From IMG/VR virus record IMGVR_UViG_3300031576_000001, positions 248,001 to 312,000 of that record: 64,000 bases of DNA. The stretch is one strand, 5' to 3'. Below are positions 1 to 64,000 of this stretch, one piece after another. The notes beneath the pieces were generated by a model. It did no database searches. It saw only the letters and a list, made by a program, of their open reading frames with translations, and was not told the DNA's origin. The position numbers were made by a program, and so were the translations under genes. Source of the stretch: a virus. Positions within the stretch are counted from its first letter, which is position 1; every line of letters begins with the position of its first letter.

Positions 1-35
1 AGTCGCCGGATCTGTTCTTCCACGGGTAGTGGCAT
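1..35 (-). CDS. Start of a gene running off the left edge
   Basis: Only the first 11 codons are inside the window (MPLPVEEQIRR). The start is supported by a TAGGAT box nine bases upstream on the minus strand, the same geometry as other promoters here, and by divergence from the plus-strand gene at 78. No function can be read from so short a fragment. Confidence 0.4.
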   Translation of the reverse strand, partial: MPLPVEEQIRR

Positions 36-77
36 GGTGAGCCTATCCTACCCTAAGAGGAAAGGAGCGTCTACAGC

Positions 78-1154
78 ATGGCTACCCTCGCAGAAGTCAA
101 AAAAGGCACCTATAAAAGCTATTGTGGTCCCGTTTTCTGGGGTTCGGTCAAGGTTTCCGACCCAGGGGTCACTGAGGGCGGCAAGTTCTTGGTTGTCACT
201 TCCACAACCGAAGGGGGGCGCTGGGACTCGGGGCAAGCCTACGATTCTTGCCGTTTTACCGCGGGCGGTATTCAATACTGCGAGCGCTTCTTCCTGGTCT
301 CAGGCTTGCTAAACGCCATCGGTAACCGTAGCCAGGCACTTCTCACCCCGTTGCAAGACACCCTGGCTAACTTTGGGGCTGAGTTCAAGAAGGGTAGGTT
401 TCACCTGAACGGCAAAGAGGTAAAGACCGACAAGGACCAGTGTAACCTGTTCTTCAAGGGGGGCACAGGGCTACAAGGCTCTTGGACGGACGACGCTTGG
501 CAACAAGGATCTGAAATCGTGGTCGCCGTGGCTAACGTGCTGGCACAGCCCGAAGCGATTGACGTTCAGAAGGCGTACACACTCCCCAGGCTCAAGGGTT
601 TTGCGATCAAAGAGGCTGCCAAGGTGCTCTTTGGGGGTGGCGAGCCTAGCGTAGGTTGGGTAGGGGCTATCAGGGCAGCCTACATTAGCTTTGCAGCCAA
701 CAACCCCACGCTCGCCTACAACGCATTTACCAGGGTTTTTCAGGAGTCAGGCGAAGAGGTATTCAGCGAGGCGTGGTGCGTGAGGCTGCTAGAGGCGCTT
801 ACCTTTAGCTCCGGGGTGGTCATCTACCCCGAGCGGTACAACAAGATACGCCCCGTCATTGAGCGCCTCTTCGGGGTGGACCTCCCCGACCACGCAAGCC
901 AGTTGAAGACCTGGGAAGAGGGGATGGGCTCTACGCGCACCCTGACGACGCCCGTCGAACTACAAGAAGCCCTTATCACTCTAGGTTACGACCTTGGACC
1001 CGCAGGCGCTGACGGTAAGGTGGGCAAGAAGACCACGGAAGCAGTCAAGGCGTTTCAGAGTCAGCGTGGCTTGGTGTCGGACGGTCTTGTGGGACCGCAG
1101 ACACGGACAGCTCTGCTACAGGCTCTTGAGGCTGTGCAACCCCCGTCGCAGTGA
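78..1154 (+). CDS. Protein with C-terminal peptidoglycan-binding domain
   Basis: 358 aa. The last ~65 residues form a typical PG_binding_1 repeat: ELQEALITLGYDLG, then the GADGKVGKKTTEAVKAFQ signature and a second half with GLVGPQT. This fold anchors phage lysins and virion enzymes to cell-wall peptidoglycan. The first ~290 residues resemble nothing I recognise and show no obvious catalytic motif, so it may be a virion-associated wall-binding or lysis protein rather than a proven enzyme. AAAGGAG lies about nine bases before the ATG. The 3' end overlaps the convergent minus-strand gene by 110 bp. The window's second wall protein, the M15 peptidase at 3253-3981, also carries a PG-binding domain. 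Confidence 0.7.
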   Translation: MATLAEVKKGTYKSYCGPVFWGSVKVSDPGVTEGGKFLVVTSTTEGGRWDSGQAYDSCRFTAGGIQYCERFFLVSGLLNAIGNRSQALLTPLQDTLANFGAEFKKGRFHLNGKEVKTDKDQCNLFFKGGTGLQGSWTDDAWQQGSEIVVAVANVLAQPEAIDVQKAYTLPRLKGFAIKEAAKVLFGGGEPSVGWVGAIRAAYISFAANNPTLAYNAFTRVFQESGEEVFSEAWCVRLLEALTFSSGVVIYPERYNKIRPVIERLFGVDLPDHASQLKTWEEGMGSTRTLTTPVELQEALITLGYDLGPAGADGKVGKKTTEAVKAFQSQRGLVSDGLVGPQTRTALLQALEAVQPPSQ

Positions 1155-1566
1155 GGGTGACCTCTGGCAAGGGCGCAGGCTCAGGGGGCGCTTGTACCGC
1201 GGGGGCAGGCGTAGGGGGCAACGCTACCGGCGCGGGCTCTGGGGTGTTAGCCGCTTGCAGCACCTTACGAAGAGCCTCTTTGGAGGCTTTCTTGGTAGGC
1301 GTAGCTTTGACCGGAGCGGGCGGCGGGGTCTCCGCTACGGGCGTGGTCGCTGGCCCAGACTCTTCAGGGGGAGCGTGGTCCAAGACGCCCAGCGCCAGGT
1401 TACAAAGGTCGTACAGGTCAGCCGCCTTGTTACCCGCGTAACGCATAGCGTTAGGGAGCGTGACTAGGAGGCGGGCTCGGTAGTGTTGACTATGTGCCAC
1501 GTCCGCCCCGATGAGCTTTGCGGAGAGGCAGCGGTCGCGAAGGTCGAGAATCTCTTGTCTCTTCAT
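1045..1566 (-). CDS. Small protein with Pro/Ala-rich C-terminal tail
   Basis: About 173 aa from the ATG at 1566. The N-terminal half (MKRQEILDLRDRCLSAK onward) looks globular and helical; the second half is a low-complexity Pro-Ala-Glu tail, probably disordered. Function unknown. A TAAGTT box sits ten bases upstream of the start. It follows the 1580-2479 gene, whose stop lies just upstream, and its last 110 bp run antisense to the end of the PG-binding gene. The tail in that overlap could be shaped by the opposite gene or reflect a lost stop. Confidence 0.6.
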   Translation of the reverse strand: MKRQEILDLRDRCLSAKLIGADVAHSQHYRARLLVTLPNAMRYAGNKAADLYDLCNLALGVLDHAPPEESGPATTPVAETPPPAPVKATPTKKASKEALRKVLQAANTPEPAPVALPPTPAPAVQAPPEPAPLPEVTLTATGVAQPQEPVAELSVSAVPQDRPTPSHADSETP

Positions 1567-1579
1567 GGTGCGGGGTAAC

Positions 1580-2479
1580 TTAGCACACCACAAGGGCTCC
1601 GCACGCTTTGGCGCTAGAAGGGCGTACCGAGAGGGTTAAGGGGTACTGGCTACGCTTCAGGTACCAGACCCACCTTGCGTCAAAGGGGCCAGACTGAGGG
1701 GGTACGACCACGGCGGGCTTTGCGGGTGGCTTGTTGCAAGCGCAGTCATTGTTCTGGTGGAGCCCAAAGAGCTTGACCTTGACGATGCCCACCGTGTACA
1801 GCGGTACCGTGAGGGCGAGCACACGCCCGACGTGCAAAGCTCCCATCACGTTTTGCGCGAGACCCATGGCTAAGCCATTAGCCTCTTTGCGGAGACTCCG
1901 CTCACTGGCGCCAAGGTAGGCGATCTGAGAGTGGTCCACCGTGCCAGCCTTGCCTGCCTCAAGGCTCGTTGCCCGAGGGACTACCCTCATGCTCACGTCC
2001 TGCCATCCAGACTCGCTGGCTCGCAGGTATCCCAGGTGACAGGAAGCGCAACCCGTGTCTTCGCTAGAGCGGGCGCTGTCCTGGGCACGTTCCTGCTTCC
2101 CCTCGTCGTAAGTAATACGCTCCAAAGCCGAGCTAAGCGCGGATTTGCTGGTTTCCGCCGCGATGCGTTGATTGCGCAAGGACGTGAGCCTGACCTTGGT
2201 GCCTTCAATACGAAGGTTACAGTCAGCGACGGCATTGCACTCGGTTTCCCAGTCCTTGGACAGCAACGTCACTACGCGCTCCCTCTCCGCAGCAACCCCC
2301 TTGTCATAGGCAACCCTCACGGAAGCCAGCACCCAAGAGAGAGCCTCCTCGTCGGTGTCAAAGGTGACCTTACTCTCCCCCTTGGTGGTGTCCACAAACC
2401 GATTGAAGGCGTCGGCAATTTGCGTGCGCCATTTGAGGCTGCACTCCTCGTAACCCGCTAGTTTGTCGTTGTCGCTCAT
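1580..2479 (-). CDS. Coiled-coil protein with hydrophobic segment, paralogue of 2701-3243
   Basis: 299 aa, function unknown. Residues ~40-75 (KVTFDTDEEALSWVLAS and following) match the middle of the 2701-3243 protein (PVVFTNDEEALAYMDHAL), so the two are diverged paralogues. A helical region of ~60 residues follows, then a CxxC-type pair and a hydrophobic stretch around residues 215-240 that could be a membrane segment. The start has a GTGTAAAGT promoter-like box 12 bases upstream. The CRISPR-like array lies between this gene and its paralogue. Confidence 0.65.
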   Translation of the reverse strand: MSDNDKLAGYEECSLKWRTQIADAFNRFVDTTKGESKVTFDTDEEALSWVLASVRVAYDKGVAAERERVVTLLSKDWETECNAVADCNLRIEGTKVRLTSLRNQRIAAETSKSALSSALERITYDEGKQERAQDSARSSEDTGCASCHLGYLRASESGWQDVSMRVVPRATSLEAGKAGTVDHSQIAYLGASERSLRKEANGLAMGLAQNVMGALHVGRVLALTVPLYTVGIVKVKLFGLHQNNDCACNKPPAKPAVVVPPQSGPFDARWVWYLKRSQYPLTLSVRPSSAKACGALVVC

Positions 2480-2491
2480 GGTTCTGTCCTC

Positions 2492-2500
2492 ACTTTACAC
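2492..2500 (-). promoter_or_regulatory. GTG-TAAAGT promoter-like box
   Basis: Same GTG-TANNNT pattern as other sites in the window, 12 bases before the ATG at 2479. The longer gap leaves room for a short leader with a GAGGA Shine-Dalgarno. Confidence 0.5.
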
Positions 2501-2528
2501 CAAAGAGGTTCTCTAGGGTAGTCTCAAA

Positions 2529-2679
2529 GAAAGAATCCCCGCGTGTGCGGGGAACACCGCCAGGCGTACCCCAAGGCTCACGTCGAGACCGGTACATCCC
2601 CGCGTGGGTGGGGAAAACTCACTCCTTGGGGCTCCTACGCGGTTTACCTCGGGTCGATCCCCGTTCACACGGGGAACAC
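2529..2679 (-). CRISPR. Three-repeat type I-E-like CRISPR mini-array
   Basis: Three 29-nt repeats begin at 2529, 2590 and 2651, exactly 61 bp apart, leaving two 32-nt spacers (2558-2589 and 2619-2650). That is the repeat/spacer spacing of type I-E arrays. Each repeat has an ATCCCC...GGGGAA(A/C)AC core. The stem is kept while the sequence drifts: repeat 1 pairs CCCCGC with GCGGGG, repeat 2 keeps it with one G-U wobble, and repeat 3 has the compensated pair CCCCGT/ACGGGG. By comparison with the E. coli repeat the crRNA would be read from the minus strand, the same direction as the flanking genes. No cas genes are present in the window, so any function would use host Cascade proteins. The outer parts of the repeats are degenerate. 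Confidence 0.75.
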
Positions 2680-2700
2680 TCTAAGTTGAAGGCGCAACCG

Positions 2701-3243
2701 TCAAGCAGGCTGGTCCTTACCAAACAGATCACTTTCCAAGAGGCTAGCCAGCATAGCAACCTCAGCGTCATTCCGTTCCGCCTGGACTTTCGAGTCTTTC
2801 AGCGTTGCACGGGCTTGCTTGGTGCGGGTTGCCAGCGTAGCGCTTCGGTCCTGAGCCTTGCCCCACTGAGAGGTAAGCTCGGAAAAGACACGCTCCAACA
2901 CCGCCCGCTCACCCTCTTTGCGTGCCTCGACGAGCCCACCCAAGGCGTGGTCCATGTAAGCAAGAGCCTCCTCGTCATTGGTGAAAACGACCGGGTTCTC
3001 TGTGTCATGCTTGGTAGCGAGGGCTGAGAGGCGGTCTCGCCAGTCCTGACTCGCACGATCATTGGCTCGCTTGGTTTGCTCGTCGGCATAGACAACGAGG
3101 GCGAGCAGGTGGGCTATCCAATCTAGCGCGGACTCGCGGGAGAGTAGAACGATGGGTGGTACCCCAAGCTGTTTGTTGCGTTGGTTGGCGAGGCTGGTGA
3201 TGCCCTCTAGCCAACGGTCGCGCTCGTCATCTGTCTGGCTCAT
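2701..3243 (-). CDS. Helical protein, paralogue of 1580-2479
   Basis: 180 aa, charged and helical, with no recognised enzyme motif. The segment FTNDEEALAYMDHALGGL is the region shared with the upstream-array paralogue. The C-terminal third (residues ~125-175) is a likely coiled coil. The start at 3243 has a GTG-TAACCG box ending six bases upstream, suggesting a leaderless message. Transcription would run on into the CRISPR-like array, so this gene's promoter could supply the array transcript. Confidence 0.65.
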   Translation of the reverse strand: MSQTDDERDRWLEGITSLANQRNKQLGVPPIVLLSRESALDWIAHLLALVVYADEQTKRANDRASQDWRDRLSALATKHDTENPVVFTNDEEALAYMDHALGGLVEARKEGERAVLERVFSELTSQWGKAQDRSATLATRTKQARATLKDSKVQAERNDAEVAMLASLLESDLFGKDQPA

Positions 3244-3249
3244 AACCCC

Positions 3250-3258
3250 CGGTTACAC
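3250..3258 (-). promoter_or_regulatory. GTG-TAACCG promoter-like box
   Basis: Ends six bases before the ATG at 3243; member of the GTG-TANNNN class. Confidence 0.45.
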
Positions 3259-3981
3259 CGATGGGGCTGCGATCTCGAAATGTTGCCAATCCTGGCGCCC
3301 AGCGAAGAACCCCCCGGAGTAGAAACCGTGCGCCTCAGCCAAGGGTACAAGGGGGTACACACAACCCCATGCTCCCAAAGGTGCCCCTTTTGACTTCAGC
3401 GGGTTCTCGCTGGCGTTTATGTCAAAGGCAGAGCCCCAACTATGTGAACTGAGGTTTACAGCGGACCCTCGGACGAAGCGGGGCACGTACAAGCCATCCC
3501 AGGACACAAGGAGGGACAGCAAGCCAGCCTGGCGCCACGCTTCAAAGAGGTCTACCAAGGGGCCGGCTACTTTACGGTGACACTGTACCTTGCCCGAGGA
3601 GGGTGCTCCCCGTACTCCCCCGATGGGCAAGAGCACGGTAACAAGGTTGTCCCGTGCCCAGGAGCCCTCGACCGTGATTGCCTCTGGGTTCCCTGGTAGC
3701 GGCGAGGCTCGGTAGGCAAACTGCCCCAAGAGGGCTACCTTGGCTGCGTAAGACAGGGGTTTCACGGTGGACACCGTAGGCGCTTCGGTCTCACGCAGCC
3801 CCTGGCTTTCGGCTTCCGCCAGCGTCTCGGCGTCCACCACCCCAGTAATCGCAAGCCCGTAAGTAGCCTGCCACTCGCGGAGCGCCTTGGTTATAGGCGC
3901 GGGCTCCGTCCTCTTAGCTAGAGAGGGCATGACGCCTACGCGGTTCAGAAAAGCCCCCATCTGGTACAGTGCTTCGTCCAT
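3253..3981 (-). CDS. M15-family peptidase with N-terminal peptidoglycan-binding domain (endolysin)
   Basis: 242 aa. Residues ~25-65 form a PG-binding repeat (ITKALREWQATYGLAITG). The C-terminal half carries the M15 zinc peptidase signature: SSHSWGSAFDIN supplies the HxxxxxxD pair of zinc ligands and WQHFEI near the end supplies the last His. Such D,D-carboxypeptidase-like or L-Ala-D-Glu endopeptidases cut the peptide cross-links of bacterial cell walls and commonly serve as phage endolysins. No signal peptide is visible, so export would need a holin; none is clearly identifiable nearby. A TACCCA box lies seven bases before the start. Confidence 0.85.
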   Translation of the reverse strand: MDEALYQMGAFLNRVGVMPSLAKRTEPAPITKALREWQATYGLAITGVVDAETLAEAESQGLRETEAPTVSTVKPLSYAAKVALLGQFAYRASPLPGNPEAITVEGSWARDNLVTVLLPIGGVRGAPSSGKVQCHRKVAGPLVDLFEAWRQAGLLSLLVSWDGLYVPRFVRGSAVNLSSHSWGSAFDINASENPLKSKGAPLGAWGCVYPLVPLAEAHGFYSGGFFAGRQDWQHFEIAAPSV

Positions 3982-4008
3982 GTAGGCGTGGGTAGCACAA
4001 GGGGCGCG

Positions 4009-4712
4009 TTAGCCCCGGCACACACGACACGGGGCTTCTGCTTCATCGTACCCCTCTTGACCCCTTGGAATACGTCCAGCCTCGAAAGCTAGACGCAGAT
4101 CCTTGAGGGCTGCTGGCCAAGTGTCCCGGTTCGGGGAGCGGAAAGTATGTCATACTTTCCGCTCGATCTCTTCACCCTGCGCGTAAATCTCAGGGTGGTC
4201 GCGCCAAAGTGCGTACCACTCGGTAAGCCTCTGACCGTAACAAAAGGCACAATCCGTGCGCTTGGGGATTTTGATACCACGGCTCGACAAGAAGCCCTTG
4301 ACTTGCGCTAGTCCCCAACCCTGCTCCCTAAGAGGGTAACGGTATGTAGCGTAGGGCCCATACAATCCTACACGTTCCTCCTCGTCGGCACGCAAACCTA
4401 CACAAAGCGTACTCCCTGGGTGGCGCAAAAGGTGAGCGATGGCCGGCTGGATCTTGATTTGCCTCGTACACCAACGCTGGCGGTGGTTGGGTAGCGCGTT
4501 GTAGGTGTCGATGAGCGGTAGCAACCTCGGCCCTTTGGGTAGCACCAGCGGTTTTTTCAACGCCTCTGTGTTGCCTCAACATGAGCCCTTAGCCCGGGTA
4601 GCTCGTTATCCGTGGCAGTGAACAATAGCTCGAAGTCCTCACCCTGCTCCGCGAGCAAGTACGCCATTGCCGTGGAGTCTTTCCCCCCAGAGAAGGCAAC
4701 GAAGGTGGTCAC
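4009..4712 (-). pseudogene. PAPS-reductase/PP-loop family gene broken by a frameshift and a TGA
   Basis: Three consecutive pieces line up as one phage-type PAPS-reductase-like protein of ~233 aa. The first piece (GTG at 4712 to TGA at 4557) has the PP-loop SGGKDS that binds ATP. The second (TTG at 4560 to TGA at 4150) has YNALPNHRQRWCTRQIKI, VGLRADEEERVG and a CAFC pair. The third continues in the same frame beyond the TGA with RDTWPAALKDLR and a terminal CRVC, ending at a TAA at 4009-4011. The first break is explained by one missing base near 4570; the second is one TGA codon at the centre of a perfect palindrome. TTGA coupling could still allow re-initiation at 4560. Related proteins act in sulfur transfer or nucleotide modification; the role here is unknown. 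Confidence 0.7.
4136..4164. repeat. Perfect 14-bp palindrome centred on the internal TGA
   Basis: Arms GAGCGGAAAGTATG and CATACTTTCCGCTC flank one central base at 4150. On the coding (minus) strand the centre reads GTATGACAT, so the palindrome apex is the in-frame TGA of the PAPS-reductase-like gene. Confidence 0.8.
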
Positions 4713-4906
4713 CCCTCGTCACCCTGGCAGGCAACCCGACCCTCGCGACAGGCGAGGCGCTTCCAGGTGCGCCGCAGGCGGGCTTTCACGTTGCCGGCGC
4801 TGTAACCGCGCCCGCTGCCAACCTTGCCCACGCTGCTCTTCAGAGCACCAGCGCAGATGGCACCCACGTCCAGAGCGATCTCGATTTTGACGCCGTAGGG
4901 TTTCAT
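4709..4906 (-). CDS. Small basic protein, function unknown
   Basis: 65 aa from the ATG at 4906 (MKPYGVKIEIALDVGAICAG). The second half is strongly basic and could bind nucleic acid. Its TGA overlaps the GTG of the PAPS-reductase-like gene (GTGA), showing translational coupling in the operon 5372 to 4009. No family recognised. Confidence 0.65.
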   Translation of the reverse strand: MKPYGVKIEIALDVGAICAGALKSSVGKVGSGRGYSAGNVKARLRRTWKRLACREGRVACQGDEG

Positions 4907-4911
4907 GACTT

Positions 4912-5052
4912 TCACTCCTCCTCGCCTTCGGAGGCGAGGCACTCCTCGCGAGCGCGCCTGGTGCGCTCCTCCCCGCGAACCATATCCTCTGAGCACTTCT
5001 CGCGGAGGGCTTCGCCCTCACACGCCTCAGTCTCGCACGTTAGACAGGTCAT
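4912..5052 (-). CDS. Very small Cys- and Glu-rich protein
   Basis: 46 aa (MTCLTCETEACEGE at the N terminus). Five cysteines, including a CLTCETEAC run, suggest a metal-binding knuckle; the C-terminal half is highly acidic. Start ATG overlaps the preceding TGA (ATGA), so it is the second gene of the operon driven from about 5380. Function unknown. Confidence 0.6.
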   Translation of the reverse strand: MTCLTCETEACEGEALREKCSEDMVRGEERTRRAREECLASEGEEE

Positions 5053-5372
5053 GGTGACCTCCTTACCTCTGGCTGTGGTAAACCCAGGCTCCAACCGTGG
5101 TCCAGGGACCACCCAGCGACAGCGGCGAGGACCGCCTCATCGCTAGGACCACCGCGGTCCAAAACACCCTTTGTGTCCTGGTACAGAAACACCCCCACCT
5201 CTCCGAGGGGTACTGAATCCGCAGAGAAGTACAGGTCACTCTTCCTCGGGTCCGGGGACTCCGAGGTGTGCGTGACCCGCACCTCCCCGGACCCGTCCGG
5301 GGTAGCGTACACGTACACACAACCACGGTTCCGCTCGATGAACCGCCGCTTTGAAAAGAACCCGTAGGACAT
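5049..5372 (-). CDS. Hypothetical protein, first gene of the 5.4-4.0 kb operon
   Basis: 107 aa from ATG at 5372 (MSYGFFSKRRFIERN). A beta-rich middle (CVYVYATPDGSGEVRVTH) is visible but no family is recognised. The start is five bases after the TAAGAG box of a class-A promoter at 5378-5406, which is why this ATG is preferred over upstream alternatives. Followed by four coupled open frames ending in the PAPS-reductase-like gene. Confidence 0.7.
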   Translation of the reverse strand: MSYGFFSKRRFIERNRGCVYVYATPDGSGEVRVTHTSESPDPRKSDLYFSADSVPLGEVGVFLYQDTKGVLDRGGPSDEAVLAAVAGWSLDHGWSLGLPQPEVRRSP

Positions 5373-5377
5373 AACCC

Positions 5378-5406
5378 CTCTTACGCTGAGAGACACCCAC
5401 GATTCA
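5378..5406 (-). promoter_or_regulatory. Class-A promoter TGAATC-N17-TAAGAG
   Basis: On the minus strand TGAATC (5406-5401), exactly 17 bases, then TAAGAG (5383-5378), five bases before the ATG at 5372. One of seven sites in the window with identical spacing. Confidence 0.7.
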
Positions 5407-5421
5407 CAAGAAATTTGAGAC

Positions 5422-5997
5422 TCACGGATTGTAAGCTACAGAGCCAGCATTGGTACGGTCTATGCTTCCGGTCCAGGTCGAAAACGTACCCGCTGTGTAG
5501 CCTGCGATAAGTTGGTTGGGGGTGAAGGCTACCCAGGGTAGGGTACCGCCTGTGTAGGACGCGGGGGGTACGAGGGTACCGTTGACGTGGAAAGAGACGT
5601 AGCCTCCGTGCTGCAAAGGGCGCTCACTGTCCCAGGAGAGGCGTAGGTGACAGGCGATGCCGGCAGGGAGGGCGGTACCTGTGTACTCTGCGGCGGTAAG
5701 CCCGCCGTCGTCGAGAATGTAGAAGGTAGCGGTTTGGGCGGCGGTAATGCCCATTGCCAGGGACAGTCCAGAGCCTTCAACCCAGAGCATGGCGGCGAGC
5801 CTGGACAACCCACCGCCAGCGCCAGGAACCCCGTAGACCTCGACCATGCCTTGTTTCCCTGAGAGGGTACTGACGGGGGACACGGTAAAGCCAGGGGCAC
5901 CAAACTGAACGGGGACGGGGGGTTGTGGGGTGACGGCATACAGGGTAGAGTCTGACCGGTGGTCTACTAGAAGGCCCGACGAGGTGAGCGTGATCAT
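5422..5997 (-). CDS. Beta-rich virion protein, lectin/LamG-like
   Basis: 191 aa from ATG at 5997 (MITLTSSGLLVDHRSD). Composition (Gly, Thr, Ser, aromatic residues; WDSERPLQHGGYVSFHVNG) resembles concanavalin/LamG-type jelly-roll domains such as those in the 1296-aa tail protein at 31778-35668. It probably decorates the virion, but this is inferred from style only. Its ATG shares a CATG with the ATG of the divergent gene at 5996. Confidence 0.55.
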   Translation of the reverse strand: MITLTSSGLLVDHRSDSTLYAVTPQPPVPVQFGAPGFTVSPVSTLSGKQGMVEVYGVPGAGGGLSRLAAMLWVEGSGLSLAMGITAAQTATFYILDDGGLTAAEYTGTALPAGIACHLRLSWDSERPLQHGGYVSFHVNGTLVPPASYTGGTLPWVAFTPNQLIAGYTAGTFSTWTGSIDRTNAGSVAYNP

Positions 5998-6604
5998 GAC
6001 AGAGACCCAAGATAAGAGCCCCCTCCTCGGGGGCACGGTTACCCGCCTTGAGCGTATCGAGGCTACCCAGACGCAACCGGGCTACCTTGAGGTTGACACC
6101 AGCGCGGGGGGCGTAGTGACTCGCTGGCGACTTCGCGACAAGGAGACCCTGAAAATAGGCGAGGTTACGGGTGCAACGCTACGGCTGCCATCGTTCCCCG
6201 TGCTCATCCAAGAGGTCAAGGGGTTCCGGGCGGCGCTGGGTGACAAGGAGCGCCAGTCGTTTCAACTCAGGTGTACCCAGGGACAGAAGAGCCTTACCGT
6301 CCAGGGATACCAACCCTCTATGCACTGGGCGTGTCCTTTGACCGTGACGGAAGATGCCACCCTGAGAAACCAAGTAGACACCTTGAACGACGCCTTGAAT
6401 TGCGACCGCCCCAAGGTGCTCGGTCCCTGGAGGGAGGGGGCGCGTACCACCCTGGAGCCCCGCGCCGTGCCCGCTGTCTCGGTCAAAGAGACGGGGGACT
6501 GGGTAATCTACCTCTGGCAGAGCAAGGGTACCGCCAAATCCCAAGCTGACGGCCAAGTGGTCACAGACAGCCTCCTACGCGCGGGCGGGTTCGTTCTCTT
6601 CTGA
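5996..6604 (+). CDS. Hypothetical protein, divergent partner of 5422-5997
   Basis: 202 aa (MTETQDKSPLLGGTVTR). Mixed alpha/beta composition with no recognised motif; an open frame continues upstream to 5930 but the GAGGTGA Shine-Dalgarno about ten bases before 5996 favours this ATG. The two divergent starts overlap on the same CATG. Function unknown. Confidence 0.65.
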   Translation: MTETQDKSPLLGGTVTRLERIEATQTQPGYLEVDTSAGGVVTRWRLRDKETLKIGEVTGATLRLPSFPVLIQEVKGFRAALGDKERQSFQLRCTQGQKSLTVQGYQPSMHWACPLTVTEDATLRNQVDTLNDALNCDRPKVLGPWREGARTTLEPRAVPAVSVKETGDWVIYLWQSKGTAKSQADGQVVTDSLLRAGGFVLF

Positions 6605-6744
6605 GCCTGAAAGGGAGGGGGGTAAGAACAGACCCCGGACCTCTAGCACGGCTACTTAAAGGAGGGACTAGTGGGTGTCTCTGTACCCTTGGGTCTAATT
6701 TCGTGAACGCAAAAGCAAGCCGGACGTAGTACGAGGAGCATCCT

Positions 6745-7566
6745 ATGGAAGACCTCATCGTAACAAACGGTGCGGAGGGGGAGAAGACTCGCGCCTTCTC
6801 GGCTACCCTCTTGACGTTGGTGCTCGCGGACAATTTGTGGGACCAGAGCAAGGGGGGCACGTTGCGCCCTGTGCTCCTCTCGGTGGCAAGCACCGAGGAG
6901 GAAATGCGAGCCTTTCTGGCGAACCTGCGTATGGGGCGGAAGGTCTCTTTTGCTACGGGTCGCACCCCAGACTGGGCGAACTACCTTGACGCGCACCTAG
7001 AGGTTCTCAAAACCTCTGGCTTTCGGTGGACTTCGCAGCGTTTCGAGGGGGGCGTGGTGGTGACCACGGGTTTTTACCCTGACCTGTTCACCATGGACCC
7101 CGGGATGGTGGACCCCGAGAAGGGAATTCGGTTCTGTCTGCTCCCTCCCTCGGGGTGGGTCGTGTCTGACCAAGAGGTAACCGAGGTTTCTGCCTACATG
7201 GTGGCGGCGGACCTATGGGCTGACTCTCCCGGGGAGCTAGCCAGGTTTGCCGTGCTGGCACCCTTGTTCATGGCGTACCTTGACCGGCGAACCCGGTGCC
7301 CCTTGCTCACGGATCGGCGGTTTGCCTTGCAGCTTTTGGTCGCGTGCCTTCGTAAGGGGCTAGCTACCGTGAGTTGTGAGCGCCGTTCGTCCAGGTCGTA
7401 TTACACAAGGGAGCCTTTTGGGGAGTTGAGCAGGTTGGGGTACATGGAGGTACGCCCCGAGGCGGCTGGTTACCAGCCCGGGTTGGCTTTCCTCTCGGAC
7501 CACGAGACGTTTGAGCGTATTCTCGCTCAAGAGGTTGCCACGTTTCTTTCTGTCGCTTTTTACTGA
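6745..7566 (+). CDS. Hypothetical protein upstream of the methyltransferase-helicase
   Basis: 273 aa (MEDLIVTNGAEGEKTR), good GAGGAG Shine-Dalgarno. No recognised motif; residues ~135-240 look like an alpha-helical domain with several Trp and Arg. Its TGA stop at 7564 is also the first three bases of the class-A promoter -35-like box for the next gene, so the two are tightly packed but separately transcribed. The 140 bp before it hold no gene I can support. Confidence 0.65.
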   Translation: MEDLIVTNGAEGEKTRAFSATLLTLVLADNLWDQSKGGTLRPVLLSVASTEEEMRAFLANLRMGRKVSFATGRTPDWANYLDAHLEVLKTSGFRWTSQRFEGGVVVTTGFYPDLFTMDPGMVDPEKGIRFCLLPPSGWVVSDQEVTEVSAYMVAADLWADSPGELARFAVLAPLFMAYLDRRTRCPLLTDRRFALQLLVACLRKGLATVSCERRSSRSYYTREPFGELSRLGYMEVRPEAAGYQPGLAFLSDHETFERILAQEVATFLSVAFY

Positions 7567-7592
7567 ATCGGCACCCCAACCCAGCGTAAGAG
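7564..7592 (+). promoter_or_regulatory. Class-A promoter TGAATC-N17-TAAGAG
   Basis: TGAATC at 7564-7569 (overlapping the previous TGA stop), 17 bases, TAAGAG at 7587-7592. The TTG start at 7632 lies about 40 bases downstream, so unlike its sisters this one makes a leader. Confidence 0.65.
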
Positions 7593-7631
7593 GGTCTAAG
7601 TCTAAACCGTAGAACAGAAAGGGCTACAGTC

Positions 7632-10600
7632 TTGGCCAGGCTCGCGTCAAAAGCACTCGGGGGTTTTTACAAAACGCCCACCCACCTTGTCCCTCTCATC
7701 GCGGGCAAGATCGCCCTCCCTTCGCTGGACAGGACGGCCAGCTACAGCCTCATGGACCCTTGCGCTGGCAAGGGTGAGGCTGTCTCGCTACTCTGGTCCA
7801 CGCTGGTTGGTGGCAACACGGTGAGCGGACCCAAGGTCAGCTTGTACCTCTGTGAAATGGAGCGGGTACGCGCCGCAGAGGCTAAGCAAGCGGGCCAGTC
7901 CGTGGGAGCTAACTACCGCGCCAGCGTCTACCTCCACGGTGACGCTTTCAGGTCGAACTACACCCGGAGCGACAAAGAGGGAGTCTCTCTCCTCTACCTC
8001 AACCCTCCCTATGACACGGACCCCGTGATGGGTAGGCTAGAGGAGAGGTTCCTAGCCAGGTTCACGGGCGCGCTCTGTGTGGGCGGGGTGTTGGTCTTCC
8101 TGGTCCCCTTCTACGCGCTGGCGGCTTCCGCCCGGACCCTGGCCACGGAGTACCAAAACCTCTCGTGCTTCGCATTTCCTGAGAAAGACTTCGCGGTGTT
8201 CAAGCAAGTCGTTCTCTTCGCGGAAAAGCGCGAGGCTCCCCTCATGGCACCCGACGCGGGCACACTGGCTCAGGTTGAGTCGTGGTCTCGGGGGGAGTGC
8301 CTGGCTACGCTGGACGCTACCGGGGGCGCGGTTGTCACTGTTCCAGCGGCGGCGTCGTGGTATGGCGCGGCGTTCAAGTGGGAAATGCGTCCTGTGGACC
8401 TGTCTACAATCGCGGGCAAGGTCAAGGGTTGGTCCGCCATGGACCGCCGGGGCGTCATGGCACCCATTGCAGGCTACAACCCTCTCGGTGAGCCCTTGCT
8501 GGACCGCCATTACCCGGTAGCTGTACCCCCCAAGGCGGCTCACATTGCCACGGGGATTGCAGCGGGCGTCTTCAACGGCTGCAAGGTCACCCCTGACCGC
8601 AAAGAGGCGGTGCTACCTACCCTCCTCGTCAAGGGCGCCTTTGACCGGGAGTGGAAGAAGGTTGAGGAGAAGAAAGACAAGAACGGCAACGTCAAGGGGG
8701 TTATCGAGGTACAGCAGCCCCAGCTAAAGGTCACGGTCCTTGACCTCACGACCCACCAATTCGTCACCCTCAAGGCGGGCGAGGAGGGTTCTTGGGAGCA
8801 GGGTTTGCAGGGTATGACCACGGGTGACTTGCTCAGGGAATACGGCGGGGGGCTCATGGGTGCCTTGCTCAAGCAATGCCCCGTCATGCACGATCCTAGC
8901 CGGGAGGGTGACAACTTCACGCTGCCCACCATGGCGCGCGAGCTTTACCCTGCGCAAGCCAGCGCGGCGCGTGCTTGCGTTACCCTCCTCGGGGGGTTGG
9001 GCGTTCCTTACCGCGCTCGCAAGGGCAAGGCTGCTTTTCTCCTGGGGGAGGTGGGTTCAGGGAAATCTATTTGCGCGCTTACCACGATCAAGGCGATTGG
9101 CGCCAAGCGCCCCCTGATTCTCTGCCCGCCTCACTTGCTGGACTCGTGGAAAGAGCAAGTCAAGCTCTCTTGCCCTGATGTTACGGTGGCAGTACTCACG
9201 GACGTGGAGTCTGTTCAAGCGTGGGCTAAGGACACCACCCCCGGGATTGCGCTTCTGTCCAGGGAAACCGCCAAGCTCTCTCATGGGTACGAGGGTCTTA
9301 CCGGGACGTGCCCGGGTTGTGGGGCGGTCATCCCAACCTCTGCGGAAGATAACGTCAAGAAACGCTTGTGCTGCACGGCGCGCACCGTGAAACCCAGGGA
9401 AGCCGTCACCCATGAGGCACACAAGCTAGCGCTCATCCTGTCCAAGTACGTGCCAGAAAACGAGACAGTCAACCAGATCCTCGGCGGGCGCGTCTTGCAA
9501 CGCTACCTCCTGGGTAAGAAAGAGAAGCCCGCGGACAAAGCCGGTTTGCACCAAGAGGGGGGGCTGCTTAGCCTGTTCGTCTGGCTAGGCGCCAGGCTCG
9601 ACGACGCCAAATACCACCGTCCCTTTGCGCTGGTGGCTTCCTGGGTCAAGGACCGTGATGCGCTGGGTAAGGCTATCTTCTGGGCTTACCTGGAGAGCTA
9701 CGCTCGCGACAGCGGAAGCTACGGGCATGAGGCTGATCTGCGCGGTATCCTGCGGGGCTGCTTGGTTTTTGTTCCGGGCTACCAAGCGATTGCCTCTGAG
9801 CTAGCTACACACTGCCCCGAGTCGCGTGGGTACGGCGCTCTAATCTCGGTGTGGACGACTTGGCTTGAGGAGGTGGAGTCCCAAGAAAACGGAGAGGGCG
9901 ATACGGGATACAGGCGCTCGGAATGGCAGAAAACCAGCGAGGGCTGGGTCTACAACAAGATCCTGCTTGGCACGGCGGCTTGCCTGACCACCACGCTCGA
10001 AATCCTGGCTCAGGCTGGCAAGTGGTCAATCAAGGAAGGGTGCGGGGAGCGTCTGTACCAGGCGGCCGCCTCACCTAAGAGGTATCCTCTGGCTACCCTG
10101 ATCTCTCGTAAGTACCCTCGCGCGTTTGACTTTCTGATCTGTGATGAGGCGCACGAAAATAACTCGGAGGTGGCTGCCCAAGCCAAAGCGGCGCACCGTC
10201 TCATGGGTTTGGGCCACCCGACGCTGTGTCTCACGGGTAGTGTGATGAATGGTTACGCCCGTAGCCTCTTCGCTAACCTCTGGCAAGTCAACCCTTCCTT
10301 TCGTGCGGAGTTTGACCGGGACGAGGCTCAGGCGTTCGTTGACCGGTACGGCTACCGCAAGCGGCTTGTCGAGGATCGCGACAAAGACACCAAAGAGGTT
10401 GTGGAGTACGGCTCCATGTCCGACCGGGTTGAGTGCCGGGAGAAGATGCTGGGCGAGACCCCCGGTGTGCTCCCCCTCTTGGTGCTGAAGCACTTGCTTA
10501 GGTGCAGCGTGACGTTGCACAAGGCGGACCTCCAGGTGCATATACCCCCCTGCAAGGAAGAGCGAGTCATGGTCCAGCCCTCCCCGGAGCAAGCCAGCAA

Positions 10601-11438
10601 CCTCCTCTACTTGCAGGGTCGGCTGATTGACCAGATCAGGGCGGATATGTTCGACCCGGGGAGGGCTGGCAAGCTGTGGGGGCAGCTTAGCGAGCTTCCC
10701 TCCTACCTGGACCGCGCCACGCGGGACGTGGGTAAGAGCCCCGGGCGCCAGACCTACGACATAACCTACCCGGAGTCCATGGATTACGAGCTAGTGGCTA
10801 GCGTTGACGCGCTCCCCACGTCCACCGTGCTCCCCAAGGAAACCTGGCTCCTTGATACGGTCGAGAAAGAGCTAGCCGAAGGGCGTAACGTGATGGTCTT
10901 TGCCTGGCACGTTGACCTCTTGCCCCGGCTGCAACGGCTCTTGCAGGACAAGCTAGGCGAGGTTGTGCCTGTGCTCAACCCGGACAAGGTGACCACGGGC
11001 AAGCGCCAGGCGTGGATTGAGAAGGAAGTCACCAAGAAGAACCGCAGGGTGCTCATCGTCAACCCCGTTGCGGTTCAGACGGGTCTCAATAGCCTCACGC
11101 ATTTCTCGACCGTGGTTTGGTTTGAGAACCCCGCTTGTAACCCCGTCGTCTACCGCCAGGCTAACGGGCGGATCGACCGTATCGGTCAAACCAAGGCTAC
11201 CCGGGTTCTCTTCCCCGTGTACGACATGACCCTTTGCAGCGCTCTCCACAAGCTCTTGCTTCACAAGGTGGCGGTCTCGCTGGCTACGGACGGCTTGGAT
11301 AACGAGGCTACCCTGGCAGCGGCGGGTCTGGGCGAGTCTACGGGGCTCACGGGTCTCTCGGTCGGTAAGCAGCTTTATGACATCATCACCAACAAGGTCA
11401 GGCTGCGCGGGCAGGACGAGAAATACGACTTGTGCTAA
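7632..11438 (+). CDS. DNA adenine methyltransferase fused to SNF2-type helicase (DarB-like)
   Basis: 1268 aa, TTG start. The N terminus (ARLASKALGGFYKTPTHL) matches the opening of DUF6094-type methyltransferases. DPCAGKGEA is the SAM-binding motif and LNPPYD (residues ~120) the N6-adenine catalytic NPPY. A superfamily-2 helicase follows: Walker A GEVGSGKS at about residue 470, CPPHLLDSWK, a CxxC...CC insertion near 560-580, DEAH box LICDEAHE near 840, and the C-terminal lobe with TGLNSL and QANGRIDRIGQTK (motif VI). Phage fusions of this kind (for example DarB of P1) are linked to protection from host restriction or to DNA modification. The largest enzyme in the window; complete and apparently intact. 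Confidence 0.88.
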   Translation: MARLASKALGGFYKTPTHLVPLIAGKIALPSLDRTASYSLMDPCAGKGEAVSLLWSTLVGGNTVSGPKVSLYLCEMERVRAAEAKQAGQSVGANYRASVYLHGDAFRSNYTRSDKEGVSLLYLNPPYDTDPVMGRLEERFLARFTGALCVGGVLVFLVPFYALAASARTLATEYQNLSCFAFPEKDFAVFKQVVLFAEKREAPLMAPDAGTLAQVESWSRGECLATLDATGGAVVTVPAAASWYGAAFKWEMRPVDLSTIAGKVKGWSAMDRRGVMAPIAGYNPLGEPLLDRHYPVAVPPKAAHIATGIAAGVFNGCKVTPDRKEAVLPTLLVKGAFDREWKKVEEKKDKNGNVKGVIEVQQPQLKVTVLDLTTHQFVTLKAGEEGSWEQGLQGMTTGDLLREYGGGLMGALLKQCPVMHDPSREGDNFTLPTMARELYPAQASAARACVTLLGGLGVPYRARKGKAAFLLGEVGSGKSICALTTIKAIGAKRPLILCPPHLLDSWKEQVKLSCPDVTVAVLTDVESVQAWAKDTTPGIALLSRETAKLSHGYEGLTGTCPGCGAVIPTSAEDNVKKRLCCTARTVKPREAVTHEAHKLALILSKYVPENETVNQILGGRVLQRYLLGKKEKPADKAGLHQEGGLLSLFVWLGARLDDAKYHRPFALVASWVKDRDALGKAIFWAYLESYARDSGSYGHEADLRGILRGCLVFVPGYQAIASELATHCPESRGYGALISVWTTWLEEVESQENGEGDTGYRRSEWQKTSEGWVYNKILLGTAACLTTTLEILAQAGKWSIKEGCGERLYQAAASPKRYPLATLISRKYPRAFDFLICDEAHENNSEVAAQAKAAHRLMGLGHPTLCLTGSVMNGYARSLFANLWQVNPSFRAEFDRDEAQAFVDRYGYRKRLVEDRDKDTKEVVEYGSMSDRVECREKMLGETPGVLPLLVLKHLLRCSVTLHKADLQVHIPPCKEERVMVQPSPEQASNLLYLQGRLIDQIRADMFDPGRAGKLWGQLSELPSYLDRATRDVGKSPGRQTYDITYPESMDYELVASVDALPTSTVLPKETWLLDTVEKELAEGRNVMVFAWHVDLLPRLQRLLQDKLGEVVPVLNPDKVTTGKRQAWIEKEVTKKNRRVLIVNPVAVQTGLNSLTHFSTVVWFENPACNPVVYRQANGRIDRIGQTKATRVLFPVYDMTLCSALHKLLLHKVAVSLATDGLDNEATLAAAGLGESTGLTGLSVGKQLYDIITNKVRLRGQDEKYDLC

Positions 11439-11477
11439 GAGGGAGGGGCGGCAATCAATACCCAAGGCACAAGCACC

Positions 11478-11864
11478 ATGATAAAAACCGGTAGCCCCCT
11501 CTTCAACGCTGTAACTCAAAGGCTCTCCCCCGAGGTTTGGGCTCGCAAGGTCGCCTGGCTCACTCAGGAAGAGATCACAGAGAGAGGACGCCTGGAGGGC
11601 GAAAGTTTGCTCGCCGCGGGGCGCCTCTTGCAAAGGGAAGAACGCCCCCTGGGCGAGTCCTCTTGGCACTTGAGCGGTACGCCCACCAACGTCACGGACC
11701 TTTGTGAGCGATTGGTTCAGTGGACCTGTCAACCCCTCCCCAGTTTGCGTACAGAATACGCTGTCAAGTCTGCCAGCGCCGAGGACTTGACGTTAGCTCG
11801 TGCTGAGAAGCTGGTTCCCTCTCCCCTCTCAGGGGGTAACCAGCTTGCGCGGGCCTTGACCTGA
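11478..11864 (+). CDS. Hypothetical protein downstream of the helicase
   Basis: 128 aa (MIKTGSPLFNAVTQRLS), helical and charged. The middle (WHLSGTPTNVTDLCERLVQW) looks like real coding sequence; no family recognised. Its last 136 bp overlap the convergent gene 11729-13042, one of the longest convergent overlaps here. Confidence 0.55.
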   Translation: MIKTGSPLFNAVTQRLSPEVWARKVAWLTQEEITERGRLEGESLLAAGRLLQREERPLGESSWHLSGTPTNVTDLCERLVQWTCQPLPSLRTEYAVKSASAEDLTLARAEKLVPSPLSGGNQLARALT

Positions 11865-13042
11865 GCATCTAGCCCACTGTCCGCGATGAACTTCAAACAA
11901 GCAAGGTGCGCGGCATGGTCTGCCCAGTCGCTTGACTGTGGACCGATGGGGTAGGAGGGTTGCCAGTGCATCCTTAGCCGGTGCAAGCTCTCCGTGAAAG
12001 CAGCGAACTCTCCCATGACCCGGATGTGACGCTTCTTGAACCTGCCCTTGTCATGTAGAAGCGAGAGGTGCTTCCCCACGCCCACCTGAAACGGCAGCGT
12101 GCGGACAAGGATCTCGCCTACCGCTGTGTTGCCCGACGTGTAGCTGAAGATGTCAAAGAAATCCAAAGGCTGGGGGCGCTCTTTGAGCATCTTGAAGTGC
12201 TGCTCGACCTCGGCGGCGTAGGTTTGGGCTTGCTCGTCCCAGTCTTTCAGGTGCGAGAGGTTCACCATGATACGCCACACGTCCTCACGGATCATGGCAG
12301 ACTGAACCTGTAGCTTGCGTGACTTCCCTACGGGCGGTGTCGCGGCAGTGTCCTCTACGGTCGAGAAGACGCGCAGAACAGGGTGACCGTGGTTCTCTGC
12401 TTCGCCCGTGATGACACAGGGGTACCGCAGAGAGACCACCGGGGCGACACAAGCCAACTGTCGAGCAACCTCAGCTTGGTCATAAGAGACCCACCGGACC
12501 CGGCACTCGTTGGCGCCCGCGCGAGTCACGGCAAAGCCTGCCGCCTCACCCCCATTGTAAAGGGGGTACGTAGAGAGGAGTTTTTCGAGGCGGCGCCTTG
12601 TGACGACGCCGGGGGGGAGCTTATCTTTAGCGCCGGTAAGCTCCTGGGTGCGCTGGGCTAGCCTCTTGGCGGCACGCTCAAAGCCAGCGTCATGGACCCT
12701 TACGCGCCCTTCCCAGAGGGTTTCCATGAACTGCTCAAAGGTCCAGGTCTTCTTGGCGGGGGGGTCGTGGTACTTGTTTGGACCCCACCCCCTCTCAACC
12801 AGATCCAGCTTGAAGCCTTCAAGCCAGGTCTCGCAGACAATGGCATCCCCGGGGTGAATGTCCTCGATCCTCCCGTAACCGTTGTACTTTGCCTGGATAG
12901 GGGGGGTGCGAGGGAACCACAGCCCGTTAGCCTCACGGGGGCGTGCCCTGTAGGGGTTCTGGGTGAGAAGCAACACCATCACAGGGTCGCCTCCGTGGAT
13001 GGGGAGCCCGCTGGCGGCGCACGGCATGGAGAAAGATCCCAT
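11729..13042 (-). CDS. Conserved-type hypothetical protein (MxCxxxGLPIxxGD family)
   Basis: 437 aa from ATG at 13042. The N-terminal segment SMPCAASGLPIHGGDPVMV followed by NPYRARP, LWFPRTPPI and YNGYGRIED matches a family I associate with phage and bacterial proteins of unknown function that start with Cys-x-GLPI and contain a YNDYGSIE-like motif. The rest is mixed, with no catalytic signature. The start is fixed by a GTG-TACTGT box ending seven bases upstream. The 3' end runs 136 bp antisense into 11478-11864. Confidence 0.65.
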   Translation of the reverse strand: MGSFSMPCAASGLPIHGGDPVMVLLLTQNPYRARPREANGLWFPRTPPIQAKYNGYGRIEDIHPGDAIVCETWLEGFKLDLVERGWGPNKYHDPPAKKTWTFEQFMETLWEGRVRVHDAGFERAAKRLAQRTQELTGAKDKLPPGVVTRRRLEKLLSTYPLYNGGEAAGFAVTRAGANECRVRWVSYDQAEVARQLACVAPVVSLRYPCVITGEAENHGHPVLRVFSTVEDTAATPPVGKSRKLQVQSAMIREDVWRIMVNLSHLKDWDEQAQTYAAEVEQHFKMLKERPQPLDFFDIFSYTSGNTAVGEILVRTLPFQVGVGKHLSLLHDKGRFKKRHIRVMGEFAAFTESLHRLRMHWQPSYPIGPQSSDWADHAAHLACLKFIADSGLDAQVKARASWLPPERGEGTSFSARANVKSSALADLTAYSVRKLGRG

Positions 13043-13049
13043 GGACGCA

Positions 13050-13058
13050 ACAGTACAC
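13050..13058 (-). promoter_or_regulatory. GTG-TACTGT promoter-like box
   Basis: Ends seven bases before the ATG at 13042, giving leaderless geometry. Confidence 0.6.
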
Positions 13059-13069
13059 CAAGATTCTCG

Positions 13070-13098
13070 TGAACTCCAGAACCAGCACAACGTAAGAG
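13070..13098 (+). promoter_or_regulatory. Class-A promoter TGAACT-N17-TAAGAG
   Basis: TGAACT 13070-13075, 17 bases, TAAGAG 13093-13098, ATG five bases later at 13104. Confidence 0.65.
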
Positions 13099-13103
13099 GG
13101 GTT

Positions 13104-13312
13104 ATGAACACCACGATCTACGTTACGCACTACCACAAGGAGTGCAGGGTGACTCGCAACAAGTGGTCCATCGACCCATACCGCTGGGTCGATGGACCAC
13201 TTTGACCCCTACCAGACCGGGGGCACTTCGTGTTCACCCGCACGGCGGACGGGCGCCTGTGGTGCATGGTCACGGACAAGGAAACCCGGGACGCCGTGCT
13301 GGCGACCCGCTG
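13104..13312 (+). pseudogene. Small gene broken by a templated palindrome; paralogue of 13393-13605
   Basis: The frame starts MNTTIYVTHYHKECRVTRNK, hits TGA at 13203-13205, then continues in the same frame as FVFTRTADGRLWCMVTDKE to a TGA at 13310-13312. The intact neighbour has FTFTCTADGTVWVKVSDPA at the same place. The missing middle is readable in the +1 frame (DHFDPYQTGG, matching EVNPYASGG), so two opposite one-base changes, a gained G near 13193 and a lost G near 13242, explain the break. The gained G completes a perfect 18-bp palindrome (13161-13202). It keeps a class-A promoter, so it may be recently broken or misassembled. Function unknown. Confidence 0.65.
13161..13202. repeat. Perfect 18-bp inverted repeat with 6-nt loop
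   Basis: Arms AAGTGGTCCATCGACCCA (13161-13178) and its exact complement (13185-13202), loop TACCGC. Entirely inside the small gene; the premature TGA follows at once. Confidence 0.9.
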
Positions 13313-13318
13313 AGAGGG

Positions 13319-13353
13319 TTCCCTAGCCAGGGGGGCACACGCTGGCTAGGGAA
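13319..13353 (+). terminator. Hairpin terminator between the two paralogues
   Basis: Arms TTCCCTAGCCAG (13319-13330) and CTGGCTAGGGAA (13342-13353), 12 bp, between the first gene's stop and the next promoter. No long T run follows. Confidence 0.6.
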
Positions 13354-13358
13354 AGTCG

Positions 13359-13387
13359 TGAATCCTGAGAGAGCCTCAGCGTAAGAG
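13359..13387 (+). promoter_or_regulatory. Class-A promoter TGAATC-N17-TAAGAG
   Basis: TGAATC 13359-13364, 17 bases, TAAGAG 13382-13387, ATG five bases later at 13393. Confidence 0.7.
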
Positions 13388-13392
13388 AGGTT

Positions 13393-13605
13393 ATGAAACC
13401 CATCGAAACCACCTACGCCGGCAAGAAGTACCTCATCACCCAGACCAAGTGGTCTACGGACATTATGGTCTGGGTGGAGTCTGAGGTGAACCCCTACGCC
13501 TCGGGGGGCTCTTTCACGTTCACCTGTACCGCGGACGGTACGGTGTGGGTCAAGGTCTCCGACCCGGCGCTGTACGAAAAGGTCATGGCCCGCGCCGGCT
13601 TCTGA
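13393..13605 (+). CDS. Small beta-rich protein with own promoter
   Basis: 70 aa (MKPIETTYAGKKYLITQTKW). Alternating hydrophobic strands and a TADGTVWVKV hairpin suggest a small beta-barrel or SH3-like fold. It is the intact copy of the duplicated gene at 13104. It is directly controlled by a class-A promoter, ATG five bases from TAAGAG, so probably leaderless. Function unknown. The last 112 bp overlap the convergent gene 13494-14366. Confidence 0.7.
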   Translation: MKPIETTYAGKKYLITQTKWSTDIMVWVESEVNPYASGGSFTFTCTADGTVWVKVSDPALYEKVMARAGF

Positions 13606-14366
13606 CGGACTAAGACCGGCTGACGGAGAACACGGAGCACGCCTTGGTGTGAGATGAGCTTGGCTAGCTTAGGGTCTCTCAGCACGTCGTGAAGGTGCGT
13701 AGCCACGCCGTTGACCTCGCACCACAGGGAGACGAGGATTACGGTCTGACTGTAATCTGTATGCTTGCGCCCGTGGCGGAAGCCTCTTCCTTGGATGAGC
13801 CGTAGGTACTGCTTGGTTTTCGGGTCTTTGACCAGGGAGGCAATCGCCTCACCCTTCATTCCGAGGTAGCTCAGCCCCTCAAAGTGCCAGCCGTAGTTTA
13901 CAGCGTCCTCCGCAGAGCCTACTTTTAGCTCGTTGTCGATGAGCCAGTGCTTGCCCACGGTAGACACGATAGTGCCCAGAGGGAGGTCAGCGGGCAGCAA
14001 GGCGTCAATCTTGCGACTGTGCTCGATCATGGCCTCCGTGGACGAGGTTATGGCTCTGTTTCTGGGGGGGAGAGTGTAGCCCCGGTTGAGCCAGATAAGG
14101 TCTGCCAGCTTGGCGGTAAGCAGGGAGCACTCTAGCGCGTCGGCTATCCTCTGTTGCAGAGAGGCGCTGGCGTTGACCCGCACCCCGTTGACTTTCAGGG
14201 CGTCAGCGTAGACCCACACGGTAAGCTCGGTCCCTGTGTCCTTGTCTTGCACGTAGAGGGGGGCTAGGGTGGCTTCATACCTCCCGGCTCGTACCTCAGC
14301 CAGGATGTAATCCTCTCGTGCTTGCAGTGTACTTGGAAAACCCATGAGCCCAACAGAGTCAGTCAT
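13494..14366 (-). CDS. Conserved-type hypothetical protein (KHWLIDN / AVNYGWHF)
   Basis: 290 aa from ATG at 14366, with a TAGGGT box five bases upstream; the ATG at 14345 is an alternative that would share a CATG with the divergent gene. The core GKHWLIDNELKVGSAEDAV, NYGWHF, and a final KHTDYSQTVILV then LHDVLRDP block look conserved and resemble bacterial proteins of unknown function, possibly an amidase- or peptidase-like fold. The last ~35 residues run antisense through 13393-13605; a one-base shift near 13620 would instead stop at a TAG, so the true C terminus may be shorter. Confidence 0.6.
   Translation of the reverse strand: MTDSVGLMGFPSTLQAREDYILAEVRAGRYEATLAPLYVQDKDTGTELTVWVYADALKVNGVRVNASASLQQRIADALECSLLTAKLADLIWLNRGYTLPPRNRAITSSTEAMIEHSRKIDALLPADLPLGTIVSTVGKHWLIDNELKVGSAEDAVNYGWHFEGLSYLGMKGEAIASLVKDPKTKQYLRLIQGRGFRHGRKHTDYSQTVILVSLWCEVNGVATHLHDVLRDPKLAKLISHQGVLRVLRQPVLVRQKPARAMTFSYSAGSETLTHTVPSAVQVNVKEPPEA
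14327..14335 (+). promoter_or_regulatory. GTG-TACTTG promoter-like box
   Basis: Ends eight bases before the ATG at 14344, inside the divergent gene. Confidence 0.4.
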
Positions 14367-14817
14367 AAAGCACCCTACCAATAGGCAGGCAAAAGAGCTT
14401 CTTAGCGGGGCTACCGTCACCACGGTCAGCGGCACGAACCCCCTCACCTTGACGCTATCGAGGGGAGGTCTGAGTTACAGTGTCACGGTAGGCAACCTGA
14501 CCAACCTGAGCAAGCTGAAGAGTACGCCGGACCCAGAGAGGGTTTTTTATGCCTCTCTGGGCTTCTTGTTGACCAGTAGCAGCCTACACGCGGTTCTGAC
14601 CGAGCCTGAGAGCGTGTTGGTCTTCGTGGTGTCTGCGACGCACTTTGGGTGGAAAGACAAGGCCAGCGGGCGAGCCTGGCTTATCAAGGCAGAAAGGTGT
14701 GGTCAGTGGTGGAAGCTGACCAGAACAGCCCCGGGGCGCAAGGTACTAAAGCAGGCGCTACGCCAGGGGGAGGGGTGGGAAGCCTTCTTGAAGGCGCACC
14801 AGCCTGAAAAGGTGTAA
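14344..14817 (+). CDS. Hypothetical protein
   Basis: 157 aa (MSPTESVIKHPTNRQAKELL). Thr/Ser-rich beta strands in the first half (SYSVTVGNLTNLSKL), then a basic helical end. No family recognised. Its TAA stop is also the TAA of the GTG-TAAGCT box driving the next gene. Confidence 0.65.
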   Translation: MSPTESVIKHPTNRQAKELLSGATVTTVSGTNPLTLTLSRGGLSYSVTVGNLTNLSKLKSTPDPERVFYASLGFLLTSSSLHAVLTEPESVLVFVVSATHFGWKDKASGRAWLIKAERCGQWWKLTRTAPGRKVLKQALRQGEGWEAFLKAHQPEKV

Positions 14818-14820
14818 GCT
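14812..14820 (+). promoter_or_regulatory. GTG-TAAGCT promoter-like box
   Basis: TAAGCT 14815-14820 overlaps the previous stop codon and ends six bases before a GTG start at 14827. Confidence 0.6.
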
Positions 14821-14826
14821 CTCTTG

Positions 14827-15361
14827 GTGACACCAACTGAGCCCAATGTACTGACGAAGGAGCGCACGCTAACGCTGGGCAGGGACGTGACCACAGAGAG
14901 CACGTTCGAGATTGTTAGCGAAGAGGCACCCCTAGTGGGGGAGACGTACAAGGTGTTTGGTGACACTGTAATTGTCACCCACGTAGCAAAGGGCCCACCA
15001 GCGCTCAGGAACCCGCCCCCCTCCTTTCCCTGTGTGGCTTGTCCGTCTACGGGCACCCTACCGCGGGCTCCTGTTGACAGGGGCAGTGTTGGAAAAGATC
15101 CCGCCGAAGAGGTACGAGCACCTGGCAAGGGTTCTCTGTCAAAAGGGCAGCAAGCCCGCCGAAGAGCCTGACGTGGGTTCATGGTGGACCACGCCAGACA
15201 CAAAGACCGCGGAGGGGTGTACCGTTACCTCCCTGGTGCTCACCCTTGTCAAGGTGTTTCCTCGCGAGGGGGGCAAGGATTACTGGGAAGTCATCGTCAG
15301 TAGTTCCTCCGCAGTACCGCCCCCGCGAGCGGGTTTCCTTGTCTCCCTGGCTCAGGGCTGA
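14827..15361 (+). pseudogene. Hypothetical gene split by a +1 shift at a C6 run
   Basis: Frame one from GTG 14827 reads naturally (TPTEPNVLTKERTLTLGRDV ... VTHVAKGPPALRNPP) but then turns into Arg/Ser-rich nonsense ending at 15171. Frame two from just after a run of six Cs (15015-15020) reads naturally (PPFPVWLVRLRAPYRGLLL ... RYEHLARVLCQKG ... YWEVIVSSS) to the TGA at 15361. Joined, they make one ~178-aa protein. A homopolymer error, a real frameshift, or a programmed +1 shift at CCC-CCC are all possible. No family recognised. Confidence 0.55.
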
Positions 15362-15367
15362 AACCCT

Positions 15368-15928
15368 ATGGCTCTACTTTCCGTTGTGCTCCCCCCTGAC
15401 GTTGCCAGGCTCCTTTCCACCCTAGACGTGCCCGGGGAACGTGCCTCGGATCATCACGTAACCTTGGTGTATCCGGGTAAGACATTGCCATTTGAGGCGA
15501 GCCTGGCTTACATAGGGGCAACCAACAAGGCGCTCTCCGGGCTGAAACCCTTCACGGTCACGGTGAACGCTGTAGGTACTTTTGCGGCCAAGGACGGCAA
15601 GGTGCCAGTGGTCGCCAAGGTCGAGGGCGAGGCTTTGCATGACCTGAGAGAGCGCCTGGTCAAGGCGCTAGACGAGGCTAGTGTGGAGTATGACACCACC
15701 TACAAGGACTATAGGCCCCACGTCACCCTGGCGTTTGCTGAGGCAAAGGACGTAGGATTCATGCAGACCCTACCCTCTCCGGTGACGTGGGGTGTATCCG
15801 AGGTAGCTTTCTGGGGAGGCAGTGAGGGCGCCAGCGGTATCCAGGTGACGTTTCCCTTGCTCTTGGCGAAGAGGGTGGCGTCTAACTACCTGCGCAGAGG
15901 GGCAAGGTATCCAGTACAACGCGGCTAG
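15368..15928 (+). CDS. 2H phosphoesterase / LigT-like RNA 2'-5' ligase family
   Basis: 186 aa. Two HxT motifs define the 2H superfamily: HHVTLVYPGK near residue 29 and RPHVTLAFAE near residue 118. These enzymes open cyclic phosphates or act on 2'-5' linked RNA and, in phages, can also degrade cyclic or 2'-5' oligonucleotide alarm signals. Together with the RNA ligase at 50713-51747 it hints at an RNA repair or anti-defence set. Ends in TAG with a 47-bp convergent overlap. Confidence 0.85.
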   Translation: MALLSVVLPPDVARLLSTLDVPGERASDHHVTLVYPGKTLPFEASLAYIGATNKALSGLKPFTVTVNAVGTFAAKDGKVPVVAKVEGEALHDLRERLVKALDEASVEYDTTYKDYRPHVTLAFAEAKDVGFMQTLPSPVTWGVSEVAFWGGSEGASGIQVTFPLLLAKRVASNYLRRGARYPVQRG

Positions 15929-16436
15929 GGGGGTTGCGCTTCTTGCTGAACGCTGCAGGGTCCACGGTCAGCGCACGCTTGCGAGATACCCTGTAGACCC
16001 CGGACTCGTCTGGCACGTTTATCCAGCCGTGCTCCAAGGCAAACGCTACGGCAGCGTCAAAACTCTCTCGGGTGTAATCGTTTCCACGGACCTTGTTCCA
16101 CCACGCCTCACGGGGAAGAGGCAGGTAGATGAACAGGTCAGAGACGTACTGCGACCATTCTTCACATTTCGGAGCTACCGCCTGCCAAGTCACCTCTTCG
16201 CTGAGCAAGGGTACCCACCCAATCTCCTTGCCTGCCGTGCCTACCAGCCTCATGTTTTCGAGCCAAGCCACGGTCTGACGGAAACCGTCATCGGTCAGGT
16301 GTGTCTGCCTCTGCGCTAGCGCCCACCATGGCTTGTACAGAAGAGGCACCATCGACTCCCGTAGAATGTCCAGCACGGGGAGTGCCTTGATAAGCCAGAA
16401 CGGTGAGCCATCGGGGGGGTGCCTAGAGACTTCCAT
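15882..16436 (-). CDS. Hypothetical protein
   Basis: 184 aa (MEVSRHPPDGSPFWLIKALP). Several Trp-rich helical segments (WTPLLS-like and YLPLPREAWWNKVRG) and a winged-helix-like C-terminal region (ESFDAAVAFALEHGWINVPD) that could bind nucleic acid; this is only a guess. The start overlaps the end of the upstream gene by 14 bp, so they form an operon with MazG. Stop is TAG. Confidence 0.6.
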   Translation of the reverse strand: MEVSRHPPDGSPFWLIKALPVLDILRESMVPLLYKPWWALAQRQTHLTDDGFRQTVAWLENMRLVGTAGKEIGWVPLLSEEVTWQAVAPKCEEWSQYVSDLFIYLPLPREAWWNKVRGNDYTRESFDAAVAFALEHGWINVPDESGVYRVSRKRALTVDPAAFSKKRNPPSRVVLDTLPLCAGS

Positions 16437-16863
16437 GCCTCTCTTGGTACACCACCGAAGCCAGGGGAGAGGCTAAGTTGTAGTTCTTGGACTTGGAGTC
16501 GCTCTTGGGGGTCACCGTGACCCCCATCTTTTGGTGGTACGCCAGCGCCACGTCCGTAAAGTCGCGTTGGTTGTCTGGGTCTTGGTAACCCAAGAAACCA
16601 TCAAGGAAGTCTGCCGGTACCAGGGAGTCCTCAAAGGGGATCATCCCTACCAGGCTCTCTTGCCAGCCTGCCTTACTGCCCAGGTAGACCTCAATATGCG
16701 CCCAGAGGGCGACAGGGTAGTTGGCGATCCCTAGCTCCCCCTCGACCACGGCGGTGAGAACGGCAGACCACCCTCTTGGCGCTGGCACCGTGGTTATCGT
16801 GCGTACCTCCCCCAGGCTTACCTTCGGTGCCTTCGGGGGCTTGTCCTTCTTCTTTTTACCCAT
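16423..16863 (-). CDS. Hypothetical protein with Lys-rich N terminus
   Basis: 146 aa; MGKKKKDKPPKAPK at the start, then a mixed domain (GWSAVLTAVVEGELGIANYP). No family recognised. Overlaps MazG by 46 bp upstream and the next gene by 14 bp downstream, same strand. Stop is TAG. Confidence 0.6.
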   Translation of the reverse strand: MGKKKKDKPPKAPKVSLGEVRTITTVPAPRGWSAVLTAVVEGELGIANYPVALWAHIEVYLGSKAGWQESLVGMIPFEDSLVPADFLDGFLGYQDPDNQRDFTDVALAYHQKMGVTVTPKSDSKSKNYNLASPLASVVYQERHGSL

Positions 16864-17231
16864 AACGCCAGCTTTCCGCCGTGCTTGAAAGCTCTCTTGC
16901 GGTTGACCTCGTGCTTGAGCCGGACAGCCCTGTCCATATCCACCCCGAGGGTCTTGGCCGTGTCCAGCGTGCGAATGAGAATATCCGCTAGCTCCTCCTC
17001 GGCGTTGGTTAGCTCAGGGTTCTTGTCGCAAGGCTCGTACAGCTTGCCCTTGCGCACTACTTCCCAAAGCTCCGAGACCTCGCCGGTCAGGTTGGTCAGG
17101 AAAATGGCCATCCTTTCCACAGAAGGCTTCGTCTGCAAAGCACTCTCGTGGTGAAACCCGTGCTCAAGGGCATTCTGAAACACCACGTCCGCTACAGCGT
17201 TGAAATTCGTCGGGGGTAGGGGCTCACTCAT
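16818..17231 (-). CDS. mazG: MazG-like nucleotide pyrophosphohydrolase
   Basis: 137 aa from ATG at 17231. LTGEVSELWEVVRKGK and NAEEELADILIRTLD are the ExxE...ExxD metal-binding helices of the MazG/all-alpha NTP pyrophosphohydrolase fold; the terminal HEVNRKRAF is also typical. These enzymes hydrolyse NTPs or ppGpp-related nucleotides and are frequent in phages, where they may keep the infected cell out of stringent starvation. First gene of a three-gene minus operon. The 46-bp overlap adds a short basic tail to MazG. A TAAGCT box lies ten bases upstream. Confidence 0.85.
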   Translation of the reverse strand: MSEPLPPTNFNAVADVVFQNALEHGFHHESALQTKPSVERMAIFLTNLTGEVSELWEVVRKGKLYEPCDKNPELTNAEEELADILIRTLDTAKTLGVDMDRAVRLKHEVNRKRAFKHGGKLALWVKRRRTSPRRHRR

Positions 17232-17565
17232 GGCTACGCCTAGCTTACCCCTGCTAGACTTCTTTTGCCAGCGACAAGGGGCAGCACCCATGACTTCACC
17301 CCCTCAAGGTAACGGCAACGGTAAGCACCCCCCAGTAGACACGGCACCCGATAGCCTACCCTCCCCTACTCCTTGGGGTGGCGACGTGGGGCTCATCCAG
17401 GCACACATCGAACGCCTGACCACCCGCGTAGAGGTCAATATTCACATGACCCAAAAGCTCGACCGAGACTTTGCCCACGCGGTAACCGAGCTAAGAGGCG
17501 ACATTGCAGGGATGCAAGTCAAGCTGGCTAAGATTCTTGCAATACTGGAAGCTGGGGCACCGTAA
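17230..17565 (+). CDS. Small coiled-coil protein divergent from mazG
   Basis: 111 aa from ATG 17230 (MATPSLPLLDFFCQRQ), or 91 aa from ATG 17290. N-terminal part is Pro/Gly-rich; the C-terminal half (IERLTTRVEVNIHMTQKLD onward) is a likely coiled coil with heptads. Resembles small phage proteins with a hydrophobic or disordered head and coiled-coil tail. The ATG at 17230 shares a CATG with the mazG start. Ends 38 bp inside the convergent phosphatase gene. Confidence 0.55.
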   Translation: MATPSLPLLDFFCQRQGAAPMTSPPQGNGNGKHPPVDTAPDSLPSPTPWGGDVGLIQAHIERLTTRVEVNIHMTQKLDRDFAHAVTELRGDIAGMQVKLAKILAILEAGAP

Positions 17566-18331
17566 CCACGCCAGAGAGGAAGGCTTTGCCGTAGTCCGCC
17601 TCTCCGGTGTAGACGTTGAGGGTGGGCGACTCACGGAAGACCCCTGGGGAGTGTGTGTGTCCGCAGTACACGTCAAAGGTGACCGTGGGGTTACGTTTGA
17701 CCTGATCTCGGAGCATCTTACCCATGGCGGCACAGGTCATCCAGGGTAGCCATTGTTCGTCTGACAGCTTACCTTGGTGCCATGTAGCCCCGGAGAAGGG
17801 GGCTACATGGGTGGCGAAGATGACCCTTGTAGCGCCTAGTGTGACTGCCTTGTCAATCTTGGCTTTGGCGCGGGCTACCTCGCGGTCTGCCACGCCCTGG
17901 ATCTTGGCGGTTAGCTCGGCGCCGTGAAGGTACCGAAACTCCCCAATGCGGTGCATGTCGGAGAGCAGGACGTGGCTGGCTCTGATGTTGCCGGCGCGGT
18001 TGTCGTAGAAACCATCTTGCCCGACGAGGTACGTACTCTCTCCGCAGTCTAGAGGGGGCAACGCTGAGAGGTAGCCCAGGGTTGAGACTCGCTTCTGAAA
18101 GCCGTCTACCGAGGGTGCGTTGTAGAAGTCGTGGTTGCCCAGCACGAAGAAGATGGCCCTGCCGGTGCGCCTGGTTAGCCCTTCCAAAGCCTCAGCGACA
18201 GACTCAGACTGTGCAATGTCCCCCGTGATGAGCACCCCATCGTACTCTTGTAGTGCGCTGCAAAGAGCCGAGTAAGCGGGTGCTGAGAGAAAGGGGACGT
18301 GGGGGTCCGTAACCCAAGCAAGGCGTATCAT
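17528..18331 (-). CDS. Calcineurin-like metallophosphoesterase
   Basis: 267 aa. Metallophosphatase motifs in order: WVTDPHVP (DxH), ITGDIAQSE (GDI), LGNHDFYN (GNHD) at ~75, ATHVAPFSG, and YCGHTHSPG (GHTH) near residue 225. Binds two metal ions and hydrolyses a phosphodiester or phosphomonoester; the substrate cannot be told. A perfect 12-bp hairpin lies inside the gene (17780-17810). Starts nine bases after a GTG-TAAACT box. Ends in TAG. Confidence 0.88.
   Translation of the reverse strand: MIRLAWVTDPHVPFLSAPAYSALCSALQEYDGVLITGDIAQSESVAEALEGLTRRTGRAIFFVLGNHDFYNAPSVDGFQKRVSTLGYLSALPPLDCGESTYLVGQDGFYDNRAGNIRASHVLLSDMHRIGEFRYLHGAELTAKIQGVADREVARAKAKIDKAVTLGATRVIFATHVAPFSGATWHQGKLSDEQWLPWMTCAAMGKMLRDQVKRNPTVTFDVYCGHTHSPGVFRESPTLNVYTGEADYGKAFLSGVVTVPQLPVLQES
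17780..17810. repeat. Perfect 12-bp intragenic inverted repeat
   Basis: Arms CCATGTAGCCCC (17780-17791) and GGGGCTACATGG (17799-17810), 7-nt loop, inside the metallophosphoesterase gene next to its ATHVAP motif. Confidence 0.85.
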
Positions 18332-18338
18332 GTCGCGG

Positions 18339-18686
18339 CTAGTTTACACCGCCTAACAAGGCGGGCAAATTAGCGTCGCGCTTTTCCGCTGTGACGAGGA
18401 GGGCGCAAGCAAGCACATGCTTGCACTTGTTACCCCTGCGAAAGTCCTCGCAGGTACAGGTGGACGTGTTGCCTGTGACCTTGACCACGTAGGTTTGTTT
18501 CTCGCTGGGAACATTATACACCCCGTTCCCCTGTGGCTCGATGTCGCCCGTGAAAGCCAGTGCTTTATTGAGTCGCTCTTTCCACTTGGGGTTCTTTGCA
18601 CCCCATGCGTCGGCTAGCGCCCTCATGGTCTGGTAGGTAGCGGCGGCTTGTTTACGGCGGACAATGCGGTCGTGTAGGTCAGACAT
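18339..18686 (-). CDS. SWIM zinc-finger protein
   Basis: 115 aa. STCTCEDFRRGNKCKHVLAC gives the CxCx(n)CxH pattern of the SWIM domain, a zinc-binding module seen in DNA- and protein-binding proteins, including SNF2-associated ones. The N-terminal ~60 residues form a helical region plus strands leading to the finger. It could act with the SNF2-type helicase at 7632, though nothing in the sequence proves it. Ends in TAG, eight bases from the next gene's start. Confidence 0.8.
   Translation of the reverse strand: MSDLHDRIVRRKQAAATYQTMRALADAWGAKNPKWKERLNKALAFTGDIEPQGNGVYNVPSEKQTYVVKVTGNTSTCTCEDFRRGNKCKHVLACALLVTAEKRDANLPALLGGVN
18341..18349 (-). promoter_or_regulatory. GTG-TAAACT promoter-like box
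   Basis: Nine bases before the ATG at 18331, overlapping the SWIM gene's last codons. Confidence 0.5.
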
Positions 18687-18695
18687 GCTCTCACA

Positions 18696-18911
18696 TTACC
18701 CCCTAGATAAGCGCATGTGTGTTGCGGTGTCACTCGCGCTTACCCCGTGCATCCCCCTGAACATCCGGGCTACCTCGTCGGCTAGCCTGACACCTTCCGC
18801 CAAGGGGCGGTTCATTTCCTCTACGCTCAACCTCTCGTAGTGGCACTGGTGAGGGTGCTCGGTAGGGCGTAGCTCTGGGGCTCTCTTAAAGGAGGGGGGC
18901 GGGGTCGGCAT
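18696..18911 (-). CDS. Small hypothetical protein
   Basis: 71 aa from ATG at 18911 (MPTPPPSFKRAPELRPTEH). One His/Cys cluster (EHPHQCHYERLS) and a helical C terminus. No family recognised. Upstream of, and in line with, the SWIM gene. Confidence 0.45.
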   Translation of the reverse strand: MPTPPPSFKRAPELRPTEHPHQCHYERLSVEEMNRPLAEGVRLADEVARMFRGMHGVSASDTATHMRLSRG

Positions 18912-18972
18912 GTCGGTCTTTGTGGTGCAGAGCTTACAATAGCCCAAATTCGAGTGAACTGAGAGGACAACC

Positions 18973-19269
18973 GTGGGTAAGAGTAGTGTAGAGGTGAAAA
19001 GTACGATGAACGCGAAAATGACCCCCACCGAGAGGGGACACTTGGCAATTTGCGGGTACAGGGTTGAACAAGCCCTGGGCTTGGTTGTACCCCCACTCCC
19101 CCTGCCTTCCTGCGAGGTGCCCCTTGTCCACCTTGGGCTGGCGGCGGCGTTGTGGGAGGGCGAGGTTGTCTTCAGTACTGAAGAGGGCATACCCGCCTAT
19201 CGACCCTCCTCGGGGTTTCTTGACGCCCTGACCCTCTGTCTGGCACGTATCGCGAAGACGTGTCATTAA
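18973..19269 (+). CDS. Small hypothetical protein
   Basis: 98 aa from a GTG with GAGAGGA seven bases upstream (ATG 19006 is an alternative). Helical segments around ERGHLAICGYRVEQALGLV and a C-terminal helix. Precedes the large structural-type gene by ten bases, so the two are probably co-transcribed. Confidence 0.5.
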   Translation: MGKSSVEVKSTMNAKMTPTERGHLAICGYRVEQALGLVVPPLPLPSCEVPLVHLGLAAALWEGEVVFSTEEGIPAYRPSSGFLDALTLCLARIAKTCH

Positions 19270-19278
19270 GCACCGAGG

Positions 19279-21882
19279 ATGGCATCACCCCCAGTAAAAG
19301 GCTGGTCTATGTGGGAAACCGTGGGAACCCTGGACCCCAACAAGGCTGTTTTGTTCCCAAAACAGAAAGCTACCCCCATGGTGCAACCGCTCGAAGGGGG
19401 CGCGCTCCCTATTTACGACCGTGACCCGGTAACCGAGGTCAGGGAGTATCCTGTGGAAGGAGCTAGCGCGGGGACGGTTAGCTCCCACGGTGCGCTGCAA
19501 GCGCAGATCGCCGTGACCCGCGAGAAGCGTGCGACGGCACAGAGCGAGGAGGGTGCTGCGCTCACGGAAGAGGGTGCCTTCAAGGCTTTTGACGACATGG
19601 TAAAGGAAGCGCTGGGCGACGACGCACCGTACCAAGAGGGGGTTGATTCTCTGTGTGATTCAAAGGACCAGGCTACCTTTGCTTCGTTGGACGAGCTAGA
19701 ACGCCAAGTCACTATGCCCCCAGAGGCGACAGCGCAGATTCACGCCGAGGAGGACCGTAGGTTCCTTGACACCGTGAACCAAATGGCAAGCGGGGTTGAG
19801 GGTACACACGCTTCCCTCCCTGCGACCGACCTACCTCTCAGCGCATTGCTGTCAAAGCGCTTGGTGGGTTTCATTGCTACTGCGACAGACACAAGCCCCG
19901 GTCTGCCGGCGTCAGGCGCTTGCACAGAGGCGCCCAGGACAGTGGCACTTTGGGCACAAACCCGAGAAAGAATGAAAATGTCGGAGACCGGAGACCCCAC
20001 TGCACGCGCAGAAATGGAGGCTTTTGACACCCTGATAGCAGAGTCCTTGACTGGCCCGGACACAACCACGGTTACCGCGTCTGAGCCATTGTCAGAACAA
20101 GCACGGGCAGATAGACAACTTGCGTTTGAGCAAGCCAAAGCCAAGCTCTTGGAAGAACCCCCCACGGTAAGCCAGCGCACAGTTATTGAGGGAAAAAAGC
20201 GCAAAGAGCGCCTTGAGACTCAAATCCGCCAGCTACGAGCTGAGCTAAACAAGCTGCGCGAGAAGGCAGGGTTGCCCAGGATAGGGTTGTGGGGCTACAC
20301 CACGGAACCGAGAGTGTATGACGACGAGACTACCGTGCTCCCCAAAGTAGCCCAGCGTGAGGACGCTATGACTCTCCGCGCACAACAGTCGGATGACAAG
20401 CTGTCCGAGGAGCAAAAGCTAGACGAGATAACGGACATTCTGAACGGCACCAAGGCGCAACTACAGGTAAAAGAGGCAGTGGACCAGGACACCGTAGCCC
20501 CCTATGACCCGGACACCTTCGTACCCCGACAAGAGCTAGGCGGGGAGGGTGCGCCCCAAGAGGTACGCACTGCCTTGCAAACCCTCCTTCAAGCTCGGAC
20601 CACCCAGGCTCTCCGTGCGCAAGGTGTGAGGTACAACACCATAGAGGAGCGACAGGTTATGGCGGACGCCACGCTCAAGGTGTTGCAAGGCTTCGCAGCC
20701 CAGAACCCCGTGGAGTACGCCAACTACGCGCTAGCCCAACTCAAAGAGGGCACCGTGGTCGAGGGTACCCACAAGGACAGTGCTGTACACCCCACGGACA
20801 GTGCCCAAGAGGAAGCACTACAACCTCTAAGCGAAAGAGGTGCAATGGGGCAGTGGCAGAGGCAACCCCTACGTGTACCACAGAAACTCAGAGCCAGGCT
20901 GGTTTTCACAGAGACCATGCTGGACAGCATCCCTGTGACGCCGGACGCCCTGCGTCTCAGTGACAGTAGAGAGCTTGGGGCGATTGCGGGGGCGCTGGGG
21001 GTCAAGTGTGACTCATGGTCAGAGCTGTCCCTATCCCTACGGAGAGGTATCGTGACCAAGGCACTACAAGACCGCGCAGGTAAGATGAGCCGGGACAAGG
21101 TAAGCATGGCGGTAGCCCCGGAGGCGATCCCGCCCGCGTTCTTGGAAAACCTACCGCCGACGAGCATCCTGATCTCGCTGAGCGACCCCCTCTTGGAGGC
21201 GTTGGCACGTAACTTTGGGGTGTGGGAGAGTTCATCGTGGTCGATGATGAACAAGAAGGAGAAGGCTGCACTCATCGAATGGGCTGAGCTTTCTACAGAA
21301 ATCGGTGAGGGTGAAGCCCCCCCCGAGGGGTCTTTGGGTGTAACAGATGAGCAGGACAGCCAAAAGGAGCGTAGCATCATGAGCGGTGTGGTTGACACGG
21401 TGAAGGCGGCAGGGGCGACCCTAGCCAAGGACAGCCAAGACGCCTCCTGGCGCGCGGCGGCAAAACAACTGACCAAGTTGGTCAGGGAGCCCCTTGTGGC
21501 GCTCCTGCACCGCAACCTCGGACCCAGCGACCCCTCTCTTCGGGTCAAGATTGCTGAGTTTCTGGATACCGAGATGGGCTCCATCGTGGTCACCAGCCTC
21601 CTTGCGACGGGGGCTACCCTGGTACCGATGCCGGCGCCCATGCAGGCTCAGGTTGTCCGGCTGGCGCAAGAGCTTCGTGTCAAGGCAATGGCAGACGGTA
21701 TGGACCTCACGGCTGACGTGGTGATGGGTCCGTTGCGGGCTGTCATAAGCACCTACTTGCAAGGGATGCCCGCAGAGGCGGCTGAGCTAGAGACCGAGAC
21801 AGCACCGGTCCAGATTCCCTCTGCCAGCATCAGTGACCACCAAGGCGTGGACAACCGTATCGGGGTCTCCGTCAAGGGTTAG
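19279..21882 (+). CDS. Large helical protein, probably virion-associated
   Basis: 867 aa, acidic and rich in Ala, Glu, Gln and Thr, with long helical and low-complexity stretches (for example RLETQIRQLRAELNKLREK, a clear coiled coil at ~310-345). The C-terminal ~170 residues are a more regular helical domain with paired hydrophobic helices (GSIVVTSLLATGATLVPMP). No enzyme motif. Size, position directly before the tail-fibre cluster and composition suggest an internal or structural phage protein. Ends in TAG and is followed by a strong hairpin terminator. Confidence 0.65.
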   Translation: MASPPVKGWSMWETVGTLDPNKAVLFPKQKATPMVQPLEGGALPIYDRDPVTEVREYPVEGASAGTVSSHGALQAQIAVTREKRATAQSEEGAALTEEGAFKAFDDMVKEALGDDAPYQEGVDSLCDSKDQATFASLDELERQVTMPPEATAQIHAEEDRRFLDTVNQMASGVEGTHASLPATDLPLSALLSKRLVGFIATATDTSPGLPASGACTEAPRTVALWAQTRERMKMSETGDPTARAEMEAFDTLIAESLTGPDTTTVTASEPLSEQARADRQLAFEQAKAKLLEEPPTVSQRTVIEGKKRKERLETQIRQLRAELNKLREKAGLPRIGLWGYTTEPRVYDDETTVLPKVAQREDAMTLRAQQSDDKLSEEQKLDEITDILNGTKAQLQVKEAVDQDTVAPYDPDTFVPRQELGGEGAPQEVRTALQTLLQARTTQALRAQGVRYNTIEERQVMADATLKVLQGFAAQNPVEYANYALAQLKEGTVVEGTHKDSAVHPTDSAQEEALQPLSERGAMGQWQRQPLRVPQKLRARLVFTETMLDSIPVTPDALRLSDSRELGAIAGALGVKCDSWSELSLSLRRGIVTKALQDRAGKMSRDKVSMAVAPEAIPPAFLENLPPTSILISLSDPLLEALARNFGVWESSSWSMMNKKEKAALIEWAELSTEIGEGEAPPEGSLGVTDEQDSQKERSIMSGVVDTVKAAGATLAKDSQDASWRAAAKQLTKLVREPLVALLHRNLGPSDPSLRVKIAEFLDTEMGSIVVTSLLATGATLVPMPAPMQAQVVRLAQELRVKAMADGMDLTADVVMGPLRAVISTYLQGMPAEAAELETETAPVQIPSASISDHQGVDNRIGVSVKG

Positions 21883-21905
21883 CCCCTCTGAGGGAAGAGT
21901 CTGAA

Positions 21906-21938
21906 GGCTCGTTGCCCCCCTGAGAGGGGGTGACGGGC
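21906..21938 (+). terminator. Rho-independent-type terminator
   Basis: A ~13-bp stem with some G-U pairs, built on CCCCC (21915-21919) and GGGGG (21926-21930), followed by TTTCATTCGTTT. Separates the 867-aa gene from the tail-fibre genes. Confidence 0.7.
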
Positions 21939-21982
21939 TTTCATTCGTTTAAGGGCGTTGTTATCCCCGACGATAGGGGAGG

Positions 21983-22615
21983 ATGCCCGAGGTAGAGAGA
22001 CACTCCAGGTGGGAACAGTACCCCAGGAAAGCGGATCTTATCCGTGACCTACGTACTTTCTTCAACCACCTGGAGGACTCGGTAGATCCCGCTCAGGACG
22101 CAAACGCCCTCCTGGCGATAGAATACGACACACTACCCAACGCCACGTTGAAGAGCGTGGCGGGTCTGGGGCTCTACACGTTTGACAGCACGTCGGTAGC
22201 GGTACCTGACGGCTTGAACGTACTTGACACGGGGCTACCCACGGGACGTTGGGTCAAGGTAACCACCGGGGGTGGTCCGGCGTCTAGCTACACGCTGACG
22301 AGCCATGCCTTCTCGTTTGCCTCTGTACCCTTGGCTATCATGCTGCCGTTGCCCATGGGCACCCGAGTAGACGGAGTTACCGTAGAGGTCTCCACCGCCT
22401 TTGACGGCGTGGGCGCTAGCCTCTTGGTAGGTACGCCCACGCTCCCGTCGCTCTACTTTGGAGTGGGCGCAAGTAAACTGAGCGTGGGTGGTGCTTTCTA
22501 CCACAACGATAAGGTTTATACCGCCCCCCTCTCTGAGGCTCTCATCCTGACCCTGGCTACAGCGGGCTCCACCGCAGGTACAGGCGCGGTACACGTTCGC
22601 ACACAAGGCCCGTGA
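21983..22615 (+). CDS. Tail-fibre-type protein
   Basis: 210 aa with a strong AGGGGAGG Shine-Dalgarno. N-terminal helix (YPRKADLIRDLRTFFNHLED) followed by YDTLPNATLKSVAGLG and TGRWVKVT, an arrangement common at the start of phage fibre or appendage proteins; the rest is beta-rich with Gly/Ser/Thr. First gene of a run of six fibre-like genes plus the patatin gene. Confidence 0.65.
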   Translation: MPEVERHSRWEQYPRKADLIRDLRTFFNHLEDSVDPAQDANALLAIEYDTLPNATLKSVAGLGLYTFDSTSVAVPDGLNVLDTGLPTGRWVKVTTGGGPASSYTLTSHAFSFASVPLAIMLPLPMGTRVDGVTVEVSTAFDGVGASLLVGTPTLPSLYFGVGASKLSVGGAFYHNDKVYTAPLSEALILTLATAGSTAGTGAVHVRTQGP

Positions 22616-22624
22616 AAGAAAACA

Positions 22625-23464
22625 ATGGCTAGTTACGAAAACCTAGCAGGTACAACCGAGACCACATTTCAAATTGGTCTGGACCGTCCACAAGTAAAGA
22701 GTACGTCCACAGGCGAGCTAGAAGCTAGAGACGCTACAGACTCGACTTACGCCAGGTTTCGCGTAGGCGCCCCTGTAGGTCCAAACGACGCGATTACCCG
22801 GTCCTATGCAGACACGCTGAGCAAGCCGATCATTGTTTCTGCTCAGTTTGACGGCAACAATGCGCTTCCTGCCAACACCGGAACCCCCAGCTACAAGGTA
22901 GTCACAACCACGGGTGCTTTTGCCAGCATTGGGGACGTGATCTACGATGACGGATCGGGAGTGGGCACTACCACGGTGCTTACGGCAATAGAGGGTCGTG
23001 TACTCGCTATTACGGACGCCCTCTCTGGTGGTACGGTCAGCCTTGACCCGGACAGCATTTACATCTGGGACGCTGACGGTTCTGCCTATGTAAAGATCGG
23101 GGACATTGGCTCCGTAACAGGGGCAAACAGGGTCATCCGATACACCATTACCAACGCTGCGACGCAGGACAGCGTGACTACGATTCCAGCAAGCGCGATT
23201 GTGGGACGCTGTGAGGTGAAGATAACGACCCCCTATTCCGGGGGAGCGTCTATCTCGGTGGGGCGAGCTGGTTCTCTGGCACTCATTATGCCCCCCACGG
23301 GGAACACCCCACAGGGGGCTAGCGGTAACATCTACCGTAGGTTCCAAGACACCGACTGGGGTGGCTCAGCTTTGGTGGTGCGGACTACGATCACAGGTGC
23401 TCCGGCTGCGGGTGCTGGCGTGATTATTGTCCACTACATGACACCCAACGCTTTAGCGTGCTAG
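22625..23464 (+). CDS. Tail-fibre-type protein with virion-anchor N terminus
   Basis: 279 aa. The N-terminal ~70 residues (NLAGTTETTFQIGLDRPQVK, LEARDATDSTYARFRV, then ITRSYADTLSK) are the conserved opening of many phage fibre proteins. The same module opens the next gene. The remainder is beta-rich and has no catalytic motif. Likely a trimeric fibre or adhesin component. Ends in TAG. Confidence 0.75.
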   Translation: MASYENLAGTTETTFQIGLDRPQVKSTSTGELEARDATDSTYARFRVGAPVGPNDAITRSYADTLSKPIIVSAQFDGNNALPANTGTPSYKVVTTTGAFASIGDVIYDDGSGVGTTTVLTAIEGRVLAITDALSGGTVSLDPDSIYIWDADGSAYVKIGDIGSVTGANRVIRYTITNAATQDSVTTIPASAIVGRCEVKITTPYSGGASISVGRAGSLALIMPPTGNTPQGASGNIYRRFQDTDWGGSALVVRTTITGAPAAGAGVIIVHYMTPNALAC

Positions 23465-23475
23465 TGTGACCCCCC

Positions 23476-23925
23476 GTGGCTGATTTTGATAACCTCTCCG
23501 GCACCAGCGAGTCCAGCTTTCAAGTAGGGCTAGACGGACCTCTTTTGAAGAGGAACGGCACTGCTTTGGAGGTTAGGGATGCTGCGGACACCGTGTTTGC
23601 AACGTTTCGAGTTGCTGACGGCTCAGGGGCGAGTGACGCTTTGTCACGGGGGGCACACGAAGCGTTGGACTCCCTGGTTCATGAGCTAGCAGAAACGAGC
23701 TACGAAGAGGTGACTCGACTAGGAGGGCTGGTTACTGACGTGATTGTGTGGACGGACTCTGGAAAAACCATCAAGGTACGAGAAATGAACCTCACTCGTG
23801 CTAGCGGTAGGGTCTCGGTCATTGTCAGAAAGCAATACAATGCAGGCGTGCTGGTACAAACGATGACTTCAACGATAACCCGGTCGGGCGGTCATGTCGC
23901 TTCGATTGACCATGTGGAGACCTGA
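23476..23925 (+). CDS. Short tail-fibre-type protein sharing the N-terminal module
   Basis: 149 aa, GTG start. SGTSESSFQVGLDGPLLK and LEVRDAADTVFATFRV match the neighbour's anchor module, but the C-terminal part is different and short (TRASGRVSVIVRKQYNAG). A fibre assembly partner or adaptor. Confidence 0.7.
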   Translation: MADFDNLSGTSESSFQVGLDGPLLKRNGTALEVRDAADTVFATFRVADGSGASDALSRGAHEALDSLVHELAETSYEEVTRLGGLVTDVIVWTDSGKTIKVREMNLTRASGRVSVIVRKQYNAGVLVQTMTSTITRSGGHVASIDHVET

Positions 23926-23930
23926 AGACA

Positions 23931-25019
23931 ATGAGTGAGTTTGTAGTTGTCGAGGGTGAGCTAGTACCGATTGACACAGCGGGGAACCCTTTGCCTATTG
24001 CCAACGGAGGCACGATAGGCTCAACCCCCGGGCTCATGGTAGCTGGCAAAGAGGGGACAGCGGCCAGGTTCCTTGAAATGTCTACGGTGTCGGGCGCCAA
24101 GGCGCTCAAGGTAGACGTTGTGCAGTCGGTAGCAGTGGATGTTGGAATCGACGACTGGCTAGGCAGCACCGCGCCCACCGTAGGCCAGAAGACCATGGCA
24201 GATTCTTTGCCGGTCACGTTGGCTTCTAACCAACCTGCCATTCTCATCACAGGTACAATAACCGCCCTCCCCCCTTCGTCGTCAGCCGCACTGGCTACCA
24301 TTGCTGTGGGCACCGTGGGTACTTCTGGCAGTGCGCCCGCTTCAACAGTAACAACAGGCACCCTGGTCTACAAAACAGATTACGTGGAGCCTACCTCAGC
24401 AGCGCAAAGGTCGATAAGATCTGACAATGCTGCCGACACTTCGGCGGGCACAGGGGCGCGCACCGTGAGGGTTACCTACTACGACAACACTACGGCGGGA
24501 CCATTTACAGAAACGGTGACTCTGGCAGGCACCACTTGGGTGAACACTGTAGCCACAAACATTCGCTACGTGGAAAAGATAGAGGTTTTGACCACGGGCA
24601 CCGATGGGTGGAATGTAGGTATCATTACCCTGCGTACTGGTACGGGTGGGGGTGGTACAGACATTGGAACAATTGCCGCGAATGATAATCAAACCTTCTG
24701 GTGCCACCACTACGTGCCCACGGGGATGACGTGCTTTGTCACGTCCGCCACGGTGGGTAACAATGCCACGTCAGCTACCAATGGTGGGTTCTTCTTCATC
24801 AAGTCGCGCATTCTACCCCCCACCGCGACACTGGTGACCAAAGGTGTTGTCGCCAGTGACATCATTCGCGCCTACGGTCAGACCAGTACAATTCAGCGTG
24901 TTTATGACAGCTCTATCCGGGTCACGGGGCCTGCTCAGCTAGTCATGCACGTTGTCCACGAAGCCGCCTCCGCGGTACAGCACAGAGCCAGCTTTGACTT
25001 TTACGAGGAGGCATCATGA
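23931..25019 (+). CDS. Tail-fibre-type protein, carries duplicated C-terminal module
   Basis: 362 aa. From about residue 145 to the end (YVEPTSAAQRSIRSDNAAD ... FDFYEEA) it is clearly homologous to the C-terminal part of 25016-25960. The N-terminal part starts FVVVEGELVPIDTAGNPLP and is unique here. Beta-rich with a recurrent NDNQTFWCHHYV segment. Start/stop overlap ATGA with the next gene. Confidence 0.72.
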   Translation: MSEFVVVEGELVPIDTAGNPLPIANGGTIGSTPGLMVAGKEGTAARFLEMSTVSGAKALKVDVVQSVAVDVGIDDWLGSTAPTVGQKTMADSLPVTLASNQPAILITGTITALPPSSSAALATIAVGTVGTSGSAPASTVTTGTLVYKTDYVEPTSAAQRSIRSDNAADTSAGTGARTVRVTYYDNTTAGPFTETVTLAGTTWVNTVATNIRYVEKIEVLTTGTDGWNVGIITLRTGTGGGGTDIGTIAANDNQTFWCHHYVPTGMTCFVTSATVGNNATSATNGGFFFIKSRILPPTATLVTKGVVASDIIRAYGQTSTIQRVYDSSIRVTGPAQLVMHVVHEAASAVQHRASFDFYEEAS

Positions 25020-25960
25020 CCATTCAGATTTCCCCGCAACACACTCAGGTGATTTACGACTGGTCGGGTTTCAAGACCAAGGCAACATCTTTTGGTTTGC
25101 GTCTGCGATACCACCAAGAGGTTAGTACGGTCACGGTTTACTTCTACGACCCGCCCGAGGTTCATTTGTGTTGCCTGGCTCGTGGTGGTGCGGAGGAGGC
25201 TGAGTTTCTGGCGTCTTACTTGCCCCTGATTCAGGATAGCCCTCTCTCAGAGGCTATCCTGACTGCGGTTGTGTCTGGCGAGCTACCTACAGCGGCTACC
25301 GCGCAAGCTGCCGTGCGAAAGACAGCTTACGTTGAGCGTACCTCAGAGGCGCGTAGATCCATCAAGTCTACCTCAGCTCTAGACACCAATGGTGGTACAG
25401 GAGCACGACAGGTTCAGCTCACCTACTATGATGATGCAGGTGACGGCCCATTCACGGAGGTTGTTCTCCTCAACGGGCTCACCGCGGTTGACACTACAGC
25501 TACAAACATTCGCTACCTGGCAAGAATGGAAGTCACGTCCGTAGGCTCCACGGGCACCAACCAGGGCACGATAGAGGTATACAATGGCACGGGGGGTGGT
25601 GCTACGGGCTCTGGCTTTGGGAGCATTGCTGTGGGGGATAATCAAACCCTATGGGCACACCATTACGTGGCAGCGAACCGTGTGTGTTACGTCAATACCG
25701 TAGCGGTCAACTCCTCTTCCGCTACAGCAGCTAACGCCTCAGTCTTTACGCTCAAAGTGAAGACCTTGAACAGTACTTCCCCGGAGGTAGCGTTGGGTGA
25801 CCGTATCCGCCTCATTGGTGCCACTTCACACTTGCAACGTGTGTACGGTAAGACACTGAGGATTCGTGGCCCTGCAAGAATACAAGCCTACGTTCAGCCT
25901 GAAACAATTTCTGCCGTGACCCAACGTGTGAGCTTTGATCTCTATGAGGTAGCGCCATGA
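25016..25960 (+). CDS. Tail-fibre-type protein joining two duplicated modules
   Basis: 314 aa. Its N-terminal ~55 residues (HTQVIYDWSGFKTKATSF, VTVYFYDPPEVHLC) match the N terminus of 25957-27363; its C-terminal ~210 residues match 23931-25019. It is therefore a hybrid of its two neighbours and shows how this locus evolves by duplication and exchange. ATGA overlaps at both ends. Confidence 0.72.
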   Translation: MTIQISPQHTQVIYDWSGFKTKATSFGLRLRYHQEVSTVTVYFYDPPEVHLCCLARGGAEEAEFLASYLPLIQDSPLSEAILTAVVSGELPTAATAQAAVRKTAYVERTSEARRSIKSTSALDTNGGTGARQVQLTYYDDAGDGPFTEVVLLNGLTAVDTTATNIRYLARMEVTSVGSTGTNQGTIEVYNGTGGGATGSGFGSIAVGDNQTLWAHHYVAANRVCYVNTVAVNSSSATAANASVFTLKVKTLNSTSPEVALGDRIRLIGATSHLQRVYGKTLRIRGPARIQAYVQPETISAVTQRVSFDLYEVAP

Positions 25961-27363
25961 GCCCCCCTCTCGCAGCACACCTGACACAAATTTACCACAC
26001 CTGGGACGACTTCAAAGCTAATCTCACCTCTTGCACGGGGGTACTACGGCGTCACGAAACCAGTATTCTTATCACGGCTTACTTCTATGATACCCCCGAG
26101 GTGCATATCTGCCAACTCTGGAAGGGGGACGTGCCAGATGGGGTGGACGCAGGTGCAAATACGTCAGCCCTAGCGGACTTTGAGGCTAACTTTCGCACAC
26201 TGGCAGAGCAACGCAGAGCCCTTGACCTCACCGACGACCTAGGTCGCAAGGCCGTCGTAGCCGAGCCCAGGACGGGAACCGAGGTCATCTACTCCTCTGG
26301 GAATTTCTGCGATCCCTCGACGTGGTTTGGTGGCAGCGTGCGAGTCACGGAGCAAAGCCTCACGGACAGTGGTAACGGTCTCACCTGGACCTCGCCAGAC
26401 ACACAATGGGTTGACCTTATCTCGGGTCGAGTACAGGACGACGACGGGCTTGTTGAGGAGCAACAGTTTACCACGCCAGGAAACCCTCACGGTTATCAGG
26501 TCTCCGTATGGGTGGATGACGTTCTCGTCACCATGCGCGAGCCGTTTGAAGCCTCGGGGGGGGATTACGAGGTTCTGTGGACGGAAGGACAGGTGCGATT
26601 CTTCACGTCGCAAGCTGGCAAGGCTGTAAAAGCCTCCTACTCCAAGGCGAACGAGAGTACGTTTTACCTACGCCCCCTCCGGGGTAAAGCCTTGAGCATT
26701 GAAGCGGCAGAGTCCGACTTCAGCGAGGACTGCATCCCCACTGACACCATCATTTACGCAGTGTTTGGTTGGGTAGAAGCCTTTGCCCCTCAGTATGCTT
26801 ACACTCCTGGTGTGGGTACAGCGTCATTCACTAATGGTAATACCGCAGTCACCGGAGCCGGAACCAGCTTTCTCTCAGAGGTTACTCCTGGTAACTACGT
26901 GCGCCTAGAGGCTCACGGACCAGAGAACTACATGGTTGTAGCCTCTGTGGAAAGCAACACTGCGTTGACGCTGGCAGCGCCCTACACAGGGGCTACAGGC
27001 ACCGGGAGCATGGCTATCTCTATGCTCCCTACGGGGGTGTACCCCTACGGGACCAAGATTGAGCTAAAGCGCGGGCAGTACAAGCGGATCACTCAGATAT
27101 TTAATGAGGCTATCGGGTCGTACCCCCAGGTCACGATCCTGGCTTCCACAGCGGCAGACCGCGCTAACCTGAGCGTTGCGGAGTTCCGCCGCACTTGCCG
27201 GGGGCTACGTAGCCCTATACAGAGCACTCCGTTCAGGTACGCCACCACGCGAGACTTGCGGGCGGATATGGGCATGGAGCTAAGGGTCTGGCTAAAGCAC
27301 CACCGAGCGTTTGACGGTTTCTTCTCCTCCATGACGCTCTATTGCACGTCCAGGTCGCTGTGA
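25957..27363 (+). CDS. Tail-fibre or tail-appendage protein
   Basis: 468 aa. N-terminal module (LTQIYHTWDDFKANLTSC, ITAYFYDTPEVHIC) shared with the previous gene, then unique beta-rich domains. The segment SFTNGNTAVTGAGTSFLSEV then GNYVRLE is a small beta module common in phage tail fibres. C-terminal part helical. Ends in a GTGA overlap with the lipase gene, so they are coupled. Confidence 0.72.
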   Translation: MSPPLAAHLTQIYHTWDDFKANLTSCTGVLRRHETSILITAYFYDTPEVHICQLWKGDVPDGVDAGANTSALADFEANFRTLAEQRRALDLTDDLGRKAVVAEPRTGTEVIYSSGNFCDPSTWFGGSVRVTEQSLTDSGNGLTWTSPDTQWVDLISGRVQDDDGLVEEQQFTTPGNPHGYQVSVWVDDVLVTMREPFEASGGDYEVLWTEGQVRFFTSQAGKAVKASYSKANESTFYLRPLRGKALSIEAAESDFSEDCIPTDTIIYAVFGWVEAFAPQYAYTPGVGTASFTNGNTAVTGAGTSFLSEVTPGNYVRLEAHGPENYMVVASVESNTALTLAAPYTGATGTGSMAISMLPTGVYPYGTKIELKRGQYKRITQIFNEAIGSYPQVTILASTAADRANLSVAEFRRTCRGLRSPIQSTPFRYATTRDLRADMGMELRVWLKHHRAFDGFFSSMTLYCTSRSL

Positions 27364-28262
27364 AGGCTCTGGTTCTCTCCGGTGGTGGTAGTAAAGGCTC
27401 CTGGCAAGCGGGCGTATTGACTCGTCTCCTTGGCGAAGAGGGTCAGTACTACGAGGTAATCTGTGGTGTCAGCGTGGGAGCCCTCAACGGGGCCTTCCTG
27501 GCTCAGTACCCTCTGGGTAGAGAACGTGAGGCCAGCTTCGATCTTGGTAATCTCTGGCGTGCTGTAGAAACAAGCAAAATATACAAGCGCTGGTTCCCCT
27601 TTGGGCGACTACACGCCCTCTGGCGCGGTTCTGCTTACAACAGTGAACCCTTGGCGGATTGGGTGTCCACTGCACTCGACACCAAGAGAATCCAAACGTC
27701 CGGGCGTAAGCTCAGGGTGGGTGCAGTTTCCTTGACAACAGGGGAGTACCGCCTCTTTGGTGAGGACTACCCAGAGCTAACCCAAGCTGTTCTTGCGTCA
27801 GCTAGTTTTCCAGCCGCACTTTGCCCTGTATCGATGGAGGGTGAGCTTTGGTCCGATGGTGGGATCAAAGAGATTACCCCCCTGCAAGGAGCCATCGCTC
27901 TTGGTGCTTCGCACGTTGACGTGGTTTTGTGCTCCCCCAAGAGTACCACGACCCCCTTCCCTGCGGACGCTAACGCAATCAGCGTAGCTATGCGAACGAT
28001 TGACCTCATGAGCGATGAGATCCTCAACGACGACCTAGCTAAGACCGCCATGGTCAATCAGCTTGTCGAGGCGGGGGCGTGCAACGACAAGCGCCTGGTT
28101 ACCATACGGGTTTTCCGCCCTGAGAAGAACCTGATCGAGTCGAGCCTGGACTTCTCTAACGACAAGATGCGTGCCTTGCTTGACCAAGGGTACGCGGCAG
28201 CTTCTCGGTGGGAGAGCCTGTTAGCCCCGAGGTTAGTCCCCCTCTTAGGTGAGCCTGGCTAA
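27360..28262 (+). CDS. Patatin-like phospholipase
   Basis: 300 aa from GTG 27360 (overlapping the previous TGA as GTGA; a TTG at 27342 is less likely). All patatin motifs are present: oxyanion loop LSGGGSKG, nucleophile elbow CGVSVGAL (GxSxG), and catalytic Asp in SDGGI at ~165, giving a Ser-Asp dyad acyl hydrolase that cuts phospholipids. Translationally coupled to tail-fibre genes, so it may act on the cell envelope during entry or release, or on membrane lipids inside the cell. No signal peptide. Confidence 0.88.
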   Translation: MKALVLSGGGSKGSWQAGVLTRLLGEEGQYYEVICGVSVGALNGAFLAQYPLGREREASFDLGNLWRAVETSKIYKRWFPFGRLHALWRGSAYNSEPLADWVSTALDTKRIQTSGRKLRVGAVSLTTGEYRLFGEDYPELTQAVLASASFPAALCPVSMEGELWSDGGIKEITPLQGAIALGASHVDVVLCSPKSTTTPFPADANAISVAMRTIDLMSDEILNDDLAKTAMVNQLVEAGACNDKRLVTIRVFRPEKNLIESSLDFSNDKMRALLDQGYAAASRWESLLAPRLVPLLGEPG

Positions 28263-29120
28263 GAGGTCGTGCTTTAGCCACGCCTGGGGGTTGTCATCGC
28301 GTCTACGCCAGAGGCAGCTAGCCCGCTGGGTGGGGTTGACTGCACCCAAAGCCCCCTCTGCGCAACTCCACCAAGAGGTAAGGCTGACGCCCTCCTCGGC
28401 GTGAAGGAGATACCCCGTGATGCGCCACCCCGAGGCGGTACGGTAGCTGTAGGTCTCGGGGTACTTCCCACGCAGGACCATGGGTAGCCCGTCCAGGTTC
28501 TTGCCCCTGTCCAAGAGCCATTCTCCCTTGCCGGCGATGTTGACCCTGCTGCCCAAGAAGTGCCTGGACTTCTCCTGACCTCGGGGACCGTCAAAGAACA
28601 TCCCGTCCAGCGCTACGAGGTACGTACCCATAGGCACCCCGTAGCGCTGGCTCTGCCCGTCGTAGACGTGAACCACCGGACAGGGTACCGGCCAGGGTGC
28701 CCGTGGACTCGTTTCCAGCTTGCCCCCCAAGTAGTCCCCCAGGTAGTCCTCCAAGAGGCTGTGCTTGTCGAAGAACCCCTCTTCTTCGAGCTTGTCCAGC
28801 TTGTGCAACACTTCCTCTTGCTCGGGGCTAAGCAAGCTGTCGCTGGTGTGCGCCAGAGCTTCTGAGATGGGCACGGGCACCTTGACAGGGGAGGGCTCCG
28901 AAGGCTTGGGTTTGCGAGGCGCTGGGTCGAGAAGAGGTGCCGCGCCGCACAGAACCTCCATGACCAGGGCACGGGTCATCTTCCCACGGATCACGCGCCC
29001 AGCTTTGATGTCATCCTCCACCCGGGCGATAAGCGCCAGCTTCGTCTCGGGCGTCGTGAGGTCGCGAACGTGTTCAAGGAGCAGCCGGTAAGCCCCGCTG
29101 CGTGAGTCGAGCGTTGTCAT
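28245..29120 (-). CDS. Hypothetical protein
   Basis: 291 aa (MTTLDSRSGAYRLLLEHVRD). Helical first 80 residues, a Pro-rich linker (PAPRKPKPSEPSPVKVPVP) and a beta-rich C-terminal half with many Trp and Gly. No family recognised. Starts nine bases after a GTG-TAGCTT box and overlaps the lipase end by 18 bp. Confidence 0.65.
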   Translation of the reverse strand: MTTLDSRSGAYRLLLEHVRDLTTPETKLALIARVEDDIKAGRVIRGKMTRALVMEVLCGAAPLLDPAPRKPKPSEPSPVKVPVPISEALAHTSDSLLSPEQEEVLHKLDKLEEEGFFDKHSLLEDYLGDYLGGKLETSPRAPWPVPCPVVHVYDGQSQRYGVPMGTYLVALDGMFFDGPRGQEKSRHFLGSRVNIAGKGEWLLDRGKNLDGLPMVLRGKYPETYSYRTASGWRITGYLLHAEEGVSLTSWWSCAEGALGAVNPTQRASCLWRRRDDNPQAWLKHDLLARLT

Positions 29121-29129
29121 GTCCCCTCT

Positions 29130-29138
29130 AAGCTACAC
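29130..29138 (-). promoter_or_regulatory. GTG-TAGCTT promoter-like box
   Basis: Nine bases before the ATG at 29120; AGAGGGG in the gap could serve as Shine-Dalgarno. Confidence 0.5.
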
Positions 29139-29160
29139 CCCAGAGAGGTTCCGGGTAGGC

Positions 29161-29454
29161 TCAGGGTATGTCCGCCCCGTGGCACCTACAGAAGCCTACA
29201 CGGCAGACTGAGGGCGCACGTTTGCACCGTGGGCAGAAATCGTCGCCCCAGAAGGACACGGTAACAAACCACCCCGCGTCCCGAGCCTCTTGGCACGCTA
29301 GTCGCCGGGCTTCTACCTCTGCCAGGCTTTCTGCACCTTGCTCCGTGGCAAATCCGGTGAGGGTCTCCTTGCACCCTCTACAGGTCAGGGTGGTTTTTGC
29401 GACCCAGTAACCGAGTCGCGTAGGGGAGCGCGTTGTCTGCGTGCAGCGTGCCAT
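29161..29454 (-). CDS. Small zinc-ribbon-like protein
   Basis: 97 aa. Two cysteine pairs, LTCRGCKE near residue 25 and DFCPRCKR near 74, spaced like a zinc ribbon, plus a third Cys-rich end (CRVGFCRCHG). Probably binds zinc and perhaps nucleic acid; no closer match. A TAGTCT box lies ten bases upstream, divergent from 29527. Confidence 0.6.
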   Translation of the reverse strand: MARCTQTTRSPTRLGYWVAKTTLTCRGCKETLTGFATEQGAESLAEVEARRLACQEARDAGWFVTVSFWGDDFCPRCKRAPSVCRVGFCRCHGADIP

Positions 29455-29510
29455 GTTAAAGGAGAGACTACCCCGGAGAGGCTAATTGAGGGGCTCAAAG
29501 TTGAGGCATG

Positions 29511-29519
29511 GTGTAAACT
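29511..29519 (+). promoter_or_regulatory. GTG-TAAACT promoter-like box
   Basis: Ends seven bases before the ATG at 29527: leaderless geometry. Confidence 0.6.
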
Positions 29520-29526
29520 AGGGGTC

Positions 29527-30375
29527 ATGTGCATCACAGCCAACGCAGCCAACCTCTCTGAGACTCGGATTTACGCCGGGGAAGCACGCGACCCCGTAGG
29601 GGAGGTGGTTCACGTCCTGGGCTACCAGAACACAGCGGAGAACCTGGATACCAGCGGGGGCAACATGATGATCCTCCCCCTACCTGCGGCACGAGAGGTA
29701 CGCCCGGACGATGTGCGCGTAGCCACGGGTCTTGACGCAACGGTGCTCGAAGCCATGGCGCTGAGAGTCGAGCGCGTTACACGGAGCCTTGGGACGAAGG
29801 ACTATAACAGCCTCGACTACGTTTTCGACGTGGGCTCCTACACAGTGGTCCTCTCTCCTACCCCAGAGGGGGTCAAGGCTGCCATGACTAAGGTGCCCCT
29901 ACCGCGCCAGCCCAAGAGGCTGGGTTTCGACGTGGCGTCGTTTTACAGCAAGCACTACAGGGGGCACACCCTGGCACTGTGCTTTTGGGACAGGGCTATC
30001 GCAGCGGAGCCCATTTTCTTCACGTACCACCCCACTACGCCCACCCTCCTCTTCGCCCCGTGTCTCGACGCTCACGGGGAGGCGCCCCGTCCTGGCAAGG
30101 TCAAGACGGACCACACTTTGCTTTGGGGTACAACGCTGAGGAAGCTGCAACCTAAGAAGTGGGTACAGCCCGCGCCCATCGTGTTCGACCCCGTGCTCCG
30201 GGGACTCATCGGTCAGTACGTGGGGGCGCCGTTGCCCGCTGTCTTGCAGAACGGGGACTGCTTTTTTTCTGTGTCGGAGTTTGACGCGATGAGCCGGCCA
30301 AGCCGGTTCAACATACCGTGTCACCAGCGTAAAGCGCCGTGGGACCAAACGTACACGGAGATCGGGTTCTTTTAG
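29527..30375 (+). CDS. Hypothetical protein upstream of IF-1
   Basis: 282 aa from ATG 29527 (MCITANAANLSETRIYAGEA). The frame is open further upstream, but the promoter box fixes this start. Strand-rich with motifs LGYQNTAENLD and GNMMILPLP; resembles a family of uncharacterised bacterial and phage proteins but I cannot name it. Ends in TAG two bases before the IF-1 start, so they are co-transcribed. Confidence 0.65.
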   Translation: MCITANAANLSETRIYAGEARDPVGEVVHVLGYQNTAENLDTSGGNMMILPLPAAREVRPDDVRVATGLDATVLEAMALRVERVTRSLGTKDYNSLDYVFDVGSYTVVLSPTPEGVKAAMTKVPLPRQPKRLGFDVASFYSKHYRGHTLALCFWDRAIAAEPIFFTYHPTTPTLLFAPCLDAHGEAPRPGKVKTDHTLLWGTTLRKLQPKKWVQPAPIVFDPVLRGLIGQYVGAPLPAVLQNGDCFFSVSEFDAMSRPSRFNIPCHQRKAPWDQTYTEIGFF

Positions 30376-30377
30376 CC

Positions 30378-30596
30378 ATGCCACGCGAAGATCACATTGA
30401 GCTAGAGGGCGTAGTCACGGACGCTCTGGGGGGCGGGCAGTATTCTGTCAAAACCTCTTCAGGGCAAAGTGTAAGGGCTCAGTTGTCCGGCAGAATGAAG
30501 CGCAACAAGATCCGGGTTCTTCCTGGGGACGCGGTTCGCGTTGCCGTTTCACCCTACGACCCCACCCACGGACTCATCAATTACCGAGGAAAGTAG
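30378..30596 (+). CDS. infA: Translation initiation factor IF-1 homologue
   Basis: 72 aa, exactly the length of bacterial IF-1. It follows the family through its whole length: PREDHIELEGVVTDAL, then GGGQYSVKTSSG, the SGRMKRNKIRVLPGD block and the terminal PYDPTHGLINYR. IF-1 is a single OB fold that occupies the ribosomal A site during initiation. A virus copy could replace or bias the host factor. It sits in a small plus-strand operon with 29527-30375 and 30602-30826. Key basic residues of the KMRKNYIR-type loop are kept, so it is probably functional. Ends in TAG. Confidence 0.92.
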   Translation: MPREDHIELEGVVTDALGGGQYSVKTSSGQSVRAQLSGRMKRNKIRVLPGDAVRVAVSPYDPTHGLINYRGK

Positions 30597-30601
30597 AGCA
30601 C

Positions 30602-30826
30602 ATGACCAAGCGCCGTAACCCAGTGGTCCGCAGCCCCGAAGCACAAGCCGAGATTACCGAGAGGAAGCTGGGCAGAAAGCACCGCTTTCGCTTGCTCAAA
30701 CGTGCCTCAGCCTCGCCACCCAACACCACACCGCCCGGAGGCGGGGGCAACGAGAGCCCAACCAGCGAGCCTAGCGAGCCTAGCGAGCACAGCGAGCACA
30801 GCGAGGCTTCCGTTGCAGCACCCTGA
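30602..30826 (+). CDS. Small basic protein with Ser-Glu-Pro repeat tail
   Basis: 74 aa. N-terminal half basic (RKLGRKHRFRLLKRAS), C-terminal half a disordered Gly/Pro/Ser stretch ending in SEPSEPSEHSEHSEAS, encoded by short direct repeats of agcgagc type. Follows IF-1 by five bases. Possibly RNA- or ribosome-binding by composition and context only. Confidence 0.55.
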   Translation: MTKRRNPVVRSPEAQAEITERKLGRKHRFRLLKRASASPPNTTPPGGGGNESPTSEPSEPSEHSEHSEASVAAP

Positions 30827-31058
30827 CACTCCGGGGCGCACCCTCATTCTCTACGCTTACACGGGCGGCGAGCAGTTCATTTACGAGGTGGACAGCCTGA
30901 CCCGAAGGACGCGGCGTGTCCTAGAGGGCAGGTACCAAGAGGGAGCGCACTACCTTGCCTGCGTAGAGGTTACCTTGTGGGCAGAGACCCCCGAGGTACG
31001 GGAAGATGCGCTACGGGCGCTCAAGGATGCCGCGGGGTGGGTCGAAAAAAAGACGTGA
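30813..31058 (+). CDS. Small hypothetical protein
   Basis: 81 aa from a TTG start overlapping the previous gene by 14 bp (TLILYAYTGGEQFIYEVD onward). Alpha/beta pattern with a C-terminal amphipathic helix. No family. Its TGA stop forms the first bases of the next class-A promoter. Confidence 0.55.
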   Translation: MQHPDTPGRTLILYAYTGGEQFIYEVDSLTRRTRRVLEGRYQEGAHYLACVEVTLWAETPEVREDALRALKDAAGWVEKKT

Positions 31059-31084
31059 ATCCTGAGTCGAGTTGAGCGTAAGAG
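31056..31084 (+). promoter_or_regulatory. Class-A promoter TGAATC-N17-TAAGAG
   Basis: TGAATC 31056-31061 (overlapping the previous stop), 17 bases, TAAGAG 31079-31084, ATG five bases later at 31090. Confidence 0.7.
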
Positions 31085-31089
31085 GGGTT

Positions 31090-31749
31090 ATGCAAACCCC
31101 CGATTCCGTCCTCTCCAAGATCGCCGCGTACATCCTCGCCAACCCCTTGCGCCCGCTGGTAGAGCACCAGACCTCCTACCTGGAGAGCAAGACCCGCGCC
31201 GAAGGTGCCAAGGACTACCTCAACGTGGACTTCGGCTCGTGCGGTACGGAGGCGCACCTTTCGGTCCACACCGAGCCGTTGGGTTCCCCGGAGGACAGCG
31301 ATGGGAACACCGTGCTCCGCACCAAGCTGTTCTTCAGCTTCAACCACCCCACCCACGGCAGCACGGACCTGAGCACCACCATCCAGCGCCTCACCTTCCT
31401 CCGCGAGGCTGCCTCGTACTTCGCGGAAATTGAGAACCGCTTTGGGTACGACTTCTCCGGGGGCGCGGCTAACGGTACGCCCATCGTCTTCACCAAGGTG
31501 GTCCAGACCAAGGCTGAACGCGAGGCGCGGGAGGTAGCTAACCAGATCCAGTACAGGCTTTTTAGCCTGTACGCTGCCACCACCAACGTGCGCAAGGGAA
31601 TGCGCGTGGGTAACACGCGCCCCTACGACGGCGCCAGCGCTTGCGCAATCCTCGGCTCCGACACGGTGGGGCTCACTGCGGCTGACGGCAAGGTCTTCAA
31701 CGTGAGCCCTACCCACATCACCCGCATCGCCTTAGCTCTCAGGCGGTGA
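31090..31749 (+). CDS. Hypothetical protein under a class-A promoter
   Basis: 219 aa (MQTPDSVLSKIAAYILANPL). Alpha/beta with a long helical segment (ERLVDFLREAASYFAEIENR-like region around residues 100-120) and a Gly/Ala loop. No recognised motif. Single-gene unit between a class-A promoter and the convergent tail gene. Confidence 0.68.
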   Translation: MQTPDSVLSKIAAYILANPLRPLVEHQTSYLESKTRAEGAKDYLNVDFGSCGTEAHLSVHTEPLGSPEDSDGNTVLRTKLFFSFNHPTHGSTDLSTTIQRLTFLREAASYFAEIENRFGYDFSGGAANGTPIVFTKVVQTKAEREAREVANQIQYRLFSLYAATTNVRKGMRVGNTRPYDGASACAILGSDTVGLTAADGKVFNVSPTHITRIALALRR

Positions 31750-31777
31750 CAAGCAAGGGAACCACACCCTAACCCTC

Positions 31778-34700
31778 TCAGGAGTCGATAAACATAGAGA
31801 CCAACCCGGCGCCAGGGTCTCTAACTACCCTGTACGTGTGGAAGGCGCCGCCCAGGTAGTCAAACGGGACCGAGGAGAGCAGGTTCCCGTTGTTGACGTC
31901 CTTGAGCAAAACCAGCCGCTCCCCGAGAGGCGTGGTAACCAAGGCGAACGCCACGGTAAAGCCGGGAGCTGAGAGACCAAACCGGATCTGAGTATCCCCC
32001 GTGCCAGCCGTGCTGTCGTTGAGCACCTTGAGCTTGAAGTTAATCTCGGTTCGCAAAGAGGGGGCGTCAGGGAAGGGGGTATCGTTCTTGTAAATTGTCT
32101 TGGTACCCACGCCCCCCGTGCTGTACGTCAGAACCCCAGAGAACGCTGACGTGCTTACCTGAGCCGGCACGTCGGACGCCAGAACCCACGGAGTCTGAGC
32201 GCTGGTATCATTCTCCGGTAGGACCGAGCCATCATAAACAAGGCATACCTCTTTGGTATAGTTTATGCCAGAGATTGCAGAGAAGGTGTCACAAGCTGGG
32301 GAGAGCAAGTCTAGCTCGCCAGACGTTTTCTCGACCACTTTGAGGCAGTTATATAGCACGTCCTCAGCCACCTTGACGATGACCTTCTTGGTGGCGTCAT
32401 TGAGCGTGAAATCAGGGTCGCTATTGAGAACGTCTTCCGGGCTATTCAGCACAGAGACAAACTGAGTGATAACCTGAGAGCCGCGGACGTTCTTGCTCTG
32501 CGTAGAGGGTACAAGGGGGGTGCCCTCAAACAAGACCGTGTAGGCTTGCAGCGTGGGGCTCGCCAGAAAATCAGGGGTCGTGGTGGGCACAATGCCCGTG
32601 GACGACGACGAAAACTGGGTGTGCGTGTGAGGCAGGCTGGTAAAAAGGTGCTCCGGTGACTGCATCACGTTGCGCTGATTGAGAACCATGTGGTGAGGCA
32701 CAATCCGTGTCTCCGACAAGGCCCTGGTAACCCCATAGCGTACATAGTCCCACGCTGATTGTGACAGGTTAACGGGGCTCATTGCGCCCCATACAAAGCC
32801 TGGCAGACCGCCTAGAATGAGGTCAACGGGGGAGCCCAGTACAGGGGGCAACTCCTCTGGGTATCTCGCTTGCAGTAGAGGTACGGGTTGCGAGTCGAGA
32901 AACAAGCTAACGTGGTCAGCGCTACGAAAGAGCCTGTACTTGTGCTGAATCGTCCAATCTTGCTCAGAGGGTACCCTGTACTGGATGTCTTCCAAAAGGA
33001 CCGCCAGTGACAAGGTAAGCGTGGTGGGCGTAGGTACGGCGGTAATCTCGTACACACCACGCAAACCCTCGGGGGCGTCAAGAACAAAGGCGTCCCCCGC
33101 AATGACACCCGCCCCGAAGAAGTTAGCCCCTGGGTCGGTTAGCGTGTTTCCGCTCAGGGTGGCTTTCCCGCTAGCCTTCAACGGTAGGTGATACCCAGTC
33201 AAGTCCTCTGCGTGGCCCCTGTCTTTCCAGACGCCCACGTACTTCTTGGCTAGCGAGGAGGGAGCCCGCCACGCATTGACGTAAGCCCATTCCACGGTGG
33301 ACAGCGCTGCTACGCTCACAGCCGTAGACGAGCCAAAGCTCAAAGCGCCGTTACCCAGCGAGGCAGAGAAGAGGGAGTACGCCGCGCTACCCAGGAAAAC
33401 ACCGTCAACGAAGAGGCTAATCAGGTCGCCCGCGGTGCTCTTTGCCAGCCTGTACGTGTGAAAGGCGCCGTCAAACCAATCGAAGGCAAAAGTAGCCACG
33501 ACAGGGAAGACCCCTTGGGAGTGCAACGCGACATAACGCATTGCGCCAACCTCCACGAGAAGGAGCCCGTAGCTTCTCCCCGGGGTGAGGGGCTCACCGT
33601 CGAAGGCATCCACGGTCACACCTGCAAAGCCGTCACTATCCACCGTGTATGCCTCGACCCGTAGCCTGGCCTCTACGTAAGCGTCTACGGCAGGGGAGAA
33701 GACCCTGGCACTCGTGGTGGGGGCTCCTGGGTCGTCGAGCACAAAGACTACCCCGTCATTGATCGTGGTGTCCGTGACAAGGAGGGTTCTGCCCCGTAGC
33801 TCGACCTTGAGCTGAGAGGGGTCTATTGTGCCCCCCAGCCTGACCCAGGGGGAAGGCTGAGCCTCCTCTGGCAAACTTCGCCCAGGGTAGCTCATCGTCG
33901 GGTAGGCTTCCGAGGAGAGCATGGTTAGCTGAATGAGCCGTGAGCCATCACTGTACGCCGCAAAGACCCCATGAGGGGTGACCCCGTGGGTCCAGGTACG
34001 AAGAGACACGCCCACGTCGAAAACGAGGTCCGTTGAGGCTGACGCCAGGGGCTCTATTCTAGCGTAGGCTCGGAAGTCACCCCCGACGAGACCCACGCCC
34101 GAGGCGGTACTGGCGCTGGTGCTGTCGAGTAGAAGCAAGTTGTTACCCAGCACGGTCCCTGTACCGTGATAGCCCACGGGGGTCCAGGGCAGGGGGGCAT
34201 CCTCGGGGAGGGTGTTGCCCTCGTAGCTCACAAAAGCTGAGGGTGCCGTCTGGTAGGGGTTCGTGGGCAGAACAAGGTGTTTTACGAAGTCCCACGACGA
34301 CGTAGACTGAGCCGGGCGAGACAACGAGCCAAAGACAACGCCTTGCAAGGTGTTGAGGGGGTCGTTTAGCTCATAGAGGTAGGGTCTCTCTGAGGCAAGG
34401 AGTGTCAACGTGGGTAGAACGTCCCCGTCGAGGTAGAAGCTAACGGAGCCATCCTTGGCTTGAAAGAGCCGGTAAGACCGAAGGGTGGTCCAATCGAGGT
34501 CCGCGGTACGCCAAGAGGCTATGCCCCCCTGACCCTCGGTGGCAGAGCCCCCGAGCAAAAAGCCCATCTTTTTGACCCCGCCGTCATCAAGGAAGCCAAT
34601 CAGAGTAAGGCGGGAGCCGTCACTCCAACCCGCGGATACGCCGGTCCACACCCCCTCTAGGCTGGGCGCATCAGCCACATAACCCCGCCATGAGAGCGCC

Positions 34701-35668
34701 ATGACGTGAGGGAAGGAGAGGTCTAGCTGCCGGCGCCAAAAGAGGGGCTGTCCTACGGGGAAGTCCCCCGTGGTAGTATCCATCACCAAGAGGGAGCCAA
34801 AGGCAATGGACGTGACCCCCGTACCAATGCGTTCCCAGGGGTTGTCCGGGTCGTTCTCGGGGAGGGTCAGCGCCTCGTACCGTATGAAGGACTCGGACAG
34901 GGTACGCTGTAGGGGAGGGTAAGCGATCCGGTTCCTGGGTGTGTTGAGCACCAAGAGGTTGGGGTCGTTTAGTGCCACGCTGTAGGCACGCTCGTAAGCC
35001 CGGTAGCCTAGCTGGCGCTGTCTCGGTTGAGCTTGCTTGGCGAGTAGCGAGCTTGCCTGGTAGTTCTTGGGGTTGGTGAGGACCGCCTTGTAGTTGTAGG
35101 TGCGATATGACCCCAGAGACCTCCGGGGAGGGCGCCCTCTGTTAAGAGTGAAGGCGCGGCGGTTCAGACCCCGTAGCTCGACGTGGGGGTGAGCGAGCCA
35201 CCGGTAGGACACCCTTACCGTGTCGGCTGGCAGCGGGGCTGAGAGGAGGACAACTTGACCGAGAAGCCCGGAGACCTCTTCCACCCCCACTGGAATCCCG
35301 TTGACCTTGACGGTCACGTCGGAGGGGGTGTCAGCTATCTCGCCTCTACGTAGGTTGACCAGCGACCAAGAGAGGGGGTTAGGTTCTGGGGTGTGGAAGT
35401 TAGCCCGTAGCTTGGCTTTGGTAGGGGAGAGCACGGTCTCGATGAGAAACTCCCCGTCATTGTTGTTGCCGCTCCCCGTGAGGCGGATAACCAAGCCAAC
35501 GTGAGCCTGGGTGAGCAACGCCCCGGTGAGGGTGGCTTGACTGGGGGTGAGCGCAACGCCTACCCCCGATTGGAGGGTGAGGGGGGGCTTGACGATGGGG
35601 CCACGGTTGGTAAAAACCGAGCGCTGTACCACGGAGGGGCTTTGGAAGTACGCGAGCGAGGGGGGCAT
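31778..35668 (-). CDS. 1296-aa tail protein with repeated lectin (LamG-like) modules
   Basis: Largest structural gene here. An N-terminal adaptor (~230 aa) is followed by repeated units that each begin YEALTLPENDPDNPW, YEGNTLPEDAPLPW, YPGRSLPEEAQPSPW or YDGSVLPENDTSAQTPW, and end with a strand pair such as YRLFQAKDGSVSFYLDG, HTYRLAKSTAGDLISLFVDG or YRLFRSADHVSLFLDS. These are jelly-roll lectin-like domains typical of receptor-binding phage tail proteins. The last unit ends abruptly at SMFIDS, where sister units continue for ~50 residues, so the C terminus looks truncated. AGGTAAG precedes the start. Confidence 0.8.
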   Translation of the reverse strand: MPPSLAYFQSPSVVQRSVFTNRGPIVKPPLTLQSGVGVALTPSQATLTGALLTQAHVGLVIRLTGSGNNNDGEFLIETVLSPTKAKLRANFHTPEPNPLSWSLVNLRRGEIADTPSDVTVKVNGIPVGVEEVSGLLGQVVLLSAPLPADTVRVSYRWLAHPHVELRGLNRRAFTLNRGRPPRRSLGSYRTYNYKAVLTNPKNYQASSLLAKQAQPRQRQLGYRAYERAYSVALNDPNLLVLNTPRNRIAYPPLQRTLSESFIRYEALTLPENDPDNPWERIGTGVTSIAFGSLLVMDTTTGDFPVGQPLFWRRQLDLSFPHVMALSWRGYVADAPSLEGVWTGVSAGWSDGSRLTLIGFLDDGGVKKMGFLLGGSATEGQGGIASWRTADLDWTTLRSYRLFQAKDGSVSFYLDGDVLPTLTLLASERPYLYELNDPLNTLQGVVFGSLSRPAQSTSSWDFVKHLVLPTNPYQTAPSAFVSYEGNTLPEDAPLPWTPVGYHGTGTVLGNNLLLLDSTSASTASGVGLVGGDFRAYARIEPLASASTDLVFDVGVSLRTWTHGVTPHGVFAAYSDGSRLIQLTMLSSEAYPTMSYPGRSLPEEAQPSPWVRLGGTIDPSQLKVELRGRTLLVTDTTINDGVVFVLDDPGAPTTSARVFSPAVDAYVEARLRVEAYTVDSDGFAGVTVDAFDGEPLTPGRSYGLLLVEVGAMRYVALHSQGVFPVVATFAFDWFDGAFHTYRLAKSTAGDLISLFVDGVFLGSAAYSLFSASLGNGALSFGSSTAVSVAALSTVEWAYVNAWRAPSSLAKKYVGVWKDRGHAEDLTGYHLPLKASGKATLSGNTLTDPGANFFGAGVIAGDAFVLDAPEGLRGVYEITAVPTPTTLTLSLAVLLEDIQYRVPSEQDWTIQHKYRLFRSADHVSLFLDSQPVPLLQARYPEELPPVLGSPVDLILGGLPGFVWGAMSPVNLSQSAWDYVRYGVTRALSETRIVPHHMVLNQRNVMQSPEHLFTSLPHTHTQFSSSSTGIVPTTTPDFLASPTLQAYTVLFEGTPLVPSTQSKNVRGSQVITQFVSVLNSPEDVLNSDPDFTLNDATKKVIVKVAEDVLYNCLKVVEKTSGELDLLSPACDTFSAISGINYTKEVCLVYDGSVLPENDTSAQTPWVLASDVPAQVSTSAFSGVLTYSTGGVGTKTIYKNDTPFPDAPSLRTEINFKLKVLNDSTAGTGDTQIRFGLSAPGFTVAFALVTTPLGERLVLLKDVNNGNLLSSVPFDYLGGAFHTYRVVRDPGAGLVSMFIDS

Positions 35669-35719
35669 TTCTTACCTAGAGGCTTGTGTAGCAAAGCGTA
35701 GCCCTCTTGGGTCGGTGAG

Positions 35720-35728
35720 GTGTACCGA
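35720..35728 (+). promoter_or_regulatory. GTG-TACCGA promoter-like box
   Basis: Ends seven bases before the ATG at 35736. Confidence 0.5.
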
Positions 35729-35735
35729 GGGAAAC

Positions 35736-36251
35736 ATGACCGAGGATCAAACCAACCTGAAGCTGAAAGCCATCCAAGAGGCTCGTGCGCGTATCCTGAA
35801 CCAGAACATCCTACCCACCGTGGCGGTCTACCTCACAAACCAAGACGTTACGAAGTGTGAGGCTTGCGCCGTGGGTAGCCTCTTCGTGGGGCTGTCTCGC
35901 GTGAAGGGTTTGCAAGATTCGTGGTCGGAGAGTGTGAAACCTATGGTACCTGTGGCCGAGATCCACGAAGTCCTCGGGGAAGTGTTTGACCCCACCACCG
36001 TGATCCTCTTCGAGGTCGCCTACATGGGCTACCTTCCCCCGGTCAGCACAGGGACAGCGCTTTACAAGGACTTCCGTGCGGCGCACAGCCCGGAAGATCG
36101 ACACGATATGCTGCAAAAAGCACGCCAGTGGCGTGCTTTTTGTGGTTTGGACCACGAAGGGCGCTTGTTGCTCCTCCTTGACTACCTGGAGGCTGGCAAA
36201 GGGGTACTCACGGTGTTCCTGCCTGGTAAGACCCTCAGCGAAAACCCGTGA
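35736..36251 (+). CDS. Hypothetical protein, paralogue of 36283-36792
   Basis: 171 aa from ATG 35736. Shares with its neighbour the CEACAVGSLFVG motif (neighbour: CKVCALGALFVG) and FDPTTVILFEVAYMG (neighbour: FSVETLILTEVAFEG), so they are tandem duplicates. The CxxC could bind metal. A perfect 12-bp hairpin with flanking A and T runs lies inside the coding region at 36115-36141. The stop TGA begins the next class-A promoter. Confidence 0.65.
   Translation: MTEDQTNLKLKAIQEARARILNQNILPTVAVYLTNQDVTKCEACAVGSLFVGLSRVKGLQDSWSESVKPMVPVAEIHEVLGEVFDPTTVILFEVAYMGYLPPVSTGTALYKDFRAAHSPEDRHDMLQKARQWRAFCGLDHEGRLLLLLDYLEAGKGVLTVFLPGKTLSENP
36115..36141 (+). terminator. Terminator-like perfect hairpin inside a gene
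   Basis: Arms AAAAAGCACGCC and GGCGTGCTTTTT with a 3-nt loop. It has the stem plus T-run look of a factor-independent terminator but lies inside codons that align with the paralogue, ~110 bp before the stop. Confidence 0.6.
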
Positions 36252-36277
36252 ATCCCGAAGCTAGGCGAGCGTAGGAG
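36249..36277 (+). promoter_or_regulatory. Class-A promoter TGAATC-N17-TAGGAG
   Basis: TGAATC 36249-36254 overlaps the previous TGA stop; 17 bases; TAGGAG 36272-36277; ATG five bases later at 36283. Confidence 0.65.
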
Positions 36278-36282
36278 ACAGC

Positions 36283-36792
36283 ATGACAACGACAGACGAC
36301 AAAGACCGCGAGCAAAGGCTCGCCATCATCCGTGATGCGCGGGAGCTGGTCCTGGGGGGCACTGTTCTCCCCCACCCGGACTACTACGTCTACCCCTACG
36401 TGGACGAGAAAGGCACGCTCGTTAAAGGGATGTGCAAAGTTTGCGCGCTGGGGGCTCTCTTCGTGGGGTGGACACAGCAACGTGAACTTGACGGGGGTGC
36501 CCGGGAACAGTCCAACGCGCTGTACCGCAGGCTGAGCAAGGTCTTCTCCGTAGAGACCCTGATCTTGACCGAGGTGGCTTTTGAGGGCGTGGTGCCTGAC
36601 AGCACCCGGGCGCAGGCGTGGTACACCAACTGGTGCGACGCTGACCCGAAGGCGGCTGACGCTATGGTCCAGCACGCGAAGGACTGGCACGACGCGGCGT
36701 GGGGCAATCCCACCGAGAGGCTGCTCGTCATTCTGGCCCTCTTGGAGGAACACGGTGGAGCACTTGCTGTGTTCGCCGCAGAGGGGAAGTGA
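36283..36792 (+). CDS. Hypothetical protein, paralogue of 35736-36251
   Basis: 169 aa (MTTTDDKDREQRLAIIRDAR). Same fold as the upstream copy, with MCKVCALGALFVG and a C-terminal helix ERLLVILALLEEHGG. Under its own class-A promoter while the copy has the GTG-TANNNN type, so the duplicates are probably expressed at different times. Confidence 0.65.
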   Translation: MTTTDDKDREQRLAIIRDARELVLGGTVLPHPDYYVYPYVDEKGTLVKGMCKVCALGALFVGWTQQRELDGGAREQSNALYRRLSKVFSVETLILTEVAFEGVVPDSTRAQAWYTNWCDADPKAADAMVQHAKDWHDAAWGNPTERLLVILALLEEHGGALAVFAAEGK

Positions 36793-36794
36793 CC

Positions 36795-37061
36795 ATGCCT
36801 CTCCGGGGTGACCAGTGCTTTATCCTGGCCCTTCTCGGGCTCGCCATTCTCTGTAACTTGAAAGCTACACGGGATGGGGCGCTAGCTGAGGCTGTCCGGC
36901 TATGGTTGGTGCCACCAACCATAGCGGAAACGCGGGTGGTTACGCACCCACCGTGCCGCAACGCGGTGCTGTCCTACGTGGTGACCGATGGCAGACGAGC
37001 TATCACGGTGTGCTGTGAGTTGTCCTCTCTCTGTACATCGGTAACCCTCGGTAACCCTTGA
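36795..37061 (+). CDS. Small membrane protein
   Basis: 88 aa (MPLRGDQCFILALLGLAILC). One N-terminal hydrophobic helix, then a Cys-containing outer part. A perfect 12-bp hairpin sits inside the gene (36899-36925). Starts two bases after the preceding stop, so it is in the same unit. With the next gene it could belong to the lysis set, but nothing in the sequence proves this. Confidence 0.6.
   Translation: MPLRGDQCFILALLGLAILCNLKATRDGALAEAVRLWLVPPTIAETRVVTHPPCRNAVLSYVVTDGRRAITVCCELSSLCTSVTLGNP
36899..36925. repeat. Perfect 12-bp intragenic inverted repeat
   Basis: Arms GCTATGGTTGGT (36899-36910) and ACCAACCATAGC (36914-36925) with a 3-nt loop. Confidence 0.85.
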
Positions 37062-37097
37062 TAGCTTGCCCGACGTGGGGTAGTCTTTACCCTCACG

Positions 37098-37253
37098 ATG
37101 ACCGACAAGCAAAAGGGTATCCTGAGAGGCGTAGCGTGGGGCGTGCTGTGCTGGGGGGTTGTCTTCCTGGCAATGTACCTAGCCAGGCAACACGGACCTG
37201 TTCGCGAACACATTCAACCGTTGCCTCCCGTGGAGTACCAGCCCTCACCTTAG
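37098..37253 (+). CDS. Small single-span membrane protein
   Basis: 51 aa (MTDKQKGILRGVAWGVLCWG). A hydrophobic helix of ~20 residues after a charged N terminus, then a Pro-rich outer tail (PLPPVEYQPSP). The layout fits a holin-like or spanin-like small phage protein, but many other small membrane proteins look the same. A TAGTCT box lies 11 bases upstream. Ends in TAG. Confidence 0.6.
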   Translation: MTDKQKGILRGVAWGVLCWGVVFLAMYLARQHGPVREHIQPLPPVEYQPSP

Positions 37254-37290
37254 CCTTGACTTGTCCCTGAGCTGAGGTGAGGTACCTGTG

Positions 37291-37797
37291 ATGGACGACC
37301 TGACGCTGCCCGACTGGATTCAGAGGCGTATCAACGAGATTCTCAGCGTTGGAGGTGTGCTCCCGCTCATGCCTTTTCAGCCCGAAGTCACGGTGGGCGT
37401 AGGGAAGAAGATGGGTCATGTGTGTCTGACCGCCAAGGTCACCATTGACGGCAAGCCAGGAGAGGGTGCGTGGGAGGGTCCAGCTAGCAAGCTGGCAGGT
37501 AGTGAGATCGCTGAGGTTGTGCGTGGCATCCTTGAAACCTCAATCCGCCAGAGCTTTGCACCACCCAAGAAGCTCATCTTGACCAATCTGTTCACTGTAC
37601 CGCCCCAGGTAGATGACGAGGTTTCCGACTGGCGTAGTTACGTCACGGACGCCTGGAAAGTCACACTGGGCGACGTGATCGACCTGACGCGCCCCATCAA
37701 CCTGTCTGACCTTCAACTGATGTTAGAACGGCAAACCTCGCCCTTCAGGGCGGGGATGGTTTATGTTAGCGCGTGGAGCCTCGTCGGGGTACACTGA
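37291..37797 (+). CDS. Hypothetical protein
   Basis: 168 aa (MDDLTLPDWIQRRINEIL), preceded by GAGGTGAGG; a GTG three bases earlier is an alternative start. Alpha/beta with a long middle helix. No recognised family. First of three tightly packed plus-strand genes to 38685. Confidence 0.6.
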   Translation: MDDLTLPDWIQRRINEILSVGGVLPLMPFQPEVTVGVGKKMGHVCLTAKVTIDGKPGEGAWEGPASKLAGSEIAEVVRGILETSIRQSFAPPKKLILTNLFTVPPQVDDEVSDWRSYVTDAWKVTLGDVIDLTRPINLSDLQLMLERQTSPFRAGMVYVSAWSLVGVH

Positions 37798-37804
37798 CGA
37801 GGCG

Positions 37805-38425
37805 ATGGCGTTCAGAAAAACACCGTGCAAGGGGGAGCACACACCAAGGGTCGTCACCTACTCCCTATGTGGGGGTAGGGCGACGGTGCGCCTGGGGTGC
37901 CGTCATTGCCCTGTGACGTGGGATGACGATGAGCTACCCGAAGAGGTCAACGCCTTGCTAAGGGCGAGCTTTGACGCTCCGCGCGAACCTACGGTGGACC
38001 AGGAGTTTTTCGAGGAGTTCTGCCCCGAGTTCAACCGGGTAGGCTCGCCTGCGTGGAAGTTTGAGGGGTACAACCTCATGCAAAATGCGCGCAAGTGGGC
38101 TGAGGGCAAAGAGGGTGTCACGGTGGTCAAGATTGACGACGACCGTTTCATGTCGGGCGACCTCCTTCTCTTGGAGAGCTACGACGGGGAGGCAGAATGG
38201 TTTGGGGTATGCGTGGTGGTACTCACCCAGTACAGCACGGAGCCCACGGTGTTTTGGCTACGTACCCCGCAGGCTGATCTGATAGATACCCTGCGAGGCT
38301 ACCAGAAGCACTCCATGCTGGCTCAGAAGGCGTCTGACCTGAAAGACCTGTCGGCCAAAGTTAGGCTCATGGACATTTACAAACCACCCCAACCCAAGGG
38401 GAGCATAACGTGCCCCTATCGCTAA
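37805..38425 (+). CDS. Hypothetical protein with Cys/His N-terminal knot
   Basis: 206 aa from ATG 37805 (MAFRKTPCKGEHTPRVVTYS). CKGEH ... LGCRHCPVTW looks like a zinc-binding ribbon in the first 40 residues; a similar CP...C pattern opens the next protein. The rest is alpha/beta without known motifs. Confidence 0.6.
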   Translation: MAFRKTPCKGEHTPRVVTYSLCGGRATVRLGCRHCPVTWDDDELPEEVNALLRASFDAPREPTVDQEFFEEFCPEFNRVGSPAWKFEGYNLMQNARKWAEGKEGVTVVKIDDDRFMSGDLLLLESYDGEAEWFGVCVVVLTQYSTEPTVFWLRTPQADLIDTLRGYQKHSMLAQKASDLKDLSAKVRLMDIYKPPQPKGSITCPYR

Positions 38426-38685
38426 AAGACGCTGCGCTAGCTTTTCGTGAGGCTGCGCTAGCCTCCCTCCCACCGTGCCCCCTCTCAGCCAAGGACTCCT
38501 GTGGTCCTGTCACGCACTCCGTAGCGGAGGGCTACGGGGTTACCCTTTACTGTAGAGCGTGCGTTGCAACGCACGAGATAAAGGGCGCTGTAGAGCTACC
38601 GTGGGTTCAAGCTGAGTGCGACTTGCAGAGGGCGCTAACGAAGCAGACCGGTCTCGCCTCTTGGTTGAGGGACGCAGACGAATAA
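38410..38685 (+). CDS. Small zinc-ribbon-like protein
   Basis: 91 aa, GTG start overlapping the previous gene by 16 bp. LPPCPLSAKDSCGPVTHS and VTLYCRACVATHE carry cysteines in a ribbon-like arrangement related to the N terminus of the preceding protein. Ends 51 bp inside the convergent tail gene. Confidence 0.55.
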   Translation: MPLSLKDAALAFREAALASLPPCPLSAKDSCGPVTHSVAEGYGVTLYCRACVATHEIKGAVELPWVQAECDLQRALTKQTGLASWLRDADE

Positions 38686-39486
38686 GAAATCAGCGTCATG
38701 GTTCTCTTCAGTGACCACGTTCACGTCTTTGTGCCCTTTGATGTCCCGGTCGAGGATACCATCGCAATAGCGGCGCACATCTTCGTAATGGTAGACAGCC
38801 ATACGCCAACGCATAGCGTCAAGCACACCAGCGCCGTCGTTGGGGTTGTAGGTGTCCTTGAAGAGCACCCGGAACCGGAAGAGGGTGTGAGCGGGTCTCA
38901 GCACGTCAATAAGCTGGCGCAATGCTGCGTCAAGGTTGAAGAAGTCCGGCGGAAAGCTGTTGTCGTCCAGGGTGATCGTAAAACCCCACTGGTCTGAAAT
39001 GTCCAGACCGGACGCCCCCCCTCTTAGCAGCAAGAAGTTCTCGGCTATGGTTACCGTCTCTGCAAAGAGAAGCTGGCTAGCCGATAGCATGGTGGACGGT
39101 ATGCTGCCCGAGAAGTAAAGCCGGAGGACAGACAGGAAAAACCTGCGAAACTCCTCTGAGTCAAAGCCCACCTTGGGCAACTTACCGTTGAGAAAGAGCA
39201 AGTAGCCGATTACCTGATAGAGAAACTCTGGGCGTGCAGTAAGTGCTGAGCGGTCCCTGTCCACGTCCTCCAGGGCTAGCTCTAGCCTGGCTATCTCGGT
39301 GGCGATGGCCTTCAAATCCAGCGTATAATTGCTCCCCTCCACCGATGAAATGTACGACGATGGAAGCAGATTCAAGAGCGTAGAAAAGATGGAGCTACCC
39401 CGTTGAACAAGACGTAGCTGAAATTCCTTGCCCTTCTGCGGGACCGAGAAGTTTTGCCTGAGAGGGTCTGTTTCAAATCTGGCCAT
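38635..39486 (-). CDS. Tail/baseplate-type protein
   Basis: 283 aa (MARFETDPLRQNFSVPQKGK). The pattern of a helical middle (LKAIATEIARLELALEDVDR, SEEFRRFFLSVLRLYFSG) and the late LIDVLRPAHTLFRFRVLF segment is like phage baseplate or tail-tip assembly proteins. Assignment by style only. Ends in TAG. Confidence 0.55.
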   Translation of the reverse strand: MARFETDPLRQNFSVPQKGKEFQLRLVQRGSSIFSTLLNLLPSSYISSVEGSNYTLDLKAIATEIARLELALEDVDRDRSALTARPEFLYQVIGYLLFLNGKLPKVGFDSEEFRRFFLSVLRLYFSGSIPSTMLSASQLLFAETVTIAENFLLLRGGASGLDISDQWGFTITLDDNSFPPDFFNLDAALRQLIDVLRPAHTLFRFRVLFKDTYNPNDGAGVLDAMRWRMAVYHYEDVRRYCDGILDRDIKGHKDVNVVTEENHDADFLFVCVPQPRGETGLLR

Positions 39487-39513
39487 ACTTAGCGTTCCTC
39501 GGGGAGTGAAAGG

Positions 39514-39522
39514 GTGTACTGT
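39514..39522 (+). promoter_or_regulatory. GTG-TACTGT promoter-like box
   Basis: Ends six bases before the ATG at 39529; the same hexamer as at 13050. Confidence 0.6.
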
Positions 39523-39528
39523 AGACTC

Positions 39529-40026
39529 ATGACCCCTGACGCTGCCCTTGTCGAAGAGGCACGGACCACGACGGATGAGAAGCGCATCCGTGAGCTAGCC
39601 CTGGGATACGCGCTCTGCGTCCTTGCCCTCGCAGAGAACCCGGCGACGCCCAAAGACCTCTTGGGTGATTTTCTCCAGAATTGGCAGGGCTACTTCCACC
39701 AGGGTCACCTAGAGAGGGCGCTAGCCAAGAACCCCAACCTACCGGAGGACACGCTGTACGCCCTTCTCGTTCTGGGGTGGGTGGACACCCACAACCCCCT
39801 CTGGGCACTCTTGTTCTTGCTAGACCCCTCACTGGCGCGTTTTCACGAAAAGTTGCACTGGGCTCTCGGTACGAAAAGCATGGCAGACGCCCCCGAGGGC
39901 TTTGCCTACGCTGTCCTTGCTTCGCTGCCGGCGGGGCGCGTCCTGCGTATCTTGCGCCCAGCCTACTTGCGCTGGCGCGCTCGCCCTGACCTGGACGTGG
40001 CTCGTCGGTTTCCAGCGCTCACCTGA
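39529..40026 (+). CDS. Leucine-rich repeat-variant-like protein
   Basis: 165 aa. Repeated units such as LALAENPATPKDLLGDF and LERALAKNPNLPEDTLYALL resemble LRV-type repeats (ANPxxPxxxL), short paired helices that bind proteins or DNA. Only about two clear units. Start fixed by the promoter box. Overlaps the convergent membrane gene by 8 bp. Confidence 0.6.
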   Translation: MTPDAALVEEARTTTDEKRIRELALGYALCVLALAENPATPKDLLGDFLQNWQGYFHQGHLERALAKNPNLPEDTLYALLVLGWVDTHNPLWALLFLLDPSLARFHEKLHWALGTKSMADAPEGFAYAVLASLPAGRVLRILRPAYLRWRARPDLDVARRFPALT

Positions 40027-40246
40027 ACCAGAGCACGGACGCCAAGAAGAAGCTAGCGAAGACCCACGAGAACAAGACGACGTACATAATGAACGCCAGC
40101 GCCAAAAGGTACCTGTTGAACGTATGCCAAGGGTGACGGCGCCACCAAAGACGAGCCAGTGTGCCTCTCAGTACCCCCCTACAAAGCCTCCCAAGAGGCG
40201 TAGGGTGTGCCTTGGTTTGTCTGGGTCCACGGTAGGCTTCGTGCAT
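40019..40246 (-). CDS. Small membrane protein
   Basis: 75 aa. Basic N-terminal half (RLCRGVLRGTLARLWWRR), then one strongly hydrophobic helix (LLALAFIMYVVLFSWVFASF). Cytoplasmic basic domain with a C-terminal membrane anchor. A TACCAG box lies seven bases upstream of the ATG. Function unknown. Confidence 0.6.
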   Translation of the reverse strand: MHEAYRGPRQTKAHPTPLGRLCRGVLRGTLARLWWRRHPWHTFNRYLLALAFIMYVVLFSWVFASFFLASVLWFR

Positions 40247-40295
40247 GGTGCTCCTGGTACTGTAGGAAAAGCTCTGCTACCTTGAGTGTAACTGA

Positions 40296-41984
40296 ATGTT
40301 CACACCCAATCCTCAACAAGCTGCATTTTTCTCTGACCCTGACTGTCACGCTAGCCTTCGGTGGTTGCATAACGAAGAGGTGAGTAACCGCGGGACAGGA
40401 CGCACCACGGCGTTGGCGCACCTCTACTTCCGGCAAGCCTTTCTCGCTCCCGGCGTCTCGGTCAAGGTCTATGACCACCACGACACAGAGAGGCACCACA
40501 AGGGCCTAGCAAGGTTTATCCTTGATTTCGTCAAGGGTAGAGACTTCGCGGGCTACTGGATAGCCGTTGACCTACACGCGCACACCCTCGCCGCACTAGT
40601 GTCCAGCGTGACGAAACCAATGACTGCACCTAGAGAGGCGACGACTTACATACACACGACTCCAGCGACGTACAGCTCCACAGGTGTAGTTACCGTAGGA
40701 GCAACGATAAGCTACGGGGCTACCCACACGTTTACAACCATCCCCGTGAGCACTAACTTCGTACCGTTCACAATTACGCATTTACGCTCGGTGTGGCGGT
40801 GTACCCTAGCAGTCATGCGAAGCCTGACCTTGCAGCATGAGGGTTACACTGTGTACTCCTCTCAGTTTGACGAGAAGACGGGCGCCCTGGTTAGAGCCAC
40901 GCGCGGTATCCCTCAGTCTTGGAAGCACGAGCGCGGCAAACTCGACCCCAAGGCTACCGAGGAGCACAAACTCTTCGCGAAGAGGTTCTCTACCCGGTTC
41001 TACGGGGGTCCGTGGTCCCCTGTCCCTGAGAGCGTAGACGTAAAGCTAACCTCGAAATGCAACTTCGGGGGGGAGGACGGGCCATGTGGGGAATACTGCT
41101 ACATGCAGTCAGAAAAGCGCGGCACACACGCACCCAAGGAGCTTATCGAGCAAGTCATCCTCGGCTTTGACCAGCCTCCTTACAGCCTAGCCTACGGAGG
41201 AGGTGAGCCAACGCACCATCCTGACTTCCCTTGGATACTCAGGAGAACCAAAGAGCTTGGCAGTGTGCCTAACTACACGACCAATGGCTCCTACCTCCCC
41301 CCTGGCGTGATTGAGGCTACCAATGAGGTTGTGGGGGGCGTCAGCATGACGTATCACCCCAAGACCGGGCGGGGTTGGTTTGAGAAGCGGTACGACGAGC
41401 TAAACAAAGCCCTCTCACCTCGCGTGCAACTCAATATCCAGGTCATCGTGGACAAGGACATTGAGCAAACACTATCCGACGTGAAACGTCTTGACCCCTT
41501 CGGGACGCGCAAGCTACCGGACAACCGAAGGAGCCTGGTTCTCCTGGCTTATTACCCCGACGTGGGGCGAGCCAGCCTGGAGAGGCTTATCTTGCGGCAA
41601 ACGTACCAGCGCCGGCTGCCAGCCATTCTCCAAGACCTGAGAGGTAACGGGTGGCGCGTAGCCTTCTCCGAGGGTCTCTTGCCTTACTTCCTCTCCCGCC
41701 CTGAGATCGGGGTGGATACCCGCATGGCCAGGCGAATGGAGGGCTTCTTCACCTGTTACGTGGACGACGCAGGCAGAATGAGCAAATCGTCGTTTGCCCC
41801 TCCCCAGGAAGACGCACCCACCGTGTACGATACCATGGCACAAGACCTCTGGGATGGTCTGCACGCCTGGGGGACTACGCCTGACGGGGAGGCTTGCGAG
41901 TCGTGCCCTCACCAGAACCGATGCAGCACGCCCACCACGTATAACTACAGCCTTTGTAGTTATGCCCCCCACAATCGGACCTGA
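40296..41984 (+). CDS. Radical SAM protein, possibly two products from one frame
   Basis: 562 aa frame. From ATG 40815 (390 aa) it is a radical SAM-like protein: cysteine cluster VKLTSKCNFGGEDGPCGEYC at ~250 of the long form (C-x8-C-x3-C rather than the classic CxxxCxxC), the SAM-binding YGGGEPTHHPD, and a C-terminal CESCPHQNRC. A GTG-TACCCT box ends seven bases before ATG 40815, pointing to an internal leaderless start. The upstream 173 residues contain a P-loop-like NRGTGRTTALA segment and look like a separate domain whose own stop is missing. The substrate is unknown; phage radical SAM enzymes often make modified bases. Confidence 0.75.
   Translation: MFTPNPQQAAFFSDPDCHASLRWLHNEEVSNRGTGRTTALAHLYFRQAFLAPGVSVKVYDHHDTERHHKGLARFILDFVKGRDFAGYWIAVDLHAHTLAALVSSVTKPMTAPREATTYIHTTPATYSSTGVVTVGATISYGATHTFTTIPVSTNFVPFTITHLRSVWRCTLAVMRSLTLQHEGYTVYSSQFDEKTGALVRATRGIPQSWKHERGKLDPKATEEHKLFAKRFSTRFYGGPWSPVPESVDVKLTSKCNFGGEDGPCGEYCYMQSEKRGTHAPKELIEQVILGFDQPPYSLAYGGGEPTHHPDFPWILRRTKELGSVPNYTTNGSYLPPGVIEATNEVVGGVSMTYHPKTGRGWFEKRYDELNKALSPRVQLNIQVIVDKDIEQTLSDVKRLDPFGTRKLPDNRRSLVLLAYYPDVGRASLERLILRQTYQRRLPAILQDLRGNGWRVAFSEGLLPYFLSRPEIGVDTRMARRMEGFFTCYVDDAGRMSKSSFAPPQEDAPTVYDTMAQDLWDGLHAWGTTPDGEACESCPHQNRCSTPTTYNYSLCSYAPHNRT
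40799..40807 (+). promoter_or_regulatory. Internal GTG-TACCCT promoter-like box
   Basis: Ends seven bases before ATG 40815 inside the long radical SAM frame; identical hexamer to the RNA ligase promoter at 51755. Confidence 0.6.
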
Positions 41985-41990
41985 AGCCAG

Positions 41991-42398
41991 ATGACCCACG
42001 CAGAAGAACCCTTTGAACTGAGCGGAAACCTGGGTTTCATCACCAACTCCTCCTCGGTCATCTTTCACTTCCCTCTGAGCCTCTTGCAGCACCCCGACGT
42101 GGTAGCCGTGCTGACTGCCTTTGGCGTCACCGGGGGCGTGGTAGGTGACAACCTGTGGTCCAGAGACCACTGCGCCTCCCTCTTGGTCACACCCGAGCAG
42201 AAAGCAAAGGCCCTGGACGAGCTTCTCGGCAACGAGTACAGCAAGCCCGAGGGCACTGAGGCGCTCCTCAACCAAGAGGGCGTGGTGCTCGTTTACGGGG
42301 ATGAGTACGACTCTTTGCCCAGACTGCTCTGTACTATGATGCGCGACCTTGCCGAGACCCTTGGCGTGCCCCTGATGGAAAGCGTAGGCTTCAACTGA
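41991..42398 (+). CDS. Hypothetical protein
   Basis: 135 aa (MTHAEEPFELSGNLGFITNS). NSSSVIFHFPLSLLQHPDV and a helical C terminus; no family recognised. Six bases after the radical SAM stop, so probably co-expressed with it. Confidence 0.6.
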   Translation: MTHAEEPFELSGNLGFITNSSSVIFHFPLSLLQHPDVVAVLTAFGVTGGVVGDNLWSRDHCASLLVTPEQKAKALDELLGNEYSKPEGTEALLNQEGVVLVYGDEYDSLPRLLCTMMRDLAETLGVPLMESVGFN

Positions 42399-42400
42399 CG

Positions 42401-42703
42401 ATGACCACGCCCCCTCTCCTCGACTACGCCCAGCGCACAATACGGTGGTTGCGGGGTCACCCCTCCCCCAGCCAAGAGATTATCCTACGGGCGCTCTCAG
42501 GGGTCACGTCGGTTCAAGTGTCCGCCCTGGTCAAGCTGGTTGACTCTCAACTCTCCCCCGCTACCGTCCACCGCGAGCTTGACGGTTTGGAGCGCCTGGG
42601 GTGGGTCTCCGTTGACCGTAGCGGACTCCGAGCCGTGCTACGTGAACAAGGGATGCTCACTATAACCCCTCTGGGCAGATCCGCGCTAGCACTGAGAGGG
42701 TAG
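42401..42703 (+). CDS. Winged-helix DNA-binding protein
   Basis: 100 aa. SQEIILRALSGVTSVQVSAL, then SPATVHRELDGLERLGWV and the wing VSVDRSGLRAVL form a clear winged helix-turn-helix of the MarR/ArsR style, with ITPLGRSALA as the usual last helix. Likely a small transcription regulator, perhaps of this cluster. Ends in TAG; the next gene's promoter overlaps its stop. Confidence 0.75.
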   Translation: MTTPPLLDYAQRTIRWLRGHPSPSQEIILRALSGVTSVQVSALVKLVDSQLSPATVHRELDGLERLGWVSVDRSGLRAVLREQGMLTITPLGRSALALRG

Positions 42704-42705
42704 CG

Positions 42706-42714
42706 GTGTATGAT
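42706..42714 (+). promoter_or_regulatory. GTG-TATGAT promoter-like box
   Basis: Three bases after the previous stop and six before ATG 42721. Confidence 0.65.
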
Positions 42715-42720
42715 GGGCTC

Positions 42721-44328
42721 ATGCCATCGTGGTTTAGCGAGAACACGTCAGACAAGCAGCACTACAATCCAGGGCAAGTTTACTCCAACTTGCAGACCCT
42801 CTTTGAGAAGGACTGCCTGCGAAACGGTCGCACCTTCTCCGCTTGGGATCTGTCGGGTATACTCAGGGACGGAAGCTCCTTCGCTGCGTGGGAGAAGAAA
42901 ATAAAGTCCCTGGGTTTTGGCCGAGCTAGCTTTTACCGCTCGGACTGGGCTGAACTCACACCGGAACCGGAGAGCGAAACCGTGGTCACCGTGGTCTACC
43001 TCGGGGACCACGGGGTGGTGCAATACCAGGGTCCGCTGACCGGCACCCTTCGAGCCGTCAACGTGATCGCTAACGTGAGCGCTACCGTGAGCCAAGACAA
43101 GACGCGCGAAGAGATGCTCACGTTTCTCAGGGCTAACCTGCAAGAGCGACCTTCCAAAGAGACGGGGGCGCCCTTCCTGGCGACGACCGACTCACGCGGG
43201 GGGTTGACCTTCGAGCAAAACCTGACCAGCGTGGGCTCTCCCTGGGTACCCACTAACTACAGCAAAGAGGTTCGGGCAGCTTACAGCGCCATGCTACCTG
43301 CCTTCGCCTCTAAGAACCCCTCGGGCAAGCTGGTCATCCTCAACGGAGCGCCTGGCACTGGCAAGTCCTTCCTGCTTCAGGCATTGCTGTACGACACCCG
43401 GGATCGGTTTTGCCATATCATCATGCCGCCCTACATGATGCACAACATCACCGGACCCCAAACCATGTCCGCCCTGCTTCAGCACCGGAACGAAAACACG
43501 CGCAAGCGTACCGTCTTCTTCCTAGAGGACGCCGAGGACGCTCTCTTGGTACGTCAGGGCGATAACCACAGCGCGGTGAGCAACATCCTCAACCTGAGCG
43601 ACGGTATGATGGGGAAGATCCTCGACATACGGATCGTTGCCACCACCAACCGCAAGAAGGTTGAGCTAGACCCCGCCCTAATCCGTGATGAGCGCCTCTT
43701 GGCTCATATCTCCGTGGACCCCCTCTCCCCAGAGGAAGCCCGGGAAGCCTTTGATCACGTCTACCCAGAGAAGGCGGGTCAGTACACCCCGCACTACCCA
43801 ACCAGCCTGGCTACCGTCTACAAGACAGCCAAGTCAATGGGGTGGACAGCACCAGAGCCCGCCGATAAGCCCGCTTCTCGCGGTGTGGTGACCCAGCGCC
43901 AGATCGACCGAGACGAGGCTAAGGTCCGGGGACAATCCAAGGTAGGCGTTAGGGCACAACCGCGCAAACCCCACCTGGCAAGCGCCCCCAAGTTACCCCA
44001 GGCTAGGCGTCTCTTCGACAACGCAGCGGACCACGCCCCACTCTATGCACCGGAGAAGGTAAAGGGCGATAACCGCCTCAGTGGGGTAGGAAGGCCAGAG
44101 GGTTCCCTCGTCGTCGGTCGCCCACCAGTTTGTGGTGTCGCTGCGTATGTCCGCCAGGATCTCCTCAAGCGTCTGCGGACTCTCGCTACTTACCCAGTGA
44201 AAGATGCCCCCCGTCTCTCGCTCAAACCGTTTGTGCTCAGCCGGGTCTGCAACGCGCAAGAAGGCGCCAGCAAGGACACGTTGAAATCGGGCACGCACAA
44301 CGGGCGTCATCGGGTATCCCCTGGGTAG
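42721..44328 (+). CDS. AAA+ ATPase
   Basis: 535 aa from ATG 42721. Walker A ILNGAPGTGKSFLLQ near 215, Walker B VFFLEDAEDALL, sensor 1 RIVATTNRKK, and a C-terminal arginine-bearing DERLL. Close in plan to moderate-size AAA ATPases that remodel proteins or nucleic acids. Residues past ~430 become basic and low-complexity, and the final ~110 codons lie antisense over the 43993-44310 gene and into 44307-44528; the real protein may end earlier. The last codon is TAG. Confidence 0.78.
   Translation: MPSWFSENTSDKQHYNPGQVYSNLQTLFEKDCLRNGRTFSAWDLSGILRDGSSFAAWEKKIKSLGFGRASFYRSDWAELTPEPESETVVTVVYLGDHGVVQYQGPLTGTLRAVNVIANVSATVSQDKTREEMLTFLRANLQERPSKETGAPFLATTDSRGGLTFEQNLTSVGSPWVPTNYSKEVRAAYSAMLPAFASKNPSGKLVILNGAPGTGKSFLLQALLYDTRDRFCHIIMPPYMMHNITGPQTMSALLQHRNENTRKRTVFFLEDAEDALLVRQGDNHSAVSNILNLSDGMMGKILDIRIVATTNRKKVELDPALIRDERLLAHISVDPLSPEEAREAFDHVYPEKAGQYTPHYPTSLATVYKTAKSMGWTAPEPADKPASRGVVTQRQIDRDEAKVRGQSKVGVRAQPRKPHLASAPKLPQARRLFDNAADHAPLYAPEKVKGDNRLSGVGRPEGSLVVGRPPVCGVAAYVRQDLLKRLRTLATYPVKDAPRLSLKPFVLSRVCNAQEGASKDTLKSGTHNGRHRVSPG
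43993..44310 (-). CDS. Hypothetical protein antisense to the AAA+ 3' end
   Basis: 105 aa (MTPVVRARFQRVLAGAFLRV). Reads as natural protein: FERETGGIFHWVSSESPQTL, ILADIRSDTTNWWATDDEGT. Its start is coupled (ATGA) to 44307-44528. The whole gene lies opposite the AAA+ frame, where the AAA+ translation looks unnatural, so this minus gene is the better call for the segment. Confidence 0.6.
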   Translation of the reverse strand: MTPVVRARFQRVLAGAFLRVADPAEHKRFERETGGIFHWVSSESPQTLEEILADIRSDTTNWWATDDEGTLWPSYPTEAVIALYLLRCIEWGVVRCVVEETPSLG

Positions 44329-44528
44329 GTCGGGGGGCGTGCGCCATCGTTTACGTCAAGAGCCAGGTCGTCTAGAGCCTCATTGATGTAACCCTTGACC
44401 GTGGTAATCAAGGCAGACTCACCGATGCAGCCCGTGTACAGCTTGCTATTCATAATAGCCTCAGCTAGCCGCAGACGTTCTGCTTTAAGAGCCCGGTCAA
44501 TGAGGGTCTGTACTTCTGCCTCGGTCAC
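44307..44528 (-). CDS. Small helical protein
   Basis: 73 aa (MTEAEVQTLIDRALKAERLR). One long amphipathic helix then a short C-terminal part. Couples by ATGA to the next gene and, on the other side, the ParB-like gene's TAG overlaps its start. Function unknown. Confidence 0.6.
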   Translation of the reverse strand: MTEAEVQTLIDRALKAERLRLAEAIMNSKLYTGCIGESALITTVKGYINEALDDLALDVNDGARPPTYPGDTR

Positions 44529-44971
44529 TATAGCGCTCCACTCCTGGGTTTGGTTTTGCGCTCCCCCGTCAAGTAATCAAGAAGCGCGGTGCTCACCCTG
44601 TACCCCATAAGACAAGTAGCGGGCACCCTGAGAGCCCCTGAGAGGTTGTAGGCTGCGTGCCTGTGGTGCCCGTTCTCTAGAACCACGTCCAAGCGCCCGC
44701 CCAGGTAGGACACAAAAGTCACCTCGATAGGGTCCAGCACGACACCCTGACGCAGTTGGTCAAGGAAGAACCGTATGCGCCCGTGATGCCAGGCTCTCTC
44801 TGCCTCGGTCTGGTAGTCAGGGCGAAAAGCCTCTGGCTTGTATCGCTTGACCGGTATAGCGCCCTCAATCTGAGCCAAGGTTACGCCCCCAAAAGCGCAG
44901 AAGTTGCGCTTCGGTAGGCGAGTCGCAATGAGGTTGTGAACGAGGGCGCCTTTAGCTTTGAGGCGTAGCAC
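44528..44971 (-). CDS. ParB/sulfiredoxin-fold-like protein
   Basis: 147 aa. LRQGVVLDPIEVTFV followed by LENGHHRHAAYNLSG and LRVPATC matches the pattern of ParB N-terminal/sulfiredoxin-like domains (LxPIxV ... GHHR ... VP). These bind nucleotides or DNA, and the fold includes CTPases and some nucleases. No HTH region follows, so not a partition protein proper. Ends in TAG. Confidence 0.65.
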   Translation of the reverse strand: MLRLKAKGALVHNLIATRLPKRNFCAFGGVTLAQIEGAIPVKRYKPEAFRPDYQTEAERAWHHGRIRFFLDQLRQGVVLDPIEVTFVSYLGGRLDVVLENGHHRHAAYNLSGALRVPATCLMGYRVSTALLDYLTGERKTKPRSGAL

Positions 44972-44977
44972 TCTGCC

Positions 44978-45421
44978 TCACTCCCCTCTCAGGTAACGCT
45001 CCAACCAAGCCCCCCGAAAGAGGTTCAGCGAGGCGCAAACCTGCAAACCCATGACTTCGGAGGGGAAAAACCACCCCGACCCCATGCTGGCGGTCAGATT
45101 CAGTTTCACAAACGGGGTGAGTCCTGTAACCCCGTAGTGCCGTATCCGGCAAGCCCGCCCAACGGTCGGTGGCACGAGATTGTGCTCCAAGAGGGGCTTT
45201 GGGTTGACTCCACCGTCCAGGGGGGACCAACCTAGCTCCTCAGTCAACTCACGCTTTAGTGCGGTGTAGTCGTCCTCACCGGGCTCAACCTTGCCGCCAG
45301 GGCACTCCCACTTACCCCCCAGTCGGTCGTCGGAGGGTCGCCTCTGCGTCAAGAAGATACGACCCCCCCAGGAGAGGATGGCACACACCACGTTGATGAC
45401 CGGTCGGTTCGTCACTGGCAA
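44978..45421 (-). CDS. NUDIX hydrolase (MutT-like)
   Basis: 147 aa. The NUDIX box GKVEPGEDDYTALKRELTEE plus LG is complete, preceded by VVCAILSWGGRIFLTQRR and GKWECPGG, typical of MutT-type 8-oxo-dGTP or related nucleotide pyrophosphatases. Sanitises or recycles nucleotide pools. Part of the minus operon beginning at 47741. Confidence 0.88.
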   Translation of the reverse strand: MPVTNRPVINVVCAILSWGGRIFLTQRRPSDDRLGGKWECPGGKVEPGEDDYTALKRELTEELGWSPLDGGVNPKPLLEHNLVPPTVGRACRIRHYGVTGLTPFVKLNLTASMGSGWFFPSEVMGLQVCASLNLFRGAWLERYLRGE

Positions 45422-46011
45422 AACCTCTCAGCAGAGAGACTGGCGTAGGTCTGCCACGTAGAGCCCTCTTTTAGCTTTGGGCGGTGCTCACACCAGCCGA
45501 AAATCTCGAAACGGGCGCAGTCCTCGCTCATACCGCAAGGGGGGTAGTACCAGCACACATCGCAAATCCTTGCACCCGCAGGCTCGGCTAGCTCGTGCGA
45601 ATAATGGTGCAGGTTAGGGTGCGTCACTACCCCTGAGCACTCCTCACAAGGGCAAAAACAGCACGGCGAAGAGGGGGGTGCGTCCAGTAGCTCCCTCACG
45701 GGGGTGCGCAGTCGCCAAGCTGGCGTCTGTCCAGGGGGCTTGGGTACAAGGTAAGAGACCTCCCCGCTAAGCAAAGCCTCGCTTAGTTGCCTCGCGTCCG
45801 GCAAAGTGCTCGTGTAACCCGTGATTTCAAAGAGGCGCTCGTCGAAAGAGACCTCCCCGAGGTAGCGCGTCAAGCGTGAACCGTTGTCTTCAATCTCCGC
45901 GACTTCCTCCAGGGCTACCCTACCTTCGCCCAGGAAGTGAGCCACACGTCCCGTAGCCACAACCACGGAGAACCACCGCCCTTGGTAGTCTGCTAGCGTG
46001 CAGTCGGTCAC
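45412..46011 (-). CDS. Hypothetical protein with Cys-rich C terminus
   Basis: 199 aa from a GTG that overlaps the previous stop as GTGA (ATG 46044 is the alternative). The second half has many Cys and His: SPCCFCPCEECSGVVTHPN and ICDVCWYYPPCGMSEDC, clearly metal-binding. No family recognised. Ten-base overlap with the NUDIX gene. Confidence 0.6.
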   Translation of the reverse strand: MTDCTLADYQGRWFSVVVATGRVAHFLGEGRVALEEVAEIEDNGSRLTRYLGEVSFDERLFEITGYTSTLPDARQLSEALLSGEVSYLVPKPPGQTPAWRLRTPVRELLDAPPSSPCCFCPCEECSGVVTHPNLHHYSHELAEPAGARICDVCWYYPPCGMSEDCARFEIFGWCEHRPKLKEGSTWQTYASLSAERFCQ

Positions 46012-47741
46012 GTTGCTTTCCCTTGCGGAGCCAAGAGATACCATTGACGGTGGTCGGTACGGTACCGGGCCACTTGCACAACACAGCGAGGTACGGATGG
46101 GTCCGTGTACACATCCCGTAGCCCCTTGTAGGTCTGGCGGTCAACGATCACCGAGCCCTCGTACCAAGTGTCACCTTGGTAGTGCTCCCTCGGAGGAGCC
46201 TTACGGATCGACAACAAGGGCAGGTTGCTGGGGTGTACGAAGAGGCAAAAGTGCCCCTCTAGGGCGAGAATCTCTTCCATTGTGTGTGCTGTACGCAACC
46301 CCATCAGGGACGAGCCATCAGGGACGAGCAGACTTACAGCCCGATTAAGACCAGCACGGAGCGAACCCAGCGCCTCTTGCGCCACAGAAGCACGCTCGAT
46401 GACCTCCTCTGCCGTGAGCGAGTCAAGGTCAGCGTACCACACAACCTCCCCAAGAGGGCTTTGCTCAGGCGCCTCCTCACTGTTGAAGGCTTTCTCTACA
46501 GCCTCGGTTACCAGAATAACCTCAGCGGGCTCTGTTTCGGTGACGGGGGGAGGGGGAACCGTACTGTCAATCTCAAGAGCCGCTGCTGGCGGTACCCACG
46601 GCTTCGTGCGATTCAGGAAGGCCGAGCGAAGAACCGTGGTCTCCCCAAGGAAACGCTCACCCTCGTCAAAGAAGGAAAGCCTGAGCCTGGGGAGCCGCTT
46701 GGTACCTGCATAGCCCAGAACCTTGAACTTGAGCGCCGGACTGGACCAGCTTGACACACCCCCCACTGCGGGCAGCTTGGAGCCAGGCAGTAGGACGTGA
46801 CGGGAGCCCACCTCGGGCTGAACCCCCTCAGCCGGCGCACCTCCCAAGAGGCGAGCACGGTGGATCTTCGCGGGTTGAACCCTCTCCGTGGACTTCAGGA
46901 ATTCCTTCAAGGCCCAGGTGTCTTTCGCGGGCCTATGTTCGCCCGGCTTACCCCAGGTGACCGTACCCTCAACGTGCTTGTCGTTCACGACCCGTACCTT
47001 GATCCGAGGGCTCCCATAATCATCCCACGTTCCACCGTCCACACAAGCCAGCTTGCGACCGGGCTTGAGCCGGTACACCGCACCCACCACAGGAGTGTCG
47101 GCGCCCTTGGGCTCGGGCTTTGCTTTGACAGACACGGCTGGTGCCTCTACCGGAGCGCTCTTGTCTTGGGTTGGGGTGCTGGGCAAAGCCTCTGGCTTGG
47201 CAGGCGCAGCCACAACACGCTCGGTCGTCTTCAAGAACTCGTCCAGGGTGATGCAGTCAATCCGGTCAGGACGGTCTACGCTCACCTTGACGAGGGGCGT
47301 TCCGTCCTTGAAGGTCTCCACCGCTAGCACGGTAAACTGGCTTAGGTAGCTCCAGTGCCCCGAGTAGTACCCTGACGCGGCGTGCGACCAACACTTATTC
47401 TCCCTCACAGCGTACTTCGCTCCCACTACCACCCCGTGCGTGTCCACTGGGTCAGCCTGCGCCTGCGGGGGAGAGGGAGAGGGTTTCTCAACCATGGTAG
47501 CCAGGAAGTTCTTGAGGGACACCCTGTCCATTTGAGTTACCATATCCTCTCCGGTAACTTCAACAGTGAGCACCGTCTCACCCACCGAGAGAACACGGAA
47601 CCGTCGCCCGGTGTCAGACCACCACCCCCCGTCCAGCATCCTCAACTGGCAACCCTGCTCAATAGCCCACACAGAGCCTACCGAAGGTACCGCGGGCGTC
47701 CCCGTTGCCTGAGAAACCCCTTCACTCTCTTGCTTCTTCAT
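46008..47741 (-). CDS. Protein with four SH3-like repeats
   Basis: 577 aa. Four units of ~70-90 residues start with GSVWAIEQGCQLRMLDGG, GAKYAVRENKCWSHAASG, GAVYRLKPGRKLACVDGG and GSRHVLLPGSKLPAVGG and end with phrases like SLKNFLATM or LDEFLKTTERV, joined by Pro/Ala linkers. The unit looks like a small beta-barrel. A C-terminal helical-plus-strand domain (LDSLTAEEVIERASVAQEAL ...) is shared with the next gene. Function unknown. The start has a CAGGAG Shine-Dalgarno. Confidence 0.68.
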   Translation of the reverse strand: MKKQESEGVSQATGTPAVPSVGSVWAIEQGCQLRMLDGGWWSDTGRRFRVLSVGETVLTVEVTGEDMVTQMDRVSLKNFLATMVEKPSPSPPQAQADPVDTHGVVVGAKYAVRENKCWSHAASGYYSGHWSYLSQFTVLAVETFKDGTPLVKVSVDRPDRIDCITLDEFLKTTERVVAAPAKPEALPSTPTQDKSAPVEAPAVSVKAKPEPKGADTPVVGAVYRLKPGRKLACVDGGTWDDYGSPRIKVRVVNDKHVEGTVTWGKPGEHRPAKDTWALKEFLKSTERVQPAKIHRARLLGGAPAEGVQPEVGSRHVLLPGSKLPAVGGVSSWSSPALKFKVLGYAGTKRLPRLRLSFFDEGERFLGETTVLRSAFLNRTKPWVPPAAALEIDSTVPPPPVTETEPAEVILVTEAVEKAFNSEEAPEQSPLGEVVWYADLDSLTAEEVIERASVAQEALGSLRAGLNRAVSLLVPDGSSLMGLRTAHTMEEILALEGHFCLFVHPSNLPLLSIRKAPPREHYQGDTWYEGSVIVDRQTYKGLRDVYTDPSVPRCVVQVARYRTDHRQWYLLAPQGKAT

Positions 47742-47776
47742 CGTATGACTCCTGGCGATAAACTACACCGTGACAC

Positions 47777-49102
47777 TCAACCTACCACAAAGAGACACCA
47801 CCGACCACCCTGGTACTGCTCCGTAAACGTGTGCGTGACACCTACCACGGCTATCCTGGGGGGCAATCGCGCGTCCGTATGAACGTACACCCAAGAGCGC
47901 ATTCCCTTGAGCCGATGCCTGCCCACAGACTTCCACTCCCGGGCTGCACCCGCAACCACCCCCCCCTGCTTCTCAAAACTGGGCGCCAAAGCCGTCCAGT
48001 CCACAGGGTTGAAGACTACATGACCCCCAGCAGCCCCCGTCAAGTTGATAACCTCAGAGACCGTATGCGTCCGCGTCATCAGGTCCAGCCCCCCTGACGT
48101 GGGTGACAAGAGACCCACAGCCTCTCGGTACGACGCCTCAAGAGACTGCAAAGCCTCTCGGGCTACGCCGGCTTGCTGTACAACCTCCTCCCGCGTCATG
48201 AGCCCCACGTCGCGCCACCACGGACGAGGAGCATCCACGCTAGGCGCCACACCCAGCGAAACCCAGCCCCTAGAGACCCCACAGGCCAGGGAGGTAGGCT
48301 CAGCTTTGACTACGGAACACTCAGAAGTCGGCTCAGCGTGAGGCACACCCTTGAGGAGGTCCATGTGGCGGCGCAAGTCCTCGACCAAAAACACGTCCTC
48401 ATCTTGCCCACCCCTGCAGATTGACGGACCCAGGACCGTAACACGGACCAAAGGCGTGCCGTCTCGGTACACACCAAGACAAACCACCCGAAAACCATCG
48501 GGAATATCCCCGTCCCGCCACATACCCGAAAACGTCTCGGATGATGAGTGTGACTGCACACCACACCCCTCCCTCACCACGTAAACCTCCCCAACACGAG
48601 GAAAAAGAAGCACCGTCTCACGCAAGAAGTGCTCCCCCTCGAAAAACACGGCGGTCGCCGCCCCACCCACCAGCACCATCACGCCAAGCAGACCCCCTCC
48701 CTCCGCAACCTCAAGAGCCATCACCACCCCCCCGGGGTACGGCTTCGTCCTACGTAGCACGCCCACCGTCGCAAGAAGCCTCTCCCGCAAAGAGACAACC
48801 TCCTCTTTCGGGCTGCCTTGCATAGGCTCATCGCCCACAGGGACCGTCAGGTGCAAAAAGTCCTCCCGCAACACAACGTCGTACTCCTCATCACCGCCAA
48901 TCCTGCAGACCCGGAGATGCACCACGTCCACCCCCGTTTTGAGAGTGCCCACCCCCGCCACCGTGAACCGAGTAGACTCAGACCCCCACGAGCACTGCCT
49001 AGGAGTCTCAGGGGCGCTCCTCAACACGCCCACAACTACCCCGTCAGCACCTAGCCTCAACCGGTACACGCCGCCTAGCACCACCTTAGCCTTCTCGCTC
49101 AT
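47777..49102 (-). CDS. Paralogue of 46008-47741 with two SH3-like repeats
   Basis: 441 aa from ATG 49102. It repeats the same plan: GGVYRLRLGADGVVVGVL, a second barrel with REGCGVQSHSSSETFSGMW and the phrase YRDGTPLVRVTV (paralogue: FKDGTPLVKVSV), then LMTREEVVQQAGVAREALQS. The coding strand is much richer in G and T than in its sister, so it has lived in a different mutational setting or come from elsewhere. A GTG-TAAGGT box ends seven bases upstream. Confidence 0.68.
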   Translation of the reverse strand: MSEKAKVVLGGVYRLRLGADGVVVGVLRSAPETPRQCSWGSESTRFTVAGVGTLKTGVDVVHLRVCRIGGDEEYDVVLREDFLHLTVPVGDEPMQGSPKEEVVSLRERLLATVGVLRRTKPYPGGVVMALEVAEGGGLLGVMVLVGGAATAVFFEGEHFLRETVLLFPRVGEVYVVREGCGVQSHSSSETFSGMWRDGDIPDGFRVVCLGVYRDGTPLVRVTVLGPSICRGGQDEDVFLVEDLRRHMDLLKGVPHAEPTSECSVVKAEPTSLACGVSRGWVSLGVAPSVDAPRPWWRDVGLMTREEVVQQAGVAREALQSLEASYREAVGLLSPTSGGLDLMTRTHTVSEVINLTGAAGGHVVFNPVDWTALAPSFEKQGGVVAGAAREWKSVGRHRLKGMRSWVYVHTDARLPPRIAVVGVTHTFTEQYQGGRWCLFVVG

Positions 49103-49109
49103 ACCCCCC

Positions 49110-49118
49110 ACCTTACAC
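49110..49118 (-). promoter_or_regulatory. GTG-TAAGGT promoter-like box
   Basis: Ends seven bases before ATG 49102. Confidence 0.65.
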
Positions 49119-49166
49119 CAAGACCGAGAAGCCCCACGCCCCCGTAAGCACAAAGAAGCCTACCCC

Positions 49167-49934
49167 CTACGGAGAGGAGACCCCCAACAGCCACCGGGGC
49201 GTCCCTTCACCCAGCAACCTGGAGTCCCTTAGCTCACCCCTGGCAAGCTCAAGATACCGCGGAGACACTACGCCAGCAAGCGTAGCACGCTCACTCAAAC
49301 ATGGCGTGACACTCTCTCGGGTACCCTTCAAGAGAAAGTGCTCAAGTTGGGAGCGAGCCGAAGACACCTCACTCATCGAACGAAACCACGTACCACGTAC
49401 ACGCTCTACCCGATGTTTCCTCTCCGCACACGCCTTCTGGTACCGACTCACCGCCCACCCACACGCACCTACACCACCCACCAAGAACACAAGAGACAAC
49501 CACCACACCGAAACCCACCACCCCACCAATGGCGCAACCCCCACCCCAAACAAGCCCGCCACGAACACCAACCACGAAAGCCCACCAAACCCCACAGGAG
49601 ACGCCTCCAAGTCAGCCAACTCTAGCTCACACGCCCTCCCCACCAATGCCAACGCTACGCACTCCCTCTCTACGTGCAAAACAACCCGGGTAGACTCCCC
49701 CTCCGTCAGCACCGAAGCCTGTAGCCCACGCGCAAACTCGACTCGGAGACCCCTCTCCTCTCGCTTACGCCACTCCTCATGCTTCTTCGCAATAACCTCC
49801 TCACCCCTCTCCAGAAGCCACCTCTTCCACAACCGCCTCCTCAAAGAAGCATACCCCTCCAGGCTCAACCCGTAACCCCTCGCCTCCCTCCGCTCCTTGA
49901 CCGTCAACGCTGACACCTTCAACTTGACCGACAT
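49167..49934 (-). CDS. Membrane protein with two central transmembrane helices
   Basis: 255 aa from ATG 49934. Charged helical N-terminal domain (~110 aa), then two membrane spans (GLSWLVFVAGLFGVGVAPLV and WWLSLVFLVGGVGACGWAV), then a basic helical C terminus. Coding strand strongly G/T-rich. Could sense or anchor something at the membrane; no family. Ends in TAG. Promoter box seven bases upstream. Confidence 0.65.
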   Translation of the reverse strand: MSVKLKVSALTVKERREARGYGLSLEGYASLRRRLWKRWLLERGEEVIAKKHEEWRKREERGLRVEFARGLQASVLTEGESTRVVLHVERECVALALVGRACELELADLEASPVGFGGLSWLVFVAGLFGVGVAPLVGWWVSVWWLSLVFLVGGVGACGWAVSRYQKACAERKHRVERVRGTWFRSMSEVSSARSQLEHFLLKGTRESVTPCLSERATLAGVVSPRYLELARGELRDSRLLGEGTPRWLLGVSSP

Positions 49935-49941
49935 AACCAGC

Positions 49942-49950
49942 CCCTTACAC
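49942..49950 (-). promoter_or_regulatory. GTG-TAAGGG promoter-like box
   Basis: Ends seven bases before ATG 49934. Confidence 0.5.
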
Positions 49951-50034
49951 CCTCCCCCCAAGAGAAAAGGCTGAGCCAAAAAAGCACCCTCCCTAACCTA
50001 CGCCTCACCTCAGCCCCAGCCCCCAGCCTAAAGG

Positions 50035-50043
50035 GTGTATACC
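50035..50043 (+). promoter_or_regulatory. GTG-TATACC promoter-like box
   Basis: Ends seven bases before the GTG at 50051. Confidence 0.55.
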
Positions 50044-50050
50044 CACACCC

Positions 50051-50665
50051 GTGACACCAAGAGCCCTCCTCGACTGCGACGGAGTAGTCGCCAACTTCAC
50101 CCACCACGTCGGGCACAGAGCCCACCAACTCGCTGGTCTGCCTACACCCACAGAGACACCTCCCTTCAAGAACTACAAATTCCTCCCCGAAGTCGCCGCC
50201 CTCACCGGTATACCCGAAGAGGAGGTCACCAAGGCGATCAGCTCCCCAGGCTTCTGCGAAACCATACCCCCCTTCCCAGGCGCTAGCGCCTTCGTTGACA
50301 ACCTCAGCCAAACCCACGAAGTCATCATACTTACCTCTCCCTGGTACTCACCCACATGGGTCAGCGAACGCTACGCCTGGCTCGCTAACCACCTCAATAT
50401 ACCCAGAAAAAATGTCATCTTCGCCCAACGAAAAGAACTCGTTCAGGGGGATATACTGATCGATGACCGCCTGATACACCTGACCCGATGGGTTTCAACT
50501 CAGTTGGCAGCCAATTCGCGAAAAGATTTCGCAGGGGTCTTGTATAACCCCACCCCCGCGGGAGTACCCCTCCCCACTCTGAAGGGTCTCTCCCTCTGTG
50601 CTACTTACAACGACATCTTGTCTGTAGCCAGGGCACAGGCAGGGGGGAGGGATTGGAACCTCTAA
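50051..50665 (+). CDS. HAD-family 5'(3')-deoxyribonucleotidase-like protein
   Basis: 204 aa, GTG start. LLDCDGVVANFTHH is HAD motif I (DxDxV), IILTSPWYSP motif II and ILIDDRLIHL motif IV. The short cap and PPFPGASAFVDNL fit NT5C-type deoxyribonucleotidases that dephosphorylate dUMP/dTMP and shape nucleotide pools. The coding strand here is C-rich although it is the plus strand, opposite in sense to the neighbouring minus genes. Confidence 0.82.
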   Translation: MTPRALLDCDGVVANFTHHVGHRAHQLAGLPTPTETPPFKNYKFLPEVAALTGIPEEEVTKAISSPGFCETIPPFPGASAFVDNLSQTHEVIILTSPWYSPTWVSERYAWLANHLNIPRKNVIFAQRKELVQGDILIDDRLIHLTRWVSTQLAANSRKDFAGVLYNPTPAGVPLPTLKGLSLCATYNDILSVARAQAGGRDWNL

Positions 50666-50712
50666 ACCTAGCCTGACCCAATTGGGTGTGGAGTTAGGCT
50701 CTTCAACCCACC

Positions 50713-51747
50713 TCAGAGCTTCTTGCAGCCTGCGACGTACCACTGGCGAGCCGCGTCGGATACGGCTTTCTGAGCCGTTTTCGCGTCTAGCCCGGAACAA
50801 GCTAGCTCAGCGTTGCACTCCTTGAGCACGTCCGCCGTCAACCAAGCCAGAAAGACACCGGTTTTCTTGGGGTCGAAGCTACCCCCACAGACCACAGAAA
50901 GCCCCTGCTCCAGGCGGGCGCCCGTGACGACCAAAGAGGCGAAATCGGCGGCGTTTCGGGTTACCGTGGCGCTGGCTTGGGCTGGCGCCGTCCTGGTGAC
51001 CGCGCAAGCGTGGTGCTTCTCGCCCTTGGCTTTGAAGCAGAGGTTGGAAAAGCGCTTATAATCGCTGCCCAGAGAGGGCTCGTCAGCCTCAGCCCCCGAG
51101 GGCACGGGGTAGAAGACCAGCCCTTCGCCCGTGCCCTCTACGCCAAAGGTGTTGCGTACCCAGGGGTCGCACTCCTCGACAGCGAGGACGTGCTGGTTGA
51201 TCCGGTCTAGCGTGGGCTGTAGAGCTTCGTCGGAAGCCGCCCAGTTCACCATGTAGGCTTCGCCGTCCTGGTACCAGGGGAGCACGTAGCAGCCGGGGAT
51301 GACCTGGGTCAGCCGGGAGAGGGTCTCTGGATCGTCGAGGAAGTCGATAACCCCAGGGTGGTCAACGAGGCGGGCAGCAAAGACGGCAAAGACCTTCGCT
51401 TTGAGGAGGTTGACGGCGACGCCCTTCTGAATGCCGGGTCCACACCACTCCCCGAAGAGGACCAGGGCGCCCGCCAGAGGAGCCAGCTTGGCTATCGTTG
51501 CCTGGCGCTCGTAGACCCACCTAGCAAAGCCCGCATTGTCCGAGTCCAGGGAGAGCACGCTGGTGCGGGACAGGGCAGTTACCCCCTCTTGGCTGATCTT
51601 TATGCCGGCGTTGGTGCCATGGAGCTTCACCTTGGCGCGGTAGCTCACGGTTGACGCCCCCTGGTCAAGAAGCTCCGGGTAGAGGGTCAGCTTGCGCCTG
51701 GCATTGTGAAAGTTGTCAATCTCGGTCCACTTGACGTGCTCTGTCAT
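50713..51747 (-). CDS. RNA ligase (Rnl2-like nucleotidyltransferase)
   Basis: 344 aa from ATG 51747. Ligase motif I with the nucleotidyl lysine: AKVKLHGTNAGIK; motif III region LFGEWCGPGI; motif IV EGLVFYPVP; motif V LCFKAKGEKH. Resembles T4 Rnl2-type RNA ligases that seal nicks in RNA and repair cleaved tRNAs. Together with the 2H phosphoesterase it could restore RNAs cut by host defence nucleases. Start seven bases after a GTG-TACCCT box. Confidence 0.85.
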   Translation of the reverse strand: MTEHVKWTEIDNFHNARRKLTLYPELLDQGASTVSYRAKVKLHGTNAGIKISQEGVTALSRTSVLSLDSDNAGFARWVYERQATIAKLAPLAGALVLFGEWCGPGIQKGVAVNLLKAKVFAVFAARLVDHPGVIDFLDDPETLSRLTQVIPGCYVLPWYQDGEAYMVNWAASDEALQPTLDRINQHVLAVEECDPWVRNTFGVEGTGEGLVFYPVPSGAEADEPSLGSDYKRFSNLCFKAKGEKHHACAVTRTAPAQASATVTRNAADFASLVVTGARLEQGLSVVCGGSFDPKKTGVFLAWLTADVLKECNAELACSGLDAKTAQKAVSDAARQWYVAGCKKL

Positions 51748-51754
51748 GCCCGAG

Positions 51755-51763
51755 AGGGTACAC
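51755..51763 (-). promoter_or_regulatory. GTG-TACCCT promoter-like box
   Basis: Ends seven bases before ATG 51747. Confidence 0.65.
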
Positions 51764-51806
51764 CGCCCGGCGCTCAACCTCTCAGGGGGACCACCACCCC
51801 CTTTCA

Positions 51807-51849
51807 AAAACCCTCACGCTGATACGGCAAACCCAAAGAAATTGAAAGC
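51807..51849 (-). repeat. Left arm of a 43-bp inverted repeat
   Basis: Reverse complement matches 52746-52788 at 42 of 43 positions (begins GCTTTCAATTTCTTTGGGTT on the minus strand). Encloses 896 bp with no supported gene. Confidence 0.85.
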
Positions 51850-52504
51850 CAGGAGACCCTCTCGTCCGTGACGCGATGTGTCATGATGACCTCGGGGCAC
51901 TCGGTACACAAAAGGCACGTTTGGGGTCGTGTTTTGTGCCTCGTGCCACCCCCCGGATTTACCGATGTTTTTGTGGTCCAGCCCCTAGGGGGAGACTCCA
52001 TGCGGAGAGGGGTCCAAATTATGGAACCTCCATACACTTGATCGGCCTTTTTGCCAGGGGTCAGGAGTGACACCCCCTCTCTGCTCAATCGTGCTACGCC
52101 TAAGTGTGCTCAACTGGAGTCCTCGCCGGGGTCCAATTCGGATGTATTTCAAGAAACCCCGATCAATAGAGGGGTGTCATGTTTGACCTGAGAGGCGTGT
52201 CTAGGTAGCACGCATGACCCCCTACGCGCACAATCGTGCCACGGTATGCCCTACGTGTAGGGTCATGTGTGGTCACGGTTGGCAGGGGGGGTGCGTCAAT
52301 TTCTGAAGCTAGGAGGGGCTCATGCTGTGTGTGGAAGCTCCCACCTTGGGGGGCTTCTCTGCGCCTACGCTGGCGAGCCCCCTACCCCCTTGTGATTTGC
52401 GAATGCAGGAGGCGCCTCTTTGAGGCAAGGCGTAGCCCCAATTCATTTGGAAATTCGCGCCATTACCCTAGCCGGGTCTGCCCAGGGGCGGGAAGGGGTG
52501 AGTT

Positions 52505-52682
52505 CAGTACACACACAAATGAGGATCGGCTAGGAGCACCGGTATAGGATTTGAATTTTTTACCCGGTGCCCTGTCTCAGTACACACACAAATGAGGATC
52601 GGCTAGGAGCACCGGTATAGGATTTGAATTTTTTACCCGGTGCCCTGTCTCAGTACACACACAAATGAGGATCGGCTAGGAG
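52505..52682 (+). repeat. 73-bp direct repeat, 2.4 copies
   Basis: Units at 52505-52577 and 52578-52650, then 32 bases of a third. Each begins CAGTACACACACAAATGAGG and holds GCACCGG...CCGGTGC arms around an AT-rich centre with a run of Ts. Confidence 0.95.
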
Positions 52683-52745
52683 GGTGGGGTGTGTTTTGAA
52701 TTTTGGGTTGGAGGCTGTTTTCGATTACAGTGTGGCTGTAGCTGC

Positions 52746-52788
52746 GCTTTCAATTTCTTTGGGTTTGCCGTATCAGTGTGAGGGTTTT
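52746..52788 (+). repeat. Right arm of the 43-bp inverted repeat
   Basis: Partner of 51807-51849, one mismatch. Confidence 0.85.
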
Positions 52789-52921
52789 CGTGAGGGGGTT
52801 TCGGGTGAGACGGGGGGTCTCTATTTTCTACCCCGTTTTCTTTTTGGGTGGGTGTGGGGGTGGCTTCCTGAATTTTGGGTGGCAGAGAACGTAGCCTCGG
52901 GTGTTTTTTCTGCGAGGAGTG

Positions 52922-52930
52922 GTGTACCTA
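52922..52930 (+). promoter_or_regulatory. GTG-TACCTA promoter-like box
   Basis: Eight bases before ATG 52939; supports this start over the longer frame from 52684 that runs across the repeat. Confidence 0.5.
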
Positions 52931-52938
52931 GTGTGCCC

Positions 52939-53766
52939 ATGGGATGTTTTCCTCTAGCGGGTCAAGACGAGTCCTTGAGCGGTCCTTACGTACCGTGTGT
53001 GTACGTGGCTTCCAGGCTACAGTACGCTTCCATGTGGCGATCTTACCGAGAGGGTTGGGCTACGTCGGTAAGGGTGACCTCACGGTGGCTCGACGTAGTG
53101 GGCGAGGTGTCTGACAAGGGTGGGTTGTGGCAGGGCCTTATGGCGGACATAGTGAGGTCGGACGTTTTGCTAGCCTACGGGGAGGCTGGCGAGGTGTGGC
53201 AGGGTGCTCTTGTCGAGGTGGGCGCCGCCCTGGCTCTAGGTAAGCCAGTGCTTGTTGTGGGTGCAGGGGTGAACAGCTTTTGGAGTCACCCGTTGGTTAC
53301 GCGCTTCGATACGGTAGAGGCTGCCATGGCTTCGCTTGGGGTACAGCGTCCCCTCTCACCTGCGCCTATTACGGAGTCTGTGAGGGTGATGGTGATGTCC
53401 GAGGTACGGCACGTTGGCATGTGGAGGGAGTGCGTAGCTTCTCAGCCTCCAGGGGTGAGCATAGTCTCTAGGTGGCTGGATGATGTGGCGGTGGGGGACA
53501 CGGTACGGATGTGGCTTGAGTACCTGGAGGACACGAAGCGCGCTCAAGCGGTCATTCTCTATGGTGGCTTTGATGATGACGCGCTATGGGAGCGCCAGCT
53601 AGTCAGGGTAGCGGTTCACGTAGCGCTGCTAGCCAAGAAGCCTGTCTACGTGGTGGGTTCTGGCTCGGGCTCAGAAAATCTAGGCATAGGGGCTTCGCCT
53701 CTTGTGCGTCTGTGTGCTTCGGTCGAGGAGGCTTTTCGGTTGGCTGCCGTTCTGTCTTCCCCTTAA
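52939..53766 (+). CDS. Two tandem nucleoside-deoxyribosyltransferase-like domains
   Basis: 275 aa. Two halves share a plan: VYVASRLQYASMWRSYRE ... VRVTSRWLDVV ... DIVRSDVLLAYGE ... ALVEVGAALALGKPVLVVG, and VMVMSEVRHVGMWRECVA ... VSIVSRWLDDV ... KRAQAVILYGG ... VHVALLAKKPVYVVGSG. This is like the Rossmann-type 2-deoxyribosyltransferase/YtoQ-like fold, where the Glu of the EVGAAL helix is catalytic. Half 1 keeps that Glu; half 2 has Val-His there, so only one site may be active. Strongly G/T-rich coding strand. Ends TTAA shared with the convergent gene. Confidence 0.65.
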   Translation: MGCFPLAGQDESLSGPYVPCVYVASRLQYASMWRSYREGWATSVRVTSRWLDVVGEVSDKGGLWQGLMADIVRSDVLLAYGEAGEVWQGALVEVGAALALGKPVLVVGAGVNSFWSHPLVTRFDTVEAAMASLGVQRPLSPAPITESVRVMVMSEVRHVGMWRECVASQPPGVSIVSRWLDDVAVGDTVRMWLEYLEDTKRAQAVILYGGFDDDALWERQLVRVAVHVALLAKKPVYVVGSGSGSENLGIGASPLVRLCASVEEAFRLAAVLSSP

Positions 53767-54461
53767 AAGGAAGAACCCCGTAGCCCTTGGGGGTGCCTAC
53801 GGGGCGCTCGATACCTCTTTGCGTAGAGGCTTGGTAAGCGAACGATGCTCCGAGAGCGGGGTCTCGTGGGTGTGGTCAGGGTGTATTTGTCACCGCCGCC
53901 TGTGGGGGGGCGGGGTGCGTTAGTATTGGTAGCCCTGTTGATGAGCGCCTGTAGAGCCGCTGTCGAGAGCACGTTACTTTTGGAGACGGGGCTGAGTGTG
54001 GTAGGCGTAGCCTTGTATAGGTCGGGGTTATTGAGGAACCCGTGACCGTCGAGGTCGCCGTCGAGACCAAAGAGGAAGTTGAGTGCAGTCGCCGCGAGAG
54101 ATCCGCTACCCGTGAGGTTATTGCCGGTACCGAACGTGCTCACCAAATTCAGTGGGCTCGTTAGCGTACCGCTCCCTGTTGTGGACCCTGTGTAAGCTAG
54201 GGCAAGATTAAGCCCTGTACCGTTGGCGAAGAGGGTGCCTATACCCGTGGCCGCGCCATTTGCGACGGCGACTAGGTTTAGGTTGACCGCTGTAACTGTG
54301 CCCACGCCGGTCGTATTGCCTATGTAGGCGAGGGCAAGGTTAAGGGGGGCTGACAGAGAACCAGCGCCCGTGGTGCTACCGGCGTAGGTAAGGTCTAGGT
54401 TCAAGAAAGCAGAGAGGTCACCATTACCATCTAGATTACCGTCAAGAAGTTGGTCAGCCAT
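53763..54461 (-). CDS. Repeat-built virion protein
   Basis: 232 aa. ~24-residue units such as LNLDLTYAGSTTGAGSLSAP, LNLALAYIGNTTGVGTV and LNLALAYTGSTTGSGTLTSP repeat four to six times: a beta-repeat typical of phage fibres and decoration proteins. The basic C-terminal part (RPRSRSIVRLPSLYAKRYR) may be a peptide tail or extension past a lost stop. Convergent with 52939-53766, sharing TTAA. Confidence 0.65.
   Translation of the reverse strand: MADQLLDGNLDGNGDLSAFLNLDLTYAGSTTGAGSLSAPLNLALAYIGNTTGVGTVTAVNLNLVAVANGAATGIGTLFANGTGLNLALAYTGSTTGSGTLTSPLNLVSTFGTGNNLTGSGSLAATALNFLFGLDGDLDGHGFLNNPDLYKATPTTLSPVSKSNVLSTAALQALINRATNTNAPRPPTGGGDKYTLTTPTRPRSRSIVRLPSLYAKRYRAPRRHPQGLRGSSF
53776..53804. terminator. 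Hairpin at the convergent junction
   Basis: CCCCGTAG (53776-53783) and CTACGGGG (53797-53804), just after both stops meet. No long T run. Confidence 0.4.
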
Positions 54462-54545
54462 GGGTCAGTACCGTGCGTGCCTCTCAGTGGGTAGCGTAGG
54501 GGATAAGAGGCAACCCTCAAAAGGGTTGCTCTGCTCTGCTCTGCG

Positions 54546-54554
54546 GTGTAAGGG
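54546..54554 (+). promoter_or_regulatory. GTG-TAAGGG promoter-like box
   Basis: Ends six bases before the GTG at 54561; the same hexamer as at 49942. Confidence 0.5.
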
Positions 54555-54560
54555 GAAAGG

Positions 54561-54875
54561 GTGACAACCAAGAAGACGAAAACCACGGAAGCTCAGCGCA
54601 CCCACGAAGAGGGGGAGTTTGGTACGATTGAATGGCGTGCGCAGTTGGAGGGTTCTGCGTTGCACCACAATTGGCACGATCCCTTCGAGGTGATGCTACG
54701 CAGGTTGAATCAAGCCACCTCGACCCCCGCTTACATCAAGGACTCTGCGATACACGTCCACGATACGCTTCTGCTCGCTCAGTCCATAGCCGTCTCCCTT
54801 TTCGGGTGGGACTGGAAAGAACACGTCATGGACGTGTACGACCGTATCCAGAAGCACCTCTACCAAAGGGAGTAA
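54561..54875 (+). CDS. Small hypothetical protein
   Basis: 104 aa, GTG start. Charged Thr/Lys N terminus, then helical (WRAQLEGSALHHNWHDPFEV). No family recognised. Followed by a strong hairpin. Confidence 0.6.
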   Translation: MTTKKTKTTEAQRTHEEGEFGTIEWRAQLEGSALHHNWHDPFEVMLRRLNQATSTPAYIKDSAIHVHDTLLLAQSIAVSLFGWDWKEHVMDVYDRIQKHLYQRE

Positions 54876-55359
54876 CCCCTTGTAAGGGTACCCATGAAGA
54901 AAGCCCAGGAAGACTGTCTTCCTGGGCTTCTTCGCGCTTGGCTTGAAGAGGGGCTTCTCTTGGTAAGGTTTCCGAGGCGGTCAAGCTACTTGTCAAGAAT
55001 TTGGCTACGTCACCGGAGAGCACGGTGCGGGGTGTGCCCAGCGAGGCGTAGTACAGAAGGTCTCCAGCTACAGCGGCGTTGTACACACCGAAGCCGTTCA
55101 CGGTGCCCCAGTTGGCGGTTGCGGCGGGGAACGTCACGTCGGACACCGACGCAGAGCTTCCGGAGACGGGAGTGCCAAAGGTTGTGGACACGTCAACGCG
55201 AGCGTAGCTCCCACCAGAGACCTCGACACCACCCACGCCGCCAGCGCCCGGTGTGGTGGTAAAGAGTGCCATATGCACGCTGGTGGGCTGGGTGATTACG
55301 GAGCCTGGGATGAGCCAGAACTTGAGGGTATCGTTATCGGTAGCGTAGCTCTTGGGCAT
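54826..55359 (-). CDS. Tail-fibre-type protein (VHMALFTTTPGAGG family)
   Basis: 177 aa from ATG 55359 (MPKSYATDNDTLKFWLIPGS). VHMALFTTTPGAGG, GGSYARVDVSTTF, VTFPAATANWGTVNGFGVYN and GDLLYYASLGTPRTV are the hallmarks of a widespread family of phage appendage proteins. Homologues usually end near where this one reads SLTASE; the extra ~40 residues run through a terminator hairpin and 50 bp antisense to the plus gene, so the true end may be near 54960. Confidence 0.75.
   Translation of the reverse strand: MPKSYATDNDTLKFWLIPGSVITQPTSVHMALFTTTPGAGGVGGVEVSGGSYARVDVSTTFGTPVSGSSASVSDVTFPAATANWGTVNGFGVYNAAVAGDLLYYASLGTPRTVLSGDVAKFLTSSLTASETLPREAPLQAKREEAQEDSLPGLSSWVPLQGVTPFGRGASGYGRTRP
54901..54929. 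terminator. 14-bp hairpin terminator between convergent genes
   Basis: AAGCCCAGGAAGAC (54901-54914) and GTCTTCCTGGGCTT (54916-54929) around one base; CTTCTTCG follows on the plus strand. Could work in both directions. Confidence 0.7.
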
Positions 55360-55454
55360 GGTGGTCTCTCGGTGTCCTCTAAGGTAGTGAGTGTGGGTCG
55401 GTCTCGGTAGGTGTGGGTAGGATAAGAGCCTGCGTAGGTTACTGAAGATTTCTG

Positions 55455-55483
55455 TGAATCCTGAGATGGGTTGAGCGTAAGAG
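55455..55483 (+). promoter_or_regulatory. Class-A promoter TGAATC-N17-TAAGAG
   Basis: TGAATC 55455-55460, 17 bases, TAAGAG 55478-55483, ATG eight bases later at 55492. Confidence 0.7.
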
Positions 55484-55491
55484 GAGGCAAC

Positions 55492-55647
55492 ATGACGCAC
55501 AAGACCAAGACCGGGGGCAAGCTGCCCTTCAACAGCAAGCACTACCGGAGCCACCGCGAGGTTCTTCGTGGGTGGGACCGGTGGGGCGCACTGCGTGCGG
55601 CTCGTCGAGTCCTCAAGAACAACAGTCTCGCCCTCTCTCCGCGTTGA
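55492..55647 (+). CDS. Very small basic protein
   Basis: 51 aa (MTHKTKTGGKLPFNSKHYRS), strongly basic (RAARRVLKNN). Directly after a class-A promoter. Possibly nucleic-acid or ribosome binding by charge; function unknown. Confidence 0.6.
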   Translation: MTHKTKTGGKLPFNSKHYRSHREVLRGWDRWGALRAARRVLKNNSLALSPR

Positions 55648-55659
55648 CAGAAGGAAAAC

Positions 55660-56001
55660 ATGCCTACATTTCTCAAACCCACGTCCGTGCCATCGCTCTA
55701 CAAGCAGGGCTTCTCAGCGATCCAGATCGCCACCCAGGTCAACCTGCCCTCGGATGAGGTCTACCGTTTGCTCTGGGAGAGCGGGGCGCGCATGAAGTCT
55801 CGCGGGCGGTACTCTGGGGTGTCAGTCTCCACCCCACCCTTCACCAAGAAGGAGCGTGCCCTGGTGAAGAGGCTCTACCTCTCGGGACAGTCGATGCACG
55901 AGGTGGCGCTTCACTTCCGGTGCAGCTTCTACAAGGTGCGCTCTACGTTGCGGAAGATGAGCGTCCCGGCTCGTCCCGGAGGCTCCCGCCGGGTGAGCTA
56001 G
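55660..56001 (+). CDS. Helix-turn-helix protein
   Basis: 113 aa. Two HTH-like segments: VPSLYKQGFSAIQIATQVNL followed by PSDEVYRLLWESG, and KRLYLSGQSMHEVALHFRCS followed by FYKVRSTLRKM. Looks like a small regulator or recombinase-type DNA-binding protein without a catalytic part. In the same operon as the preceding basic gene. Ends in TAG. Confidence 0.68.
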   Translation: MPTFLKPTSVPSLYKQGFSAIQIATQVNLPSDEVYRLLWESGARMKSRGRYSGVSVSTPPFTKKERALVKRLYLSGQSMHEVALHFRCSFYKVRSTLRKMSVPARPGGSRRVS

Positions 56002-56040
56002 GGCGCCTGGTTACCACGGCAGGGGTGTACCTTACTGAGC

Positions 56041-56445
56041 ATGGCCAGTACCGACAAGGAACCCCTCTCCGTGATGCAGTAAGCCCACCTCCAACGGATC
56101 AAAGGGAGGCGTCTCTCGGAGCGCACCCGACACGGCAAGCAAGAGCGTAGTTTGCTCACCCGCAAGATGATCACGGTCGAGGGGGCGCTAGCCTCTGGGG
56201 TAAAGCTGACCCCTCTTGGTGAAGAGGCATTGCGTGAGCGTGAGGCTATCGAGGCGGGTAAGCTCCGGGTCCAGGGCACCACGTACCGTTACTTAGGTTT
56301 CACCACGCCTGACACTTCCACACAGAAAGGTTTGCAAGATGAAAGAGATCGCAATTTCCCTGTCGCGCGCCGAGCTACTCGCCGCGAAAGCCTGCTCGGC
56401 GGGCATGACGTGGTTCGATACGTGGCCCCGCCTCTACGACGGTGA
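56041..56445 (+). pseudogene. Hypothetical gene interrupted by TAA
   Basis: From ATG 56041: MASTDKEPLSVMQ, then TAA at 56080-56082, then AHLQRIKGRRLSERTRHGKQ and on in the same frame through MITVEGALASGVKLTPLGEE. The sequence after the stop reads as protein with no start codon until TTG 56152 or ATG 56167, so the stop probably interrupts one gene of ~135 aa. One base change (for example TCA to TAA) would explain it. The last ~35 codons overlap the next gene on the same strand. Confidence 0.5.
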
Positions 56446-56752
56446 CCAAGAGATTGTCGTGCTGTGGTCGCCCCTGGCGATGGTGTGGTCCTTGGCGAAC
56501 CCGAATAGCAACCAGCGCAGCATGGCCCGTTGGCTTATCGACAACGGGCTACTGCCCATGTGGTCGCTGAGCGGAGCCTACTTGAGCGGAGCCTACTTGA
56601 GCGGAGCCTACTTGAGCGGAGCCGACTTGAGCGGAGCCTACTTGAGCAGAGCCGACTTGAGCAGAGCCGACTTGAGCGGAGCCTACTACCCCGGGGGCGC
56701 CTTGCCGGGGGGGTGGGTGCGCAATAAGGACGGTTTCCTTGTTAGGGGCTAG
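56339..56752 (+). CDS. Pentapeptide-repeat protein
   Basis: 137 aa. The C-terminal half is a run of SGAYL/SGADL/SRADL pentads, encoded by near-identical 15-bp units between about 56570 and 56690. Pentapeptide repeats fold as a right-handed quadrilateral beta-helix; some mimic DNA and block gyrase (Qnr, MfpA). Only about eight or nine pentads are present, so the helix would be short. The N-terminal half (MKEIAISLSRAELLAAKACS) is not part of the repeat. Ends in TAG. Confidence 0.8.
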   Translation: MKEIAISLSRAELLAAKACSAGMTWFDTWPRLYDGDQEIVVLWSPLAMVWSLANPNSNQRSMARWLIDNGLLPMWSLSGAYLSGAYLSGAYLSGADLSGAYLSRADLSRADLSGAYYPGGALPGGWVRNKDGFLVRG

Positions 56753-56776
56753 GTGCTTGGTGAAAGGGAGTGAGTT

Positions 56777-57199
56777 ATGCTGAAGACACTTGACGAGCTA
56801 GACAAAGAGGCTACAGAGGCGGGCGTGTCTGTCCCTGTGTGGATGCGTAACGCGGTAGCCAAGAACCCAGAGTATGTTTTCTGGGGTCCAGACCAGGATT
56901 ATATGTGGAAAGCGGGCACCGGGTGGGAGGCTCCGCTAGCCTTTGCCTCTTGGGGTGACTGCAACCTCGTGCTTGATGACTTGAACGAGGTTGTACACTT
57001 CTACTTCGGGGTCAACGGCGATGACCCGGAGAGGGTGACCTTGACGTTGACCTTCTGGCTACTACACCCCCGCCAGAGCGCCTCTCGGGGGGTCCGTATT
57101 CACCGGGTAGCTCAGGCTGACTTGAGAAATGTCTACCGGTTCCTTCGTCGTGCTGCCACGCGCAACGCTCAGAGGTTTGCCAAGGTGCCTCGTCGGTGA
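56777..57199 (+). CDS. Hypothetical protein
   Basis: 140 aa (MLKTLDELDKEATEAGVSVP). Mixed fold; basic C terminus (RRAATRNAQRFAKVPRR). Couples by GTGA to the next gene. No family recognised. Confidence 0.6.
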   Translation: MLKTLDELDKEATEAGVSVPVWMRNAVAKNPEYVFWGPDQDYMWKAGTGWEAPLAFASWGDCNLVLDDLNEVVHFYFGVNGDDPERVTLTLTFWLLHPRQSASRGVRIHRVAQADLRNVYRFLRRAATRNAQRFAKVPRR

Positions 57200-57585
57200 T
57201 TGTTCTCGACGATGCTGAGCCTGCGGTATTGGGTGAGCCTGTCCAGGCTTACAGGAATCTCTCTGTGCGAGAGGGGCGGCTCTACTCGGTACGGCTCAGG
57301 GGACGGTTAATCGCCAGGGTACAAGACCTTTGGTTGTACGATGTTACTTTTCGTGTGCGACCTGGGGGTCGCAGGCGTGCTTTGCGAGAGGGTGTGCGCA
57401 ACGTACACGCCTTTGTCTCTGGCACAGCGGTCTCTCTCATGCCTAGAGGGCTACTGTGGCAGAGAGCCAGCTACAACCCCTTTCTCACTGACCGGGCTGG
57501 CTTTTTTCTGGTGGAGTCGGGTCAGGAGGTGTCTGCGGCACGCTATGCGCGTTTGGACCAGGAGGGGTGCTTTGTGGTGCTGTAG
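57196..57585 (+). CDS. Hypothetical basic protein
   Basis: 129 aa, GTG start in a GTGA overlap. Arg-rich beta strands (LYSVRLRGRLIARVQDLWLY, RVRPGGRRRALREGVRNV). Resembles small phage proteins that bind RNA or the virion by charge, but no family is clear. Last 101 bp overlap the zinc-knuckle gene. Ends in TAG. Confidence 0.6.
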   Translation: MIVLDDAEPAVLGEPVQAYRNLSVREGRLYSVRLRGRLIARVQDLWLYDVTFRVRPGGRRRALREGVRNVHAFVSGTAVSLMPRGLLWQRASYNPFLTDRAGFFLVESGQEVSAARYARLDQEGCFVVL

Positions 57586-57943
57586 CTTTGCGCTTGTGGG
57601 TGGGGCAGTTTGGGTGATAGTGCCCCACCTGTCCGCAGCTACGGCACTCTTTCTTGCGGGCAGAGCCACCAGCTAGCAACGTGTTGACAGCTTCTTCGCT
57701 CCACAGGGAAGTCACCTTACGCCTAGAGTCAGCGTTGAACAACTTGAGGTAGGCAACGACCAGCTTAACCGTGTCAAGCCAGTAAGGGTCTTCTGCCCTC
57801 AAAGCCCGCACAGCGTCGTCAATCTCGCCCAGGGGGAGCGTCGTCCAGGCTTCGGTGGCTATAGGCTGGTTGTAACGACTGAGGAGGAGGATCGCGGTAA
57901 GCCGCTCAGAGAGGGTGGGAGGGGTGGTACTCGTGTTGGGCAT
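57485..57943 (-). CDS. CCHC zinc-knuckle protein
   Basis: 152 aa. KECRSCGQVGHYHPNCPTHK is a perfect CX2CX4HX4C knuckle, the RNA-binding finger of retroviral nucleocapsids and some phage proteins. N-terminal ~75 residues helical; the C-terminal ~45 are a Pro-rich tail lying antisense to 57196-57585. Final gene of the operon that holds ADP-ribosylglycohydrolase, tRNA and Pth2. Confidence 0.75.
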   Translation of the reverse strand: MPNTSTTPPTLSERLTAILLLSRYNQPIATEAWTTLPLGEIDDAVRALRAEDPYWLDTVKLVVAYLKLFNADSRRKVTSLWSEEAVNTLLAGGSARKKECRSCGQVGHYHPNCPTHKRKATAPQSTPPGPNAHSVPQTPPDPTPPEKSQPGQ

Positions 57944-58233
57944 GGGGCTAGGCGTAGGTGTCTAAGCTCCTTGACACGGCTGTCAAAGACCAGAGCCGTC
58001 AACTGGTTACCCAGGTCGGGCTCGCAGAAGTTAGCGGTCGCCTTGGGGAGCAGCGCGTAGAGCGCCCCTTCGTTGTCCACCTAGAGGAAGACCAGCGTGT
58101 TGCCACCCTCGTACCAAAGGCGAGCTTTCTCCGGGTTACGCATGACAAACTCTACCAGGGCGTGCATCCCCTGGACAGCCTGAGCGCCAGGGGAGAGGTC
58201 GCTACGTGTCACGATGTAAAGTTTCTGTGTCAT
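57859..58233 (-). CDS. Pth2-like peptidyl-tRNA hydrolase with in-frame TAG
   Basis: ATG at 58233 with TAGGAG upstream. First part: QKLYIVTRSDLSPGAQAVQG and MHALVEFVMRNPEKARLWYE, ending GGNTLVFL, then TAG at 58081-58083, then VDNEGALYALLPKATANFCE, EPDLGNQLTALVF and HLRLA in the same frame. Both sides match the Pth2 plan (RxDLxxGxxAVQxxHA ... NTLxxLxVxxExxLxxL). Pth2 frees tRNA from stalled peptidyl-tRNA. A GTG directly follows the TAG, so re-initiation is possible; suppression by the tRNA at 59805-59877 is another route. The codons past ~57950 overlap the next gene and the terminal stop is also TAG. Confidence 0.75.
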
Positions 58234-58444
58234 GGTTTTCTTGGTCTCCTATCACCCCGAGTGGGGTACTACACAGGACACCCACGTCTCCCAAGGCTTT
58301 CTTTGCCTTGTCTGCTACCTCGGGCACCCACGTTGCGAAGATGAGGTAGCCCTCGTTGTCGTTGGACTCTACCCACACGGTTCTGTGCCCAGCACGGATA
58401 GCGCGTGTAATTGCCTCGCGGGCTACTTCTTGGATGGTTGGCAT
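58202..58444 (-). CDS. Small hypothetical protein upstream of Pth2
   Basis: 80 aa (MPTIQEVAREAITRAIRAGH). Alpha/beta ferredoxin-like pattern (RTVWVESNDNEGYLIFATWV). Overlaps the Pth2 start by 32 bp. No family. Ends in TAG. Confidence 0.6.
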   Translation of the reverse strand: MPTIQEVAREAITRAIRAGHRTVWVESNDNEGYLIFATWVPEVADKAKKALGDVGVLCSTPLGVIGDQENHDTETLHRDT

Positions 58445-58454
58445 GGTTTCCTTG

Positions 58455-59663
58455 TTAGAAGCGAATGCGCCAGCTTACGGTGATGCTTCGTATCGTGCGC
58501 TGCCAGGTGTGTTCCCGGGTTACACGTCGCGTGTAAAAGGAGTCCTCTGACACCCCTGTAGCCCTCGCGTGACTCTCTATGAAAGCCAACTCACCCACGG
58601 TCATGTCGTCTACGTCCTTGTTGAAGTAGGTGCAGTGCTCCGTGGTGGTGCCAACACTGGCGGTGCTGTCCGGGTTCCACCCAAGGAACTCCTCGTCGGT
58701 ACGGTCCGGTTGCCCTGGCCGAGGGAAGGGCTTGACCAGGCTGTAGAACACGGTTTCCAGAGGGAGCCCCCAGTGCGCGCCCGTGACCGCCAGTGTCAAC
58801 TTGTCCGGGGAGACGTGTAGTTCATGCCAGCGAAAAGCAGTGCTCTCTTCGCTACCCTGGAAAGAAAAGTCCGCCCGCCGCCCCGTGTCAAGCTCGATGA
58901 CGGTGCAACCCTGGGTGCGCTCTGCGCAGAGTAGGTAGTCGTGCCCGTTGGGGTGCGCTATCACCCATGCGAAGGGGAAGTCAGTGTGTTGCCTCCTGAC
59001 CTCGCACCAAAGCCCTTCAACCTGACCGTGACGGTAGCAGGGGGTTTTGCTGTCTGCGTCGAGCACCTTGGTAATGGTCAGCGTGTAGGTGCGCCCGTCA
59101 GCTCGCGGGGGACTAACGTGCCTCTCTACCTCCCCGTGGTTCTCTTTGGCAAAGAGGGTGTCAGCATGAAACCCTTCCAAAGCCTTCTGTACTTGCGTGT
59201 CCAGCTTGGCTACAGCTTGTCTACGCAAGCCAGGCGAGAGGCTACGTAGCTCCGGGTAGAGCCTCTTGGCTTCGCCGTAGGGAGTCTTGTTGCGGTGCTG
59301 AGTCAGGACTCGCCAGGGCTCATCCGACGTGGGGTCGAGAGCCTTCTCCAACCCAGGGATACACAAGCTGCGTAGCACGTCGATCTGGCTTACAGAGAGG
59401 TTTCGTCCGTGCTGATACTTCGGCTCTTGCCGCCAGAGGGGGCGCCCACGAAGGATGCTATAGGCTACCAATAGCGCCCTTGTCTGTACCCCGAGGTACT
59501 TGCGCTGGGCTTGTAGCTTGCACCGCTCTTGTCCGGTAGCTGCCCCACCCTCTTTGAGCTTCTGTATCTCAGCGGAGAGGGCTCTACTCCTAGCTTCCCT
59601 GACCTTGATCTGCTCTTTGATAAGAGCCCGCAAGGCGAGCTTGTCTGCGTCGTGGTCTTCCAT
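58455..59663 (-). CDS. Hypothetical protein with N-terminal coiled coil
   Basis: 402 aa from ATG 59663. Residues 1-70 are a coiled coil (LIKEQIKVREARSRALSA); the rest is alpha/beta with several Trp and His (FAWVIAHPNGHDYLLCAERT) but no recognised catalytic motif. An upstream ATG at 59762 is in frame with it, separated by a TAG five codons later; see findings. Lies between the tRNA and the Pth2 gene. Confidence 0.6.
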   Translation of the reverse strand: MEDHDADKLALRALIKEQIKVREARSRALSAEIQKLKEGGAATGQERCKLQAQRKYLGVQTRALLVAYSILRGRPLWRQEPKYQHGRNLSVSQIDVLRSLCIPGLEKALDPTSDEPWRVLTQHRNKTPYGEAKRLYPELRSLSPGLRRQAVAKLDTQVQKALEGFHADTLFAKENHGEVERHVSPPRADGRTYTLTITKVLDADSKTPCYRHGQVEGLWCEVRRQHTDFPFAWVIAHPNGHDYLLCAERTQGCTVIELDTGRRADFSFQGSEESTAFRWHELHVSPDKLTLAVTGAHWGLPLETVFYSLVKPFPRPGQPDRTDEEFLGWNPDSTASVGTTTEHCTYFNKDVDDMTVGELAFIESHARATGVSEDSFYTRRVTREHTWQRTIRSITVSWRIRF

Positions 59664-59804
59664 GGTAACAATCTCTCGTGTTTGGGTGCCTGGCGGAAGG
59701 GGTACACCGAGAGAGCCACGGGGAGGACCACGCTTGCGGGGGAGCTAGAAGAAGGCTTTCATGGTGAGCGTAGGGTAACCAGGGTTAGAGGTTGGTACAA
59801 GGGG

Positions 59805-59877
59805 TGCGCCCTGCGGGAGTTGAACCCGCGCAAAAGAACTTTAGAGGCTCTGTACTCTACCTTTGAGTTAAAGGCGC
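59805..59877 (-). tRNA. tRNA with CUA anticodon (amber-decoding)
   Basis: A complete cloverleaf on the minus strand: acceptor GCGCCTT/AGGGCGC (one G-U), D arm ACTC-AAAGGTA-GAGT, anticodon stem AGAGC/GTTCT, T arm GCGGG-TTCAACT-CCCGC, discriminator A. The anticodon loop reads CTCTAAA, so U33 is followed by CUA and A37, which decodes UAG. The alternative one-base-shifted loop loses the stem pairing. CCA is not encoded (ACCCC follows). It lies in the minus operon between 59924-60367 and 58455-59663. Confidence 0.8.
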
Positions 59878-59923
59878 GTTGTGTGGGCTTCTGCTCGATC
59901 TCACGAGGTAGCCCGTTGTGAAG

Positions 59924-60367
59924 TCAGTCTTCCGAGAGGCGGTCAGGGCGCCTGTGGTCCTGGCGAGCCTTCCCGCCGCCCCCGCTGCGCTTACCCTTCC
60001 CACCACCGCCGCCTCCACGGTCACCGCCGCCCCCGCCGCCAAAGTCACGGCGAGGGGGTGGGCGAGGGTTGGCAGCGCGGCGGGCGGTCTCGGTCTCGGA
60101 GATCCACTGGTCCGCCTGGGTGATGAGGTCGGCGGCGCGGTAGAGGTCCGTCCTGACGATGCCATCCTCGAAGAAGGCGCGCACGTTGAGGTAGGGGGCA
60201 CCGGTACCGTCCTTGCGTGTCCGACCGACCGAGACGGAGTACAGAACCCCCCTGTCCGTGGTGGCCGTCTTGACGGTACAGATGACCTCACCATCGGTAA
60301 AGGTCTGGGCTACCTCCCAAACGAGGGGAGGGCGGGAGGGATCGGCAGAAGAGGCGTAGTCGCTCAT
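59924..60367 (-). CDS. Gly-rich protein, possibly nucleic-acid binding
   Basis: 147 aa from ATG 60367. N-terminal ~85 residues are beta-rich (VICTVKTATTDRGVLYSVSV), then an Arg/Gly tail (RRDFGGGGGGDRGGGGGGK) and a terminal LSED. The layout recalls SSB-like or RNA-binding proteins with RGG tails, though no OB motif is certain. A long antisense frame opposite it is a shadow. Confidence 0.6.
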   Translation of the reverse strand: MSDYASSADPSRPPLVWEVAQTFTDGEVICTVKTATTDRGVLYSVSVGRTRKDGTGAPYLNVRAFFEDGIVRTDLYRAADLITQADQWISETETARRAANPRPPPRRDFGGGGGGDRGGGGGGKGKRSGGGGKARQDHRRPDRLSED

Positions 60368-60387
60368 GGCTTTGTCTTGGTTCTCTC

Positions 60388-61329
60388 TCAAAAGGCGTTA
60401 TACACCGGCAAGGGTAAGCTGTCGGCAAGCGTAAGCAGTTGGTGGTTCAAGGCGATCAAGGCGTCGCGGTCTTCTAGAGGCTCCAAGAGGGTGCTGTCTA
60501 CGCCCTCCAAGCCGTAGAACGCCCCGAGGAGAGCCCCGACCATGCTAGCAATGGTGTCAGTATCACCCCCTCTACGGATGGCTAGCTCGATACCCTCCTT
60601 AAAGGAGGTAGCTACCGCGGCCAGCGCAAAGACAACCGCCACGTCTGCTGTGACCCCTCTAGGTGGGAGAGCCTTGAGGTACCCCGCCAGGGAGTGCCTG
60701 GGCAAGGGCTGAGGGAAGTTCTCAAAAATGTCGTGTAGTTTCCCGGCTGGCAGCATGGTAGCCACCTTCTTAGCCAGGTAGGTAGGTGTGGTTACCTGTA
60801 GGGCTAGTAGACCCACCCCAAGAGCGATAGCCATGCTGCCGTGCCTTGCCTCGGGGGACTGGTGGGTCAACGAAGCGTCCACGTCGGCGTATCGCGCGGC
60901 TAGGTCCAGGTCATGCCGGAAAGCCAGCCCGATGGGCGATACCCTCATGGCGGTACCGTTGCCCTGTGAGCCAGCGACCCCACAGGTTGTCGGGCTCTTG
61001 GTGCGTAGGTACTTCAAGATAGCCTCACGCACGGTGTTCCCCATCCCCCTGCACGAACCGGACTGAAACCACTTGTAGTAGCTCTCCATGACGGCGCTGG
61101 GGTTGAACGTCTTCTCTTGGACGAGGGACTTGGCAAGCGCCACGGTCATCTGGGTGTCGTCCGTGACCTGACCTGGCTCAATCATGAGCCAATTGTTGCG
61201 CGTGGGTAGGTAGGAGTGCCCATCCCAGTCAAGCAAGAGGGGGCTGAGGCTCATCCTCCCCTCGAAAGGTGCGCCCAGTGCGTCCCCTACGGCAACCCCG
61301 ACGAGCGGGGCAGGCGTGCGGTCTTTCAC
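60388..61329 (-). CDS. ADP-ribosylglycohydrolase (DraG/ARH family)
   Basis: 313 aa, GTG start overlapping the previous stop. Family signatures in order: GVAVGDALGAPFEG, GQVTDDTQM (metal-binding), GNGTAMRVSPIGL, SPEARHGSMAIALG, and RRGGDTDTIASMVGALLGA near the C terminus. Removes ADP-ribose from proteins or nucleic acids. In a phage it can reverse ADP-ribosylation used by host defence toxins or by the phage itself. Complete and apparently intact. Confidence 0.92.
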   Translation of the reverse strand: MKDRTPAPLVGVAVGDALGAPFEGRMSLSPLLLDWDGHSYLPTRNNWLMIEPGQVTDDTQMTVALAKSLVQEKTFNPSAVMESYYKWFQSGSCRGMGNTVREAILKYLRTKSPTTCGVAGSQGNGTAMRVSPIGLAFRHDLDLAARYADVDASLTHQSPEARHGSMAIALGVGLLALQVTTPTYLAKKVATMLPAGKLHDIFENFPQPLPRHSLAGYLKALPPRGVTADVAVVFALAAVATSFKEGIELAIRRGGDTDTIASMVGALLGAFYGLEGVDSTLLEPLEDRDALIALNHQLLTLADSLPLPVYNAF

Positions 61330-61559
61330 AGGTCCATTCCTTCCGCTAGTCGGGCTTGCTCAGGGTTGAGCGTCCCGCGGTCCCTGGCAACTTTGACAAG
61401 CTGCAAAAACTCCCTGGTTAGATGGTCCTCCGTGAGCGCCGCGAGGATAGCGTCCAAGTCGCCAGTCGCAAAACCAGAAACCAGCCCGTCGAGGTAATCT
61501 CTTCGGAGAATGTAACCCTCTCGGTACAGCTTTACCCAGCGGTCCACTTGAAGCGTCAT
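61326..61559 (-). CDS. Small helical protein
   Basis: 77 aa (MTLQVDRWVKLYREGYILRR). Helical throughout. Coupled by GTGA to the ADP-ribosylglycohydrolase and by ATGA to the upstream gene. Function unknown. Confidence 0.6.
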   Translation of the reverse strand: MTLQVDRWVKLYREGYILRRDYLDGLVSGFATGDLDAILAALTEDHLTREFLQLVKVARDRGTLNPEQARLAEGMDL

Positions 61560-61690
61560 TGTACAATCCAGGCTTTCTCGGCGGTCCAGTCGTGAAGCCA
61601 GTCCCCCCAGCGCGTGGGAAGCACTTCCATGAGGGGGTGTGCTACGCAGTTATGTAGGACGCGCCAGACACGCTTTTCCAGGTGGAGCAT
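61556..61690 (-). CDS. Short phage-type protein (HNCVAHPLM motif)
   Basis: 44 aa (MLHLEKRVWRVLHNCVAHPL). The pattern HNxVAHPLM...P...WLHDWTA is found in many small phage proteins of unknown function. First gene of the operon down to 57485. Confidence 0.65.
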   Translation of the reverse strand: MLHLEKRVWRVLHNCVAHPLMEVLPTRWGDWLHDWTAEKAWIVQ

Positions 61691-61722
61691 TACACCTATC
61701 ATAGAGGGTATAATAGCACACC

Positions 61723-62352
61723 ATGACAGATTGGAGCAAGTTCCTTGAAAATCTGCTCCCGGGCATCATTACAGGAGCCGGATCGGCGGTTACGACCGTC
61801 TACACGTTCGTCCAGGGCTTGCGAAAACAAGTCACGGAGCTTGAAGTCAAGGTTGCCGCCCTGGACACGGCTTTGAAAGCCCTGGATGGTAGGGTGGGTG
61901 TGTACGACCCCGTTTCTGGGAGTCGCTCTGGTTTGTTCAAGGGACTCTCAGACCTCTCTGGTACCGTGGTGACCATTGATGCTCGCGTGGGGCACTTCGA
62001 CTCCAACACGGGGGCGCGCACGGGAATGCTTGGCGTTCTTGACGCCCTCTCGGACAAGCTGGAGCGCGAAGCCAACCAAGCCCAGAGAGGGTCTATCGAC
62101 ACCCAGGCTATTGAGGAGCGTATTGAGCGTAGGGTCCAGGTCAGGCTAGACCTCTTGGAGAGGCGCCTTGCGGAGCTAACGGAAATTGTGAACCAATGTG
62201 TGACCTACGAAAACTACGAAGTGACGAGCCAGCGCCGAGCGGAGGAACTGGTCAAGATCAGGGAGAGTGTAGCCTCCCTGGCGGGGATGCTCTCCGTGGT
62301 CAAGGGCTACCTGGACCCCACGCCAGCCCCGAAGAAGGGGGTGCCAAGGTGA
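61723..62352 (+). CDS. Membrane-anchored coiled-coil protein
   Basis: 209 aa. Short N-terminal hydrophobic helix (LLPGIITGAGSAVTTVYTFV), then a long coiled coil with repeat-like inserts (GVYDPVSGSRSGLFKGLSDL and GHFDSNTGARTGMLGVLDAL). Resembles phage proteins that anchor to membrane or virion via the first helix. Promoter TATAAT eight bases before the ATG. Confidence 0.65.
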   Translation: MTDWSKFLENLLPGIITGAGSAVTTVYTFVQGLRKQVTELEVKVAALDTALKALDGRVGVYDPVSGSRSGLFKGLSDLSGTVVTIDARVGHFDSNTGARTGMLGVLDALSDKLEREANQAQRGSIDTQAIEERIERRVQVRLDLLERRLAELTEIVNQCVTYENYEVTSQRRAEELVKIRESVASLAGMLSVVKGYLDPTPAPKKGVPR

Positions 62353-62519
62353 AGTCTGTACCCCCCGTGTCTGCCCGCGAGCAAGAGCTTATCGAGGCGT
62401 TGACCCAGATCACGCAAGACCTGGAGGAAGAGGTAGCGGAATGTGTTACGCTAGCCAAGAGACGTAGTGGTCAGTGGCCCGCCCCTCCCAAGCGTGAACG
62501 TCGTGACACCCTCCCTTGA
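62349..62519 (+). CDS. Small helical protein
   Basis: 56 aa, GTG start coupled (GTGA) to the previous gene. One long helix (EQELIEALTQITQDLEEEVA). Ends inside the next gene's start region. Confidence 0.55.
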   Translation: MKSVPPVSAREQELIEALTQITQDLEEEVAECVTLAKRRSGQWPAPPKRERRDTLP

Positions 62520-62940
62520 CGTGTCCGTGATACTGCCCCCCTTTCTCTGGCAAGGGGGTTGCCCACCCCCAGGGGACACGTTGGCACGCCAGGGTTGGAA
62601 GTCTCTGGTTCTCTGCGCGGAGGAATGGACCAATGCCGGGCTGTACCAGGACATCGAGGTACTCTGCGCGCCTAACCAGGACAACGGGCTTCTCACTCAG
62701 AAACAATGGGAACGTGCTCGGTCAGCGGCGCGCTGGGTAGCCAGGCGTATCGAGCAAAACCAGAAGGTACTGGTGACGTGCATGGCAGGGCTAAACCGCT
62801 CTGGGCTAGTCACGGCGCTGGTTCTGCATGAGCGTATGGGCTGGTGCGGCGCTCGTTGTGTGAGTCACGTAAAGCAGGCGCGCGATGAGTTTGCCTTGAC
62901 CAACCCTGCCTTTGTCAACGCCCTTCTTAGCTTGAAGTGA
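62494..62940 (+). CDS. Dual-specificity/tyrosine phosphatase
   Basis: 148 aa; GTG 62494 chosen (GTG 62467 is an alternative). The P-loop CMAGLNRSGLV is the CX5R(S/T) signature of DSP/PTP-type phosphatases with catalytic Cys near residue 97 and Arg at +6; an Asp upstream (APNQDNGLL) may be the general acid. Could act on phosphorylated proteins, RNA 5' ends or nucleotides; phage members are uncharacterised. Confidence 0.8.
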   Translation: MNVVTPSLDVSVILPPFLWQGGCPPPGDTLARQGWKSLVLCAEEWTNAGLYQDIEVLCAPNQDNGLLTQKQWERARSAARWVARRIEQNQKVLVTCMAGLNRSGLVTALVLHERMGWCGARCVSHVKQARDEFALTNPAFVNALLSLK

Positions 62941-63005
62941 GGTCGGGCACTGACCCGGCTACTCCGTTCAGCTTGGGGGGGCGAGCCACGGGTTTAGTAA
63001 GAGAC

Positions 63006-63431
63006 TCAGCTTGGGGTCAGCCCACCCGAAGAGGGTGGGGTGGACGCTGGGGGCGGGGCAGGGGGAGGGGGAGCTTGCGGTGTGACCTTACGGATGGTGA
63101 GGGTAGCAAAGTCAAGCTGCCACTGACCTGAGCCGTTCACCAAGTCGATCCCCTTGGCTGTCATCATTTCCCTGGTTTTCTGGGTAAATGCCTCTTCGTG
63201 TTGGCGGTAGAGGGTGGCGTACCGGTCTACCTTGTCTTCTGCGATCTTGAGGGCGCCCTTGTAAGCTGCGGATTCGAGGGCAGCCGTAGCTAGCCCGTCC
63301 CGTGTGGCGGTGAGGATGCTAACTTGCTGACGTACCGCTACCTTCTCCTCTTCCGTGAGGTTGTACTCAAGCTGGGGCAGGACGTTAGAAGGGTCTGAGG
63401 CTTCCGTCTGAGGCTTCCGGTGTTTTGCCAT
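63006..63431 (-). CDS. Hypothetical protein with Pro-rich tail
   Basis: 141 aa. Helical coiled-coil middle (AYKGALKIAEDKVDRYATLY) and a C-terminal APPPPAPPPASTPP tail. No family. A hairpin precedes it on the minus strand. Confidence 0.6.
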   Translation of the reverse strand: MAKHRKPQTEASDPSNVLPQLEYNLTEEEKVAVRQQVSILTATRDGLATAALESAAYKGALKIAEDKVDRYATLYRQHEEAFTQKTREMMTAKGIDLVNGSGQWQLDFATLTIRKVTPQAPPPPAPPPASTPPSSGGLTPS

Positions 63432-63471
63432 GGTGCCGCGACAAGTTAGCCTGAGACGCCATGGAAAGCAA

Positions 63472-63515
63472 CAACCCCTGGTAGCCCTCGCTGAGAGGCA
63501 CCCTACCAGGGGTTG
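63472..63515 (-). terminator. 13-bp hairpin terminator
   Basis: CAACCCCTGGTAG (63472-63484) and CTACCAGGGGTTG (63503-63515) between the stop of 63519-64000 and the start of 63431, in minus order. Confidence 0.6.
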
Positions 63516-63518
63516 TGG

Positions 63519-64000
63519 TCAGGAGTCAGCTAAGGCTAAGGTGAGGAGAACGGCGTCACCGATCTGGATGAGCACCTTGACCAAGCCGGCACCACCTCGG
63601 GTAACTATGCCCACCTTGAGGACATAGTTTGTGGCGGTCGTGGGCGCCGTGAGTGTCCAGAAGCCAGCGGAGACACCCGTTCCGGTCGCTGAGAGGAACG
63701 CGCGTTGACCCACGTTAGCGTCCGTAGGTACGCTGTCCCACACTGCGTCAGGCACAGAGACTTCACCGGCAACGATGACCGAGATGCTAGCGTTTGCGGC
63801 GGCGATGGCGGCAGCAACACCGATTACGTTGGCGTCAAGTTCGCTGGTTGTGTTGGCGTCAGCGTGGAAGATACGGTTGTCGTTAGCTCCGTCATCCTTG
63901 ACACAGACCAGCTTGAAAGCCCCCAGTGCGTAGGTGCCGTTGACGGTCCCCGTCATGGTGACGGCGTTGGCACCTACCCCGCTGTGAGTGTGCAGAGCGT
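63519..64000 (-). CDS. Virion beta-repeat protein, 5' end outside the window
   Basis: At least 160 aa; the frame stays open to the window edge, so the ATG at 63956 is probably internal. HSGVGANAVTMTGTVNG and ISVIVAGEVSVPDAVWDS fit phage surface or decoration proteins rich in beta strands. No catalytic motif. Confidence 0.65.
   Translation of the reverse strand, partial: ALHTHSGVGANAVTMTGTVNGTYALGAFKLVCVKDDGANDNRIFHADANTTSELDANVIGVAAAIAAANASISVIVAGEVSVPDAVWDSVPTDANVGQRAFLSATGTGVSAGFWTLTAPTTATNYVLKVGIVTRGGAGLVKVLIQIGDAVLLTLALADS

Follow-up and report, generated by a model that had tools for sequence, protein, structure and literature searches.

Does a short cluster of hairpin repeats in a huge phage, in a record with none of the cas genes looked for, lend guide RNAs to the CRISPR system of the host, work against that system, or do nothing? 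The cluster lies in a window of 64,000 nt (the whole stretch of DNA that was analysed) from an IMG/VR record of 322,633 bp with 58.6% GC. Its size, its 39 predicted tRNA genes and its genes for terminase, portal, clamp loader, DnaB-like helicase and GroEL identify the record as a huge phage, and the terminase, portal and clamp loader genes bear out an initial sequence-only reading in which the array was called phage-borne.

At window positions 2529-2679 the minus strand carries three I-E-like repeats of 29 nt at exact 61-bp steps (61, 61) that leave two spacers of 32 nt, so that both the coordinates and the spacing given in that reading were reproduced, and the phage record holds a mini-array of two spacers. 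The features are collected in Table 1.

Table 1. Features of the array and its flanks, in window coordinates; hairpin energies are those of the minus strand
Feature	Position	Strand	Sequence	Remarks
Repeat 1 (first in transcription order)	2651..2679	-	GTGTTCCCCGTGTGAACGGGGATCGACCC	hairpin -13.7 kcal/mol
Spacer 1	2619..2650	-	GAGGTAAACCGCGTAGGAGCCCCAAGGAGTGA	32 nt; target search, none found
Repeat 2	2590..2618	-	GTTTTCCCCACCCACGCGGGGATGTACCG	A.C mismatch at fifth stem pair on crRNA strand; hairpin -8.6 kcal/mol
Spacer 2	2558..2589	-	GTCTCGACGTGAGCCTTGGGGTACGCCTGGCG	32 nt; target search, none found
Repeat 3 (terminal)	2529..2557	-	GTGTTCCCCGCACACGCGGGGATTCTTTC	hairpin retained (-14.3 kcal/mol), handle segment gone
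Terminator-like element	2526..2553	-		repeat-3 hairpin, then TTCTTTCTTT
Gap, repeat 1 to upstream stop codon	2680..2700	-		21 nt; too short for typical leader
Upstream ORF	2701..3243	-		180 aa, without Pfam match
Downstream ORF	1580..2479	-		299 aa, without Pfam match

All three repeats, at about 29 nt, contain the hairpin core TTCCCC-N8-GGGGAT of I-E repeats, and spacer length and period are exactly those of type I-E. An 8-nt 5′ handle resembling AUNNACCG precedes each spacer (AUCGACCC for spacer 1, AUGUACCG for spacer 2); its loss from repeat 3 is expected, because no spacer follows a terminal repeat. Handles of the form AUCGACC- also occur in the viral I-E-like repeats of L026 and L066. When as many as three mismatches are allowed, the pattern GTKTTCCCC-N7-CGGGGATNNACC matches three times in the window, always within the array and twice with no mismatch, where 0.05 matches are expected; shuffled sequence never yielded three. 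Three TTCCCC-N8-GGGGAT cores at 61-bp steps are expected about 3e-16 times per 322,633-bp record under a first-order model, and no further repeat copy or second array was found in the rest of the 322-kb record. As sequence features, the repeat core, handle, 29+32 spacing and orientation match type I-E far beyond chance, and the I-E-like architecture proposed at the outset stands.

This match speaks against the locus being something other than CRISPR, whether a set of three hairpins with no relation to one another or a single long stretch of structured RNA or terminator, a reading that we regard as very improbable; unrelated hairpins are nearly excluded. The whole region does fold well (z -2.6), and the two spacers have CCCCAAGG/CCTTGGGG in common. 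However, when the repeats were held fixed and the spacers shuffled, 36% of the shuffles folded equally well, and spacer-spacer pairing reached only P 0.02-0.05, so complementarity between the spacers was not convincing as a designed long hairpin.

Near-identity of the repeats was not observed: the other two share 87% and 74% with the reference copy over 23 nt. Because of this, and because drift is also present in other viral I-E-like arrays, we call the array I-E-like. Differences between repeats 1 and 2 spare the handle ACC, and all differences among the repeats spare TTCCCC and GGGGAT, an argument that is partly circular since the array was recognised by these same letters (TTCCCC, GGGGAT, ACC).

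The canonical I-E reading direction (GTGTTCCCC...GGGGATnnACC) corresponds to the minus strand at the array, and this alters the case that had been made for a preserved hairpin, which invoked a compensated pair and, in repeat 2, a G-U wobble as signs of selection on RNA structure. The compensated change from C-G to U-A is real and was confirmed in repeat 1 (2651-2679), whereas the wobble is confined to the plus strand, the minus-strand pair being A.C. At this pair, 8 of 97 distinct viral I-E-like repeats have A.C and 4 have G-U; A.C is therefore at least as common, and the wobble is no evidence for structure selection.

The search for cas genes covered Cas7e, Cas6e and Cas1 with Pfam models, and none of these three was found in the 322-kb record, which is perhaps incomplete. 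The mini-array thus sits in a record with no detectable Cas6e, Cas7e or Cas1 gene, as had been supposed. As positive controls, the Cas7e and Cas6e models find the genes in the record of L044 (a relative described below), and all three models match in named control genomes. Nor did phmmer, with five proteins of L044 as queries, find a match in any of the six reading frames of the record.

An I-E array would usually have a leader with a promoter. Here the gap to the same-strand upstream ORF is that given in Table 1, and no sigma-70-like promoter was recognised in a scan at the array. Given this distance and the missing promoter, read-through from the ORF at 2701-3243 is the likely source of a minus-strand array RNA. 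At the other end, repeat 3 runs into TTCTTTCTTT, the sole terminator-like site in 2400-3300 (a weak result by itself, since shuffles average 0.8 such sites); the T tract after the repeat has 8 T in 10, with a probability of about 9e-5 for one repeat. From its sequence, repeat 3 may double as an intrinsic terminator, a use of a repeat that is not met in the published descriptions of such arrays, as far as the parts of them cited below go.

The best explanation, which we consider somewhat probable, is that the locus is a leaderless, cas-less mini-array of I-E style that is transcribed together with the gene before it and serves host Cas6e and Cascade against competing DNA. A minus-strand RNA would be made by read-through from the gene that ends 21 nt upstream, and may end at the hairpin and T-rich tract of repeat 3. 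Host Cas6e would then cleave at the base of each hairpin to give two crRNAs, the first consisting of handle AUCGACCC, spacer 1 and the repeat-2 hairpin, and the second of handle AUGUACCG, spacer 2 and the repeat-3 hairpin; host Cascade would take these to matching DNA, most likely that of a competing phage or plasmid. Because no adaptation gene (Cas1) was found in the phage record, the array was probably acquired from a host array through recombination, and drift of the repeats would have followed. What two I-E crRNAs require has been kept: there are three hairpins and one ACC-type handle per spacer, and the only repeat lacking a handle is the one with no spacer after it. Against this explanation count the weakened hairpin of repeat 2 on the crRNA strand, the predicted fold of the full transcript, in which the repeats pair with one another and not locally, the failure to recognise a promoter and, as set out below, the searches that returned no protospacer and no such array in related phages.

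A narrower version of the guide-RNA explanation, which we hold only tentatively and think rather unlikely, would make the locus a self-contained crRNA gene, a cas-less I-E mini-array that closes a phage operon on its 3′ side and whose terminal repeat has turned terminator while its Cas6e hairpin is kept. In contigs of the L014 type, an I-E-like hairpin with a T tract (ATTTTCTTTT) comes after a repeat, the repeats being 71 bp apart, and L252 likewise has a repeat and then an I-E-like hairpin with a T tract (ATTTATTTTTTT); these endings hint that such a design recurs in other phages. L014, L019, L025, L038, L052, L104 and L252 all resemble repeat 3 in this respect: about 61-71 bp beyond an I-E-like repeat they have an I-E-like hairpin that leads into a run of T.

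The search of phage and plasmid databases that had been proposed with the array returned no protospacer: for either spacer, no convincing match turned up in IMG/VR, phage records, plasmids or the phage itself, in scans that demanded near-exact stretches in IMG/VR and in collections that may not include the nearest relatives of the phage. Matches to seed-region patterns in IMG/VR were rejected as targets since they were places with 11-13 mismatches, and an additional spacer-1 pattern had no match there; blastn matches in phages and plasmids were at chance level only. Self-targeting was set aside (the best matches within the phage carry 10 mismatches), as was a resemblance of spacer 2 to a neighbouring gene, which covers 18 nt and does not extend.

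Comparison of the repeats with I-E arrays of host genomes had also been proposed initially. In GTDB, the core of repeat 1 together with an NNACC handle was found once, at the final repeat of a genuine I-E array in Serratia rubidaea, and at the level of sequence this shows that the repeat-1 variant is compatible with I-E arrays. The other repeats of that array differ, and Serratia was not taken as host evidence. Two other clues to the host were rejected: the sole relative found for the flanking gene (L132) is unrelated in context, and phage copies of GroEL, at best about 44% identical over full length among those listed, come from scattered hosts. The GroEL gene of the phage itself is at G000:C1 34708-36306, outside the window.

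The lack of a target for either spacer fits an explanation in which spacer content is irrelevant. In an RNA anti-CRISPR (Racr-like) role, which we judge unlikely, repeat RNA would bind host Cas6e/Cas7 and divert them into non-functional complexes. Phage-borne cas-less repeat mimics act in this way on types I-F and I-C in tests (PMC10651486), and in the L014 group a terminator hairpin comes after a single repeat. Racr candidates are solitary by definition, however, clustered repeats having been discarded in the published search (PMC10651486), and here three stand in register. Two exact 32-nt spacers with ACC-type handles kept before both would be superfluous for such a role, and an anti-CRISPR RNA therefore explains less of the anatomy than guide RNAs for host Cascade do.

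The distribution of the array bears on whether it is functional at all. A terminase alignment places the record in a huge-phage clade in IMG/VR. The array is absent from 50 terminase-related huge-phage records, many of which are fragments, and from the record of L133 and LR745208.1; one near match among the 50 was solitary and judged to be due to chance. The array is not common to the clade as sampled. This absence would suit a decaying relic, that is, a piece of an I-E array gained from a host by recombination and drifting without function, as would the differences of 13-26% among the repeats, the stem mismatch of repeat 2, the want of a visible leader or promoter and the spacers with no known targets. 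We nevertheless doubt that the array is such a relic: spacing is still exact, TTCCCC and GGGGAT are intact in three of three repeats (with the partial circularity that the array was recognised by them), and phage genomes tend to shed useless DNA.

Cas-less arrays are rare as viral elements and have been described before. Huge phages carry arrays without cas genes whose repeats resemble those of the host, and use of host Cas proteins has been suggested (Al-Shayeb et al. 2020, PMC7162821). As those arrays are described there, the present one is alike in being a compact array of bacterial-type repeats in a huge phage without adaptation or interference genes, but it has three drifting repeats and no target found, where theirs have a median of six repeats and some spacers with identified targets. 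Viral mini-arrays that have no cas genes and only one to two spacers, and that are likewise intergenic, have also been published (Medvedeva et al. 2019, PMC6858448), in an account that mentions leaderless ones of phages too. The archaeal arrays described there carry promoters in leaders that resemble those of their hosts, and their spacers are directed against sister viruses, in contrast to the leaderless, I-E-like array reported here, for which no target was found. RNA anti-CRISPRs of the Racr kind are described (Camara-Wilpert et al. 2023, PMC10651486) as phage-borne, intergenic repeat mimics without cas genes, as here, but they are solitary units, while the present locus is a row of three repeats, spaced as in type I-E around two 32-nt spacers. 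The array of Cyanophage N-1 (PMC4916379), a 65-kb isolated Nostoc phage, is likened by its presence in a phage genome alone and not by repeat type; it is described in that source as functional. Cas-less phage mini-arrays being already published, the array here adds an I-E-type example in a huge phage. If the guide reading is true, such phages lend guides to host Cascade.

The clade, which includes a relative equipped with an I-E Cascade of its own and a drifting array, lends itself to comparisons of array evolution after the loss of spacer acquisition. That relative is L044, whose record of 469,617 bp is distantly related (terminase 41% identical). On the minus strand at G002:C1 about 76000-86000 (L044 / L166-L167) it has genes for Cas8e, Cas7e, Cas5e, Cas6e and a ResIII-type helicase, and no Cas1 was found in the record. 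The array adjoining these cas genes contains 51 hairpin units in 3.0 kb versus 6-14 in Markov controls. Its stems drift with many compensated changes (CCCCGC/GCGGGG, CCCTGC/GCAGGG, CCTCGT/ACGAGG, CCCTTG/CAAGGG), with pair tallies that are biased toward pairing since the hairpins were selected for being paired, and its spacing shrinks from about 60 to about 50 bp. I-E-like arrays of two or three diverged repeats are present in further IMG/VR contigs (L057, L058, L078; L034, L053; L089; L111), and L061 has scattered single I-E-like repeats.

A predicted tRNA gene with a CUA anticodon lies at window 59803-59877 on the minus strand, far from the 38-gene tRNA cluster (G000:C1 21209-31256). ARAGORN calls it tRNA-Pyl and it is perhaps a suppressor; TAG is still the stop codon in 36 of 169 long ORFs.
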